Below are positions 1-64,000 of a stretch of DNA of 64,000 nucleotides, one piece after another. Position 1 is the stretch's first letter. Each line of letters starts with the position of its first letter. The translations under genes and the position numbers were made by a program. Below the pieces are notes generated by a model, which did no database searches, was not told the DNA's origin, and saw only the letters and a program-made list of their open reading frames with translations. Source of the stretch: Closterium sp. NIES-65 (Eukaryota > Streptophyta > Zygnematophyceae > Desmidiales > Closteriaceae); contig CANXME010002579.1 in assembly GCA_948144175.1 (NCBI GenBank), forward strand, positions 1,114,001 to 1,178,000. Direction: 5' to 3'.

Positions 1-3000
1 CCCCCTCAGCAGCTCCGTGACTGGTACACGCAGCGTCAGCGTGGTGGGGGTTTTAGTCCGTGCACCTACGTCCTTCGCACCAGCGACCGCGCGGGTGAGC
101 AGTGTGGGGGTGCCCACCCCACGCAGCGCTACTTTAGCCGCCTGATGGACGCTTGGCGTCAGCAGTTCCCGGAGGCCAGTGAGATCCCCCGCTGGGGAGA
201 GCTGTCTAGGGCAGGCGTAGCTATCTATGATCTTGACTTTGACGCTATCCTTGCTGCCATGTATGCTGTGAATATTAGTGATGAGGGTGACTGTTACCGG
301 TGTTTCCCGCCCAAACCGGGCATTGGTACTACTGCTCTAGGTGCTGGTGAGGCTGCTGCTCTAGGTGCCAGTGCGTCTGCGCCCTCAGGTGCTGGTGAGT
401 CTGCGCTCTCAGGTACCACGTCGGCTTCGGCCTCCCTCACCTTCACACTTGACTCAGGGGCTTCTCGCTCCTTCTTTCGAGACCGCACCACACTCACGCC
501 ACTTAGTCGGCCGGTTGCAGTCTCCCTGGCACACCCCTCTGGGGGTCCTGTCCTCTCTCACTTCTCCACTGTCCTCCCGTGTCCGGCTGCCCCCTCTGGC
601 ACCTTGTCTGGTCTTTACCTCCCCTCGTTCTCTACGAACTTGGTGAGTGGTGCTGACCTGCAGGATGCGGGGGTTCACCAGTTTACTCAGCGGGTGACCC
701 ACTGCTCAGACGCTCACACACGCCGGCACCTGGCCACGTTTACGCGTCAGCCGGGGTCGAGCCTCTACACCCTGACCACTAGGTCTCCTCCTGTCCCTGC
801 GTCTAGCCAGGTAGCTGCGTCGGGTCAAGTGTTTGCTGCAGCGTCCAGGTCTGGTCCTGAGTCTGCCCCCTGCTCGTGTCGCCTCCTGTCTCACGAGACT
901 CTCCTGTGGCACCACCGTCTTGGTCACCCCTCCCTGCCTCGTCTCCGAGGCATGGCTTCCTGTGTCCTTGTCTCTGGTCTCCCCAAGTCCCTCCCTCCCC
1001 TTCCTCCAAGGCCTGGTCCTTCCTGTGTTCCCTTTGTCGAGGGGCGGCTCCAGGCTGCCCCTCAGTCCTCTCGGTTTCCCCCGACAGAGGCCCCGCTGCA
1101 GACGCTTCACATGGACGTGTGGGGCCCGGCCCGTGTCCGTGGACAGGGTCACGAGCGCTACTTCCTGCTGGTGGTCGACGACTACCCGCGTTACACCTCA
1201 GTCTTCCCCTTGCGCAGCAAGGGTGATGTCACTGAGGTGTTGATCGACTGGATCCGCGCAGCTCGTCTCCAGCTCAGGAGGAGCTTTGGCTCGGACTTTC
1301 CTGTTCTGCGTCTGCACTCTGACCGAGGCGGAGAGTTCTCCTCTGGCCTTCTGCGAGCCTACTGCCGTGCGTGAGGCATCCGCCAGACCTTTACGCTTCC
1401 GGACTCTCCACAGCAAAATGGGATTGTTGAGCGCCGCATTGGCATGGTCATGGACGTTGCTCGTACGTCCATGATGCATGCGGCTGCCCCCCATTTTCTG
1501 TGGCCGTTTGCGGTTCGGTACGCGGCGCATCAGATCAACCTTCACCCAAGGGTCTCCATGCCGGAGACCTCCCCAGCTCTAGTGTGGACGGGGAAGGTAG
1601 GCGATGCGTCTGCGTTCCGTGTCTGGGGATCTCGGGCGTTTGTCCGCGACTTGTCTGCAGACAAGCTGTCCCTTCGTGCTGCTCCTTGTGTCTTCCTTGG
1701 CTTCCCCCCTGACGCACCAAGGTGGCAGTTCTACCACCCCTCCTCTCGTCGTGTTCTGTCCTCCTAGGACGTCACGTTTGACGAGTCGGTCCCCTACTAC
1801 CCTCTCTTCCCCTACCGCACTCCTTCCCTCCCCCCGCCGCCGCACTTCCTTGTGCCAGGTCCCACCAGGTAGACCCCCTCCCCCCTCAGGGTCCTGCCCC
1901 TTCAGGTGTGTCCCAGGTAGACGCAGTTGAGCCGATCGAGGTTGCTGGTGACTCTGGTACTGCTGCGGGTGCTGAGCCTGGGGATGCTGACTCCGGGGGT
2001 GCTGCACAAGTGGGTGCTGAGCCTGGGGGTGCTGAGCCTGGGGGTGCTACGTCTAGGGGTGCTGAGCATGGGGGTACTACGACTGGGGGTGCTGAGCCTA
2101 GGGGTCCTTCGCCTGGGGGTGCTGCGTCTGGAGCTGCTGAGCCTGGGGGTCCTGCGTCTGGAGCTGCTGAGCCTGGGGGTGCTGCGTCTGGAGCTTCTGA
2201 GCCTGGGGGTGCGGAGCCCGCGGCCGCTGGACCTGCTTATGTGGCGTCTGGCGGTGCTGGGCCTGGTGGTTCTCCGGGTGCTTCGTCTCGGCGGGAGACA
2301 CTCTCTCCACAGGAGCTGCGCGAGTGGTTTGCCCGGCGCTGGAGGCGTACTGCTGGAGCTGGTGCTTCTTCGGCTGCTGAGGGTGCTGGTGCCGCCGGTC
2401 TCGGAGGTGCTAGTCCTGGGAGTGCTGGAGCTGCTGGGCCTGCGAGTGCGACTGGAGTCGGAGCTGCTGAGGGTGTTGGCGCTGAGGCTACTGCTGTCAG
2501 TCCTAGCGGCGGGTGCTGCTGGTGCTGCTGGTGGTACTGGAGTTGGAGGTGCTGTTGGTGCTGGTGCTGTCGCTGGGGGTGCTGGTGCTATCCCTGCTGT
2601 GTCTGGAGTCGCCGCGCGGCCTCGGCCGTACTTTGTTCCGCTCCTTCAGCAGGTTCTTGGTCTTCCTCCTCCCTTAGAGTGTCCACTGCCTGTCCAGTCA
2701 CAGTCACAGTTACCGCCGGCCTCGCCTGCTCCTTCTCCCTACACTGGTCCTACTGGAGGTCTTGCTGAGCGTCGTGAGCCTGCGTCTCGTCCTGCGTCGC
2801 CTGTTCGTGCTGCTCGCGCTAGTAGTCGCGGTTCGCGTCCACGTCCTCCTCCTGTCCCTGGCACGCACCGGATGTCTCTGCGTTCGTCCACTGCTCCTCT
2901 GCGTGCCCCTTTGCCTTCTCCTCCTGAGTCCTCTCTTCCTGCCCTTGCCGACCCGGAGTCGGAATCTCTTCGTGCTGCCAGTCCTACTGTCACGCGTCTC

Positions 3001-4857
3001 CTTGCTATTGTCGTCACACACCCCTCTTTTGAGTCCACTGCTGCGTCTACTCTTATTGCTGAGCTCGTTGACTTTGCTGCTCGCTGTCGTCTGGACTACG
3101 CTGCTAGTCTCGTTGCTGAGTCTGCGTCTGTCTGTCCTCCGTCCGTCGGGGGTGAGTGTGCTCTTGGCACGGACGTCCTTGAGGACAGGCAAGAGGAGTT
3201 CCAGTGTCTGGCTGCTGCTTCACCTCATCTCGTGTCCGTACTGCTTACCCCTAAGGGAGACCCAGATGCACTTGACATCTCGACTCCGCGCTCTTACGCG
3301 GAGGCCGTAGAGGGTCCCTACTCCTCTCAGTGGCAGGCAGCTATGGATTCAAAGATGGCTTCCTGGAAGTCCACAGGCACCTACGTTGATGCGGTTGCCC
3401 CTCCTGGGGCGAACATCGTCAGTGGCATGTGGATCTTCAGGGTGAAGCGGCCGCCGGGCTCTCCGCCTGTCTTCAAGGCGCGGTACGTGGCTCGTGGCTT
3501 CAGTCAGCGGCAGGGAGTTGACTACTTTCAGACCTTCTCTCCCACCTCGAAGATGACCACTCTTCGGGTGCTGCTACACATATCCGCTCAGCGTGACTAC
3601 GAGCTTCATTCCCTTGACTTCAGCACTGCTTTCCTGCAGGGTAGCCTGCACGAGGAGATCTGGCTACGCCGTCCACCTGGCTTCACTGGGACTTTTCCTC
3701 CTGGCACCCAGTGGAGCCTCCGACGGCTAGTCTACGGTCTCCGCCAGGCACTGCGCGAGTGGCACGACACACTGAGGACTACGCTTGCGGCTCTTGGGTT
3801 TGCTCCCTCTACTGCTGACCCGTCGGTGTTTCTACGCACCGACACCTCTCTGCCGCCGTTCTACATCCTCGTGTACGTCGACGACTTGGTCTTTGCCACT
3901 GCTGACACTGCTGGACTCGCCCACGTGAAGTCCGAGCTGCATAAGAGACACACGTGCACAGACCTGGGTGAACTGCGCAGCTACCTTGGCTTGCAGATCA
4001 CCCGGGACAGAGCACGCCGCACCATTACCCTGACTCAGTCACACATGGTGCAGCAGGTCCTTCAGCGCTTCAGCTTCACGTACTCCTCGCCTCAGGCCAC
4101 TCCTCTGCCTACTTGCCACTCACTCTCAGCTCTGCCTTCGGATGAGTCCGTAGACTCGAGTGGCCCGTATCCAGAGCTTGTTGGCTGTCTCATGTACCTG
4201 ATGACCTGCACACGAACTGACCTTGCATACCCTCTTAGCATTCTCGCACGCTATGTTGCTCCTGGGAGACACCGAGTAGAGCACATGGCTACAGCGAAGA
4301 GGGTGTTGCGCTACTTGTGCAGTACGTCGGGCATGGGGCTAGTGCTTGGAGGGCGGAGTCCAGTGGTCCTCACTGAGCACGCAGACGCTTCTTGGGCTGA
4401 CATCCAGGCTACGCAGCGGTCGTCACAGGGTTACACCTTCAGCCTTGGTTCCGGCTCTGTTTCGTGGCGGGCTACTCGCTCGTCTTCTGTTCTCGGCTCC
4501 AGTTGTGAGGCCGAGATCTACGCCGGGGCCATGGCTGCACAGGAGCTTCCCTGGCTCACTTACCTGCTGACCGACCTTGGAGAGCCGCCTCGTTCTCCTC
4601 CAGTCCTGTACGTAGACAACAAGGCCATGCTGGCCTTGTGTTGAGAGCAGAGACTGGAGCACAGAACAAAGCACATTGCTCTTCGCTACTTCCTTGCTCG
4701 TGAGCTACAGCAGTGTGGTCGGTTGCGGCTTGCGTACGTGGCCTTTGAGGCCAATACTGCTGATGTTTTCACCAAGGCACTTGCGCCTTGTGATCATCAG
4801 CGCTTCTGTACTCAGCTTGGTCTTGTGCCTGTCTTGCCTCACTTGCTCACTTCTTGA
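1..4857 (+). pseudogene. copia gag-pol polyprotein, broken
   Basis: The frame is open from base 1. It shows a protease motif (DSGAS, about 448-462), a GAG-pre-integrase segment (WHHRLGHPS, about 907), integrase acidic motifs (MDVWGP about 1110, HSDRGGEF about 1316, NGIVERR about 1420), reverse transcriptase with YVDD (about 3873) and RNase H (about 4375-4850). It is interrupted by in-frame stops at 1372-1374, 1765-1767, 1870-1872, 1918-1920 and 4642-4644. The Gly/Ala/Glu/Pro-repeat linker (1908 to about 2500) lies in another frame, so at least two frameshifts are present. The integrase zinc finger has lost a cysteine (CVPF where the family has CxxC). Loss of function is clear; the superfamily call is firm. 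Confidence 0.9.
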
Positions 4858-5063
4858 CCTTGCTTGTACTCTCACATATATATACTCCTGCTCTTGCTTG
4901 CTTAGCCTCTTATATATATGTGCTCCTGCATGTGATTTGGCCTTCTGGCCTTGAACTTGTGCTCGGAATGTGTGGTGATTTTGTGATCCACCCTGAGCTT
5001 TGCTTTGCTTTGCTTGACTGGTCTTGTGACCCCTTGTTCTCCCCCACTTTGCCTATGGGGGTG

Positions 5064-5184
5064 TGTCAAATTATAATGTTGTGTAGGCTATAGTGGGGCA
5101 GCCCATATGGGGTACACATCTCTAGGGTTGCATATTTGTATCACTTTCATTCCATAGTCATTCATTCTCATTCTAATTTCTTCA
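5064..5184 (+). repeat. copia 3' LTR (121 bp)
   Basis: It starts TGTCAAATTATAATG and ends ATTTCTTCA, so it has TG...CA ends. It follows a polypurine stretch and shares blocks (a TAGTGGGG core, CTAGGGTT, ATTTGTATC) with the LTR at 60383-60494 and the solo LTR at 31191-31320. The right edge rests on those comparisons, because the 5' partner is outside the window. Confidence 0.75.
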
Positions 5185-5199
5185 GGGTGAAACAGATAA

Positions 5200-5361
5200 G
5201 GGTACGTTCTTGGCTGGTGTCTAACTTTGGGCCAAGCTGCTTGACATGAGGTGAAATTGACGGGCATGAGGGAAACCTTTCGATTTGTGTTAGACGTTCA
5301 TGGAAGGGTCTGACACCAGGCAAACTTGGCCTGAAGCTAGACACCAGCCAAGAACGTACCC
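5200..5361. mobile_element. PIF/Harbinger-like MITE (162 bp)
   Basis: Perfect inverted ends of 23 bp begin GGGTACGTTCTTGGCTGGTG on the left and are mirrored on the right. The element is flanked by TAA at 5197-5199 and 5362-5364, matching the 3-bp TWA target of PIF/Harbinger elements. It has no coding capacity. Its ends resemble but differ from those of the autonomous element at 9722-13286 (both start GGG and share a TGGTG block), so it may belong to a related family. It sits 15 bp after the copia LTR. Confidence 0.85.
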
Positions 5362-5364
5362 TAA

Positions 5365-6779
5365 GATGTAAACGAGACATAGAATCACACGAGGGGAGAA
5401 ATTACTAAATGGGGTGCTAGCTGTTGCGAATAGCACACGCATCACGTGCTACCCACTTTGGCACTCCAACCCCTTCCCCTCAAAACACTCTCGTAACTTT
5501 CCTTCCTACCTTCCCAAAATTACCCAACCCCTCCAAACCCATTCAAATTACCCAACCACCAAGACTTTCCTTTTCCAACTCATCTTTTCCAAGCCAAGCC
5601 CACCGACTCCTCCTTAACTATCTCCAACCACCATAGCCTTTCCTAGTCCAACTCAACCAATATTCAAACCAACTTCCCATACTCATCCTCAAGTCCCACC
5701 ATAAGGCACACGACTCCTCATAATTTTCCATATGCTTTCCTTTCCTACTTATCAAAGTTTACCCAAGTCATTTACCTCCTCCAATCATCCTCCCCCCATA
5801 TGCCTTCAAGCACATGCTTCCACTTCCTAGTCATCAACCTCCACATGCCTCTCATTTATTCCTTCCTTCCTTCCTTTCCCAAGTCACCAAAGTTGCCACC
5901 TCATCCCTAAGGACTTCATGATTATCTCATCACCTCCTATTCCAAGGCAACAAAGCTCATCATCTCCACTCATCCTTAACCAACTCACTAAGCTCTCTTC
6001 CAACTCAACAAGGCTTACACAACCACCACCACATGCTCCAATACTGTTCATCTACATCAAGCATCTCTACAACTTCTCAAGAAGGTTCTTCAATGACAAC
6101 AATGCCTCTCAAGCTTCTTCATCAAGCTCCTCTCCAAGCTTATTCCAAGCTTCTCCTTCAAGCTCCTCTTCAACTACAAAGGCTCCTCACTAGCAACCAA
6201 GTTTCAATGTCTCCAAAGTTGATATTCTCATGCTACTCTCTTCCAAGGCTACCATTGATGGTTACTCTCTCTATTCATGCCTATGTATCCCTCATGGATC
6301 TATAAGGCTTGTACTATACCTCTTTCAATATAATTTTATGCTCATAAAGTTCCTTTCTACCTAGACTACAAAGTAGCTATCAAGTGAAGAGTCGCTTACC
6401 TCATGCTCATAAGGAAGCTCCAAGCTACAAGCTAAAGGAAGGACCATCATCCTACCCAAGGCTTGAAGTTACTCCCAAGTAAAGCTCTCTCAAGCTCTTC
6501 TCTCAAGTTACCTCTTCGATTATCCCTAGTAAGATTCACTTAAGTAAGAATTTATCACCACTCTCATTCTCTCAACAAGCTCACGCTCTTCTTCTCTTCT
6601 AATTTCTTATCTCATCAAGCATTCCACTTTACACAAGTTTCTCTTTATAGTTACAAGTTTTAAGCTTCATCTTCTATTCTATTAAGCTCATCCTCACATG
6701 CTACAGTTCCACTGTTCACCCTCGTCTTATTCTAGTGTGCAATCATACCCTTTTGTCTTTATCTCAATTCTCTACACTA
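5365..6779. other. AT/pyrimidine-rich DNA without a recognisable gene
   Basis: This 1.4 kb stretch is rich in CCTCC, CAACTC and AAGCTC motifs. All open frames are short and of skewed composition, with no recognised domain. No structured RNA, inverted repeat or tandem array is evident by eye. It could be an old non-coding part of a retroelement, but nothing supports that directly. Confidence 0.5.
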
Positions 6780-7127
6780 GCTACGGTAGTTGTTTCGTAT
6801 AGCTCGCAAGGAAGCAAAAGCAGGAGGGAAATCAACTGAGAACGGAGAGAATGGAAGGATGTGGAGGGAAGTGGAACAAACTGACAAGAAATGCCTGGGG
6901 AGATTTACTCAAACTCTCAAATGTTTTATTAGAAAGGTAAAAAAAGTTGATAAGATGAGGCAAAAAATGGGACGCTGGGTCGCGAAACAATAGCAGCCAT
7001 TGCCTTCTGGGTCAGCATTGTTCTTCTGTCTCTTCTCCTCCCGTCGCTCGGCGCGCTCTCTCAGTTCGCCAGTAGGCTGCAGCGATGCCATGGATATTAA
7101 AATTTTCTTAAAGCTGCGGTCTACCAC
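6780..7127 (-). repeat. inverted partial copy of the module upstream of the F-box-like genes
   Basis: Read on the minus strand, this block matches about 34065-34660 and 39660-39985. The shared order is a small ORF start (MASLQ), GELRERAERREEKRQK, NADPEG, then a non-coding stretch containing TTTCCCTCCTGC, CGAGCTA and GAAACAACTA. It is therefore a third, distant and inverted copy of the module found before both F-box-like genes. No F-box sequence accompanies it here. Confidence 0.8.
6909..7091 (-). CDS. small conserved ORF, MASLQ family, copy 1 (60 aa)
   Basis: The start at 7091 is the ATG shared with the copies at 34075 and 39695. The product begins MASLQPTGELRERAERREEK, a highly charged and probably helical N-terminus, followed by a NADPEG-x-GCYCFATQ motif. 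No known family is recognised. Conservation of the reading frame through FATQxPIF in this copy and the one at 39695 hints at coding, although a recently duplicated non-coding repeat could look the same. Function unknown. Confidence 0.4.
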   Translation of the reverse strand: MASLQPTGELRERAERREEKRQKNNADPEGNGCYCFATQRPIFCLILSTFFTFLIKHLRV

Positions 7128-9721
7128 TTCGAGGGGTTTTTGGGGGCATTTTTAGTACTAACCCTTTGGCCTGTGTTCATTGGATTGCGAAGTGAATGTT
7201 TCCCTCAATCACCAGTGCGATGAACTCGAACAAGGTTGGTGAGCCCAACCACATTTCGTGACAGGGTTGGGTTGGGGGAAGGAACGGCGGAGAAGGTTGG
7301 AAGAGGGGAAGGAACAGCAGCCCGTAACGGCGGAGAAGGTTGGAAGAGGGGAAGTTCTAAACCTGTGTATTTTCATATCGACGCCCTTCAATAGGACCTA
7401 GTTACTAACCGTTCATCACACGCATGCAAGCCTTCACTAGCACGATCCGCGCTGAGTAAAATAGGCGACTGTGGCGAACAGAGCACATCAGGTACGAAGC
7501 GGCAGTGTCGACAAGGTGCGCAAGCTGATGTGTTAGAGTAGCCGCGTTAGGCCATGGAGACCGCATGAATTTAGGCACGCGCATTTTGGAACGCCCGATC
7601 CGCCCCCGTCGTGTTTCTCAGGTCGCTACTTCCCAATCCGCCACCGTCGCACCTCCACGCAGCCGCCCGTAGCGTGGCCTCTCATGTCTCCTTGCAACGT
7701 CGCGGCTGCGTTGCAGCTTCGTCGCGGTATCTTCGCCACAGTGCGCCATCCTTGCCGCTTCACGTCGTGTCGCCATGGCTGCGAAAATTTCGCCACGGGG
7801 CAGCCTCGCTGCCAACACACCGTGTCGCGAACGTCGCTCCCTACGCGCCACGCCGCCTTTAGTGCGCATCCTCCGCACCCTCTTTCCCCCTCCCCAAAGT
7901 CGCATACCATCCTGGCCGTTTCACCTCCACCTTTACCGCACCACCTCATTGCCGCATCACCAATTCCAAGAGGCCTCTCACCCCTCCCCCAGTTCGCACC
8001 TCCCGCAAATCCCCTTACCCGCAAGTCGCACCCCCCTTTTCCCCCAGGTCGCGCCTCCATTTTCCCCCAGGTCGCACCTCCCTTTTCCCCCAAATCGCAC
8101 CTCCTCCTCCTATGTCCTCCCGTCCCTCACTCCCATCTTCCTATCCCCCCCAACCCCTCTCTCAGCTCAATCCATCTCCTCACTTCCCTCTCCCCCTACT
8201 GTCCCTCATGTCCCCCGCTCCTTCCCCCCATTTCACCCCTCCGTGCCCTCATTCCCATCCCTCCCCCTCGTCTCACCATTCCTACCCCGTTTTCCCACCA
8301 CTTTCCCTTGTTTTTTCCCCTCCCCCCATCAGCCCTCCGCGCCTGCAGCCTCGTCACCGCCACGGAACAGCCAGCTGCACGTTTGACGAGGTGCGCGAGA
8401 TGTGGCCATTCAAGAGCCAGTGCCTTTCCTCATCCCTCCGAACCTCTTCCTCTCCGCCCTCCAGTAGTGGTGAGTGCATGCGTAGTGAGTGATGTGGCAA
8501 TAGTCCCCTGGCAGCAGCGTGGGTGCGAGGGGCAGAGGCGTGGCGAGTGCGCGTAACGGGAGGGAAGTGCATCGTGCAGTCAACTGCGCTCACACGAATC
8601 CGCGCACCTGGCTTGCACACCTCCGTCATCCTCTCTCTCCCCTGTCATCCTCTCCTCCCCTTGTCTTCCTCCCACGCTTATCATCCTCTCCCCCCCACAC
8701 CTCCTCCCCCCCCTGTTCTCCTCTGTCTCCACCGTCATCCTCTCTCCCCCTGTCCTCCTCTCCCCCCCCTGTCCCCCTCTCTCCCCCCTGTCCTCCTCTC
8801 TCCCCCTTGTCCTCCTCTCTCCCCCCTGTACTCCTCTCTCCCCCCTGTCCTCCTCTCTCCCCCCTGTCCTCCGTCCCCCCCCCCCAAGTCCTCCTCCGTC
8901 CCCGCTGTCCTCCTCTCACCCCCTCCTATCCCCTCCCCGTCCAGTCCACTCCCCTGGCGTCGATGGTGCACACCCGATGAGCCTCAGGGTGCGCATCCTC
9001 TACTCCATATCCCTTCCCCCCTTTTTCATTCCCCCCATAACCCTCTCCCCCGTTTACCTTCCCCCTGTTCCCCTCCCCCCCACTTCCCGACCCCCCTTTT
9101 CCCGTCCCCCCTTTTCCCTTCCCACCGTTTCTCTTCCCCTCGCTTCCCTTCCTCCCGTATCCCTTCCCCCCGTTTCACATCCCCCCACTTTCAGTCCCTC
9201 CTTTTTCCCGTCCCCCCTTTTCCCGTTCCCCCTTTCCCCTCCCTCCCGTCTCCCTTACCCTCGTCCCCCTACCCCCCGTCTCCCTTCCTCTGTCTCCTCT
9301 ATCCCCCATGTCCTCCTCTCTCACCCCTGACATCCTCTCCCCCCCCTATTCTCCTCTCTCTACTGTATCATCCTCTCTCCCTTCTATCATCCTCTCTCAT
9401 CCTCTGTCTTCCTCGCTCCCCACTGTCATCCTCTCCCCACCTTGTCCTCCTCCCCCCCTGTCCTCCTCCCCCCCTTGACCTCCCCTCTCCCCCCTGTCAT
9501 CCTCTCTCCCCCCTGTCCTCTCCCCTCCCCCCTGTCCTCCCCGCTACCCTTCACTGTACCCCTTCCTCCCCATCCCACCTCCCTGCCCCCCCATGTCTCC
9601 TGGACCCTTCCATTCGCTTACATTCTTGTATGATCCATGTTTGGTTGTTCTTCAACCTTTCCCCCCCTGTCCACTGTGCGTCAAGGCGCAACTTCACAGG
9701 CCCAACCCCCCACCAAACTAA
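7128..9721. repeat. low-complexity pyrimidine-rich tract, no gene
   Basis: Around 7270-7350 a roughly 30-bp unit containing AACGGCGGAGAAGGTTGG occurs twice. From about 7860 to 9660 the plus strand is almost purely C/T, with loose repeats of 15-20 bases such as TCCTCTCTCCCCCCTGTCC, and a GTCGCACCTCC-type repeat at about 8000-8105. The long Pro/Ser/Leu open frames here are composition artefacts: several overlap in different frames and none shows a domain. Homopurine/homopyrimidine mirror runs like these can form triplex DNA. Confidence 0.7.
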
Positions 9722-9770
9722 GGGCGTATCCCTGGGTGGTGGCAGGGCAACTGTAGCAGTCACTGTTGGT

Positions 9771-9793
9771 GGCATGCGGGAAAACCGCATGCC
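9771..9793. other. subterminal stem-loop of the Harbinger element
   Basis: GGCATGCGG and CCGCATGCC form a perfect 9-bp stem around a GAAAA loop, about 50 bases inside the left end. The right end has an imperfect counterpart around 13226-13252 (GGCATCCGC...CCGCCTGCC). Paired subterminal hairpins may be binding sites for the element's proteins; that role is inference. Confidence 0.6.
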
Positions 9794-10209
9794 ATCAACT
9801 TTGTGCCCGAACCGCCCGCGGCTCGCAGTTCGTGGCAACCACAACAAAATGTGCGAAAGTCGCACACGGAAAGAACCAACCAATCACAACAAGCGTGCGA
9901 TACCACTCCAAATGTCCAACCGGTTAATAAAATCTGGGTTCTTCGAAACCTGGCACCGGCAACAGCTAAACTTGACGCTCACGAAAGGCCTGTAAATTGG
10001 CAGGCATGAAGTGGTTGAGAGAAATGCAATATTGGCAAACTGTAAAAATAACGCTCCTTGACAACCTCCTGCAACTCATCTTGACAGGACGACCACCGAG
10101 ATGCGCTGCGCGCCGCTCAGCCAATACCACGCCGCTGACATGAGGGGTCCAAAGGCAGTCGACGCACACTCCAGATGCGCGTCCTCTTCACCGCCTTATT
10201 CCGTCCCTC

Positions 10210-11496
10210 ATGTCCTCCCTGTATGGTCTCTTGTTCTGCATAGCTGTGAACCTATTGTATGGGTTCTATCTAGATAGCTTCAACCGTACAGTGGCCATTG
10301 GTGCCCTGCAGTGGATAGCAATGCAAGGCGCTACTCAGGCTACGAACGATGAGGCGGCCGCGGAAGAGCGGAGGAGGATCGAACGCCTTCAGCGTCAGCG
10401 GAAGGAGCGCCGCGCACGACGCATGGCGGAATGGCTGATTGAGCTCTGCATTATGGAGGACGATGACTTTGTCAACGTCTTCCGCATCTCGCCTAAACTG
10501 CTGGAGTACATTGCACCTGTCATGGCCCTCCCCATGAGCCACTTCGTTGAGAAGCTCGGGATCCCGCTCGACCTTTGCGTCCTCATCCCTATCAAATACT
10601 TTGCCAGTGCCATGACCTTCATCGACCTGGGCCTCTACTTCGGTCTGCCCAAGACCATTGTGCACAGGATTGTGGAGGCCTTCCTCGTGCACTTCCCCCG
10701 GAGGTTCAAGAAGACCTGGGTGCGCTTTCCCACAGCAGAAGAGATGGAGGAGATGGCATTGGCCTTCAAGGAAGTACGGGGGGTACCGAATGTTGTGGGA
10801 GCAATTGATGGCACACATGTCAAGATAAGGGGGATGGAGAACCACAGGCAAGAGTATTACAACAGGAAGTCCGTCTACTCAACCCAGTTGCAAATTACAT
10901 GCGACAGCAAGGGGATTATCTGGGGCTACACCGTCGGGCACCCGGGATCTATGCATGATCAGGGCATCTTCCAGCAGTCCGAACTGCACGCCCGCCTAGA
11001 GCGTGGTGACCTCGGACCGTACCAGATCGTCGGTGATGCTGCCTACCCGCTGCGCAGCTACTGCCTCACTCCTGTCAACGCAACCCGCCGGCGCCTGATG
11101 AAGAGCTGGGAGCAGACATATAACTACGTCCATTCCGCCACCCGCATGGTTGTGGAGCGGACCATTGGTGCACTCAAGGGGAGGTGGCGTTTGTTCGGCC
11201 GGCGACACGAGAGCAAGTTGACGCGTGTGTGTGCGGGGACTGCGTGCATCATCATCCTGCACAACATGATCCTGCACACCGATGAGCCAAGGAACCGTAC
11301 ATTCAGGCATCAGTGGCGGGTGTGGATGGGCAACGGCCCACCGTGGTACCACCGGAGTGGCATGAGGACCTACGGATGGTGTGATGCTGACAGTGCTGGA
11401 GAGTCTGACCTTCGCAAGCGGCGGAAGCAGTTTGGGAAGCACATGCATCGTGCTTACCTGAGAAGGCACCGCCCGTGGCGCCTTGAGCGTGACTAG
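10210..11496 (+). CDS. PIF/Harbinger transposase (DDE nuclease)
   Basis: This 428-residue ORF cuts and moves the element. Residues about 55-75 form a charged Arg/Glu helix (ERRRIERLQRQRKERRARR). The nuclease domain covers about 190-340 and shows GAIDGTHVKI (Asp200), GHPGSMHD (about 243-250), VGDAAYPL (Asp276) and VERTIGALKGRWRLF (Glu316), a complete DDE set for the family (DDE_Tnp_4 type). The ATG at 10210 gives the usual length. The stop at 11494-11496 overlaps the stop of the convergent Myb-like gene inside a CTAG. No lesion is visible, so the enzyme could be functional. Confidence 0.92.
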   Translation: MSSLYGLLFCIAVNLLYGFYLDSFNRTVAIGALQWIAMQGATQATNDEAAAEERRRIERLQRQRKERRARRMAEWLIELCIMEDDDFVNVFRISPKLLEYIAPVMALPMSHFVEKLGIPLDLCVLIPIKYFASAMTFIDLGLYFGLPKTIVHRIVEAFLVHFPRRFKKTWVRFPTAEEMEEMALAFKEVRGVPNVVGAIDGTHVKIRGMENHRQEYYNRKSVYSTQLQITCDSKGIIWGYTVGHPGSMHDQGIFQQSELHARLERGDLGPYQIVGDAAYPLRSYCLTPVNATRRRLMKSWEQTYNYVHSATRMVVERTIGALKGRWRLFGRRHESKLTRVCAGTACIIILHNMILHTDEPRNRTFRHQWRVWMGNGPPWYHRSGMRTYGWCDADSAGESDLRKRRKQFGKHMHRAYLRRHRPWRLERD

Positions 11497-12840
11497 TCGG
11501 ACGTCCTGTCATCGCGCGCCTCATCGTCCACATCGTGGGGAACGTCGCCTGCCTCTCCGTCTAAGGCGGGCGAGTCTTCGTTGCCATCCGTGACTGTGAG
11601 GGCGTGCGCATTGGCGGGCGGCGGCGGCGGCACGGGCTGGGGTTGTGGAGGCGGAGCCCTCCCCAGCGTGGCAGCGACGTGGATGGATGTCACGAGGAGT
11701 TGCACCGTGTCGCTAAGCTGCCGCAACGCCTGAGCATTGCATGTTGTGATTGTGTCGGCGATGACTTTCGCTGCCGCCATGGTGGCGGTCTCGTTGACTC
11801 GGGAACGCTTGGGGGGCATTGGTGAAGGGTTGCCTGCAGCGGGGAGTGGTGGAGTAGGATGCATGATGCAATCGTTTCCTATGTTGCAATGTCATTGTTA
11901 TAATCAAAAGCTTCATAAAATGTCGCGATCACATGCAACATGCGATACATCGTTAAAAAACCAGTTGTCTGACGTGCTAGCTTAAACACTTACCTTCAAG
12001 GCCGCCGGGCCGACGGACTTGACGATCAGGGAGAGTGGCCCTGGGCGTCACCATTCCACCCTCGCCCATCTCGGCGTCGTCGCGTATTGGTGCTCCTGGA
12101 TCAGCGTGGGTCTCCCCTGCTCCGCCACCATCCAGCACATGCGGTTTAACGTTGGCAGGGAGCTTCTTAATGAGGTAAACATACTCGAACCAGGGTTTCT
12201 GCCGTTTGGCCGCCTTCCCTGACGTACCGTTGTGGCGGAGAGTGTCACGGTACTCTGCCTCAAGACGCTTCCATGCGTGTTGCATGGTGGTGCTGTTGCG
12301 CTTCCATTTTGCGCCGCCCTTTTTCATGTGTGCGCGGAGCTTCTTCCAATATTGATTGCCCTATTTGCCACGCATCTGCTTCAGATCGTCGCGAGTGTAC
12401 CACTTAGCGGCCGCCAGTGCAGTAAGCTCCTCGTCGCTCCACTTGCGCTTCGCTTTCGCGTCACGTTTGCGCGTGCGTGTACTTGGTCCAGCATCCGAGC
12501 CTGCGGGATCCGCGTCGGACTCCTCCTCGTCGCTACTGTCCTTCGCGTTCGAGTTGTCGGAGTCGTCCTCGGATCCGCTGGAGGAGACAATCTCCTCGAG
12601 ATCGTCATCGCTCACGTCGGTGTCACCGCCGCCGTCAGAGCTGTCTGCATGGGCGCCACGCGCTCCACTCGGGCCGGCGCCGTCCCGCCTAGGAGCTGCT
12701 TCCCGCATTATTTTACCACGCGTATTGTCGTTTTCGCACTGTTCCTTCATCCACTTGATGTAGGGCGGGTCCTCCCATGGCTCGCGATCATCTACCTTCT
12801 CCTTTCCCTTACCACGGGCTCTGTGCTTACGGGGGGGCAT
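11493..12840 (-). pseudogene. Harbinger Myb/SANT-like second protein, one in-frame stop, one intron
   Basis: PIF/Harbinger elements usually carry a Myb-like protein that binds the ends and brings the transposase to DNA. Exon 1 runs 12840-11994. It has a basic N-terminus (MPPRKHRARGKGKEK), an acidic Asp/Ser region, then the Myb-like segment KRKWSDEELTAL...W, continued by AKWKRNSTTMQHAWKRLEAE. A TAG interrupts this domain just after MRGK (about 12359-12361) and the same frame continues past it. A donor GAAG|GTAAGTG at 11993 and an acceptor CATAG at 11880-11879 define a 115-bp intron that keeps frame into exon 2 (11878-11493). Exon 2 carries the Pro-rich C-terminus. The stop could be decay, a base error or readthrough. 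Confidence 0.75.
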
Positions 12841-13289
12841 GATCTCGATGGGGTTCTAAACTTGCCTGACCAACTAAACTGTCGTGTGGAGGTTCACAAC
12901 ATGCGTAGTGCGTACCTAGATCTCCTGGAGGTGGTGATGACTTTCCCGCCAAGCTGATGCAATGAAGTTGGGTGACCCTTCGGGGAGGGGTTATGCACGT
13001 TCCTGTCCCGACCAATGACAGCAGTTGGTGGGCCGGGAATTTTACCGGCATGTGAGAGCTCGAACGTGGTGTGTGCGAGCCCAGTTTGCGAGGGAGATTT
13101 GGATATGCGTTGTGGTGATTGGACCGTGTGACCCAACCCAACCAGGCGATAGGTTCGTTCAACCAATCGCCTTGTTGCCTATGCGCGTCAGTTTTCTGCC
13201 ACCAACCTGCCGTTATAGGTATTCGTGGCATCCGCAAAAACCGCCTGCCATCTACAGTGGTCCTGCCACCACCCAGGGATACGCCCTAA

Positions 13290-13815
13290 GAGATGGGATC
13301 CCCCGCTTTCAATCACCCTTCCACCCTCACCGTCAATGGCACCCTCTCTTCCACTAGCTTGGTGCTTTGCATGATGCAAGCGGCGAATGGAGCATGTGCT
13401 TTGTTCGTAAAGCGATGGCTTACTTGGTTGTATAACTCTCGACACTTATCTACTGTTTGTAATGGCATTAGTAAGTGACACACAAGATAACGACTTTGAC
13501 ATGTGCTAACCAACTGCATGAAAGGCTATGAAACAAGTAGTGTAATGAAACGGTACATCAAGCGTTTGCCCTTTGATAGGAGCCATTGCCAGGCTTTAGC
13601 TTTTGTGAAACGTTGTCTGCAAGCACAGAAGCATGGCCGTGAACCTACACCCCCATGATATTGTATAACGCAGCAAGGGCTTGTATGGCACGCCTCCCCC
13701 CACGCCACACCATCCGCTGCATATACTCTGCCCCACCTACACACTCTGCCCCACCCTCAGCCGCCCCTCGCTCTGCTGGCCCGCTCCCTGCTGCACCACC
13801 ATCTGCCGCCCCTCC
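13290..13815. other. no recognisable gene
   Basis: About 530 bases between the Harbinger element and the purine-rich arrays. Open frames are short and show no domain, and no RNA gene or obvious repeat is seen. Confidence 0.5.
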
Positions 13816-14150
13816 GTTCAAGAGCAGGGAGAAAGGCAGAGATATTACTGGGGAGAGAGGGGAGCAAGGCAGAGATATTACAGGGGAGAGAAGGGAGCAA
13901 GGCAGAGATATTACAGGGGAGAGAAGTGAGCAAGGCAGAGATATTACAGGGGATCGAAGGGAGCAAGGCAGAGATATTACAGGGGAGAGAGGGGAACAAG
14001 ACAGAGATATTACAGGGGAGGGAAGGGAGCAAGGCAGAGACATTACAGGGGAGAGAAGGGAGCAAGGCAGAGATATTACAGGGGAGAGTAGGGGCAAGGC
14101 ACAGATATTACAGGGGAGAGAAGGAAACAAGGCAGAGAGACAAGAGGGGA
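13816..14150 (+). repeat. minisatellite, 33-bp unit, about 10 copies
   Basis: The unit reads approximately GGAGCAAGGCAGAGATATTA plus CAGGGGAGAGAAG. Spacing is 33 bases (for example 13861 to 13894), so one frame stays open as an 11-residue repeat (REQGRDITGER). The open frame follows from the period and has no other support as a gene. Copies differ by a few bases and degrade to the right. Confidence 0.9.
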
Positions 14151-14215
14151 GTGAAGGGAGCAAGCAGGAGATATGAGAGCAGAGAGAATGGAGCAAGGGA
14201 GGGGCACAGGGGGGA

Positions 14216-14851
14216 AGAGATGGGAGCAAGGCGGATATGGGAGAGGATAGAGGGGAGCTAGGCGGATATGGGAGAGGATAGAGGGGAGCTAGGCGGATAT
14301 GGGAGAGGATAGAGGGGAGCTAGGCGGGTATGGGAGAGGATAGAGGGGAGCAAGGCGGATATGGGAGAGGATAGAGGGGAGCTAGGCGGATATGGGAGAG
14401 GATAGAGGGGAGCTAGGCGGATATGGGAGAGGATAGAGGGGAGCTAGGCGGATATGGGAGAGGATAGAGGGGAGCTAGGCGGATATGGGAGAGGATAGAG
14501 GGGAGCTAGGCGGATATGGGAGAGGATAGAGGGGAGCTAGGCGGGTATGGGAGAGGATAGAGGGGAGCAAGGCGGGTATGGGAGAGGATAGAGGGGAGCT
14601 AGGCGGATATGGGAGAGGATAGAGGGGAGCTAGGCGGATATGGGAGAGGATAGAGGGGAGCTAGGCGGATATGGGAGAGGATAGAGGGGAGCTAGGCGGA
14701 TATGGGAGAGGATAGAGGGGAGCTAGGCGGATATGGGAGAGGATAGAGGGGAGCTAGGCGGATATGGGAGAGGATAGAGGGGAGCTAGGCGGATATGGGA
14801 GAGGATAGAGGGGAGCTAGGCGGATATGGGAGAGGATAGAGGGGAGCAAGA
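14216..14851 (+). repeat. minisatellite, 31-bp unit, about 20 copies
   Basis: The unit is GGAGCTAGGCGGATATGGGA followed by GAGGATAGAGG; spacing is 31 bases (14223 to 14254). Copies are nearly identical, with a few CTAGG/CAAGG and GGATATG/GGGTATG variants. High homogeneity suggests recent expansion or gene conversion. It is related to the 33-bp array just before it (shared GGGAGCAAGGC core). Confidence 0.92.
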
Positions 14852-15936
14852 CGGAGATATGATAGGTGAGAGAAGGGGGCAAGGGAGGGTCACAGGGGGG
14901 GGCGAAAGGGAGCAAGACGGAGCAACGAGAGGGGATAGCAGAGAGCAAGGAGGAGATGTGAGAGGGGAGAGAAGGGGGCAAGGGAGGGTCCCGGGAGTCA
15001 ACGAGAGTTGGGATCAAGGCGGAGAGACGGGAGGGTCTACTCGGGAGCAAGGGGGAGATGTGTCCTGGGGAGAGAAGGGAGCAGGGCAGAGGTATGGGAG
15101 GGGAGAGAAGGGAGCAAAGCATGGTAGCAGTGGGGGGAGAGAAGGGGGCAAGGCGGCAAATCGAGAGGGTATAAAAGGGAGCATGGCAGAGAGACGAGAG
15201 GGGATGGAAGGGAGCTAGGTGGAGATATGAGAGGGGAGAGAAGGGAGCATGGCAGAGAGACGAGAGGGGAGAGAACGGTGCAAGGCGGATAAATGGGATG
15301 GGAGAGAATGGAGCAAGGGAGGATCACAGGGGGGGAGGGGAGAGAAGGGAGCAAGGCGGAGCCCCAAGAAGTAGCATGGCAGAGAAACGAGAGGGGTGAG
15401 AAGGGAGCGTGGCGGAGATGCGAGATGCTCGTGTGTGTACAGGAAGGGGGGTGAGGGGTTCCACGGTAAGGTAAGCGTAAGGGAGCAGGGCGGGCCAAGA
15501 GGAGCGCAAAGGAGGCGAATAAGGGACAGAGGGGGAAGGGCGCGAGACGAGTAGGGGAAAGAGAAATAATGGGAGAGGCTGTGACGAGAGTAACAAGAAG
15601 GAGCCCGCTACGGAGTGGCGATGCACGTCGCCATAACTAAGGGAGAGCGGAATTTGGCAGAGATGCAAGGATGGGGCACCGTTTATTGGTAAGTGAGACG
15701 AGGGCAGGATGAAGAAGAGACGGGAAAAGGGAGAAGGGAGCAGGGCAGTGAGTCGAGAGGGAATAAATCCGTGGGAGGGCGGGTCGCATGAGGGGGAAGA
15801 GAAGGGAGCAAGACGGCGAGACGAGAGGGTATACAAGGGAGCAAGGCAGAGAGACGAGAGGGGATAGAAGGGAGTAAAGCAGAGATATGAGATGGGAGAG
15901 CAGGGCGCAAAGCGGAGATATGACATGGGAGAGCAG
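14852..15936 (+). repeat. degenerate purine-rich repeat field
   Basis: Loose, diverged variants of GGGAGCAAGGCGGAGA and GAGACGAGAGGGGA motifs fill this stretch. It resumes at 19319-19370 on the other side of the LTR element, which shows that the element was inserted into this field. No gene is visible. Confidence 0.8.
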
Positions 15937-15941
15937 GGCGC

Positions 15942-16573
15942 TGCTGGAGTGGTTTCTACGAACCACACTAACGACGGCGAGAAATGCGGACCTACGGCGA
16001 CTTATGGCGGTGACGTGCGGAAGAAGCGAGAAGGAATTACTAAGAAGCGTCTAAGATTACTTGGCGTGTGGTCTACGCTGAGGGGAAAGGAGTAGAAACG
16101 TAAGGAAGAAATGGGAACGTAAGGAAGTTACGGGGGAATAGAGATGGGAAAGTGAAGGAATTGGTTTGACGGGGTAGGAGTTTGGGTTGAAACGATGACG
16201 TGGTTCACAAGTTTCTGAAATTCGGACTTCGGGAGTGTTCGACGAAGGAGTCGTGGTTGCGTGTGCGACGCGACGTGAAACTTGGAGTGTGGGGTAAGTT
16301 TGGTTACAAGGGAGGTTGCTTGTGGAACACGTTTTGGGTTCAGTTACGTGGGTGCATTGGGATGAGTATAAGTTAGTTGTACCAGTCAGTTGAAATATAC
16401 ACTTGGAAATTCTTTGCTTGAAGGTGCAAGACAAGCACTGGTGAGATTGAAAACTTAGTGAAACGTTCTCAGAATTAACTGCTGCGCATATCGTTGGAAT
16501 CGTGAGAACGAGGAGAACGTCATCGACAATAGCAAGCAGACTTTTGTCGATTGAGGCGTCAACGATCCTGACA
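15942..16573 (+). repeat. 5' LTR of the Gag-only element (632 bp)
   Basis: Starts TGCTGGAGTGGTTTCTACG and ends CAACGATCCTGACA. Differs from the 3' LTR by transitions near 15944, 16017 and 16196. Expected to carry promoter and polyadenylation signals; none can be assigned confidently by eye. Confidence 0.93.
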
Positions 16574-16575
16574 GT

Positions 16576-16587
16576 TGGTATCAGAGC
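16576..16587 (+). promoter_or_regulatory. primer binding site (tRNA-iMet type)
   Basis: TGGTATCAGAGC starts three bases after the 5' LTR end. This is the common plant retroelement site complementary to the initiator tRNA-Met 3' end. Confidence 0.9.
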
Positions 16588-16685
16588 TTGGAGAAGGCGA
16601 ACGGTCGTGCGCTACTCGTCAAGAAGAACGGGCGTGCACTACTCGTTGCTAAGTGGGAGAAGAAGGAGCTCTTCACGCCTACGCC

Positions 16686-18617
16686 ATGGGGGACGAGGCG
16701 AGTTCGGGTTCCAGTGTGAGTCTTGGAAACCCGGAGATGAAGGCGCTTCTCGAGGCACTAGCGAGTGTTCGCGTGGTGACGAAGCCGACGATCGGGCTAA
16801 GTGAAGCCCAACGCTTCAAGGGGAACAACTACAACGTGTGGCGGAAGAAGTTCATTCGGAGGGCAGAGGAGGTTGAGCTCCTACCGTTCTACCGTCCCGA
16901 TGAAGAGACGAAGGAGGGAGTTCCACCTTCCAAGACGGATCCGCCGGAAAATGTGGCGTTGTTTAAGAAGCAAAGTAAGAAGGCGTTCTTCCAACTTTGC
17001 GATTCGGTTGCTGATACTATTGCGGTGGATTTGGACCAATTTGCAGGGGAGTTAAATTCGGCACAACGAGCGTGGGAGTACTTGGAGTCCACCTACATGG
17101 GCAACAATGATACTAGCAGAAAGGTCGTGAGAAAACAACTGCTGATGCTGAGCATGGAGAAGGGTGAGAACATCATCACCTACATCAACAGAGCGAAAAG
17201 CTACAACGACGACCTACGGGTGATGGGAGCCGCGGAGTCGGAGCAAGCGATGATTGACTACATCGTTGAAGGACTTCCTAAGGAGTACGAAGCGGACGTT
17301 GGAATGTTCACATACCAACCCCCGGAGAACTTGATGAAGCTGCAAGAGATTCTTCAATCTCTTGAGACGGTGAAGGAGATAAGGAGGAAGAAGGCGGCTA
17401 CGGAGTTTGAAGACGAGAAACCTCGTATGGTGAATGCAACTTCAACAAAGGCGTTTGGAGCATGCTACCATTGCGGAAAGAGGGGACACAAGGCGATCAA
17501 CTGCTTTGAGAACCCGAGGAGCAAGAACTACAAAGGGAAAACGGGGGAGAACGACCATGGAGACAACGAGCGAGCGGATAAACGTGGATTCGGCGGCAAA
17601 TGCGATTATTGCGGGCGCTACGGACATAAGGCCGCGGATTGCTACGCCAACCCGAATAGCAAGAGCTACAAGGGGCCGTCGGAGCAGAGGAACGCGGAGG
17701 CAAAAGCGAACGTAGCAGCAGTGGAGAAGGAGGACGTAATCCTTGGTGGTGCACACCGTGCGAACGTGGTGCGGGTGCCTAAGGTAAACGAGCCAACAGT
17801 TGGTGGTAAGAATGATGCGTGGCTCTTGGACAGCGGGTGCACGCGTCATATGACGTATAGGTCGGAGCTTGTGGAGAACATAAGAGAGTCAAGTGAGAAA
17901 TTCATCTTGCAAGGCAACAACGAGAAGCTTCCGGTGACGGGAGAAGGTGACGTGATGCTTTATAGTCCTTATGATGGAATGAGACTTAAGAATGTTTTGT
18001 TGGTTGAGGACTTGAAGGTAAATCTAATTAGCCAATCACAGCTTGATGATATGGCGTGCAAGGTGTTTTATGATGACGGTAAGGTTACGGTGTTTGGTTC
18101 TTTATGGGAGAAGTATGCGGACGGCTACTTCAACGACGGTTTCTACGAGATGAGCTTGATTGCGTGGAATGACATAGATGAGGTATATGATGACCATGAG
18201 TTTTACGAGGTAAAAGATGAGGTGAAGTCATTCATTGAGGTTGGTGAGGTTGATACCAGGGGAAATGTGGTATCGAGTGCGACTTCTTGTGAGAAGACCG
18301 ACTTGCCCATCATGAAGGAGGATGTGCGCGTGAAGGAAGCGGTAAAGCCGAACAAGAAGACTTGCGTCAACACCGAAGCGGCAACAATCACAATTGAAGA
18401 TGAGGCTGCAAGTGTGGAGCGTGATGACACTAAAGCTGCAAAAGGACTAGGCGTGGTGAAAGGCATGAAGGCGAAAGCAACTGCAAAAGTGCGGCCAAGG
18501 AGGAGTGCTAGGCTGGAGAGTCTCTATCGCGGATTCGACATCAAGGCGATCGATTTCAAACCACGGAAGCAGAGGTACAAATTGCACGAACTTCAGGGGA
18601 GTATGAATCTGAATTAG
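16686..18617 (+). CDS. copia-type Gag-protease protein, polymerase region missing
   Basis: The ATG at 16686 has good context (CGCCATGG) and gives 643 residues. The N-terminal two-thirds is a copia Gag (UBN2-like; NNYNVWRKKF near residue 55, then WEYLESTYMGN). Two zinc knuckles follow, CYHCGKRGHKAINC (about residue 260) and CDYCGRYGHKAADC (about 305). Next comes a retropepsin-like segment with WLLDSGCTRHM (about 380) and a GAG-pre-integrase-like tail up to about residue 490. The remainder is charged and ends RPRRSARLESLYRGF, resembling the linker normally found between integrase and reverse transcriptase. This suggests an internal deletion of the enzyme genes that kept the frame. Likely makes particles for other elements' enzymes (inference). 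Confidence 0.88.
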   Translation: MGDEASSGSSVSLGNPEMKALLEALASVRVVTKPTIGLSEAQRFKGNNYNVWRKKFIRRAEEVELLPFYRPDEETKEGVPPSKTDPPENVALFKKQSKKAFFQLCDSVADTIAVDLDQFAGELNSAQRAWEYLESTYMGNNDTSRKVVRKQLLMLSMEKGENIITYINRAKSYNDDLRVMGAAESEQAMIDYIVEGLPKEYEADVGMFTYQPPENLMKLQEILQSLETVKEIRRKKAATEFEDEKPRMVNATSTKAFGACYHCGKRGHKAINCFENPRSKNYKGKTGENDHGDNERADKRGFGGKCDYCGRYGHKAADCYANPNSKSYKGPSEQRNAEAKANVAAVEKEDVILGGAHRANVVRVPKVNEPTVGGKNDAWLLDSGCTRHMTYRSELVENIRESSEKFILQGNNEKLPVTGEGDVMLYSPYDGMRLKNVLLVEDLKVNLISQSQLDDMACKVFYDDGKVTVFGSLWEKYADGYFNDGFYEMSLIAWNDIDEVYDDHEFYEVKDEVKSFIEVGEVDTRGNVVSSATSCEKTDLPIMKEDVRVKEAVKPNKKTCVNTEAATITIEDEAASVERDDTKAAKGLGVVKGMKAKATAKVRPRRSARLESLYRGFDIKAIDFKPRKQRYKLHELQGSMNLN

Positions 18618-18681
18618 ATATCATGAGGGCTGCAAAGGAGCAGGGGAGTGAAGGTGTGGTTCACGAAACCACAGGGGAGGT

Positions 18682-19313
18682 TGTTGGAGTGGTTTCTACG
18701 AACCACACTAACGACGGCGAGAAATGCGGACCTACGGCGACTTATGGCGGTGACGTGTGGAAGAAGCGAGAAGGAATTACTAAGAAGCGTCTAAGATTAC
18801 TTGGCGTGTGGTCTACGCTGAGGGGAAAGGAGTAGAAACGTAAGGAAGAAATGGGAACGTAAGGAAGTTACGGGGGAATAGAGATGGGAAAGTGAAGGAA
18901 TTGGTTTGACGGGGTAGGAGTTTGGGTTGAAACGATGGCGTGGTTCACAAGTTTCTGAAATTCGGACTTCGGGAGTGTTCGACGAAGGAGTCGTGGTTGC
19001 GTGTGCGACGCGACGTGAAACTTGGAGTGTGGGGTAAGTTTGGTTACAAGGGAGGTTGCTTGTGGAACACGTTTTGGGTTCAGTTACGTGGGTGCATTGG
19101 GATGAGTATAAGTTAGTTGTACCAGTCAGTTGAAATATACACTTGGAAATTCTTTGCTTGAAGGTGCAAGACAAGCACTGGTGAGATTGAAAACTTAGTG
19201 AAACGTTCTCAGAATTAACTGCTGCGCATATCGTTGGAATCGTGAGAACGAGGAGAACGTCATCGACAATAGCAAGCAGACTTTTGTCGATTGAGGCGTC
19301 AACGATCCTGACA
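18682..19313 (+). repeat. 3' LTR of the Gag-only element (632 bp)
   Basis: Starts TGTTGGAGTGGTTTCTACG, ends CAACGATCCTGACA, followed directly by the GGCGC duplication. Same length as the 5' LTR. Confidence 0.93.
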
Positions 19314-19375
19314 GGCGCATGGCAGAGAGACGAGAAGGGGTAGAAGGGAGCGTGGCGGAGATATGAGATGCGCGC

Positions 19376-20169
19376 ATGGCAACAGAAAAGGGGATATACT
19401 CCGTGATACGATGAATGGGGCGGTGGAAATTGGGAGGCATGTGTTAGAACCTAACCGCGCTAGCGCAGAGCTGATGGCTGGCGATTCTGGCTGTGCTGCG
19501 TGGACGAATGCAATAGGTCGGGAATGTAACAGGACCGGCGCGGAATGAGGGGGGATTTCGGGCGCGTCGGAAAATTACGAGGTCACCGCCTTGTCTCGTA
19601 GCGGCAACGCCCTCTCGCGAAACGTGCTGATCGGCGACTATGCGATGGCGGCAACCCTAAGCGCGGCAAAACGCGCTCGCGCAACCAAGCGGGGAGCACC
19701 GCGCACTCGCAGCGGGGTCCCGTGATGAGCTGACGTAGGCGACGCGTGGAGAGCAGAGTGCGACGCAACTTGCGCCGGAGAAATGCCCTAGAGATGGCGT
19801 AGCGGGAAAGGTGGATTGGTGAGCGCGGTTGGGCTAACAGGCTTGCGGCCGGTGTGGACTGTGTCGCTAAAACGCCGTGGGAGAGCTGGGCGCTGCTGGC
19901 TCCCACACGCGACTGTTGGCTATGAATTCTAGAACCTACGTGCTGGTGGCTAGGTGTCGAGTGACTTTGGGCCCCCGTCAGCCCTTCTGTTTTGGAATAC
20001 AAACTGGTTTGGGGTGGGTCAAGTTCTAACCTGACCCCCTAGACCCCCCCAACACTTCCGCTTCGATTGTTGGTTTTTCCGCAGGAGTTCCCGCAGGCAC
20101 AAAGTAACCCTGTTTTCAAGTGATAATCTCTCCCTCCCCGCTCCAAGTATGTAGACCGCAGCTTTAAGC
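19376..20169. other. no recognisable gene
   Basis: After a remnant of the purine-rich field the sequence becomes unique and GC-rich. A minus-strand frame of 139 codons (19583-20002) is Arg/Ser-rich and shows no domain. Nothing else is seen. Confidence 0.45.
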
Positions 20170-20959
20170 TCCCAAGTCGCCGATGGTAAGAAGATGCTAT
20201 GTATTGAACTTAAATATCATGCATTTGCACTCGTCATTTAGACTCGAGCGCACTTGTCATCACGACCATAGGTGCCTGGTTGTTAACGGCTGCTCTGACC
20301 CATTGTCCAACACCAACACTGAAAATGCGACATGCTCGGGGGTTGGTCATCTTCGTCCATAGCTACTGCACAAAAATTGCTGCCTGGACTAGCAATTGGT
20401 GCATAAAAAATTCCAGACATGTCTCACAAAAATTCCATCTTCGGGATCCTGTGTACGGTAGTGTGGGTAGTAAGCTTGCGTGCACATTAGTTGACAAGGG
20501 TGAAGTGGGTTAAAGAGCGATTGCGAGGGGTTTGGTTGGAGCGTTTTTCCCGAGTTGACGAGGAGCTGGGGTGTGGAGCAGAGGGTAGGACGGGCCAGAT
20601 GGAGGAAAGCAGACGCGACAAGTTCGAGATTTGAGAAGCTGAACGACTTCGACACAGGAGTGTGCATTAAAAACAACGCTACAAGCTCGAACATTTCACT
20701 CATGCTTGGAGTACCTGCACTTAAATGTACACTTTTTTAGGTGAATGACGTTTCCCAAACCACATGTATCAATCAACATTCCCATTGTCGTAACATCAAA
20801 CAAGTCCCCTCATCACTCTACAACCCCCTGTTTCTCCTTCACCCGGCCCTGCTCAGCCTTTCCAGGGCGAGGTTCCCACCGTCCCACCAAACACGATGGA
20901 CCAGGGATAATTCAGCCTGTTATAGTCACACCAATACTCGCCCCTCCTATCATCCTTCC
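20170..20959 (-). repeat. DPH2 3' flank, also present in the tandem duplication
   Basis: Read on the minus strand, this flank matches several parts of the 33.9-44.2 kb region. About 20360-20200 (TGTCGCATTTTCAGTGTTGG, then GGCACC-TATGGTCG and GAGTGCAAATGCATGATA) matches 33890-34020 and 39500-39640. About 20760-20500 (CACCCCAGCTCCT-GTCAAC, AAAACGCTCCAA) matches 43970-44205. The same non-coding sequence therefore lies after DPH2 and at both ends of the duplicated units, which links the two loci. Confidence 0.75.
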
Positions 20960-22500
20960 CTATCCCTTCTGCGGTTCATCCACATACACTGCAGCACGGC
21001 CCTCCCTCCCCTCCACCACCCTCACTGCATCAATAGCCGGAGCCACTCTCGGCATGAAAGCACCCACCCCTCCACCATCCTCCCTTCCTCCCTCATCCCC
21101 TCCCCCTGTCGCATCCCCTGTCCCTCTTGCATCCCCTCCCCCTTCCCCAGACGCCCCCCCCGGCGTCCCACCAGGAGCCATGAACCAGGGCACCTCCAGC
21201 CCCTTATAGTCACGCCGCAGCGCCAGGAACTCCGACCCAGACCGTGCCTCTACCGCTGCTGATGTGGCATACCCCAATTGGCCGGACGCACGAGCTAGGG
21301 CCAAGGAGTCCGACGACACAGGCACAGCTGACAGAGCCATGTCCTGCCGGATGGCCAATGCTGATTGATCTGATTCAGCTGCTGCTGCTTGCGCTGAAGG
21401 TGTTGCTGCTGACGATGGTACCTTGTGAGGGGCATGGGATACCAGCGATCCTTTCACAAAGGAGAATCGAGGAGCCACATCCTCCCCACCATCCCCATCT
21501 TCTTCCCCATTTTCTTCCCCTGACCCTGCCTCTCCCTTCCTCACCCCTGCTCCACTTCCTCCAGCTCCCACCCCAGCACCATGCAGCAGCATCCGATACT
21601 CCCCCGTCCACTCCCGCCCCTCTTCCAGCGCCATCAGCGCCTCAAACGGCGTCACCACCGGCGCATAAAGCGCACTGCTGCCACCGCTCCCGCTGCTGCC
21701 CTGCCCCATGCCATCCAGCAGCACCCCCTCCGCACACGCCACCAGCACCAGCACGTCACACTCGGGGAAATTCGCAAGCTTCTCAGGCGTGATCCGCCGC
21801 CTGATCGCAATCACGTACGCCTTCTTCCCTGCAGCCACCGCCGCGGATCGAATCGCAGCGACCGTCGCGCGGGTGGAGGCGGCAGCAGCGCCGGCGGATT
21901 GGGAGATGACGACGATGCCGATTATAGACGCGTCTTTGGTCTTTTCCACGAGGAAGTAGCGGCGGCGCAGCAGGCGGGAGTGGTCCACCGGGTGGAAGAG
22001 AGGTGCGGTGCTGGGGGGAGTAGGGGTTGGGGAAGGAGAAGGGGTTTCGCCAGTGGTGCTGGTGCTGTCAGCGCTAGTATCAGCAGTGGCCGCTTCAGCA
22101 GCAGCGGCAGCAGCAGCAGGAGGTAGCTGGGTGGGGTCAAGTCTGAGGATGGGTGTCTGGTTGTGCTCTAGAGCGAGAGTGATGAGAGACGGGCATTCGT
22201 CGCTGCTTCCCACCCACACCACCACTGTCACCCCCACTGTTGCCGGTGCTTCCGTTGTTGCATCCTCTTTGCTGTGTGGGTTGCTGCTTTTGCCAGCTTC
22301 TGCAGCCATGCTTGACCTGGGCGGCAGCACCCACCGCAGGCCGCCGTGTTCGAAAGGAGTGCCAGGGGCGGCACACTGGGCGGCACACTGGGCGGCACAC
22401 TGGGCGGCACACTGGGCGGCACACTGGGCGGCACACTGAGCGGCACACTGGGCGGCAGAAGAATGGATAGTGGCAGCGACTGAAGATGCAGTACCACCAT

Positions 22501-22560
<60 letters not shown>

Positions 22561-23689
22561 TGGAAGGAATATCTTCACCACACGTGCCCCTGTCTGTCGC
22601 TCCCCCACAGCACGCGCTTCTGTCAGTCTCCCCTCTGGCACCGCCGCTACAGCACCCGCCACTCACGGCGCGACACGTGTCAGCACCGCCACTCTTCCCC
22701 CTTTCCTCCGGTTCCACCTCCCTCTCGCGCACCTGCGCCACCACATACCGCACTTCTTCCCCCTCCCCCTCCCCCTCCCCCTCTGCCTCCGCCGCTTCCG
22801 CTCCACCGCTTTCCCCAAGAGCGAGCGCAAAGTCGTCCGCGGCGTGCGCGAACTCGAGCGCGAACAGCACCAGCACCACGCGGGGGGGCGCGCGCGGGGG
22901 GGAATCTCCGCTAGAATCGGCGTCGGTACTTGCGGGGGTGTTGCTATTGGTGGTGGTGGTGCTGCTGCTGCTGCTTTTGCGGCTGCTGCTGCCGCTGCTG
23001 CTCTTGAAGTGTGCTTTTATTGCCGCAGCACACGCCGCCACGTCGATGGGATGACGTGGCAGTACGTACCGCACGGGGAACCTCGCCGGGCGGCGCGACA
23101 TGCACGCGTGGCCGTAGTGGACGATACAGTCAGCGCTGACGTGGCACGGTGACACCTCATCCACGCAGCAGCTGCTGCACGTGGCGGTTGCCGCGTCAAC
23201 CAAAACGTAGAAATGCGGCACGTCTCGACGCGGATGATCCGCCGCATGTCCCGCCGACTGGCTCGCCGCAAGTTGCGGCGGCGGCGGATGCGCTTCCAGT
23301 CCAGCTATACCTGCCTCCTCCGACTGCTTCCTTCCTTGACCCTCCGTAAAACCCGGAAACCCAGACCCATGCTCTTTTCTCTCATGTTGATTGCTCTCGG
23401 GCAGATCGCTCGTTCTCTGGGATGCAATCTCTTGACGTGAATCGACGACATTAGCCTCGGGGGTGGTGCCAGGTGGAGCCTCAGGTAGCGGCTCGGTCTC
23501 ACTGTCCCCGATATAAGCACCATGATGCTGGCTGCTAAGGAGCGCGGCGCATTCAGCTCTTAACGCGTCGTGGACGGAGACGGCGTGCGGGAGGAGCGAG
23601 TCGGGGAACTGAAGGCACACGCGCGAGAAGCCATGTGTCACGATGTAACTCGCTGTCTGCTGGATCTCGAACGCCTCCCTCACCTCCAT
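20960..23689 (-). CDS. DPH2: 2-(3-amino-3-carboxypropyl)histidine synthase subunit 2 (diphthamide synthesis)
   Basis: DPH2 pairs with DPH1 in the first step of diphthamide formation on elongation factor 2, in the cytosol. The first ATG is at 23689 (MEVREAFEIQQ), giving 909 residues in one exon; the stop is TAG. Recognisable family blocks are VCLQFPDSLL near the start, SCCVDEV (Cys174/Cys175), VHYGHAC (Cys196), KLANFPECDVLVLVACAEG (Cys652) and APVVTPFEALMALEEGREW, so the iron-sulphur cysteines appear present. It is nearly twice the usual length (about 500) because of low-complexity inserts: an Asp/Ser/Thr-rich region after residue 55, a poly-Ala run, a 12-bp repeat encoding AAQC and Gly/Glu-rich loops. 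Two broken copies of its 3' end lie at 38.25 and 43.25 kb. Confidence 0.92.
22364..22460 (-). repeat. 12-bp coding repeat (AAQC) inside DPH2
   Basis: The plus-strand unit GGGCGGCACACT repeats about eight times and encodes AAQC in the DPH2 frame. Just upstream in the gene, a GCT run (22499-22558) encodes about 20 alanines. Both are in-frame expansions in an insert not found in typical DPH2. Confidence 0.85.
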
Positions 23690-23775
23690 TGTGGACAACC
23701 GCCGAATTTTGAAGAAGAGGGGTCTTATCGATTAATTTTAAAGGGACTTAAATTTACCGGGTCTTATACAAGCAC

Positions 23776-23848
23776 GGGGGTGTAGCTCACATGGTAGAGC
23801 GATCGCTTCGCATGCGATAGGTGAGGGGATCGACACCCCTCACCTCCA
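23776..23848 (+). tRNA. tRNA-Ala (anticodon CGC)
   Basis: The 7-bp acceptor stem pairs GGGGGTG with CACCTCC (one G-T pair), followed by discriminator A. The anticodon stem ATCGC/GCGAT encloses TTCGCAT, giving CGC, which reads the GCG alanine codon. The T stem is AGGGG/CCCCT. The T loop reads ATCGACA rather than the usual TTCGANN, a mild departure. No intron and no encoded CCA, as expected of a nuclear gene. It lies 87 bases upstream of DPH2, divergently oriented. Confidence 0.93.
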
Positions 23849-23983
23849 CAACCTCGCGTTTCGTAGCTCGCCTGGCTACCCGGCGATAGGCCAAGCAGCA
23901 ATTGATGTTTTTTGACAGAAGCTCTCGCATCCCAGTAAGCTCCGCTGTGCTCTTCCTTTGAGCCGACTCAAGAGGCCAGTATT

Positions 23984-24651
23984 GGCCCTGTTCGATAGGC
24001 TAACGCTAACGCTCGCAGAATCATCGCGGCTGTTTCGACGTAGGGTTTTTTTTCTGCGGTCAGCCCGTAATTTAGTGTCAAGGGGCTTTAACGCTCTGGA
24101 CTCTGGAGTGTTAGTGTTAGCCTTTCGAACGCTACTTTAGCCCTTCAAGATCATCCCCCCCCGAAAGCACCAAGACCCTTCTCGCACGCACAGAAGCAGC
24201 CTAGCTCCAGCCCAGCCCTCGCACCCCCAAAATGGAGGTTGGCCAAGGGATAGGCTAGGGTTCCATACGAGAGGGGATACCCACCCCATACCCCACGAAA
24301 GTTTTCCTAGCAGGGCCCATGCTCCAACCAACCTCACCCATCTCTGCCCTGGAAAAGTCAAATGCCTTAGCAACTCTTGACGCGTGAGAGATGTGCAGGT
24401 TTTTTTTTCTCCCCTGATTTACCCAGGTTCGCGTGGGGAGCGGTGTAAAAGTTTGGAGCCTGCCCAACTTGACGCTGGTGGAAGGAGGGGTTGCAACATC
24501 GCCGAGACGACCCCCTCCTTCCGATCTCGGGATGGGCAGCTTCGGATCTCGGGGGGAGGGGGCTAGCCCTTGAAAAAATTCTCGGAAGCCTCCTCCAAAC
24601 GCTAGCCTAACACTAGCGCTGCAATGAGGTGGCTGCCTATCGAACAGGGCC
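23984..24651. mobile_element. MITE-like element with 17-bp inverted ends
   Basis: GGCCCTGTTCGATAGGC at 23984-24000 is mirrored perfectly at 24635-24651. The 668-bp interior has no coding capacity. ATT flanks both ends (23981-23983 and 24652-24654) and may be a 3-bp duplication, although it is not the TWA typical of Tourist elements. The ends look like the GGCC-TGTTCG class common in plant Tourist/hAT-like MITEs. It separates the tRNA/DPH2 side from the PPR gene promoter. Confidence 0.7.
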
Positions 24652-24836
24652 ATTATTCAACCTCAGCGCGCGGTTTGTGAAACCTCATTTGACCGTCACG
24701 ACTTTAGGCCATTCTCGACTCTCTAGTTCTCTTAGTCCCTCTCCCAACCTCACTACTTTTCCTGTTTTTGAGTCGACTCAGAAACAGCCTCACTACTTTT
24801 CCTGGACTCCACTCCTCCCGCGCGTCTCTTCCGCCA

Positions 24837-27800
24837 ATGCTCCGCCTAACCGCTTCTAGAGCGGTTGTTCGACTCCAAGCCACGTCGCGCGCTCTAGCCT
24901 CCGCTACAGTCACTTCGCGCGCTTACGTCACACCCTCTACAGTCACGTCGCCCGCTTTTGTCACCCCCGCTACAGTCACGTCGTTGTCCTCGGGGCTACG
25001 GTTCTGCAGCCCGCTCGTTCCGCGAGTCGGGCGATTCGCGGCGCCCCGCCAACGAGAATCCGCTACCGCGCCGCCGCGACAGCCGCTGGTACTACGCGTT
25101 GAGTTCTGCTGATCGAGTCGCCTCCTGCTGATCGATTCGCTTCCTTCTGCTCACAAATCTTCGAAAGTCGACCTGACTAGAATTCTATGGTGGATGCGCC
25201 CTTACCCCCACTCCTCCCCCCTTTCCCCATCCCAATCCTCGCCGCCCAACCCATGGCAACAGAGTTTTCTGCTCATGGCGGAAAGGAGCCACGCGGACAT
25301 TTAGGGAAAAGCAACTCTTTTCCCCACCCCCCTCCCCTTTCCCCCTCTCCCCAATCCTCTCCCCCCTTCCCAATCCTCTCCCCCCTTCCCAATCCTCGCC
25401 GCCCAACCCATGGCAACAGAGTTTTCTGCTCATGGCGGAAAGGAGCCACGCGGACATTAAGGGAAAAGCAACTCTTTTCCCCACCCCCCTCCCCTTTCCC
25501 CCTCTCCCCCATTCTCTCCCCTTCCCCCATGGCATTGTGCGTTGTTCTCATGGCGCAAGAAGGACACGAGGAACAACCAACTCACTTCCCTCTCCCCGTC
25601 CCAACCCCAACCCCCCCCCCCCCCTCCCTCCTCCCCTCAACCCATGGCAGCGCGTGTTCTGCTCATGGAAAAAGAAGGACACGCGGAACATTGGGGGGCG
25701 CGCCAATGCCCTCATTGCTGCTGTGAGTGAGTGTGTGTGCATGGGCACACGTGCCCTCCCTCTCCCCTTCACTTCATCACTCCCTCGCTCTCTTGCCCTC
25801 TCTCTCACTCGTTCGTTTGGTCACTTGATCAGCCACGTAGCCTCTCGCTTCCACCCACTCATTCACTCACTCATTCACCCTCACTCGCCCATCTTTTCAC
25901 TTCCAACTCCCTTCCGTACTCGTTATACTCACATCCATCTCCCTTCCATACTCTTTATTGTCACATCCGACTTACTTCCTTTCTTGCCATCATCATGGTC
26001 ATCTTCCTTCCATACGCGTTATTAACAGATCCGTGACGTGCCAGACAGCAAGGAGGACGTGTACCGGGCTCTGGACGCATGGGCGGCCTTCCAGCTCGAC
26101 TTTCCTCTGCTGGCCGTCAAGCGCGCGTTGAGAATAATGCAGCAGGAGGGCCAGTGGAAGCGAATACTGCAGGTGAGGGGTGAGGGTGGCATAGATGCTA
26201 CGGCAACACTAGGTACTAGTGGGGCTCTCGACGCATGGGCGGCCTTCCAGCTCGACTTCCCCTTGCTGGCCGTGAAACGGGCCCTCAGGATCATGCAGCA
26301 GGAGGGCCAGTAGAAGCGAATACTGCAGGCGAGGAGGGAGAGGGTGGCACAGAGGATACTGTTTAGAGTGTTTATACTCTCTCACCTCCAGTACTCAACA
26401 TGTGCGAGGAAATACGCTCTACATGCATGGGTGCCCTCGGCTTGCGCTGGACGCATGGGCCGCCTTCCAGCTCAACTTCCCCCTGATGGCCGTGAAAGGA
26501 GCGCTGAGAATCATGCAGCAGGGGGGCGAGTGGAAGAGAATACTGCAGGTGAGGCGAAGAGAACAGCACAGATAGGTGCAAGAACAGGGAGACAACAGTC
26601 GTGAGCGAGACCACGGCTGTCTTTGAGGCGCCACGCGCACATGAGATCCGTGCACCTCTCACCCACACCCCACCCATACACCCAAACCCTAAACCCGGGT
26701 GTGCAAGTGGATGCTCGCAAGAGGCCACGAAAGAACATTCGGCACCTATGATCTCATAAAGGAGGCCATGGCTGCCACGGGGCGGCATCCTCACCTGAGA
26801 TTATTCTTCCGTCTCCCCTGCCTGCATCCCTCAACCCCACCCCCAAATCCTAACCCTCTAACCCAGGTGTGCAAGTGGATGCTCGCAAGAGGGCAGCGCC
26901 GAACATTCGGCACGTATGACCTCATGATGGAGGCCATGGCTGCCACGGGGCGGCACACTGAGCTGGGATTCTTCCTCCCTCTCCCATGTCCCTCTCTTCC
27001 ACACGCTTGCTCCCACCAGGTGTGCAAGTGGATGTTGGCTCGTGGGCAGGGCAGAACGTTCGGCACATATGATCTCATGATGGAGGCCATGGCTGCCACG
27101 GGGCGCCATGCTGAGCTGGACGGCACGTGGGAACGAATCATGGGCCGCCACCTGGACACGGTGCCACGCGCCACGTTTGCACGCGTGATGAGCCTGTACA
27201 CACAGCAGGGACGGCCACTGAAAGTGCTCGAGGTACAGTTCTGTGCGGTCGTGGGCATGTAGGTATGTGCACCACAATTGCACATGCGATGAGCCTGTAC
27301 ACGCAGCAGCAGGGACGGCCCCTCAAGGTGCTCGAGGTACGTCTGTGTGTTTCAGTGCGGTTTATAGCGCTTCTGTGCTGTTATGTGCGGTTCTGTCAGG
27401 TGCTGTGCGTTTCTGTGCTGCTATGTACTGTCCTGTGCGGTCCTGCGTGCGGTGCATGCAGGTATGTATGGCAGCATGGGATTGCCAGGAGTTAAGCCTG
27501 AGCATGTACTGGTGATGCAACCATGTGCACAAGACAATCACTGAAACCCATGCTCCCATCTCCCTCTCTCTTTGCTGCATCTATTCATGCTTGCAGGTGT
27601 ATGGCAGTATGATGGGCTGGGAGTGAATCTGGATCAAGGCATGGTGATGCATGTGCACGGAGTGTGCTCTTCCATTGGTGCTCTCATGCTCCTCCTCTGC
27701 TGTTGCGTTTGTGTGTGTGCGTGCATGCTCGCAGGTGTACGGCAGTATGATAGAGCTGGGTGTGAACCTGGATGAAGGGATGGTGATGCAGGTGCACAGG

Positions 27801-27929
27801 GCGCTAATTAACATTGGGGCGGAGCAGAGAGCAGAGGCGCTGCTGCAGGAGCACCAGAGCGTTTTGTCTCCACCAGTTGGGAAGGCTGTTAGGGCTGAGA
27901 AAGCCTCCAGTAGTGCTAGAACACTATGA
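24837..27929 (+). CDS. pentatricopeptide repeat protein, At4g21190/EMB1417-like, five exons proposed
   Basis: Likely an organellar RNA-binding PPR protein. A tentative first exon starts at ATG 24837 (MLRLTASRAVVRLQATSRAL), a Ser/Thr/Arg-rich transit-peptide-like leader; its donor is unclear (perhaps near 25088). Better supported exons are 25651-25722 (VFCSWKKKDTRNIGG), 26029-26172 (VPDSKEDVYRALDAWAAF), 27020-27232 (CKWMLARGQGRTFGTYDLMM) and 27735-27929 (VYGSMIELGVNLDEG, stop TGA 27927). All four join in phase 0 at AG/GT borders, and their order matches the plant family blocks LWKKKD, VY.ALD.W, KWMLSKGQG.T.GTYD and VF.DMEEL as recalled. Extra, mostly broken copies of every one of these exons lie between them. 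Family assignment is from memory of those motifs; the exact gene model needs transcript data. Confidence 0.7.
25250..25585 (+). repeat. three upstream copies of PPR exon 2 with acceptor
   Basis: Segments at about 25250-25320, 25404-25480 and 25526-25585 repeat the CCCATGGCA...TTCTGCTCATGG start of the exon at 25651-25722, with the preceding C-rich acceptor tract. The first two are nearly identical over about 150 bases; the third is more diverged (CATGGCGCAAGAAGGACACG). None keeps the GCT|GTGAGTG donor of the last copy. Confidence 0.8.
26225..26548 (+). repeat. two downstream copies of PPR exon 3
   Basis: Copy b (26225-26328) has an in-frame TAG in place of a Trp codon (GGCCAGTAGAAG) and a GC instead of GT donor. 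Copy c (26446-26548) is open and has the donor CTGCAG|GTGAGG. Both lack the first part of the exon (IRDVPDSKEDVYR). They appear to be partial tandem duplicates of 26029-26172. Confidence 0.85.
26699..26965 (+). repeat. two upstream partial copies of PPR exon 4
   Basis: Copies at 26699-26797 and 26867-26965 repeat GTGTGCAAGTGGATGCTCGC through GCCACGGGGCGGCA. The second follows an AACCCAG acceptor. Both stop where the full exon (27020-27232) continues into GACGGCACGTGGG, so they are 5' half-exons without donors. Confidence 0.88.
27279..27336 (+). repeat. copy of PPR exon 4 3' end with donor
   Basis: TTGCACATGCGATGAGCCTG through GTGCTCGAG|GTACGT repeats the end of exon 4 (27175-27232) with its donor. 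One extra CAG is inserted. Confidence 0.85.
27597..27662 (+). repeat. broken copy of PPR exon 5
   Basis: Follows TTCATGCTTGCAG and starts GTGTATGGCAGTATGATGGG, like the real exon at 27735. A frame change brings an early TGA (TGGGAGTGA), and the copy ends before the rest of the exon. Confidence 0.85.
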
Positions 27930-27990
27930 GGAAACCTCGTTGGTTTCATTGTTAACTTCAGGAATATGTTTTGCTTTTATTGTAGACACA

Positions 27991-28317
27991 TGTAAGGAAT
28001 TTTCTCGGCATTCCTTACGGAGCCGACTACATCGCGTACAGCAACAGCCGATTGTTCGCCCGTTACTGCTAACGGGACTTCGCCGACTTCGCGCGCACTG
28101 TTTTGCCAAACCTCGCACTGCTGGCATGGCCGTGTCGGCCTACGCTTCGGGACTAGCCCGAGCCTCGCTCCAGCGTAGCACTAGCAAGCTCGCACGCACC
28201 GCGTTACCGTTTTGCATGTTTCGCGTATAAATGTTCGCTCATGCCTTCGCTCACATTTTGTACTCGTTTGACTCTCTAGTGCAATTCTCGCTACCTCGAT
28301 TCATTGCACCCGTAACA
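27991..28317 (+). repeat. gypsy 5' LTR
   Basis: Starts TGTAAGGAATTTTCTCGG, ends TTGCACCCGTAACA. A TATAAA at about 28227 (GCGTATAAATGTTCG) is a plausible promoter TATA box. Confidence 0.95.
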
Positions 28318-28319
28318 CT

Positions 28320-28331
28320 TGGTATCCGAGC
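28320..28331 (+). promoter_or_regulatory. gypsy primer binding site (tRNA-iMet variant)
   Basis: TGGTATCCGAGC begins two bases after the 5' LTR. It differs at one position from the usual TGGTATCAGAGC. Confidence 0.8.
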
Positions 28332-28499
28332 CCCTTTCTTTCGGACCGCGCATCTCCGCACACCAGGAAATCAACTTTTGATTTTTCACTCGAAGGGACC
28401 TACGCACCTTAGCCCCTAGGAGCCGCTGCCCTCGCGTTCTCTCGTAAACGCGTGCAGCCACGACTGCGCCTAGACTAAGACGAGCCGACGCCCTTCGTC

Positions 28500-29666
28500 A
28501 TGGCTGAAATTATCGACGTCACCACCCTCACGCAGGAGCGTTTGAACGATCTGCTGCGACAGCTGCACGAAAGCTCCGAGGAAATCGCGGCATTGACGGC
28601 AGAACGCTCATCACTGCAAAATGACCTCACGAGGGCACAACAAGCACAATCTCAAGCACCTGGCACTCCGATTCAACCTGCACCCTCAACATCACAACAC
28701 GGGAGTGTGGGGCAGCCCGCGAGCGCGGCCAGTGATGGCGTCGTCCGCCCCGACGGAGACGACGACCACGGCACGACACACCCCAGAGCGACGCATGCGG
28801 CCCCAAGTCAGCCTCGCGTCACGATTTCGGCACCAACCCACGATTCGGGACTGCCGTCACCGATGCCGCTGAAGCCGCAGCGTCCGCCATGCTTTGACTC
28901 GAGTCAACGGGGTGGTCCTACCGTTCAGGCGTGGTTGTTCACAATGAACGTCTTCTTCGACGCCAACTACGTCTCGGAGGACTCGGCGAAGATTCGATAC
29001 GCCGTGTCGTTGCTGCGAGGACCCGCCATGGACTGGTGGCGCGTCATCGTCACGAAGCCGACAGACTACGCGACACTACCGACACGGGAAGGACAAACCG
29101 GACCCTGGGCGCCGTCGTATTTCGTGGAGGTGCCCCAGTATCGCACGTGGGACGCGTGGTGCGCAGGTCTACGCGCTCGATTTGAGCCAATTGCGGCTTC
29201 GATCTCGGCGCGACAGAAGCTCCGCACTTGGCGCCAACTCGGTTCCGTCCAGGATTACACGAGCGGATTTCTGGCGCTATGCGAACAGGTGGGCTACATG
29301 CATGAGAGCGAGCGCATCGACCGCTACATCGGCGGCCTGAAGCAGGACATCGCTCAGGAAATCCAACTTCGCGGCGTCACCGAATTTCAGGAAATTCTCG
29401 GTATGGCGGAGAAGCTCGACTTCTTTCGCCGACCGAGACCGAGGTCCTACAGAAACAACAACTGGGGACATCGGCCTCGTGGGACGAACGAGAGCGCCAC
29501 GATACGCGCCGTCGCCGCAAATGCCGCTGCCGCACCGTTCAAAGGGCGCTGCTTTGCGTGCAATCGGCCGGGACATCGCAAGAGCGAATGCCCGGAAAAC
29601 GCTAAGGGAAAGGGGGAAGCTGAGCAGCAGACACAGACCAAGCAGCAGGGAAACGCTGGAAGTTAG
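28500..29666 (+). CDS. gypsy Gag
   Basis: 388 residues from ATG 28500. A coiled, Glu-rich N-terminus (ERLNDLLRQLHESSEEIAAL) is followed by a Pro/Ser-rich linker and a capsid-like region with FTMNVFFDAN, MDWWRV and YTSGFLALCEQVGY (retrotrans_gag type). A zinc knuckle CFACNRPGHRKSEC lies near the C-terminus (about 29550-29592). The frame is intact. The following protease region is in a different frame, as is common for gypsy elements that shift frame between gag and pol. Confidence 0.9.
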   Translation: MAEIIDVTTLTQERLNDLLRQLHESSEEIAALTAERSSLQNDLTRAQQAQSQAPGTPIQPAPSTSQHGSVGQPASAASDGVVRPDGDDDHGTTHPRATHAAPSQPRVTISAPTHDSGLPSPMPLKPQRPPCFDSSQRGGPTVQAWLFTMNVFFDANYVSEDSAKIRYAVSLLRGPAMDWWRVIVTKPTDYATLPTREGQTGPWAPSYFVEVPQYRTWDAWCAGLRARFEPIAASISARQKLRTWRQLGSVQDYTSGFLALCEQVGYMHESERIDRYIGGLKQDIAQEIQLRGVTEFQEILGMAEKLDFFRRPRPRSYRNNNWGHRPRGTNESATIRAVAANAAAAPFKGRCFACNRPGHRKSECPENAKGKGEAEQQTQTKQQGNAGS

Positions 29667-32600
29667 TAGCAGACGGGCCCTCTACTGACAGGTCACGCCG
29701 CTCGCCCGACCCAACCGACCCTCACCGAGTGATTGTGCCGGTTCACGCAATCGACCACACCCGGCCGAATAAGGAGGGTACCACGGTAGACAGCCCTATA
29801 CTGCTGAGTGGGAAAATTGGGACGGACTTAGTTAAAATCTTCGTAGACGGGGGAGCCAGCCACAGCCTCATTAACACTACTACAGCACGAAAACTGCGAC
29901 TGCCACTGGACAGATGCTTACCTGAGATCGACGCACGACTGGTAGACGGCACGCCACTGGCAATACGGGAACGCGTAGACCGAGTTCGAATTCGATGCGA
30001 GGGAAACTTCACGTTTAGCCAGGAAATGCTCGCGACGACCCTCGACGGAACCAACATTTTACTCGGGCGTGATTGGCTGCGACGACACAATCCGCGAATT
30101 GACTGGACGACGGGCGATTGCACCGTGCGAGTGAACGGTAACAGCATCGCCTTACCTCGCTGAGGCTCGCCTGAGCCTTCGTCGGTGCGTGTCAATGCGA
30201 TCACGATGAAACGCGCTGTAGCGGCCGGAGCTGACGTGTACGCGGTTGACATTCGGGAAGCCGAGGCAGCAGACAAGGGAGGGGATTTACAGAAACTGCT
30301 GACCGACGTACCGAGTGATCTGGCAGCACTGTTAACACGGTACAGTGACATTTTCCCGGATGACTTACCGACGGGACTGCCACCTCAGCGACCGCACGAT
30401 CACAGGATAGAACTGGAACCGGGGGCACAGCCAACAGTACAGCGACAATTCCGACTGACCCAACCCGAACTAGACGAACTGAGGAAGCAGCTCGATTACC
30501 TGCTCGAGAAGGAATTCATTCGCCCTAGTTCGTCGCCCTTCGCCGCACCGATACTGTTCACACCGAAAAAAGACAGGGGATTTCGCATGTGCATAGATTA
30601 CAGAGCACTGAACAGGGTTACCATCAAATCCCGTTACCCCATCCCACGAGCCGACGAACTGATCGACCAACTGCGCACCGCCCGGGTTTTCTCAAAGATT
30701 GACCTCCGGGGAGGCTACCACCAAATCCGCGTCAACCCACCCGACTGCCCTAAAACCGCATTCGGAACACGCTACGGATCCTTCGAATACACTGTCATGC
30801 CATTCGGACTAACCAACGCCCCCGCCACATTCCAAATGACCATGAACGAAGCATTCCGCCCGCTTTTAGATAAGTGCGTCATCGTTTACCTGGACGACAT
30901 ACTGATTTACAGCCCTGACAGAGCACAGCACTTACAGGACATCGAAGCAGTTTTTAAAATCCTGAGTGAGAACCGCCTACTGACCAAAGCATCTAAGTGT
31001 GAGTTTTTACAGGACCGCCTGGAGTTTTTGGGACATGTTATTTCAGCTGCGGGAGTGGAAATAGACCCGAAGAAAATTGCGACGATTCAGGCTTGGCACG
31101 CGCCGACCAACTTGACCGAGTTGCAGAGTTTCCTGGGGTTCGTCAACTACGTGCGCCGGTTCGTCCCCGACATGGCGAAGCTGACTGCCCTGTCAGAATA
31201 TTATCTTATTGTTCTAGCCTGTAGTGGGGTGCTCTATAGCGAGTACAACCCTTCTAGGGTTTGCTATTTGTATCCCCATTTCTGCTAGTTCAATCCTCTT
31301 TCTTTCTTCTAATTTTGTCATGCCCCGTTGACTGACCTGCTGATGAAGGGGGTTGAGTACACGTGGGGGGAGAAAGAGCAAGCTGCCTTCTCGGCCCTCA
31401 AAAATATTTTGTGCTCCCCGTTCGTACTTCACATCGCAGATCCCCACCGTCCATTCGAGCTCGTCACCGACGCAAGTGACATCGCTGTGGGAGCAGTACT
31501 GTTGCAGGACTTCGGGAACGGCCTCCAGCCAATCGCGTACGAGTCCCGCAAGCTACACCCGCCCGAACGCAACTACCCGATACACGACCGCGAAATGCTG
31601 GCGATCGTGCACGCGTTCAAAGTTTGGCGGTGTTACCTGACTGGCGCCGACGTGACAGTACGGACAGACCACCGCTCACTACAGTACCTTCGCGCCCAAC
31701 CGAATCTCAACCCACGACAGATTCGCTGGTTGGACTATCTTGAGTCCAATTTTCACTACACCGTTACGTACAAAAAAGGCGCATCCAACATCGCCGACGC
31801 TCTCACCCGCCCCACCGCCCAACTCCACGCCATCCTACTCGCCCAGACCAACCCGCTTTTAACTGGCCTATTCACCCACGGATATCGCACCGACCCATTC
31901 TTCACGACCGGAAATTCACAGCAACTGGCAGAAGCAAAAGGAGTTTATTACGTAAGAACAGGCACCAACCGCATTTGGGTACCCGCGTACTCACTACTGA
32001 GGGAGCTGCTACTGCAGGAGGCACACGACGGGATTACCTCGGGACATTTCGGGGTAGAAAAAACACGACAGCAACTGCAGCGGTATTATTAGTGGCCGGA
32101 GCTGTTGACCGACGTACAGCAGCACGTGGGCTCGTGCCCTACGTGTTAGGTGATGAAGAGTTCAAGGAAGCGGAAGGCGGGTCAATTGCAACCGATCCCA
32201 CCGCCCGAACGCGCCTGGCAGCAAGTAACCATGGACTTCGTCACAGGGTTACCTTCGAACCCTGGGGGTAACGACGCGGTGATGGTCGTCGTGGATAGGC
32301 TGACGAAGATGGCACACTTCGCTGCGTGCAAAAAGTCGATCTCGGCCGAGGAGACCGCTCGCCTGTTCATCGCAGCCGTTGTTCGCCTGCACGGGATACC
32401 AGCAGCAATTATCAGCGACAGGGACACGAAGTTTACCAGCAACTTCTGGAAGAACCTTTGGGAGCAGTTCGGAACCAGGCTACAGTTCAGCTCGTCGTAC
32501 CACCCCGAGACCGACGGCCAAACGGAGCGAACGAATCAGACGATGGAACAGTTGATTCGTGCCACGTGCGACGACCCCACGACCTGGGAGCAGCAGCTGC

Positions 32601-33292
32601 CGCTGATCGAGTTCGCGTATAACAACGCCACATCAGCCACGACGCAACAGTCCCCGTTCTACCTGAACTATGGGCAGAACCCCACAGTGCCCATGACGCC
32701 GAGTCCGGACAACCCAACGCCACGTGCACAACAATTCGCTGAAATCCTGCAAGCTGCCCGTACCAGAGCCGCCGAAGCAATAAAAAAAGCCAACGTCATC
32801 GCTAAGCGCAACGCTGATCGCCACCGCCGCCCTGTCACGTACCAATCTGGAGATTACGTGCTGCTCGACACGCAAAATCTGCGACTGCCCGACGTACCGA
32901 AATTACGACCGCGCTACTGTGGACCATTCCAAATCAGTCACATGATCACACCCGTCACCGCACATCTACTGTTGCCAACCGACTGGTACATCAGCCCTTC
33001 GTTCCACGTCAGCCTACTTCGCCCATACATCCCGACCACAAGTCAACTGCCGCGTCACCGCCCACAATCAATGGCTCGCCCTGCATCGGAGCCGATCATC
33101 GAGCCCGAAAAAATCCAGAGCCATCGGATCCGCCACCCCACGGGAATCAGGAGGATTGAATTCCTCGTTCGCTGGAAGGACCGCACGCCAACTGAAGACA
33201 GCTGGGTGCCCCTGGCCAACATAGAAAAACACCCTGCCGTGCAAGTGTACCTGAGGAGCCGGGGATTCCGCGATATACACGCACTCGCGTAG
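29667..33292 (+). pseudogene. gypsy pol: protease, RT, RNase H, integrase, chromodomain; broken
   Basis: Protease shows FVDGGASHSLI (about 29840), with DGG where D[ST]G is usual. Reverse transcriptase covers about 30430-31180 with YLDDILIYS (about 30888). RNase H resumes after the nested LTR (TDASDIAVGAVLL, about 31470). Integrase has GHFGVEKT, MDFVTGLP (about 32231), DRDTKFTSNFW and HPETDGQTERTN; a chromodomain-like end (FLVRWKDRTPTEDSWVP) lies at about 33160-33225. In-frame stops occur at 30161-30163, 32090-32092 and 32147-32149, the last two inside the integrase HHCC zinc finger. The 130-bp solo LTR splits the RT/RNase H junction. No enzyme can be made from this copy as it stands. Confidence 0.92.
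31191..31320 (+). mobile_element. solo copia LTR (130 bp) nested in gypsy pol
   Basis: Starts TGTCAGAATATTATC and ends AATTTTGTCA, flanked by TGCCC at 31186-31190 and 31321-31325. It shares the GCCTGTAGTGGGGT, CTAGGGTTTG and ATTTGTATC blocks with the copia LTRs at 5064 and 60383. The gypsy frame resumes exactly at the second TGCCC, so this is one clean insertion later reduced to a single LTR (or a very short LTR-only element). Confidence 0.93.
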
Positions 33293-33307
33293 CGGAGGGG
33301 GCTTCTT

Positions 33308-33322
33308 AAGGGGGGGTGGTAG
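33308..33322 (+). promoter_or_regulatory. gypsy polypurine tract
   Basis: AAGGGGGGGTGGTAG directly precedes the 3' LTR, in the position of the plus-strand primer. Confidence 0.8.
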
Positions 33323-33649
33323 TGTAAGGAATTTTCTCGGCATTCCTTACGGAGCCGACTACATCGCGTACAGCAACAGCCGATTGTTCGCCCGTTACTG
33401 CTAACGGGACTTCGCCGACTTCGCGCGCACTGTTTTGCCAAACCTCGCACTGCTGGCATGGCCGTGTCGGCCTACGCTTTGGGACTAGCCCGAGCCTCGC
33501 TCCAGCGTAGCACTAGCAAGCTCGCACGCACCGCGTTACCGTTTTGCATGTTTCGCGTATAAATGTTCGCTCATGCCTTCGCTCACATTTTGTACTCGTT
33601 TGACTCTCTAGTGCAATTCTCGCTACCTCGATTCATTGCACCCGTAACA
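33323..33649 (+). repeat. gypsy 3' LTR
   Basis: Same 327-bp length and ends as the 5' LTR, followed by the ACACA duplication. Confidence 0.95.
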
Positions 33650-34074
33650 ACACAATAAACAAGTTTCGCACTGTGAGCTAAGGTTTCATTGCCCATGAAA
33701 ATGTCCGCGAAGATTTGCGAGTGAATAGAGTCCCTGCGCGAGAGGGGCCTTCCAGAGTTGTTGACCGTTGAGTTGCGTGCGCGACTCGTTCGTCATGTCC
33801 ATGCGGCTCACCGGTCCAGACCATTGCGCACCAGAATGAACCTCTTCAAAGTGAGTGTGAAACGGGGGCAGGGTGTCCACTTTCAAATGGGCATGTCGCA
33901 TTTCCAGTGTTGGCCAACGGGCCAACCAGAACCCTTTCAACAGCCATCGACTGAATACTTGGCACCATAGTCGCGACAAGTGCGCTCGCGTTCAAGTGAC
34001 GAGTGCAAATGCATGATACATAGAAGTGCATAATTACCACTGGCGAACTGGGAGCGTAAGAAAGGTTAATCTCC

Positions 34075-34179
34075 ATGGCAGCGCTGCAGCCTACTGGCGA
34101 AATGAGGGAGCGCGCCGAGCGACGGGAGGAGAAGAGACAGAAGAACAATGCTGATCCAGAAGGCAAGGACTGCTATTGA
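34075..34179 (+). pseudogene. small MASLQ-family ORF, copy 2, cut short by a minisatellite
   Basis: From ATG 34075 the product reads MAALQPTGEMRERAERREEK and continues to NADPEGKDCY, where a TGA ends it. The copies at 6909-7091 and 39695-39931 continue into CFATQ. The stop lies in the first unit of the 30-bp array, so expansion of this segment destroyed the frame. Confidence 0.6.
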
Positions 34180-34420
34180 TTTGATCCAGAAGGCAAGGAC
34201 TGCTATTGATTTGATCCAGAAGGCAAGGACTGCTATTGATTTGATCCAGAAGGCAAGGACTGCTATTGATTTGATCCAGAAGGCAAGGACTGCTATTGAT
34301 TTGATCCAGAAGGCAAGGACTGCTATTGATTTGATCCAGAAGGCAAGGACTGCTATTGATTTGATCCAGAAGGCAAGGACTGCTATTGATTTGATCCAGA
34401 AGGCAAGGACTGCTATTGAT
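34151..34420 (+). repeat. 30-bp minisatellite, 9 perfect copies
   Basis: Units start at 34151, 34181 and so on to 34391. Each holds GATCCAGAAGGCAAGGACTG plus CTATTGATTT-type ends and appears identical to the next except for the first base of unit 1. The unit is the NADPEGKDCY-coding stretch of the small ORF; unit B has one copy at 39774-39803. After the last unit the sequence continues as GCGACGC...CATCCCA, as in unit B. Confidence 0.95.
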
Positions 34421-35227
34421 TTGCGACGCCGACGCAACATCCCACTTTTCCACCTCACCTCATCTTCAAAATTTGAACAAAAAGCACATATTTTTCACCT
34501 CCCTGCTTTGATAACTTACGGTATCTTAAAAAAAAGCATTTGCCAGTTTGCGTGAACTCTCCTAGGCATTCCGTGTCAGTTGGCTCCTCTACCCTCCGCC
34601 TCCTCCTGTTCTCTCTGTCCTATTTCCCTCCTGCCTTTTCTTCTTCGCGAGCTATACGCGCACCTCATTCAGTGGTTTTCCTCCTCATTTGGATCCAGTC
34701 CATGCTCCAATCACCGTTAATTCCTATTCGTTCCATCTCGCACCACTTTTTCCGTCGTTTCCTCTCTCTTTTTCCCTGTCACTCATACTGGAAAAAGTCA
34801 CAGAATGTACGATCGTAGAGTAGAGCTTAGAGACTCGCAACTCCGCTATGTCATTCTCATTCTTTGCATCATGGAGTCTTTTTGGCGCTGGTGAGGTGGG
34901 CGTTAAGAGAGACGCTCGAACAGAGAACTTTCCGAGCTTGAACGGAGGTGCTCGAACGGAGAACTCAGAGAAAACCGCTCGTTTTTAGGCGCCTCAAAAA
35001 AAAACTCAAAGCCAGCTCCGTTTCAAAGGCTTTTGAGAGTGCTCTCGCCATCCAGACGTGTTTTCAAGGCTTAAAATCACAGCCGCGAACGGAACGAGCG
35101 ACAAAAACAGCACCATTCCAAATGATTCCCCTTTTGCTTTCTCCCATCAATCCCCGTCCCACCCATCTCATCCATCTCACCCATATCACCCATCTCACGC
35201 ATCTGATGCATCTCACGCATTTCTCCT

Positions 35228-35345
35228 TCCAGCCGCCATTCCCAGTGATCCCATAGACATGCTGCCGGAGTACCTTTGGCACAAACCCTCCCTCTACCTG
35301 CTGCTGCCACCCGGCTCCCCCCACCCCATGAATCCCCTTCCCTTC
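35228..35345 (+). repeat. partial copy of F-box-like exon 1 (unit A, copy 1)
   Basis: After CTCCTTCCAG the sequence reads CCGCCATTCCCAGTGATC and contains ATG 35259 followed by MLPEYLWHK. It loses similarity after about 100 bases. The full copy follows at 35397 but lacks that ATG. Confidence 0.8.
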
Positions 35346-35396
35346 TCACCCATGTCACCCATGCCACCCATGTCAATCACCCGTTTCTCCTTCCAG

Positions 35397-38140
35397 CCGC
35401 CACCCCCAGCGATCTCATAGATAGGCTGCCGGAGTATCTCTGGCACAAAGTCTTCCGCTACCTGCTGCTGCCGCCCGGCTCCTCCCACCCTGAGACTCCC
35501 CTTGTCCGGGGCAGACAAATCACTCCATGGTATCTCGCCGCAAAAGAGCAGCCCACAGCGCGCAAAGACCTGCCCGTGAAATTTGCGGACCCTTATTTCA
35601 CGCCAGCCGGGCAGCACTGGAAGAACGCGAGGAGCTATGGCAGTGGGTGGGCGCTGCTGTGCTGCGCCATGGCCAGCAAGAGGCTCCTCTCGCTCGTCCT
35701 CTCCTTCTCTGTGAGTTGTGCTCTGCTCTGCGCTCTCTGCTCTGCACTTGCTCTCCTGGGCTTCGAAACCCGCACGCCTTTTTAAGTTCCACCATGCTCC
35801 GGATATGAGATTCTTAGAACAGGTGCTGATTGATCATAAAGCGGATCCCACAACATTTTATTTGACAACTTCAATCCAAGACCATTCCTTCCCGTCCCTT
35901 ACTCCCATTCCAGACCTATCACCTTCTCTCCTCCAATCCTCTCCGTCCCTCTCCGCTCCGCAGCCCACCACCCCACGCACTGAATACAACGAGGTGCACC
36001 CGCAGTGGGGCAAGAGTGTTGTCTGCTTCCTGTGCTGGCGCTGAGCTGACTTCTGAGTCGCTCAAAAGTGAATAACCAATCCCATTCGTCCATCTCCGCT
36101 CCGCAGACCCACCACCCCATCGCACTGATTAAAAACAACGAGGTGCAACCCTAGTGGATCAAAATCGTCGCACTATTCAAATCACGCTTCGATCTCAAAT
36201 TCCTAGAGCGGGTTAGTCCTCAAACCAACCTTCCGGTGCCTCCCTTCCTTCACCCTTATCTCTCTCTACAGGCCGACCAACCCATCGACCTGGTATACAA
36301 CGAGCTGCACCCGCAGTGGATCAACAGCGTCGAATCCTTCCTTCGCCAACACCGCCTCAGGTCCCTCGCCCTCACCTTCACGGGCAAGGAGCAGCTCACA
36401 TACCTCGACTCGCCACGCAAGGAGCAGTTCAGATACCGCGACTCGCCACTTCGCCGGCCCTTTACCTCCCTCACCTCCCTCAGTCTCAAGCTGCGCGGCA
36501 CTGTCGCCGACAAATCCGACAACTATGACTACCGTTATAAAAAATATGCGGAAATTGAGTGGGAAGAGGAGCGGGAGAAGGAATCCTGGACCATCACCTT
36601 GGACTGCCCGGCTCTGCAGCGGCTGAAGCTAGGCCGAGGCAAGTGGGGACTCGAGGAAGGCTGGGCTGAGCGGTTCAAGTCGCTGCGCAGCTTGACCCTC
36701 AAGCACATGGATTGGAGCTACGTGGATCTTGATTATCTCGCCACGCTCACGCCGCAACTCACGGAGTTCGTTCTTTATCACAGCTGGGATTTTAACCGCC
36801 CGTCATCAGGCCCCGTTGGCGACGAAACATTCACTTTCGACTTATCAAAAGCCCAAACTGTCCGCTTTTACTTTCCGCACAGCACCATCACGCTCTCCCT
36901 CACACTCTCTTCTTCGCTCACAACCTTCACGGCGATGGGGAAACAACTCGTGCTCTCGTGCAAGAGCACAGAACCCCTCACTCTCCAGCACCTCTTGCTG
37001 TACGGCCAGCAGCGGCTTGTCATCTCCTCCCTCCGCCTCGCTTCCGTACGAGTTGCCTACCTCAACGGCCCTCCCAAAGACGTGCACCCACGCGATGACA
37101 AATTCTCTTCCTACCTGGACTTTCCTGAATTGTCCCTTCAGTTTTTACCTGAACTTTCGCCTGACAGGGAGAGCGTGCACAGCTCTGCTGCATTCTCCTG
37201 GGCTGAATGGCTGCGCACCATAGCGCCAACAGTGGAGGTGCTTATAGTGAGGCATGGGGTGCCTGTAGAGGGGGTTGATGCGGAGTGGAGCAGCCTGCGC
37301 AGCCTTGGGATTGTCGTGGAGAGAGAGGAGCTGTTTGAGGTGGATTTGAAGGTTGAGAAGCGTCGGGATGACGGTGAGAGGGAGGTTACAGTGGAGGAGT
37401 TTGTGCCACAGCAGCGGCAGCAGCAGCGGGAGCACTTGCAGCAGCAGATTTCAAAGCAGCAAGCTTTACAGCAGCGGCTTTTGCAGCAGCAGCAGCAGCA
37501 GCTGCAGCAGCAGCAGCAGCAGCTGCAGCAGCAGCAGCAGCAGCAACCGCAGCAGCAGCAGCGGCAGCGGCAGCAGCAGCGGCCGCGGCAGCGGCAGCGG
37601 CAGCAGCGGCAGTTGCAGCCGCAGCAGATTTTACAGCAGCAGCAACGTTTGCAGCAGCAGATTTTGCAGCAGCAACGTTTGCAGCAGCAGCTTTTGCAGC
37701 AGCAGCAGCAGCTTTTGCAGCAGCAGCAGCAGCAGCAGCAGCAGGATGGGGAGGAGGAGGGGCAGGAGGGGCAGCAGCAAGAAGAAAGACCGCCCTTTAT
37801 CTTGGCTCCAAACTTGCGAGCAATCTTCTTCCCCACCTGCACATGCGAGCAGCAAACCCTTTCTTCCCTCCGCGAATTCTGTCCGTCTCTCGCCCTGTAC
37901 TGCATCTCACGTCGCTCATTCTACTGGGAGAAGCAGGGGAAGCAGTTGCCAGATACTCCTATGATTCATGTGAGGAAGGCGAGAAGCGGGGTGCCATGCG
38001 CTTGCTTTGCGGAGAAGCGGCCTAAGAACTTGCGGGAGAAGATGCACAGTGTGAATAGGGAGCTGGTGGATGGGTACAGTGTTGATAAAGAAGAGGCTTA
38101 TATGTGGAAGTACAAAGGGAGCCTGTGGAGCAGATACTGA
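35397..38140 (+). CDS. F-box/LRR-like protein with polyQ region, unit A; start codon lost
   Basis: Exon 1 (35397-35710) encodes an F-box-like start, DRLPEYLWHKVFRYLLLP...CCAMASKRLLSLVLSFS, ending at a GTGAGT donor. Exon 2 (36272-38140) joins in phase 0 and carries weak leucine-rich segments (FKSLRSLTLKHMDW, TPQLTEFVLYHSW, TVEVLIVRHGVPVEG), a Gln-rich stretch (about 37405-37743) and a conserved tail (RPPFILAPNLRAIFFPTCTC...). F-box proteins usually recruit substrates to SCF ubiquitin ligases; that role is inferred. The ATG used by the unit B gene is AGG here (35416-35418) and no other in-frame ATG precedes the F-box in this exon. It may start in an unseen exon or be a pseudogene. Confidence 0.6.
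35952..36180 (+). repeat. two broken copies of F-box-like exon 2 start
   Basis: At about 35960 (CTCCGCAG, then CCCACCACCCCACGCACTGA) and 36105 (CTCCGCAG, then ACCCACCACCCCATCGCACT) the acceptor and first 70-90 bases of exon 2 are repeated. The first ends in TGA after FLCWR; the second has a TAG in place of the Trp of HPQW. The intact exon starts at 36272. Confidence 0.85.
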
Positions 38141-38251
38141 GGGTGACTCTTGACTTGACTGGAAAATCACTCTAGTACAGTGTTGATGAAGAAGAGGCTT
38201 ATTTGTGGAAGTAATAATTGAGCCACTGTTGACTAGAAGTACAAAGGGGGT

Positions 38252-38870
38252 AGCAGTGTGATGTGCTCGTGGCGTGTGCGGAGGGTGTGCTGCTGGATGG
38301 GATGGGGCAGGGCAGCAGCGGTGGCAGTGGCGGCAGTGGCAGCAGCGGTGGCAGCAGCGGCGGCAGCAGCGGCGGCAGCAGCGGCGGGAGCAGCAGCGGT
38401 GGCAGCAAGGCGTTTTATGCGCCGGTGGTGACGCTGTTTGAGGCGATGATGGCGCTTGAAGAAGGGCGGGAGTGGACAGGGGAGTATTGGATGCTGCTGG
38501 ATGGTGCTGGGGTGGGAGGGGTTGGGAGGGGAAAAGTGGTTAGGGAGGGTGAGGCAGGGTTAGGGGAAGAGAATGGAAAAGGCGGGGACGATGCGGCTCC
38601 TCGGTTAGCATCACCATCATCAGCACCATTAGCAGCTTCAACAGCACCAACAGCAGTGGCAGGATATGGCCCTGACTCGGGCGACCGGCCAATCGGGGTA
38701 CGCCACGTCATCGGCAGTGGAGGCGCGGTCTGGGTCTGAGTTTCTAGCGCTGCGGCGTGACTATAAGGGGCTGAATGTGCCCTGGTCCATGACGTCTGGT
38801 GAGGCGGTGAGAGTGGTGGAGGGGAAAGAGGGTCGTGCTGCAGGGTATGTGTATGAGGCATAGCAGGGAT
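38252..38870 (+). pseudogene. DPH2 3' fragment, copy A
   Basis: Begins AGTGTGATGTGCTCGTGGCG, matching the DPH2 codons around Cys652. It encodes VACAEGVLLDGMGQGSSGG, then APVVTLFEAMMALEEGREW, and later GSEFLALRRDYKGLNVPW in another frame. Insertions and frameshifts break it. It sits about 110 bases after the stop of the F-box-like gene, on the same strand, and lacks the first two-thirds of DPH2. Confidence 0.9.
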
Positions 38871-39127
38871 AGGGAAGGATGGTAGGAGGGCCGAATGTTG
38901 GAGCGTGTGAGAGTGTAACTATAATGGGATGAAGGTGGCTTGGTCTGGGTGCTTGGTGTTGTGCCTGGGGAAGGCGAGCAGAGGGGGTTGAAGGGCAATC
39001 AGGGAGGAGAGGGGGAGGGGAGATGGGAGCGGAGCACTCAGGGAATGGTTAATGGGGATGAGGGGGCAGTGAAGATGGGTGGTGAAGCAGTGGGTTTTTT
39101 TATGCTGAAAGTGGCTCTCGCGCTGTG

Positions 39128-39182
39128 CGATTGAGGCGGTGAGGTTGGTGGAGGAGAAAGAGGGTAGTGCAGCTGGGTATGT
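39128..39182 (+). pseudogene. second DPH2 tail fragment at the unit A/B junction
   Basis: GAGGCGGTGAGGTTGGTGGA through GCAGCTGGGTATGT repeats the last DPH2 codons (compare 38808-38852). It is fused directly to CCAGTAGTGCTATAAC, the PPR 3' end. This is the duplication junction. Confidence 0.8.
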
Positions 39183-39694
39183 CCAGTAGTGCTATAACAT
39201 TGTGAGGAACCTCATTGGTTTTTATTCTAACTTTGTAGGAATATTTATTGTAGACACAAAAGCATTTTTTTTGGGATACGGTATCCTTGCCATCAGGTAT
39301 TGCGCGAAAGTTTGCGAGTGCATTGAGGCGCTGCGCAAAAGTAGGCCTCGCGAAGTTGTTGACCGTTGAGTTTCGTGGGCGACTCGTTGTTCATTTTTCC
39401 ATGTAGTTCACCGTTTCAGACCATTGCAAACCTCTTCAACGGGAATGCGAGTGCCAAACGAACGGTGAGGTGAGGTGACCGCTTCATTCCAATACGCATC
39501 TCGCATTTTCAGTGCAGGACAGAAGGCCAGAGCCGTTTGACAGACGCGGACTGAATATTAGGCACCTTAGTCGCGACAGGTGTGCTCGAATTGAAGTGAG
39601 GAGTGCAATTGCCTGTTTTTTTGTGTTGAATACATAACATCTTTTCAGAAAGTGCATGATTACCGCTGGCGAAGCTCAAGAAACGTCATTTTCC

Positions 39695-39931
39695 ATGGCC
39701 TCGCTGCAGCTAAATGGCGAACTGAGAGAGCGCGCCGAGCGACGGGAGGAGAAGAGACAGAAGAGCAATGCTGACCCAGAAGGCAAGGGCTGCTATTGTT
39801 TCGCGACGCAGCATCCCATTTTTTCACCTCATCTTCACAGTCCGAACGAGAAGCACCTAAACTTCGCCTTCCTACATAGCACTAAGTTCCTCTCCCCTCA
39901 ACCTCCTTCGATTCTGTCCGTCCTCTGTTAA
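39695..39931 (+). CDS. small MASLQ-family ORF, copy 3 (78 aa)
   Basis: Begins MASLQLNGELRERAERREEK and continues NADPEGKGCYCFATQHPIF before diverging. Same layout as copy 1. It lies about 0.8 kb upstream of the F-box-like start, so it could be an upstream exon or leader ORF of that gene, or a fossil of another repeat. No known family is recognised. Confidence 0.4.
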   Translation: MASLQLNGELRERAERREEKRQKSNADPEGKGCYCFATQHPIFSPHLHSPNEKHLNFAFLHSTKFLSPQPPSILSVLC

Positions 39932-40514
39932 TTTCCCTCCTGCTTTAGCTTCCTCGCAAGCTACGCGCATTGCGAAACAACTAGCAAGCACCTTATTCAG
40001 TAATTTCCCTCCTCATGTGATTCCTGTCCCTGCTGCCTAACTGCTTCACCAGCACCATTTCTTACGTCTTTCCTCTTTTTCCTCCTTTCTGTCATTCATA
40101 CTAGGAAGGGGTTTCAGAAAATAACATCGTGGAGAAGATAAACTCTTCTATTTACGTCAAAGAGTTTATGTCCATTACGTCATTCTCACTCTCTGCACCA
40201 TGGAGTCTTATTAGTGTTGGTGAGGTAGGCGCTACTGAAAGAGCTTGAACGGAGACTTGACGTTCTTGAAAGGAGATACTTAAACAGAGAACTAGGAGAA
40301 AATTTCTCATTCTTTTGGCGCCTCAAAAATCTCTATTAGAGCTCCATTCCATTTTTTTCGCTTAAAATCACAGCCGTGAAGAAAACAAGCGACGATTAAA
40401 CCCTGGAAAAAATGTTCAAAACAGCTCCATTCCAAATCATTCCCCTTTTCCTTTCCCTATTACCCGTCTCATGCATCTCTCCTTCCAGCCGCCACCCTCA
40501 GTGATCCCATAGAC

Positions 40515-43157
<2,643 letters not shown>

Positions 43158-43251
43158 GGGGTGACTCTTGAGTCGACTAGGAATCCTGTGGATGAGGCTT
43201 ATACGTGGAGGTACAAAGGGATCCTGTGTTGACTGGTAGTACAAAGGGATT

Positions 43252-43816
43252 CGGAGTGTGATGTGCTGGTGGCATGTGCGGAGGGTGCTGCTGGATGGGA
43301 TGGGCAGCCGTGGGAGCGGCGGCGGCAGTGGGAGCAGCGGTGGCAGCAGGGCGTTTTATGCGCCGGTGGTGACGCCGTTTGAGGCACTGATGGCGCTGGA
43401 AGAGGGGCGGGAGTGGACGGGGGAGTATCGGATGCTGCCGGATGGTGCTGGGGTGGGGGGGGAGGAAGAGGAGGAGATGTGAGGAAGGGAGAAGCAGGGA
43501 CAGAAGAAGGAAATGGGGAAGGTGGGGATGATGTGGCTCTGCGATTTTCCTTTGTGAAAGGATCGCTGGTATCCCCCGCCGCCCCTCACAAACCATCGTC
43601 TGCAGCACCATCAGCAGCTTTCAGCAGCAACAACAGTAGCAGATTCGGATCAATCAGCTTTGGCCATCTGGCAGGACATGGCTCTGTCTGCTGAGGTTGG
43701 GGGAGGAGTGGGTGGTTTTATGCTGAGATTGGCTCCTGCGATTGATGTTGTGAGGGCGGAGGAGGAGCAGGAGGGCCGTGCTTGCAGGGTATGTGGATGA
43801 ACCGCAGAAGGGATAG
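43252..43816 (+). pseudogene. DPH2 3' fragment, copy B
   Basis: Starts GAGTGTGATGTGCTGGTGGC like copy A and encodes VLLDGMGSRG, then APVVTPFEALMALEEGREW, FSFVKGSLVS and the tail EGRAC...CGTATG-type end. It stops at the GAACCGCAGAAGGGATAG end of DPH2 (stop 43814-43816). Frame changes and deletions (the 'LVL' of DVLVLVAC is lost) make it non-functional. Homology continues into the DPH2 3' flank to about 44205. Confidence 0.9.
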
Positions 43817-44538
43817 AGAGGGAAGGATGATAGGAGGTGCGGGTGTTGATGCTTGCCCTGGGAAGGCCGAGCAAGGCCGGGTGAAGGAGAAACAGGGGTT
43901 GGTAGAGTAAGTTTCCGATGTTATAACAAAGCGTGGACTTTTATTCATACCGTACCTGCTGTTTGAGAAACGTCATTCACCTTGAATTGCATAAGTGCAG
44001 TTGATCCAAGTATGAGTGATATGTATGGTCTCATAGCGTTGTGTTTAACGCAAACCACTTGTATCGAAGTCGTTCAGTCTCTCCCTCTTGTCACATCTCC
44101 ATCCCGATTCCACTTGGCACCCCAGCTCCTGGTCAACCAAGGCAAAACGCTCCAAACTCTCGCCATCGTTCTCAAACCCACTCCGCCCCTCCTTGTCAAC
44201 TATTAGTTCACACAACGTGACGGCCCGCAGAACAAGATTCCAAATTTGGATTATTATGCCAGTCTAGGCAGCAATTTTGCATAGTAGCTGTGCAAACTAT
44301 CACGCTGCGGCCTGGTCGTTTCGAAGTTACTGCGATTCGAGTACAGCCAGTGTCTCCCGGTGCAGCAGGGGGGAAAAAAACTCTCGCGTTCACGCGCTTG
44401 CCGTTTCTTGGAGAGTCATTGTTTTGAGGCAAGGCATTCGTCGCCGGCCACTGTCCATCTATTCATCTGGCTCTCTGCTTCCTCTCCTTCCGCCCTTTGC
44501 CTGCTTGCGCGCGGCCCTGTCCCCTCCCCACTGACGCC
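43817..44538 (+). other. DPH2-derived 3' flank, then TPR gene upstream region
   Basis: Up to about 44205 this matches the DPH2 3' flank (see 20170-20959). From 44210 to 44538 it is unique and likely holds the promoter and 5' leader of the TPR gene. No TATA box is obvious. Confidence 0.6.
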
Positions 44539-47500
44539 ATGGGCGGTCCCGCGGACGGGCTAGGGCTCGGCGCGGAGGTCAACGGGGGCGCGGAGTCCGT
44601 CGCGGATCTCCTCGCGCTCCCCCCCGACGCCGTTCCGCGGAGCGAACTTTTCTTCCGCCTTGCGCGCGCGCATTTCCGTGCAGCCGTCTCCGCCTCCGCG
44701 GGTGGCCCCGCCAACCCCGCGGACCCCGCAAGCTCCCCTGTGGGTGGCGCAAATGACGCCGGGGGAGGCGGGGATAGTAACGACAATAGTAGCGACGAGG
44801 CGCTCGCTTTAGACGTCGTCCGAAACGCGGTTCAGCCTTCCGAGCGGCCCGACCACGTTCCGTCTCTTATTCTCGCGTCCGTGATTTGCGCGCGGCGTGA
44901 CACGTGGAGCGAGGAGGGCGTGCGCTACGGCGAACGCGCCGTCGAGCTCGCTGCCAGCAGCGGCCCGCAGCGCGCTAAGGCGCTCCACGCGTTGGGAGTT
45001 AATCTTCTGCTACACTCGCGAAGCCATTATATTTCCGCGGCTCGGCGTGACCAGAGTCTAAAGCGCGCCGTTGAGTCGCTAACCCAGGCGTCAGAAGAAG
45101 ATTCCACGTCAGCAGCTATAATGGTAGATCTCGCGCTCGCGTTGGCCGAGCAGCGCCACGTCAGCGAGGCGCTGAAAGTCGCCAAGCGCGCTCTGAAAGC
45201 CGGCGGCGGACAGTGGCTGCTGACGTGGCAGCTGCTGGCGCTGCTGCTGACGTGTCAGCAGCGATTCAAGGACGCGGAAGACATGTGCCGCGTGGGGGAA
45301 GCCGCCATGAAGAAAGCGGCGGGCGCAGGGGGAGGGGGAACAGGGGGAGGGGGAGTGGATGGGGGGGAGAAAGGGGAGGGCGCAAGGGCAGCGCTGCTGG
45401 TGCTGCACGCTAAGGTGCACCTAGCGAGTGGGGAGCTAGGGGGAGAGGGGGGGGAAGGGGAAGGCGGAGGCGGGGCGGATGGGAGCGGTGGTGTGAGTGC
45501 AGGCGTTGGTGAGGCTGTGGAGAGCTTGAAGGCAGCACTGGCAGCTGTGCAGTCACGACAGAAGCGAGGCGACATGGTGAGAGCAGGGGCAGGGAGGGAG
45601 GGAGGGAAGGAAGGAGTGAGGGAGGAGGGGAGGGGTGAAGATGGTTGAGGCAGTGGTGCAGTGTGGCAGTGGTGCAGTGTGAGTGCAGGCGTTGGCGGCA
45701 TGGTGAGAGCAGGGGTAGCATGGTGAGAGCAGGGGTAGCATGGTGAGAGCAGGGGTAGCATGGTGAGAGCAGGGGTAGCATGGTGAGAGCAGGGGTAGCA
45801 TGGTGAGAGCAGGGGTAGCATGGTGAGAGCAGGGGTAGCATGGTGAGAGCAGGGGTAGCATGGTGAGAGCAGGGGTAGCATGGTGAGCGCAGGGGTAGCA
45901 TGGTGAGAGCAGGGGTAGCATGGTGAGCAGGGGTAGCATGGTGAGAGCAGGGGTAGCATGGTGAGAGCAGGGGTAGCATGGTGAGCGCAGGGGTAGCATG
46001 GTGAGAGCAGGGGTAGCATGGTGAGAGCAGGGGTAGCATGGTGACAGCAGGGGTAGCATGGTGAGAGCAGGGGTAGCATGGTGAGAGCAGGGGTAGCATG
46101 GTGAGAGCAGGGGTAGCATGGTGAGCGCAGGGGTAGCATGGTGAGAGCAGGGGTAGCATGGTGAGCGCAGGGGTAGCATGGTGAGAGCAGGGGTAGCATG
46201 GTGAGAGCAGGGGTAGCATGGTGAGAGCAGGGGTAGCATGGTGAGCGCAGGGGTAGCATGGTGAGAGCAGGGGTAGCATGGTGAGCGCAGGGGTAGCATG
46301 GTGAGAGCAGGGGTAGCATGGTGAGAGCAGGGGTAGCATGGTGAGAGCAGGGGTAGCATGGTGAGCGCAGGGGTAGCATGGTGAGAGCAGGGGTAGCATG
46401 GTGAGCGCAGGGGTAGCATGGTGAGAGCAGGGGTAGCATGGTGAGAGCAGGGGTAGCATGGTGAGCGCAGGGGTAGCATGGTGAGAGCAGGGGTAGCATG
46501 GTGAGAGCAGGGGTAGCATGGTGAGCGCAGGGGTAGCATGGTGAGAGCAGGGGTAGCATGGTGAGAGCAGGGGTAGCATGGTGAGAGCAGGGGTAGCATG
46601 GTGAGAGCAGGGGTAGCATGGTGAGCGCAGGGGTAGCATGGTGAGAGCAGGGGGTAGCATGGTGAGAGCAGGGGTAGCATGGTGAGCGCAGGGGTAGCAT
46701 GGTGAGAGCAGGGGTAGCATGGTGAGAGCAGGGGTAGCATGGTGAGAGCAGGGGTAGCATGGTGAGAGCAGGGTAGCATGGTGAGAGCAGGGGTAGCATG
46801 GTGACAGCAGGGGTAGCATGGTGAGAGCAGGGGTAGCATGGTGAGAGCAGGGGTAGCATGGTGAGAGCAGGGGTAGCATGGTGAGCGCAGGGGTAGCATG
46901 GTGAGAGCAGGGGTAGCATGGTGAGAGCAGGGTAGCATGGTGAGCGCAGGGGTAGCATGTGAGAGCAGGGGTAGCATGGTGAGAGCAGGGGTAGCATGGT
47001 GAGAGCAGGGGTAGCATGGTGAGCGCAGGGGTAGCATGGTGAGAGCAGGGGTAGCATGGTGAGCGCAGGGGTAGCATGGTGAGAGCAGGGGTAGCATGGT
47101 GAGAGCAGGGGTAGCATGGTGAGAGCAGGGGTAGCATGGTGAGCGCAGGGGTAGCATGGTGAGAGCAGGGGTAGCATGGTGAGCGCAGGGGTAGCATGGT
47201 GAGAGCAGGGGTAGCATGGTGAGAGCAGGGGTAGCATGGTGAGAGCAGGGGTAGCATGGTGAGCGCAGGGGTAGCATGGTGAGAGCAGGGGTAGCATGGT
47301 GAGAGCAGGGGTAGCATGGTGAGAGCAGGGGTAGCATGGTGAGAGCAGGGGTAGCATGGTGAGCGCAGGGGTAGCATGGTGAGAGCAGGGGTAGCATGGT
47401 GAGAGCAGGGGTAGCATGGTGAGAGCAGGGGTAGCATGGTGAGCGCAGGGGTAGCATGGTGAGAGCAGGGGTAGCATGGTGAGAGCAGGGGTAGCATGGT

Positions 47501-50500
47501 GACAGCAGGGGTAGCATGGTGAGAGCAGGGGTAGCATGGTGAGAGCAGGGGTAGCATGGTGAGAGCAGGGGTAGCATGGTGAGCGCAGGGGTAGCATGGT
47601 GAGCGCAGGGTAGCATGGTGAGAGCAGGGGTAGCATGGTGAGCGCAGGGGTAGCATGGTGAGAGCAGGGGTAGCATGGTGAGAGCAGGGGTAGCATGGTG
47701 AGAGCAGGGGTAGCATGGTGAGAGCAGGGGTAGCATGGTGAGCGCAGGGGTAGCATGGTGAGAGCAGGGGTAGCATGGTGAGAGCAGGGGTAGCATGGTG
47801 AGAGCAGGGGTAGCATGGTGAGAGCAGGGGTAGCATGGTGAGAGCAGGGGTAGCATGGTGAGCGCAGGGGTAGCATGGTGAGAGCAGGGGTAGCATGGTG
47901 AGAGCAGGGGTAGCATGGTGAGCGCAGGGGTAGCATGGTGAGAGCAGGGGTAGCATGGTGAGAGCAGGGGTAGCATGGTGAGCGCAGGGGTAGCATGGTG
48001 AGAGCAGGGGTAGCATGGTGAGAGCAGGGGTAGCATGGTGACAGCAGGGGTAGCATGGTGAGAGCAGGGGTAGCATGGTGAGAGCAGGGGTAGCATGGTG
48101 AGAGCAGGGGTAGCATGGTGAGCGCAGGGGTAGCATGGTGAGAGCAGGGGTAGCATGGTGAGCGCAGGGGTAGCATGGTGAGAGCAGGGGTAGCATGGTG
48201 AGAGCAGGGGTAGCATGGTGAGAGCAGGGGTAGCATGGTGAGCGCAGGGGTAGCATGGTGAGAGCAGGGGTAGCATGGTGAGCGCAGGGGTAGCATGGTG
48301 AGAGCAGGGGTAGCATGGTGAGAGCAGGGTTAGCATGGTGAGAGCAGGGGTAGCATGGTGAGCGCAGGGGTAGCATGGTGAGAGCAGGGGTAGCATGGTG
48401 AGCGCAGGGGTAGCATGGTGAGAGCAGGGGTAGCATGGTGAGAGCAGGGGTAGCATGGTGAGCGCAGGGGTAGCATGGTGAGAGCAGGGGTAGCATGGTG
48501 AGAGCAGGGGTAGCATGGTGAGAGCAGGGGTAGCATGGTGAGAGCAGGGGTAGCATGGTGAGCGCAGGGGTAGCATGGTGAGAGCAGGGGTAGCATGGTG
48601 AGAGCAGGGGTAGCATGGTGAGAGCAGGGGTAGCATGGTGAGAGCAGGGGTAGCATGGTGAGCGCAGGGGTAGCATGGTGAGAGCAGGGGTAGCATGGTG
48701 AGAGCAGGGGTAGCATGGTGACAGCAGGGGTAGCATGGTGAGAGCAGGGGTAGCATGGTGAGAGCAGGGGTAGCATGGTGAGAGCAGGGGTAGCATGGTG
48801 AGCGCAGGGGTAGCATGGTGAGAGCAGGGGTAGCATGGTGAGCGCAGGGGTAGCATGGTGAGCGCAGGGGTAGCATGGTGAGAGCAGGGGTAGCATGGTG
48901 AGAGCAGGGGTAGCATGGTGAGCGCAGGGGTAGCTTTGTGAGAGCAGTGGTAGCATGGTGAGAGCAGGGGTAGCATGGTGAGAGCAGTGGTAGCATGGTG
49001 AGAGCAGGGGTAGCATGGTGAGAGCAGGGGTAGCATGGTGAGCGCAGGGGTAGCATGGTGAGAGCAGGGGTAGCATGGTGAGAGCAGGGGTAGCATGGTG
49101 AGCGCAGGGGTAGCATGGTGAGAGCAGGGGTAGCATGGTGAGCGCAGGGGTAGCATGGTGAGAGCAGGGGTAGCATGGTGAGCGCAGGGGTAGCAGTGTG
49201 AGCGCAGGGGTAGCATGGTGAGAGCAGGGGTAGCATGGTGAGCGCAGGGGTAGCATGGTGAGAGCAGGGGTAGCATGGTGAGAGCAGGGGTAGCATGGTG
49301 AGAGCAGGGGTAGCATGGTGAGAGCAGGGGTAGCATGGTGAGAGCAGGGGTAGCATGGTGAGCGCAGGGGTAGCATGGTGAGAGCAGGGGTAGCATGGTG
49401 AGCGCAGGGGTAGCATGGTGAGAGCAGGGGTAGCATGGTGAGAGCAGGGGTAGCATGGTGAGCGCAGGGGTAGCATGGTGAGAGCAGGGGTAGCATGGTG
49501 AGAGCAGGGGTAGCATGGTGAGAGCAGGGGTAGCATGGTGAGAGCAGGGGTAGCATGGTGAGAGGAGGGGTAGCATGGTGAGCGCAGGGGTAGCATGGTG
49601 AGCGCAGGGGTGGCATGGTGAGAGCAGGGGTAGCATGGTGAGCGCAGGGGTAGCATGGTGAGAGCAGGGGTAGCATGGTGAGCGCAGGGGTAGCATGGTG
49701 AGAGCAGGGGTAGCATGGTGAGAGCAGGGGTAGCATGGTGAGAGCAGGGGTAGCATGGTGAGCGCAGGGGTAGCATGGTGAGAGCAGGGGTAGCATGGTG
49801 AGAGCAGGGGTAGCATGGTGAGCGCAGGGGTAGCATGGTGAGAGCAGGGGTAGCATGGTGAGAGCAGGGGTAGCATGGTGAGAGCAGGGGTAGCATGGTG
49901 AGCGCAGGGGTAGCATGGTGAGAGCAGGGGTAGCATGGTGAGCGCAGGGGTAGCATGGTGAGAGCAGGGGTAGCATGGTGAGCGCAGGGGTAGCATGGTG
50001 AGAGCAGGGGTAGCATGGTGAGAGCAGGGGTAGCATGGTGACAGCAGGGGTAGCATGGTGAGAGCAGGGGTAGCATGGTGAGAGCAGGGGTAGCATGGTG
50101 AGAGCAGGGGGTAGCATGGTGAGCGCAGGGGTAGCATGGTGAGAGCAGGGGTAGCATGGTGAGCGCAGGGGTAGCATGGTGAGCGCAGGGGTAGCATGGT
50201 GAGAGCAGGGGTAGCATGGTGAGAGCAGGGGTAGCATGGTGAGCGCAGGGGTAGCTTTGTGAGAGCAGTGGTAGCATGGTGAGAGCAGGGGTAGCATGGT
50301 GAGAGCAGTGGTAGCATGGTGAGAGCAGGGGTAGCATGGTGAGAGCAGGGGTAGCATGGTGAGCGCAGGGGTAGCATGGTGAGAGCAGGGGTAGCATGGT
50401 GAGAGCAGGGGTAGCATGGTGAGCGCAGGGGTAGCATGGTGAGAGCAGGGGTAGCATGGTGAGCGCAGGGGTAGCATGGTGAGAGCAGGGGTAGCATGGT

Positions 50501-53500
50501 GAGCGCAGGGGTAGCAGTGTGAGCGCAGGGGTAGCATGGTGAGAGCAGGGGTAGCATGGTGAGCGCAGGGGTAGCATGGTGAGAGCAGGGGTAGCATGGT
50601 GAGAGCAGGGGTAGCATGGTGAGAGCAGGGGTGTAGCATGGTGAGAGCAGGGGTAGCATGGTGAGCGCAGGGGTAGCATGGTGAGAGCAGGGGTAGCATG
50701 GTGAGAGCAGGGGTAGCATGGTGAGCGCAGGGGTAGCATGGTGAGAGCAGGGGTAGCATGGTGAGAGCAGGGGTAGCATGGTGAGAGCAGGGGTAGCATG
50801 GTGAGAGCAGGGGTAGCATGGTGAGCGCAGGGTAGCATGGTGAGAGCAGGGGTAGCATGGTGAGAGCAGGGGTAGCATGGTGAGAGCAGGGGTAGCATGG
50901 TGAGAGCAGGGGTAGCATGGTGAGAGCAGGGGTAGCATGGTGAGAGCAGGGGTAGCATGGTGAGAGCAGGGGTAGCATGGTGAGAGCAGGGGTAGCATGG
51001 TGAGAGCAGGGGTAGCATGGTGAGAGCAGGGGTAGCATGGTGAGAGCAGGGGTAGCATGGTGAGAGAGGGGTAGCATGGTGAGAGCAGGGGTAGCATGGT
51101 GAGAGCAGGGGTAGCATGGTGAGAGCAGGGTAGCATGGTGAGAGCAGGGGTAGCATGGTGAGAGCAGGGGTAGCATGGTGAGAGCAGGGGTAGCATGGTG
51201 AGAGCAGGGGTAGCATGGTGAGAGCAGGGGGTAGCATGGTGAGCGCAGGGGTAGCATGGTGAGAGCAGGGGTAGCATGGTGAGAGCAGGGGTAGCATGGT
51301 GAGAGCAGGGGTAGCATGGTGAGAGCAGGGGTAGCATGGTGAGAGCAGGGGTAGCATGGTGAGAGCAGGGGTAGCATGGTGAGAGCAGGGGTAGCATGGT
51401 GAGAGCAGGGGTAGCATGGTGAGCGCAGGGGTAGCATGGTGAGAGAAGGGGTAGCATGGTGAGAGCAGGGGTAGCATGGTGAGAGCAGGGGTAGCATGGT
51501 GAGAGCAGGGGTAGCATGGTGAGAGCAGGGGTAGCATGGTGAGAGCAGGGGTAGCATGGTGAGAGCAGGGGTAGCATGGTGAGAGCAGGGGTAGCATGGT
51601 GAGAGCAGGGGTAGCATGGTGAGAGCAGGGGTAGCATGGTGAGAGCAGGGGTAGCATGGTGAGAGCAGGGGTAGCATGGTGAGAGCAGGGGTAGCATGGT
51701 GAGAGAAGGGGTAGCATGGTGAGAGCAGGGGTAGCATGGTGAGCGCAGGGGTAGCATGGTGAGAGCAGGGGTAGCATGGTGAGAGCAGGGGTAGCATGGT
51801 GAGAGCAGGGGTAGCATGGTGAGCGCAGGGGTAGCATGGTGAGAGCAGGGGTAGCATGGTGAGAGCAGGGGTAGCATGGTGAGAGCAGGGGTAGCATGGT
51901 GAGAGCAGGGGTAGCATGGTGAGAGCAGGGGTAGCATGGTGAGAGCAGGGGTAGCATGGTGAGAGCAGGGGTAGCATGGTGAGAGCAGGGGTAGCATGGT
52001 GAGAGCAGGGGTAGCATGGTGAGAGAAGGGGTAGCATGGTGAGAGCAGGGGTAGCATGGTGAGCGCAGGGGTAGCATGGTGAGAGCAGGGGTAGCATGGT
52101 GAGAGCAGGGGTAGCATGGTGAGAGCAGGGGTAGCATGGTGAGAGCAGGGGTAGCATGGTGAGAGCAGGGGTAGCATGGTGAGAGCAGGGGTAGCATGGT
52201 GAGAGCAGGGGTAGCATGGTGAGAGCAGGGGTAGCATGGTGAGAGCAGGGGTAGCATGGTGAGAGAAGGGGTAGCATGGTGAGAGCAGGGGTAGCATGGT
52301 GAGCGCAGGGGTAGCATGGTGAGAGCAGGGGTAGCATGGTGAGAGCAGGGGTAGCATGGTGAGAGCAGGGGTAGCATGGTGAGAGCAGGGGTAGCATGGT
52401 GAGCGCAGGGGTAGCATGGTGAGAGCAGGGGTAGCATGGTGAGAGCAGGGGTAGCATGGTGAGAGCAGGGGTAGCATGGTGAGAGAAGGGGTAGCATGGT
52501 GAGAGCAGGGGTAGCATGGTGAGCGCAGGGGTAGCATGGTGGGTAGCATGGTGAGAGCAGGGGTAGCATGGTGAGAGCAGGGGTAGCATGGTGAGAGCAG
52601 GGGTAGCATGGTGAGAGCAGGGGTAGCATGGTGAGAGCAGGGGTAGCATGGTGAGAGCAGGGGTAGCATGGTGAGAGCAGGGGTAGCATGGTGAGAGAAG
52701 GGGTAGCATGGTGAGAGCAGGGGTAGCATGGTGAGCGCAGGGGTAGCATGGTGAGAGCAGGGGTAGCATGGTGAGAGCAGGGGTAGCATGGTGAGAGCAG
52801 GGGTAGCATGGTGAGAGCAGGGGTAGCATGGTGAGAGCAGGGGTAGCATGGTGAGAGCAGGGGTAGCATGGTGAGAGCAGGGGTAGCATGGTGAGCGCAG
52901 GGGTAGCATGGTGAGAGCAGGGGTAGCATGGTGAGAGCAGGGGTAGCATGGTGAGAGCAGGGGTAGCATGGTGAGCGCAGGGGTAGCTTTGTGAGAGCAG
53001 TGGTAGCATGGTGAGAGCAGGGGTAGCATGGTGAGAGCAGTGGTAGCATGGTGAGAGCAGGGGTAGCATGGTGAGCGCAGGGGTAGCATGGTGAGCGCAG
53101 GGGTAGCATGGTGAGAGCAGGGGTAGCATGGTGAGAGCAGGGGTAGCATGGTGAGCGCAGGGGTAGCATGGTGAGAGCAGGGGTAGCATGGTGAGCGCAG
53201 GGGTAGCATGGTGAGAGAAGGGGTAGCATGGTGAGCGCAGGGGTAGCATGGTGAGAGCAGGGGTAGCATGGTGAGCGCAGGGGTAGCATGGTGAGCGCAG
53301 GGGTAGCATGGTGAGAGCAGGGGTAGCATGGTGAGAGCAGGGGTAGCATGGTGAGAGCAGGGGTAGCATGGTGAGAGCAGGGGTAGCATGGTGAGAGCAG
53401 GGGTAGCATGGTGAGCGCAGGGGTAGCATGGTGAGAGCAGGGGTAGCATGGTGAGAGCAGGGGTAGCATGGTGAGCGCAGGGGTAGCATGGTGAGCGCAG

Positions 53501-55946
53501 GGGTAGCATGGTGAGAGCAGGGGTAGCATGGTGAGAGCAGGGGTAGCATGGTGAGAGCAGGGGTAGCATGGTGAGAGCAGGGGTAGCATGGTGAGAGCAG
53601 GGGTAGCATGGCGGCCGTACAGTCATGGCAGAAGCGAGGCAACATGGTGATAGTAGGGGCAGCGAGGAAGGCTGGGAAAGGGTAGATAAGGCAGTGGTGC
53701 AGTGCAGTGCAGTGCGGCAGTGTGACCAGTTGAGGTTGAGGCATGTCCTGCAGCATGAAGCATGGTCAAAAGCATGGGTTATGGCATGGTGAGAAGCCCA
53801 GTTGGTTGGAAGCATGGCTTCAGGCGTACATTATCCCAGCTCGTTGGTTGGGCGGCTCAGCAACAGAAGCAAATGTGTGGAACTGCGGGGTGTTAGTTTT
53901 AGTTTTCTCAAAAATACCCTGTGGTTTTCTTTTGTCAAATATTCTGACCCATTCTCTTCTCCTCTTCCCACCACACAAGGCGGTTCAGTGACGGAAGCAG
54001 TGGTGTGGCAGTGTCTGGCAGAGGCGTATCTGTTTTTTTAGTTGACTCAGAGAAGTATTGGTGCTGGCATACGTTCCCCCAACCCATTCTCTTATGTCCC
54101 CCACCCCCCACCCTCTTCCCACCACACAGGGCGGGTCAGTGACAGAAGCAGTTGTGTGGCAGTGTTTGGCGGAGGCGTATCTAACTGGCGGGCGGGCGGC
54201 AGATGCCGACCTTTGTGTGGCCAAGTGTCAGACGCTGGACCCATACTCTGCTGACACGTGGATGGTGGCAGGTGAGTCATGGAGGCAAGTAATATGCTAG
54301 TAGCGTGGTTGAATTGAGACTTGGGAACCCCATTTCAATACAAATTGGTGTGTTGTGATAGAACAGCAGGTGGTTTTTGAGGCTCAAAAACGACCTCAGG
54401 TGAGTCATGGAGGGAAGTGATATGCTAGTAGCGTGGTTGAATCGAAACTTGGAACCCCGTTTCGATACAGAATGGTGTGTTGGGATAGGACAGTAGGTTC
54501 TCAGGAACCCCAGACCTTTTTTTTTTGTGTCCAGTGAAAAAACAGAAGGGTGTAATAGGACAGTAAGTTGTAGGTTCCCAGAGACCTAGATTCTATTAAA
54601 CTCAAAAAGAACCCTCGGAAAGCAAAATGATGTGATAGGGGCCAGGGCAGTAGGTTGTCAGGAACCCCAGGGTGTGATAGGATAGGAGACGATTGGGCCC
54701 CCCTGTCTTGGTTAGACGTTCCAAACGCAGCTCCCAAACGCAGCTCCCAAACGCAGCTCCCAAACGCAGCTCCCAAACGCAGCTCCCAAACGCAGCTCCC
54801 AAACGCAGCTCCCAAACGCAGCTCCCAAACGCAGCTCCCGAACGCAGCTCCCAAACGCAGCTCCCCTGCCAGATGTTATCTCCCTGCCCTCGTCCCCGCT
54901 TCCCCTCGGCCCCGCTTCCCCTCGGCCCCGCTTCCCCTCGGCCCCTCTCCCGCTCCCTTCCTCGCCCTCACCCCTCCAGGCATGCTAGAAGAAGCAAAAT
55001 GCTGTCCCTGCAAGGCCTTTGCCTGCAACTGCAGCACCTGCCATTCCACCAATCCCTCTCTGCCTCCCTCCTCACTCTCACGTTCTCACTCTCACATCCT
55101 CGCTCTGTCATCCTCTTGTCTCTCACTCTTCTAAGCATGCGAGAAAAGGCGAGAAGCCACTGTCATAAGGACCTTGCATGCAACAGCACTGTAATGGCCA
55201 TCAACCAATCCTTCTCCCCCTCCTCCTCCTGTCTCACCCTCCCACCACACCACACTCCCCCAGCCATGCTAGAAGATGCAAGATCCTGCCCCCAGGAGGC
55301 CCTGGCGTGCTACCGTGTTGCACTGTCCACCAACCAGTCCCTCCGCCCTTCCCTCCCCACACATCAGCACTCTCACGTCCTCTCTCTCCCCCACTCCCCA
55401 GCCATGCTAGAAGATGCAAGATCCTGCCCCCAGGAGGCCCTGGCCTGCTACTGCAGTGCCCTGGCCATCAACTGCTCGTTCCACCCCTCCCTCCCCACTC
55501 CCACATCCTCGCTCTCACACCCTCACTCTCACATGATCATTCACATCCCCACTCTCCCATCCTCTCCCATCCTCTCCCATCCTCTCCCCCTCACTCCCAC
55601 AGGCATGCTTGAAGAGGCAAGAGGCTGCCCCGAGGAGGCCCTTGCCTGCTACCGCAGTGCCTTGGCCATCGACCAATGGCACGCTGCCAGCAAGGCACGG
55701 CTGGGAGCCCTGCTGCTGCAGATGGGCGGGGAGTGGCTGCACATGGCGCAGGTGTACCTGAGGGAGGTGGTATCTGGTGATGGGTTTGATGCACGTGCGT
55801 GGCATGTGCTGGGATTGGTGGAGAGAGGGCGTGGGGATGTGGGAGCTGCTGCCGAGTGTTTCAGGCGAGCTATGGAGGCGGAGGAAACGGCCCCTGCTGT
55901 GCCGTTTAATACACTTAGGCCGATCCTGCCGCAGCTGCTTCTGTAA
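44539..55946 (+). CDS. NPG/TTC7-like tetratricopeptide repeat protein, three exons
   Basis: ATG 44539 has CGCCATGG context. Exon 1 is 44539-45576, exon 2 54130-54271 and exon 3 55603-55946. They join in frame to give about 507 residues ending at TAA. TPR-like helices include EGVRYGERAVELAASSGPQR, VDLALALAEQRHVSEALKVA and LLALLLTCQQRFKDAEDMC in exon 1, TEAVVWQCLAEAYLTGGRAA in exon 2, and EEALACYRSALAIDQWHAAS plus DVGAAAECFRRAMEAEE in exon 3. Layout and the C-terminal EETAPxxPF motif resemble plant NPG proteins (calmodulin-binding, linked to PI4-kinase complexes like animal TTC7), but the N-terminal half of those is not seen. Gly-rich inserts interrupt exon 1 near 45320-45490. Intron 1 is 8.55 kb, almost all minisatellite. 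Confidence 0.8.
45698..53610 (+). repeat. giant intronic minisatellite, 20-bp unit, about 396 copies
   Basis: Unit CATGGTGAGAGCAGGGGTAG, exactly three per 60 bases over most of the tract. Common variants are GAGCGCAG, GACAGCAG and GAGAGAAG; rare units lack or gain one G. Larger blocks recur: a TAGCTTTGTGAGAGCAGTGG marker appears at about 48931, 50251 and 52986, the first two exactly 66 units apart with the same following variants. The unit matches the exon 1/intron 1 junction (45570-45586) over CATGGTGAGAGCAGGGG. Because it has no stop in any minus-strand frame and 20 is not divisible by 3, very long antisense open frames arise automatically; they are not genes. Confidence 0.97.
53611..53740 (+). 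repeat. second copy of TPR exon 1 end and donor, after the array
   Basis: GCGGCCGTACAGTCATGGCA, then GAAGCGAGGCAACATG|GTGATAG, repeats exon 1 bases about 45540-45583 with a few changes. The following GGGCAGCGAGG...GGCAGTGGTGCAG matches the start of intron 1 (45587-45680). The array is thus bracketed by direct repeats of the exon/intron border. Confidence 0.88.
53975..54041 (+). repeat. broken copy of TPR exon 2 start
   Basis: CCACCACACAAGGCGGTTCA through GAGGCGTATCTG repeats the acceptor and first 55 bases of exon 2 (54130 on), then runs into TTTTTTTAG. The acceptor has an extra A (ACACAAG). Upstream pyrimidine-rich sequence is also shared (ACCCATTCTCTT). Confidence 0.85.
54272..54500 (+). 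repeat. duplicated exon 2 donor region
   Basis: CAGGTGAGTCATGGAGG plus about 95 following bases occurs at 54269-54370 and again at 54398-54500 (GATATGCTAGTAGCGTGGTT in both). The second copy starts at the splice junction, giving a second potential donor without exon sequence. Confidence 0.85.
54721..54865 (+). repeat. 13-bp minisatellite, about 11 copies
   Basis: Unit CCAAACGCAGCTC, nearly perfect, in intron 2 of the TPR gene, followed by a short CGGCCCCGCTTCCCCT triplication. Confidence 0.92.
54978..55490 (+). repeat. four pseudo-copies of TPR exon 3 start
   Basis: Copies begin near 54980, 55136, 55263 and 55403. Each follows a C/T-rich tract ending at or near CAG and starts GCATGCTAGAAGA-type sequence. 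Their translations run parallel to GMLEEARGCPEEALACYRSA (for example AMLEDARSCPQEALACYCSA). All fade after about 85 bases, so each is an acceptor with a half exon and no donor. The genuine exon starts at 55603. Confidence 0.88.
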
Positions 55947-57442
55947 TATGGTAGTGGTCGAGCTCATATAAAGTTGCGGTAAAGTTCATGCAAAGACTGT
56001 TGCAGTAAAGATCATGCAAACTTCTCCCAGCATGCTTTGAAGTTGGTTTGGGCTAAAATTTCTAATGTCTATACATATGATGGAGTAGGCTAAGCGGGCG
56101 ACCCTACAGGTGAACGCTTTTTGTTGTACAAGGACCAATAATTCCCTTCAGGTGAATGCTTACCGTTGTTGATTTTTTTCCAATTGATTGGGATTCGTCG
56201 TTTGTAAAGCCTACATTATATGCGAATTGCTGTAACGTTACCATGCTGAGTTTGTTAGAATGCAGCTCGTGTTCACCCAGAAGCATCTATTGTGTCCAGG
56301 TTGTCACTTCCGCGGCCGCTACTGGCGAATGAGGTAACAGAAAAATCGCGCGAAAATGGGAACGGCGTGGTTGAGAAGTGTCCACGTCAGTTCCCGATCA
56401 GCAGACCTGCCAAGAATCTACCCGTGGCCATTATAGATCTCAGGTCACCCATATTTGCTAGAATACATTATTCAGGACGTTTACACACCGAAGCCTCCAT
56501 TCACCAGTATATCCTTAGCTGGATTGCAATTCAACTGTAAAAGGTTGTGTAAAAAGATATTATTGGGTTTGTGCAATCCAGCTATTGACTTGGCAAGGTA
56601 TACAACGCGCCGATATTCTCTTCGGGCCGAAGGCATGCCGGGCACGCGCAGATGGAAAAACACGCAGAGCGGAAGAACCCTGTGTGGGGGTGTTGAGTTT
56701 TCCCAGCCAATCAGGGCGAGGACGCGAGATGCCATGAGCCAGCATGAATCCCTCTGTACACATGATGCCCATTTCAGTCCCCTTCCCCATTTTTCCCTGT
56801 GCTCCTCTCTCGAGCATGCGTTCACTAGGGGCAGAATGGGACTGAATGTAGAACAAAGGTTGACAAATAAACTACAGCTGCGGAAATTGTGGGTAGCCCA
56901 GCGTGTTTTGTCTGGGAAACTCGAACATCTTGGTTTTGTCGTGGGCTAGTAACGCGCGGGCCGTTGGCTGTGAATGTCGACCACTGGGCGTATGGAGTGG
57001 CATTGGACGTGTTCAGAGTGGGCGGTTGAGTGAGCATGAGGGTGTAATCAGCTCGGCCTTCCAGCGTTGAGTGTGTGCGCATGAAGTTCACTTCAGTACG
57101 GTTTAGTGAGATTCCTGACAAAACTGATTTTTTGGTCAACCATTGAAATCGGTTGATTCTGGTTTTGAGGTGAAGGATTTTCATGATTCGGCTCGAATTT
57201 TTCTCGTCAGCCCAAGGCCAACCCTGACAGCGGATAACCATTGAAAACGTGTCACGAACAGTCAGGACGTCAGTAGTACCTGCGTTTGTACGGGCTTCCT
57301 TCCCAGCTGCTTTTATCAAAGACGACCTTGTTTGACGACGAACGGACCGGTGGTAACACTCGCGTATGAACCCGGAGCCCGCTGCGCATCGCGCTTCGAT
57401 AGCTCTGTCTCGTGACTGTCTCGTGCAATCGCCGTCCCAGTC
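55947..57442. other. intergenic, no recognisable gene
   Basis: Between the TPR gene stop and the CDSP32 start there are only short open frames without domains. No tandem array or inverted repeat stands out. The last few hundred bases are the likely CDSP32 promoter and leader. Confidence 0.5.
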
Positions 57443-59232
57443 ATGGCTCACCGAGTCGCATGCTGCAGCGGAGTAGCAACAACAGCTCCTGTTGGTGCCA
57501 TTCTCCCGCGCGCCACGTCAGCACGCACTCTGGATCTCCGCCGCTCTCTGCTTTCCGCAACCTTCCCCAGCGCCATCGCTCCGCACATAGCCGCCTCCTT
57601 CCCCAGTCGGCGCGCTTCAGCCACCCCCCGCGCGTCTCAGTCTTCTGCCGACGCCGCCACACGCACCACCGGCGCGCATGCGCCTTCGTCCGCCACGAAT
57701 TCCCCAGAGTCCGCGGAAGCATCCGCGCGGGAGGCTGCCGCGCTAGAGGCCGCGGCGGCGCGCGTAATAACCCTCTCGAGCCGCGAAGAATATGATCGGC
57801 TGATGGCGGAGGCTAAGAACAAAGGGCGACTCGCTGTAGTCGAGGTTACTATGTCTACCCTCCCCAATACCGACCGGATTTACAATACCCTCGTGGAAAC
57901 TGCGCGGTTGTTTCCGAACACGGTGTTCCTGCGCATTTTCGCGGACAAGGGCGCGGAGCTGCGCGGGTTGGCGCAGAGCATGCAGTGCGCGCGCGTGCCG
58001 TCGTACGTGCTGTTCCGCGAGGGGCAGCGCGTGCACGAGGACGCGGGGATGGACGCGGAGCGGCTGCGCGCCGAGCTGCTGTACTACTCCGCGGAAGGGC
58101 CCGTGCTGGAGGTGCACTCTGCGGAAGAGTTCCGCGCCCTCATTGAGGTAGGGGGGGTTGGGGGAAAGGGGAACGGGAAGAAGAAGGGGATGGGGAAGGA
58201 AGGGGGGAGGTGATAGAGATAGGATGAAGGGGAAGGGAGGAGGGTTGGGGAAGGGGATATGGGATAGGGAGAAGAGTAAGGGAAAAAGAGAGGGGGGAGA
58301 TGTGCGGGGCTCACGATCCACGTCAACGTGCTGCGCGCCGAGCTGCTGTACTACTCCGCGGAAGGGCACACTTTGCGGAATAGTTCCGCGCGCTGATTGA
58401 GGTACGGAGAGTGGGGGGAAGGGGAAGGGTAAGGGGAAGGGTAAGGGGAAGGGTAAGGGGAAGGGGAATGGGAATGGGAAGGGAGAGAGGGTTGGGGATA
58501 GGGGTTGGGGAGAAGGGGGAGATGTGCGGCTCATTATCTACACCAACGTGCTGTACTACTTTTGAGAATTCTCAAACGTGCTGTACTACTCCGCGGAAGA
58601 GTTCTGCGCGCTCACCAGGGGCGATTGGTGGGGAAGAGAGGGATTGGGGTAAAGGGGGTTTGTGGAAACGGGGAAGCGGGGGAAAAGATTCTGAGAAAAC
58701 ACATTCTGCACAAGGTCATGGCTTCTGGTCTTAAGACGCCTGGAAACCTGATAATAAATATTGAGAGCTGTCAGAAGTTTACAGTCACATGCCAGTCCAA
58801 CTGTGGCAGTACCAATGGTGATGAGATTCAGTCCCCATTCTGTGGCTGGTGCATCACCATTGAGCTCCCACTGAGTTCATCCGCATTTATCTCCCACTGA
58901 GCTCCATCTCCCCCTTGCCCCCACAGACGCACAAGGACACGGACATGCTAGTGGTGATCGAAGCAACGCTCACCTTCTGCGGTCCCTGTGTGCGCATCCA
59001 CCAAACCGTGCTCAACCTCTCCCACCGCATGGCGGGCCACGCCGTCTTCGCCCGCTTCTTTGGGGACTCGGCCGACTGCACTAAAGATTTGATTCGTGAG
59101 CTGGGGGTGGTGGAGGCACCCACGTTTCTGTTCTACCGGCGGGGGGAGCTGCTGGGCCGCTATGTGGGGTCGGGCAGAGGGGATTTGGTGGGGGAGATTC
59201 TCAAGCACCAAGGGGTGCCCGTGAGCTCGTGA
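57443..59232 (+). CDS. CDSP32: CDSP32-like chloroplast protein with two thioredoxin domains, two exons
   Basis: Plastid thioredoxin-like protein, known in plants for electron transfer to peroxiredoxins and methionine sulphoxide reductase under stress. Exon 1 (57443-58147) starts with a Ser/Arg/Ala-rich transit-like leader (to about residue 95). It continues with an N-terminal thioredoxin fold lacking a CxxC site ([30 protein letters not shown]). The donor is GAG|GTAGGG; exon 2 (58927-59232) follows CCCCACAG in phase 0. It carries the active site TFCGPC and the family signatures [27 protein letters not shown] and GEILKHQGV. Total 337 residues, close to plant CDSP32 (about 300). Broken copies of exon ends flank exon 2. 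Confidence 0.92.
58318..58618 (+). repeat. two broken copies of CDSP32 exon 1 end
   Basis: The first (58318-58401) repeats CTGCGCGCCGAGCTGCTGTA through GATTGAG|GTACGG but has GGAATAG where exon 1 has GGAAGAG, creating a stop in one frame. The second (about 58537-58618) holds CGTGCTGTACTACT twice and a shorter GCGGAAGAGTTC end. Each is followed by G-rich intron sequence like that after exon 1. Confidence 0.85.
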
Positions 59233-59250
59233 ATGACACTCCTTTTTTTC

Positions 59251-59447
59251 GTGCATTTGCGCGCTTCTTTGGTGACTCAGCGGACTGCACGAGGGAGTTG
59301 ATCCACGACCTGGGGGTGGTGGAGGCACCCACATTCCTGTTCTACCGGCGGGGAGAGCTGCTGGGGCGCTATGTGGGGTCGGGCAGGGGGGGGGGGATGT
59401 GGTGGGGGAGATTCTCAAGCACCAGGGGGTGCCCGTGAGCTCATGAG
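59251..59447 (+). pseudogene. broken copy of CDSP32 exon 2, 3' half
   Basis: GCATTTGCGCGCTTCTTTGG to GCCCGTGAGCTCATGA repeats the second half of exon 2. It encodes [20 protein letters not shown] and the YVGSG motif, then a run of G shifts the frame. It lacks the CGPC site. Tiny further echoes (GGTGGGGGAGATTCTCAAG) appear near 59655 and 59725. Confidence 0.88.
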
Positions 59448-59459
59448 TGGTACTATGCT

Positions 59460-60382
59460 TTAGGCAGCACACGGGGCTGTTCTGAAGGAGCAGAGCGTTG
59501 TTAGAGGGCTCGAGGAAGAGAGCGGGGAAGGGTTAGGGGAGAGATATGGTGGAGGAGATTATCATGCACCAGGGGAAATTTCATGAGTGGAAATTTCAGA
59601 CAGACGTTTGTTCTGATGAGTGTTAGCATAAGACGAGAAAGGGAACAGGGGGGGGCTGGTGGGGGAGATTCTCAAGTGCCAAGGCACGGGGAAGAGAGGG
59701 TGGAAGGGATAAGGGGAGGGATTCGGTGGGGGAGATTCTGATGCAGGGCTGATTTTATCAGGGTAATTACCCTGATTTCAGGGTGATTTCAGGCTTTCCA
59801 ATTTGTGGAGACTGAAATTTCAGAGTTAATGAGTTCTCAACCCAGATCCAATCCCTGATTTTGAGTATAGTGTAACAGACTAGCTTGTTAGTGGACCCTG
59901 ACTTTAAACCCAAGACCTGAATTACAAGTAAAAGAAGGCAAACTGTAACAGTTTGCCTACCGAACCCACAGTTGACCTCCCGAGCCAGGCTGGTTACCAG
60001 AAAGGATCGCATACAAAAAACACAGAGTCGTTTAGCAGAGCAGGGTTGGTTGGTGAGAGTCCCAACAACACACTCCACAAGGAACAACTGCTCAAAGTGT
60101 GCACAGTTTGCGTACATGGTAATTCAGGTCGTGCTTGTACTCATACCGGTAGTTCTCTTAGATTGTTCGAAGAGACAGAATAAAACGCCAATATACCTAG
60201 CATAGGCCACGAGCACTTCCGCCTTCATTACGGTACCCTTAGAACTCCAGCTGTATCTATCCTACGGCCAAAATAGAAACCCCGACGGGATTGGTGGTCG
60301 TAGCGTATCGGCATGACAACAACTATGTTAGTGGCGTATCACGTATTCTCACTGGCTCGCCCTGGCATTGCAACCCCGCGGA
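59460..60382. other. intergenic, no recognisable gene
   Basis: The first 300 bases contain echoes of CDSP32 exon 2. The rest (59760-60382) is unique sequence with short frames only. Confidence 0.5.
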
Positions 60383-60494
60383 TGTCAGAATGAGGAATGA
60401 TGCCATTGATGTTGGTTGGGGTACATATACGGTAACAAACCCTAACTTCTGTACCCCCTAAGACAAACCTCACTACAGGCTACAACATTTGACA
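60383..60494 (-). repeat. copia 3' LTR (112 bp)
   Basis: On the minus strand it starts TGTCAAATGTTGTAGCCTG and ends CCTCATTCTGACA. It shares TGTCAAAT and GCCTGTAGTG-type blocks with the other two copia LTRs here. The outer edge is inferred from the TG...CA ends. Confidence 0.7.
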
Positions 60495-60697
60495 CACCCC
60501 CATAGCCTAAGTGAGGGGTGTCTAGCAAAATAAAAAAGAGTACGGTCACAAGACCAGTCCAAAAGAAAACAAAGCTCAGGGTGGATCACAACGTCACCAC
60601 ACTCTCTGAGCACAAGCAACAGTGGCCACAAGGCCAGTCCAAGAGATCACAAGTATATATAGCAAGAGTACAGACGAAGCAGGCAATAAACTCAAGC

Positions 60698-63600
60698 CTA
60701 CACATGACTAGAACCTGTGTCAACAAGGCCTAACTGCACACAACACCTCTGGTGGTCACGAGGCGGAAGCGCCTTGGTGAAGATGTCTGCAGTGTTGGCC
60801 TCGGACTCCACAAACTCGAAGCGAGCCTGTCCACGTCTCTGCAACTCTCGCAGAAGAAAGTACCTGACGTGAATGTGCTTCACTCTGCTCTCCAGTCGCG
60901 GCTCACGATAGAGGAGGATCGACGCCTTGTTGTCAGTGAAAAAGGTCGGTGCAGAGCTCGGCCGCTCACCAAGGTCGGCGAGCAAGAAGGTCAACCAACG
61001 CAACTCCTGTGCCGCCATGGCACCAGCGTAAATCTCAGCCTCAGCTGTAGAGGTCGAGACAGAAGAGGAGCGCGTGGAACGCCAGGAAACAGCTCCAGAA
61101 CCCAGACTGAAACAGTACCCCTGAGTAGACCTGTGAGTCTCAGCGTCGTCAGCGTAAGAGGAGTCACAGTGACCAGTGAGTACGACAGACTGCTGCCCTC
61201 CAAGAACTAGCCCCACGCCTGATGTAGTCGCTAGGTACTTCGCCACCCTCACAGCTGCCGTCCAGTGAACAGGACGGTGTCTCCCTGGCGCAACAAAGCG
61301 CGCAAGGATGCTGAGAGGGAAGGCGAGGTCCGGGCGAGTACAAGTCATCAGGTACATGAGGCAACCCACAAGCTCTGCGTAGGGACCACTAGGCTCAAAC
61401 GGCTCGTCAGGAAAGGGACCAGTGAGTCTGTGGTCAACAGCGAGAGGTGTGCGCTGTACGGTGGAGTGCTGAAGCCCGAACCGCTGAAGGACCTGCTGCA
61501 CCATGTGTGACTGTGAGAGTGTAATGGTGCGAGCGGCTCTGTCCCTGGTGATCTGCAGGCCAAGGTAGTGGCGCAGCTCACCAAGATCAGTGCACGTGTG
61601 TCTCTTCTGCAGTTCGGACTTCACGTCTGCCAAAGCAACCCTGTCCGGAGTGGCGAAAACGAGGTCGTCGACGTAAACCAGAACAAAGAACGGTGTGGAG
61701 CCACGAGGAACGAACAGCGACGGGTCGGCAGAAGACGGCTGGAAACCAAGGTCAGAGAGGGTAGAACGCAGAGTGTCGTGCCACTCACGAGGGGCCTGGC
61801 GAAGACCGTAAACAGGTCGCCTCAGCCTCCACTGGGTCCCAGGAGGGAAGGTGCCAGTGAAGGCCGAGGGACGACGCAACCAGACCTCCTCGTGTAGGCT
61901 GCCCTGAAGGAAAGCAGTGGAGAAGTCAAGAGAGTGTAACTCGTAGTCTCTCTGTGCTGCTACGTGTAGTAACACCCGAAGAGTGGTCATCTTCGGGGTA
62001 GGTGCGAAGGTCTGAAAGAAGTCAACTCCCTCGCGCTGACTGAAACCTCTAGCCACGTAGCGCGCCTTGAAGACCGGGGGAGATCCCGGTGGCCGCTTCA
62101 CCCTGTAGATCCACATGCCGTCGACTACGTTCGCCCCAGGGGGGGGAACCTCATCGACGTAGGTGCCTGTGGATCTGTAGGAGGCCATCTCTGCGTCCAT
62201 GGCAGCTCTCCACTGAGAGGCCCAAGGCCCTGACACTGCCTCAGCGTAAGTGCGAGGAGTCGGAATGTCAAGGGCGTCGGGGTCACCCTCAGGGGCGAGG
62301 AGCATGGCACAGAGATGAGGGGAAGCGGCCGCCAGGAACTCTAGCTCAAACTGCCTGTCCTCTAGGGCGTCACAGCCAAGGGCAGACACACCCCCGACGG
62401 CCAGAGGACTGGTAGGAGGAGCAGCCATAAGCGTGGTGGCGTAGTCAAGGCGGCGGGTAGAGGCAAAGTCAGTAACTGCGGCAGTAAGAGCGGACACAGA
62501 GGACACAGAGGCACGAGGGTGAGTAACAAGAGAGGCGAGAACACGAGAGAGAACAGGACGGTACGTGCGGTAGTAGTCAGTGACAGGAGTAGGGAGCGAC
62601 ACAGTGAGGGCCGACTCAGGAGGAGACGGAAGCACAGACTGAGACGGACGAGGTGGACTAGAAAGAAGGAAGGGAGTACGAAGGTCAGTGAAGGGAACAG
62701 GAGACGAGGGACGAGCACGAGGGGAGCGACGAGTAGCCCAAGAACGAGACGGAGGAGGAGAGGACAAAGGCGGAGAACTGGGGAAAACAGCGGGGGAGGA
62801 GTCAGGAGGAGGAAACGTGGGACCGTAGACAGGAGGAGAGGCGGAGGAGGGAGGAGAAGGGGAGGGGAGACCAAGGGTCCGAAGACCCGAGACAGGAGGA
62901 GGAAGTGGCTGCTGCTGCTGCTGCTGCTGCGACTGCTGCTGCTGCGGAAGCGGCTGCTGCTGGGACTGCTGCTCCTGCGGGTCCAGCTGCTGCTGCTGCT
63001 GCTGCTCCTGCGGCTCCAGCTGCTGCTGCTGCTCCTCCAGCCGCTGTAACTCCCTCTCCTCTCTCTCCAACGCCAGCTGCTCGTCACGGGCACGGCGAAC
63101 ACGAGCCTGGTGCCTAGTCGGGTAGGGGTGGGGGGGCGGAGTAGTGTCCGAAGCAGCGGCAGCTCCAGAGTCCACCCCCGAAGAACCAGGCGCACCACCC
63201 CCAGAGGCAGCACTAACACCAGCTCCAGACCCAGGCTCACCAGAACCCGAAGGAGGCGCACTCTCACCCCCAGTGTCCGCGCGACCAGCACCAGCTCCCG
63301 GACGACAAGAGTCCTCTGCACCCACCGGGTCAGCTCCAACTCCAGAACCAGAAACTCCAGCTCCAACTCCAGCTCCAACCCCAGCACCCCCAGAACCAGA
63401 AACTAGAGTGCCAACTCCAGCTCCAACTCCAGCTCCAACTCCAGCTCCAACTCCACCACCCCCAGAACCAGAAACCGGTACAGGAACAGGCGCAGCACCA
63501 ACCTCTCGAGAGCTAGCACCTGCGGCACGCTGCGAGGAGGACTGTGGGGAGGGAGGCTGTACCGGAGAGGCTACCGAAGGAGGAGGGGTAGCCTGGGACA

Positions 63601-64000
63601 CACCCGACGGGGCTGGACCAGGGGGGGGAGGCTGTACCGGGGGAACAGGAGGGGGAGCGGCAGTCAGGAAGAGGGGGGGAGGAGGAACCGGGAGACCTCG
63701 ACTGGGGTACCTGACGTAGTACGGAGTGGACTCCTCGAAACGGACGTCACGGGAGTCAAAGAACCGGTGAGAGGGAGGGTGGTAAAAGGTGAAGTCAGAG
63801 GAGTCCTCAGGGAAACCAAGGAAGACACAGGGGACGGCACGAGGCGAGAGCTTGTCCGCGGAGGTGTCGCGGACAAGAGCCAAGCACCCCCAGACACGAA
63901 ACCGCGACGCAACACCAGGGGACCCTGTCCAAAGACTGGTCGGTGAAACCTCTGGTCGAGAGACACGTGGCCAGAGGTTCAGCTGGTGCGCGGCGTACCT
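60698..64000 (-). CDS. copia polyprotein (integrase C-part, RT, RNase H), partial, open frame
   Basis: The frame is open from the window edge to the stop at 60698, about 1,100 codons. It begins within integrase (HQLNLWPRVSRPEVSPTSLW, FRVWGCLALVRD, PCVFLGFPED). A long linker rich in Gly/Ala/Pro and Gln follows (about 62880-63560). Reverse transcriptase begins near WRAAMDAEMASYRSTGTYVD and has YVDDLVFA (about 61660). RNase H shows GHCDSSYADD and STAEAEIYAGAMAAQELRW, ending near FTKALPP. No stop or frameshift is seen, so this copy could still encode active enzymes if its missing part is intact. Confidence 0.92.
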   Translation of the reverse strand, partial: RYAAHQLNLWPRVSRPEVSPTSLWTGSPGVASRFRVWGCLALVRDTSADKLSPRAVPCVFLGFPEDSSDFTFYHPPSHRFFDSRDVRFEESTPYYVRYPSRGLPVPPPPLFLTAAPPPVPPVQPPPPGPAPSGVSQATPPPSVASPVQPPSPQSSSQRAAGASSREVGAAPVPVPVSGSGGGGVGAGVGAGVGAGVGTLVSGSGGAGVGAGVGAGVSGSGVGADPVGAEDSCRPGAGAGRADTGGESAPPSGSGEPGSGAGVSAASGGGAPGSSGVDSGAAAASDTTPPPHPYPTRHQARVRRARDEQLALEREERELQRLEEQQQQLEPQEQQQQQQLDPQEQQSQQQPLPQQQQSQQQQQQQPLPPPVSGLRTLGLPSPSPPSSASPPVYGPTFPPPDSSPAVFPSSPPLSSPPPSRSWATRRSPRARPSSPVPFTDLRTPFLLSSPPRPSQSVLPSPPESALTVSLPTPVTDYYRTYRPVLSRVLASLVTHPRASVSSVSALTAAVTDFASTRRLDYATTLMAAPPTSPLAVGGVSALGCDALEDRQFELEFLAAASPHLCAMLLAPEGDPDALDIPTPRTYAEAVSGPWASQWRAAMDAEMASYRSTGTYVDEVPPPGANVVDGMWIYRVKRPPGSPPVFKARYVARGFSQREGVDFFQTFAPTPKMTTLRVLLHVAAQRDYELHSLDFSTAFLQGSLHEEVWLRRPSAFTGTFPPGTQWRLRRPVYGLRQAPREWHDTLRSTLSDLGFQPSSADPSLFVPRGSTPFFVLVYVDDLVFATPDRVALADVKSELQKRHTCTDLGELRHYLGLQITRDRAARTITLSQSHMVQQVLQRFGLQHSTVQRTPLAVDHRLTGPFPDEPFEPSGPYAELVGCLMYLMTCTRPDLAFPLSILARFVAPGRHRPVHWTAAVRVAKYLATTSGVGLVLGGQQSVVLTGHCDSSYADDAETHRSTQGYCFSLGSGAVSWRSTRSSSVSTSTAEAEIYAGAMAAQELRWLTFLLADLGERPSSAPTFFTDNKASILLYREPRLESRVKHIHVRYFLLRELQRRGQARFEFVESEANTADIFTKALPPRDHQRCCVQLGLVDTGSSHV

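What the first reader, a model, noticed from the sequence alone, without database searches (positions are those of the whole stretch)
45537..53740. About 396 decoy splice donors: a minisatellite grown from an exon/intron junction
The 20-bp unit CATGGTGAGAGCAGGGGTAG matches the exon 1 end plus intron 1 start (CATG|GTGAGAGCAGGGG) over 17 bases. The array is bracketed by direct repeats of the exon end, one at 45537-45586 and one at 53611-53660. A short copy of exon sequence (GTGTGAGTGCAGGCGTTGG) also precedes the first unit. Nearly every unit keeps GTGAGA or GTGAGC after ATG. Intron 1 thus carries hundreds of potential U1 sites in series, which might trap U1, shift donor choice, or be silenced. 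I know of no described intron of this kind.
Basis: partly seen in the sequence, partly recalled or inferred. Interest (0 to 1): 0.85.

Follow-up and report, generated by a model that had tools for sequence, protein, structure and literature searches.

The report
Splice-donor repeats filling an intron
A gene's first intron is filled by 396 copies of its own splice-start signal, and the same genome holds many other repeat arrays built on that signal, some starting exactly at real exon ends, so intron borders seem to seed repeats here, as a few human genes already show singly.

Summary
Window 45698-53611 is a 396-unit, 20-bp array in intron 1 (45577-54129) of an intact TTC7-like TPR gene. The unit shares 17 exact bases with the live donor (CATG|GTGAGAGCAGGGG), the only place in the window outside the array with a match of 12 or more. 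GT survives in 396 of 396 units, ATGGTGAG in 383. Array and flanks lie in a second, split copy of the exon 1 border.

A decoy function is not supported. The one paralog found carries a different array there (83 x 24 bp, no GTGAG). Both genes are intact (dN/dS 0.13).

"No described intron of this kind" is wrong: human ABCA7 (25-bp unit starting at exon 18's donor, 12-427 copies), CBS and IFI6 are precedents.

The larger result lies outside the window. In the 874-Mb genome CAGGTGAG recurs in close triples 34,182 times, the reversed word 349. Of 17 clusters fetched, 4 start at exon ends supported by homology, 2 more weakly.

Best reading: tandem duplications across exon/intron borders seed minisatellites, tolerated because the first donor still works. 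RNA use is untested; the control with the canonical donor broken at one base did not complete.

The parts
44539..45576 (+). exon 1 of a TPR protein of the TTC7 type; ends ATG|
   Evidence: open frame; TTC7B homology across the junction
45577..54129 (+). intron 1, 8553 bp, donor ATG|GTGAGA, acceptor CCACACAG
45664..45697 (+). left part of a second copy of the exon 1 border (copy of 45480-45509)
45698..53611 (+). 20-bp minisatellite, 396 units, each with a donor-like GT; 383 keep ATG|GTGAG
53609..53725 (+). right part of the second copy of exon 1 end and intron start (copy of 45539-45608 and 45648-45682), with a drifted donor ATG|GTGATA
53961..54031 (+). intronic copy of the exon 2 acceptor and exon 2 start (92% to 54112-54182); also present in the paralog
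54130..54271 (+). exon 2
54397..54498 (+). intronic copy of the exon 2 donor region (88% to 54269-54371)
54944..55472 (+). four tandem intronic copies of the exon 3 acceptor and exon 3 start
55603..55946 (+). exon 3 and stop
57443..58147 (+). neighbour gene (thioredoxin domain), exon 1
58330..58407 (+). intronic copy of that gene's exon 1 end and donor
58927..59232 (+). neighbour gene exon 2; a further copy lies downstream at 59256-59449

Best explanation
The array is a minisatellite seeded by tandem duplication across an exon/intron border. Steps: (1) a stretch spanning the end of exon 1 and the start of intron 1 was duplicated (shown by the split second copy); (2) within the second copy a 20-bp piece holding CATG|GTGAGAGCAGGGG expanded to 396 units and was reshuffled by block duplications (shown: a 23-unit block repeated 66 units away); (3) the live donor at 45577 stays first in the transcript and intact, so splicing is most likely unchanged and the decoys mostly silent (inferred); the array is poor in pyrimidines (T 15%, C 11%), so it offers donors without acceptors and should not make internal exons (inferred from composition); (4) any leak into a decoy would retain intron sequence and read into a stop at 45646, so the expected cost is fewer good mRNAs rather than a new protein (frame shown, consequence inferred). 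The same process acts elsewhere in this genome: both spliced genes that I modelled in the window have intronic copies of their own borders, and arrays holding CAG|GTGAG are common genome-wide, some starting exactly at real exon ends.
For: Border origin; a border copy in the paralog shares up to 16 bases with the unit. 5 of 6 junctions of the two modelled genes have a direct copy in their own intron, score 75-91, against shuffle maxima of 24-36 and reverse-complement scores of 16-24. Local copies are mostly direct: 29 rows within 1 kb against 1 inverted row; tiled segments with a direct copy: introns 23 of 52, intergenic 66 of 478 (3 inverted), coding exons 8 of 116, retroelement ORFs 0 of 279. 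Paralog intron 1 holds several ~123-bp copies of the same border and a separate 24-bp array. Block duplication score 24.3 against at most 12.9 in 60 shuffles. Genome: CAGGTGAG triples 34,182, reversed word 349; ATGGTGAG 7,430 and 1,032; ATGGAGAG, GT broken, 1,670 and 494. Arrays starting at homology-supported exon ends: GatB, two KdsA introns, a molybdopterin-binding domain gene.
Against: No RNA evidence of any kind. One of the six junctions has no copy (score 18, reverse complement 28). The run-length test on the unit map was not significant (longest repeat 25 units, longest in 100 shuffles also 25). In the window only 1 of 19 array rows (period 10-60, 5 or more copies, some rows overlapping) holds GTRAG, so most arrays here are not donor arrays. 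Counts are overlapping matches, not arrays or introns, may be swollen by duplicated contigs, and are not corrected for how common each word is. Of 17 clusters, 9 showed no exon at the array edge by these tests and 2 only by eye. The GT-broken word ATGGAGAG also exceeds its control 3.4-fold. The one-base-broken controls ATGGCGAG and CAGGCGAG and the acceptor word CCCCACAG did not complete.
Confidence: 0.75

Rival explanations
1. The array works as a regulator: hundreds of U1 sites in series bind U1 snRNP, either holding back premature polyadenylation in a long intron (telescripting, recalled) or leaking into decoy donors so that array length tunes gene output.
For: 383 copies of the live 8-mer ATGGTGAG; human ABCA7 expression falls with VNTR length and a product retaining one unit was seen; CBS activity falls with repeat number, as cited in a review.
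Against: The paralog's array at the same place has no GTGAG and that gene is as intact as this one; GT retention does not exceed that of other unit positions. In ABCA7 the one-unit retention product did not change with VNTR length and the authors exclude NMD of such products as the cause of lower expression.
Confidence: 0.12
2. GGTGAG-rich words are favoured in this genome's minisatellites for reasons unrelated to splicing (a recombination or slippage-prone motif), and some arrays happen to start at donors.
For: Arrays without visible exon contact also carry it, e.g. L031, L039, L045; ATGGAGAG also exceeds its control 3.4-fold.
Against: The excess is far stronger for the canonical donor word (98-fold) than for ATGGTGAG (7-fold) or the GT-broken word; several arrays begin at the very base of a homology-supported exon end.
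Confidence: 0.2
3. Assembly artefact: the array length or position is wrong.
For: 396 near-identical units are hard to assemble; read data are not on hand.
Against: No N in the window; a variant map with a duplicated block; border copies on both sides; other large arrays in the genome.
Confidence: 0.05

Closest known systems
ABCA7 intron 18 VNTR, human (PMC5954066; passages read)
   Same: Short unit (25 bp) whose first GT is the exon's own donor; 12 to about 427 copies, up to 10,678 bp; a one-unit retention product was seen; unit not a multiple of 3
   Different: There the array starts at the live donor; here 126 bp separate the live donor from the first array donor and the array sits in a second border copy. 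Human, variable in length and disease-linked; longer arrays go with lower expression and more exon 19 skipping, while one-unit retention did not change with length
CBS 31-bp VNTR at exon 13/intron 13, human (PMC5188458 and PMC2630376; passages read; Lievers 2001 itself not seen)
   Same: Tandem repeat at and across an exon/intron border
   Different: 16-21 copies; unit of 24 exon and 7 intron bases, as I infer from its name c.1444_1467+7
IFI6 (6-16) minisatellite, human (Turri 1995; title in reference lists, one sentence in PMC4526556; paper not held)
   Same: Minisatellite that supplies several splice donors
   Different: By that sentence, repeat units are used as alternative donors that give protein variants; array length not seen by me
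[quoted passage not shown] passages read)
   Same: Tandem duplication carrying splice signals, in a plant gene
   Different: There duplication makes a new intron; here it inflates an existing one

Membership tests
Donor-bearing intronic VNTR (ABCA7/CBS/IFI6 kind) | tandem unit contains the exon's own 5' splice site | tested here: met
   17-base identity with the border, no other match of 12 or more bases in the window outside the array
Donor-bearing intronic VNTR (ABCA7/CBS/IFI6 kind) | lies at that exon's border or in the adjoining intron | tested here: met
   intron 1, first array donor 126 bp after the live donor
Donor-bearing intronic VNTR (ABCA7/CBS/IFI6 kind) | repeat donors are used, or splicing and expression change with length | not testable with these tools
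   no RNA data on hand
Donor-bearing intronic VNTR (ABCA7/CBS/IFI6 kind) | copy number varies between individuals | not testable with these tools
   one assembly; the paralog differs in array type
Introner-type or transposon-borne intron repeat | border plus unit match a dispersed mobile element | tested here: inconclusive
   own-genome search with 45480-45800: of 211 matches (part listed) only the home place covers the whole query; the next best are the paralog's border copies; many others hit only the G-rich intron stretch. The tool skips very common words
TTC7 TPR family (host gene) | homology over the TPR region across both junctions | tested here: met
   TTC7B 1.9e-30, though an engineered TPR protein scores better (2.8e-34); Pfam TPR_2 2.7e-9

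The most novel reading that the evidence does not exclude
In this genome 5' splice sites are a leading seed of minisatellites: very many introns begin with, or contain, tandem arrays of their own donor, so that spliceosomes routinely pick one live donor out of tens to hundreds of equal copies, and exon-border duplication is a main route of intron growth.
Probability: 0.5. Interest if true: 0.85.

Novelty: new variant of a known kind. Interest (0 to 1): 0.7.

Why it matters
Single human loci with donor-bearing VNTRs are linked to changed splicing, expression and disease. A genome in which such arrays are common, with intact genes around them, would be a natural test bed for how a spliceosome chooses among equal donors (first-come, cap-proximal, exon definition) and for how introns grow. 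The paralog pair here is a ready contrast: same gene, one intron with 396 decoys, one with several in-frame border copies and an array without donors.

Tried and rejected
U1-trap reading: set aside for lack of support (paralog array without donors; no special GT retention). Antisense ORFs up to 2801 aa over the array: rejected as genes, since the 20-bp unit has no stop on the minus strand. Rfam: only a tRNA at 23776-23848. RNA folding of nine units: z -3.9, a ladder of short stems, not pursued. L010, L011: matches mainly to the G-rich intron stretch. L016: a 9-bp array without GTRAG; L013-L015: a 21-bp GTGAG array whose gene context I did not work out; L017: a GTGAG array that by eye lies antisense to a nearby exon-like stretch. 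C2172 gene (L012, L023): 19-bp array of about 372 units starting at CCG|GTGAGCGC between open frames of 293 and 611 aa whose phases fit, intron 7280 bp; its C222 copy has a 7291-bp intron with the same array; neither exon has a Pfam domain above cut-off, so the exons are only probable. A random sample of the genome could not be taken. Species: not determined; a zygnematophyte such as Closterium was only a guess from gene content and from published assembly sizes of 438-975 Mb (passages of PMC10407611). Papers: the ten searches (one search failed) listed no report of donor arrays across a genome that I recognised; they cover only the open-licence library and I saw listings, not all papers.

Full report
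What is there. The window lies at C2281:1114001-1178000 of an unnamed 874-Mb assembly of 2400 contigs. At 44539-55946 sits a three-exon gene of 507 aa, a TPR protein. Among solved natural proteins TTC7B matches best (1.9e-30; an engineered TPR protein scores 2.8e-34), and its alignment runs across both splice junctions. NPG is the plant name that I recall for this family. Intron 1 is 8553 bp; 45698-53611 of it is the array.

The unit. 396 full units were parsed: 271 of the main type, 88 with GAGC, 37 others. ATGGTGAG, the 8 bases around the live donor, stands in 383 of 396 units, GT in 396 of 396. The unit shares 17 exact bases with the border; in 5000 shuffles the longest shared run was 14, and no other place in the window outside the array shares 12 or more.

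How it arose. The border was first duplicated: 45480-45509 recurs at 45664-45695, 45539-45608 at 53609-53678, 45648-45682 at 53689-53725. The array splits that second copy. Inside the array a 23-unit block recurs 66 units on, score 24.3 against at most 12.9 in 60 shuffled orders; a simpler run-length test was not significant.

Not only here in the gene. All four junctions of this gene, and the donor of the next gene, have a direct copy in their own intron; the next gene's acceptor has none. That is 5 of 6, scores 75-91 against shuffle maxima of 24-36. Of 47 exon-interior segments in the two genes two scored 38 and 40, both overlapping a copied border; the rest stayed at 31 or less. Local copies are mostly direct: 29 rows within 1 kb (two of them from one 13-bp array) against 1 inverted row. 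They lie in introns (23 of 52 segments) and intergenic DNA (66 of 478, inverted 3) more than in coding exons (8 of 116) or retroelement ORFs (0 of 279). This fits a tandem-duplicating mutation process filtered by selection on coding sequence. I modelled only these two spliced genes of the window.

The paralog. The search found one other copy of the gene, on C2325 (4 matches at two loci). It is intact: 502 codons compared, 21 residues different, dS 0.144, dN 0.019, dN/dS 0.13. Its intron 1 (L009 2417-5297) has several ~123-bp copies of the exon 1 border, with three extra donors in frame, and an 83-copy 24-bp array, AGCATGGTACACTGCATGGTGTCT, with no GTGAG. A border copy there shares up to 16 bases with the window's unit. 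The exon 2 acceptor copy is shared by both loci. So repeats grew in intron 1 of both copies in different form, and a gene with decoys and one without them in its array are both kept by selection. The donors of the array are therefore not needed, and evidently bearable.

Genome scale. The same kind of array recurs. Three ATGGTGAG words with spacers of 6-30 bases: 7,430 matches, reversed word 1,032. ATGGAGAG, with GT broken: 1,670 and 494. CAGGTGAG, the canonical donor: 34,182 and 349, 98-fold. These are overlapping matches, so they count units rather than arrays, and word frequencies are not corrected for. The listing, which shows only the first matches and stops in contig C27, holds 17 clusters; all 17 were fetched. 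For 16 of them one open frame each, ending at the array's first donor or at a donor just before the array, was compared with Pfam; L045 had none. At 4 of 17 the first array donor ends an exon supported by homology: L030 (molybdopterin-binding domain, 1.4e-9, the match ending 8 residues before the donor), L043 (GatB, 1.4e-10; its unit repeats the last 30 bases of the exon), and L042 with L041, two introns of KdsA: the fragments alone had no Pfam hit, but the two exon ends joined match KdsA without a gap (1.5e-12). Two more are weaker: L032 (importin-13 type, 6.3e-6, just under Pfam's cut-off, the match ending 36 residues before the donor) and L046 (CFTR-like ABC domain, 2.4e-4, ranked below hits to designed proteins; 24 exon bases in the unit). 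Two look coding only by eye and recall (L033 RING-like, L035 TMEM115-like). Nine showed no exon at the edge by these tests (L031, L034, L036, L037, L038, L039, L040, L044, L045), though L037 has 159 open codons there and L044 an exon-like donor shortly before the array. Unit lengths are not tuned to the reading frame: 7 of 17 are multiples of 3. A further probable case, found by likeness to the window array, is the C2172/C222 gene pair with 7.3-kb introns.

How it most likely works. As DNA: duplication across a border, then expansion and block exchange. As RNA: the live donor comes first, and the array is poor in pyrimidines, so later donors compete only for an ever longer first exon, which general knowledge of first-exon recognition makes unlikely. 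A leak would read into a stop at 45646 and probably be destroyed by nonsense-mediated decay. These RNA steps are inferred.

What is known. Human ABCA7 has a 25-bp VNTR that begins with the donor of exon 18, 12 to about 427 copies. Longer arrays go with lower expression and more exon 19 skipping; a product with one unit retained was seen, but its share did not change with length and the authors do not hold NMD responsible (PMC5954066, passages). CBS has a 31-bp VNTR at the exon 13 border, IFI6 a minisatellite with several donors. So the kind is known. Its abundance in one genome I met in none of the search listings named under Tried and rejected.

Limits. No RNA. The best controls, the donor word broken at one base (CAGGCGAG) and an acceptor word, did not complete. 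Single-word frequencies are unknown. In the window itself only 1 of 19 array rows holds a donor word.

Noticed in passing
L009 2417-2849 (paralog intron 1): Tandem 123-bp border copies keep the reading frame, so donors at 2540, 2663 and 2786 would add 41, 82 or 123 aa to exon 1; two of them (AAG|GTGAGA) fit the donor consensus better than the first.
   Followed up: partly
57443-59232 against L009 7446-8150 and 8833-9138: The neighbouring thioredoxin-like gene is 99.4% and 100% identical in its two exons between the duplicated loci, although the TPR gene beside it has dS 0.144: local gene conversion?
   Followed up: no
54693-55946: Intronic copies of the exon 3 start lie in one long open frame with exon 3; three of four are in the exon's frame by eye, so acceptor choice could add protein segments.
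   Followed up: no
36236-38140 and 41078-43075: Two paralogous ORFs about 5 kb apart, the first with a weak LRR match below Pfam's cut-off, with polyglutamine/CAG tracts of different length.
   Followed up: no
45255-53815, minus strand: Open reading frames up to 2801 aa over the array, a trap for gene callers because the 20-bp unit has no stop on that strand.
   Followed up: yes
L016 1353-5001; L017 2189-4101: Other large arrays sharing GAGAGCAGG (9-bp unit x405; 16-bp unit x119), the second with GTGAG in its unit.
   Followed up: partly
15942-16574 and 18682-19314; 27991-28317 and 33323-33649: Direct repeats of 99.5-99.7% identity on either side of Copia-like and Ty3-like ORFs: young retroelement insertions.
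   Followed up: no
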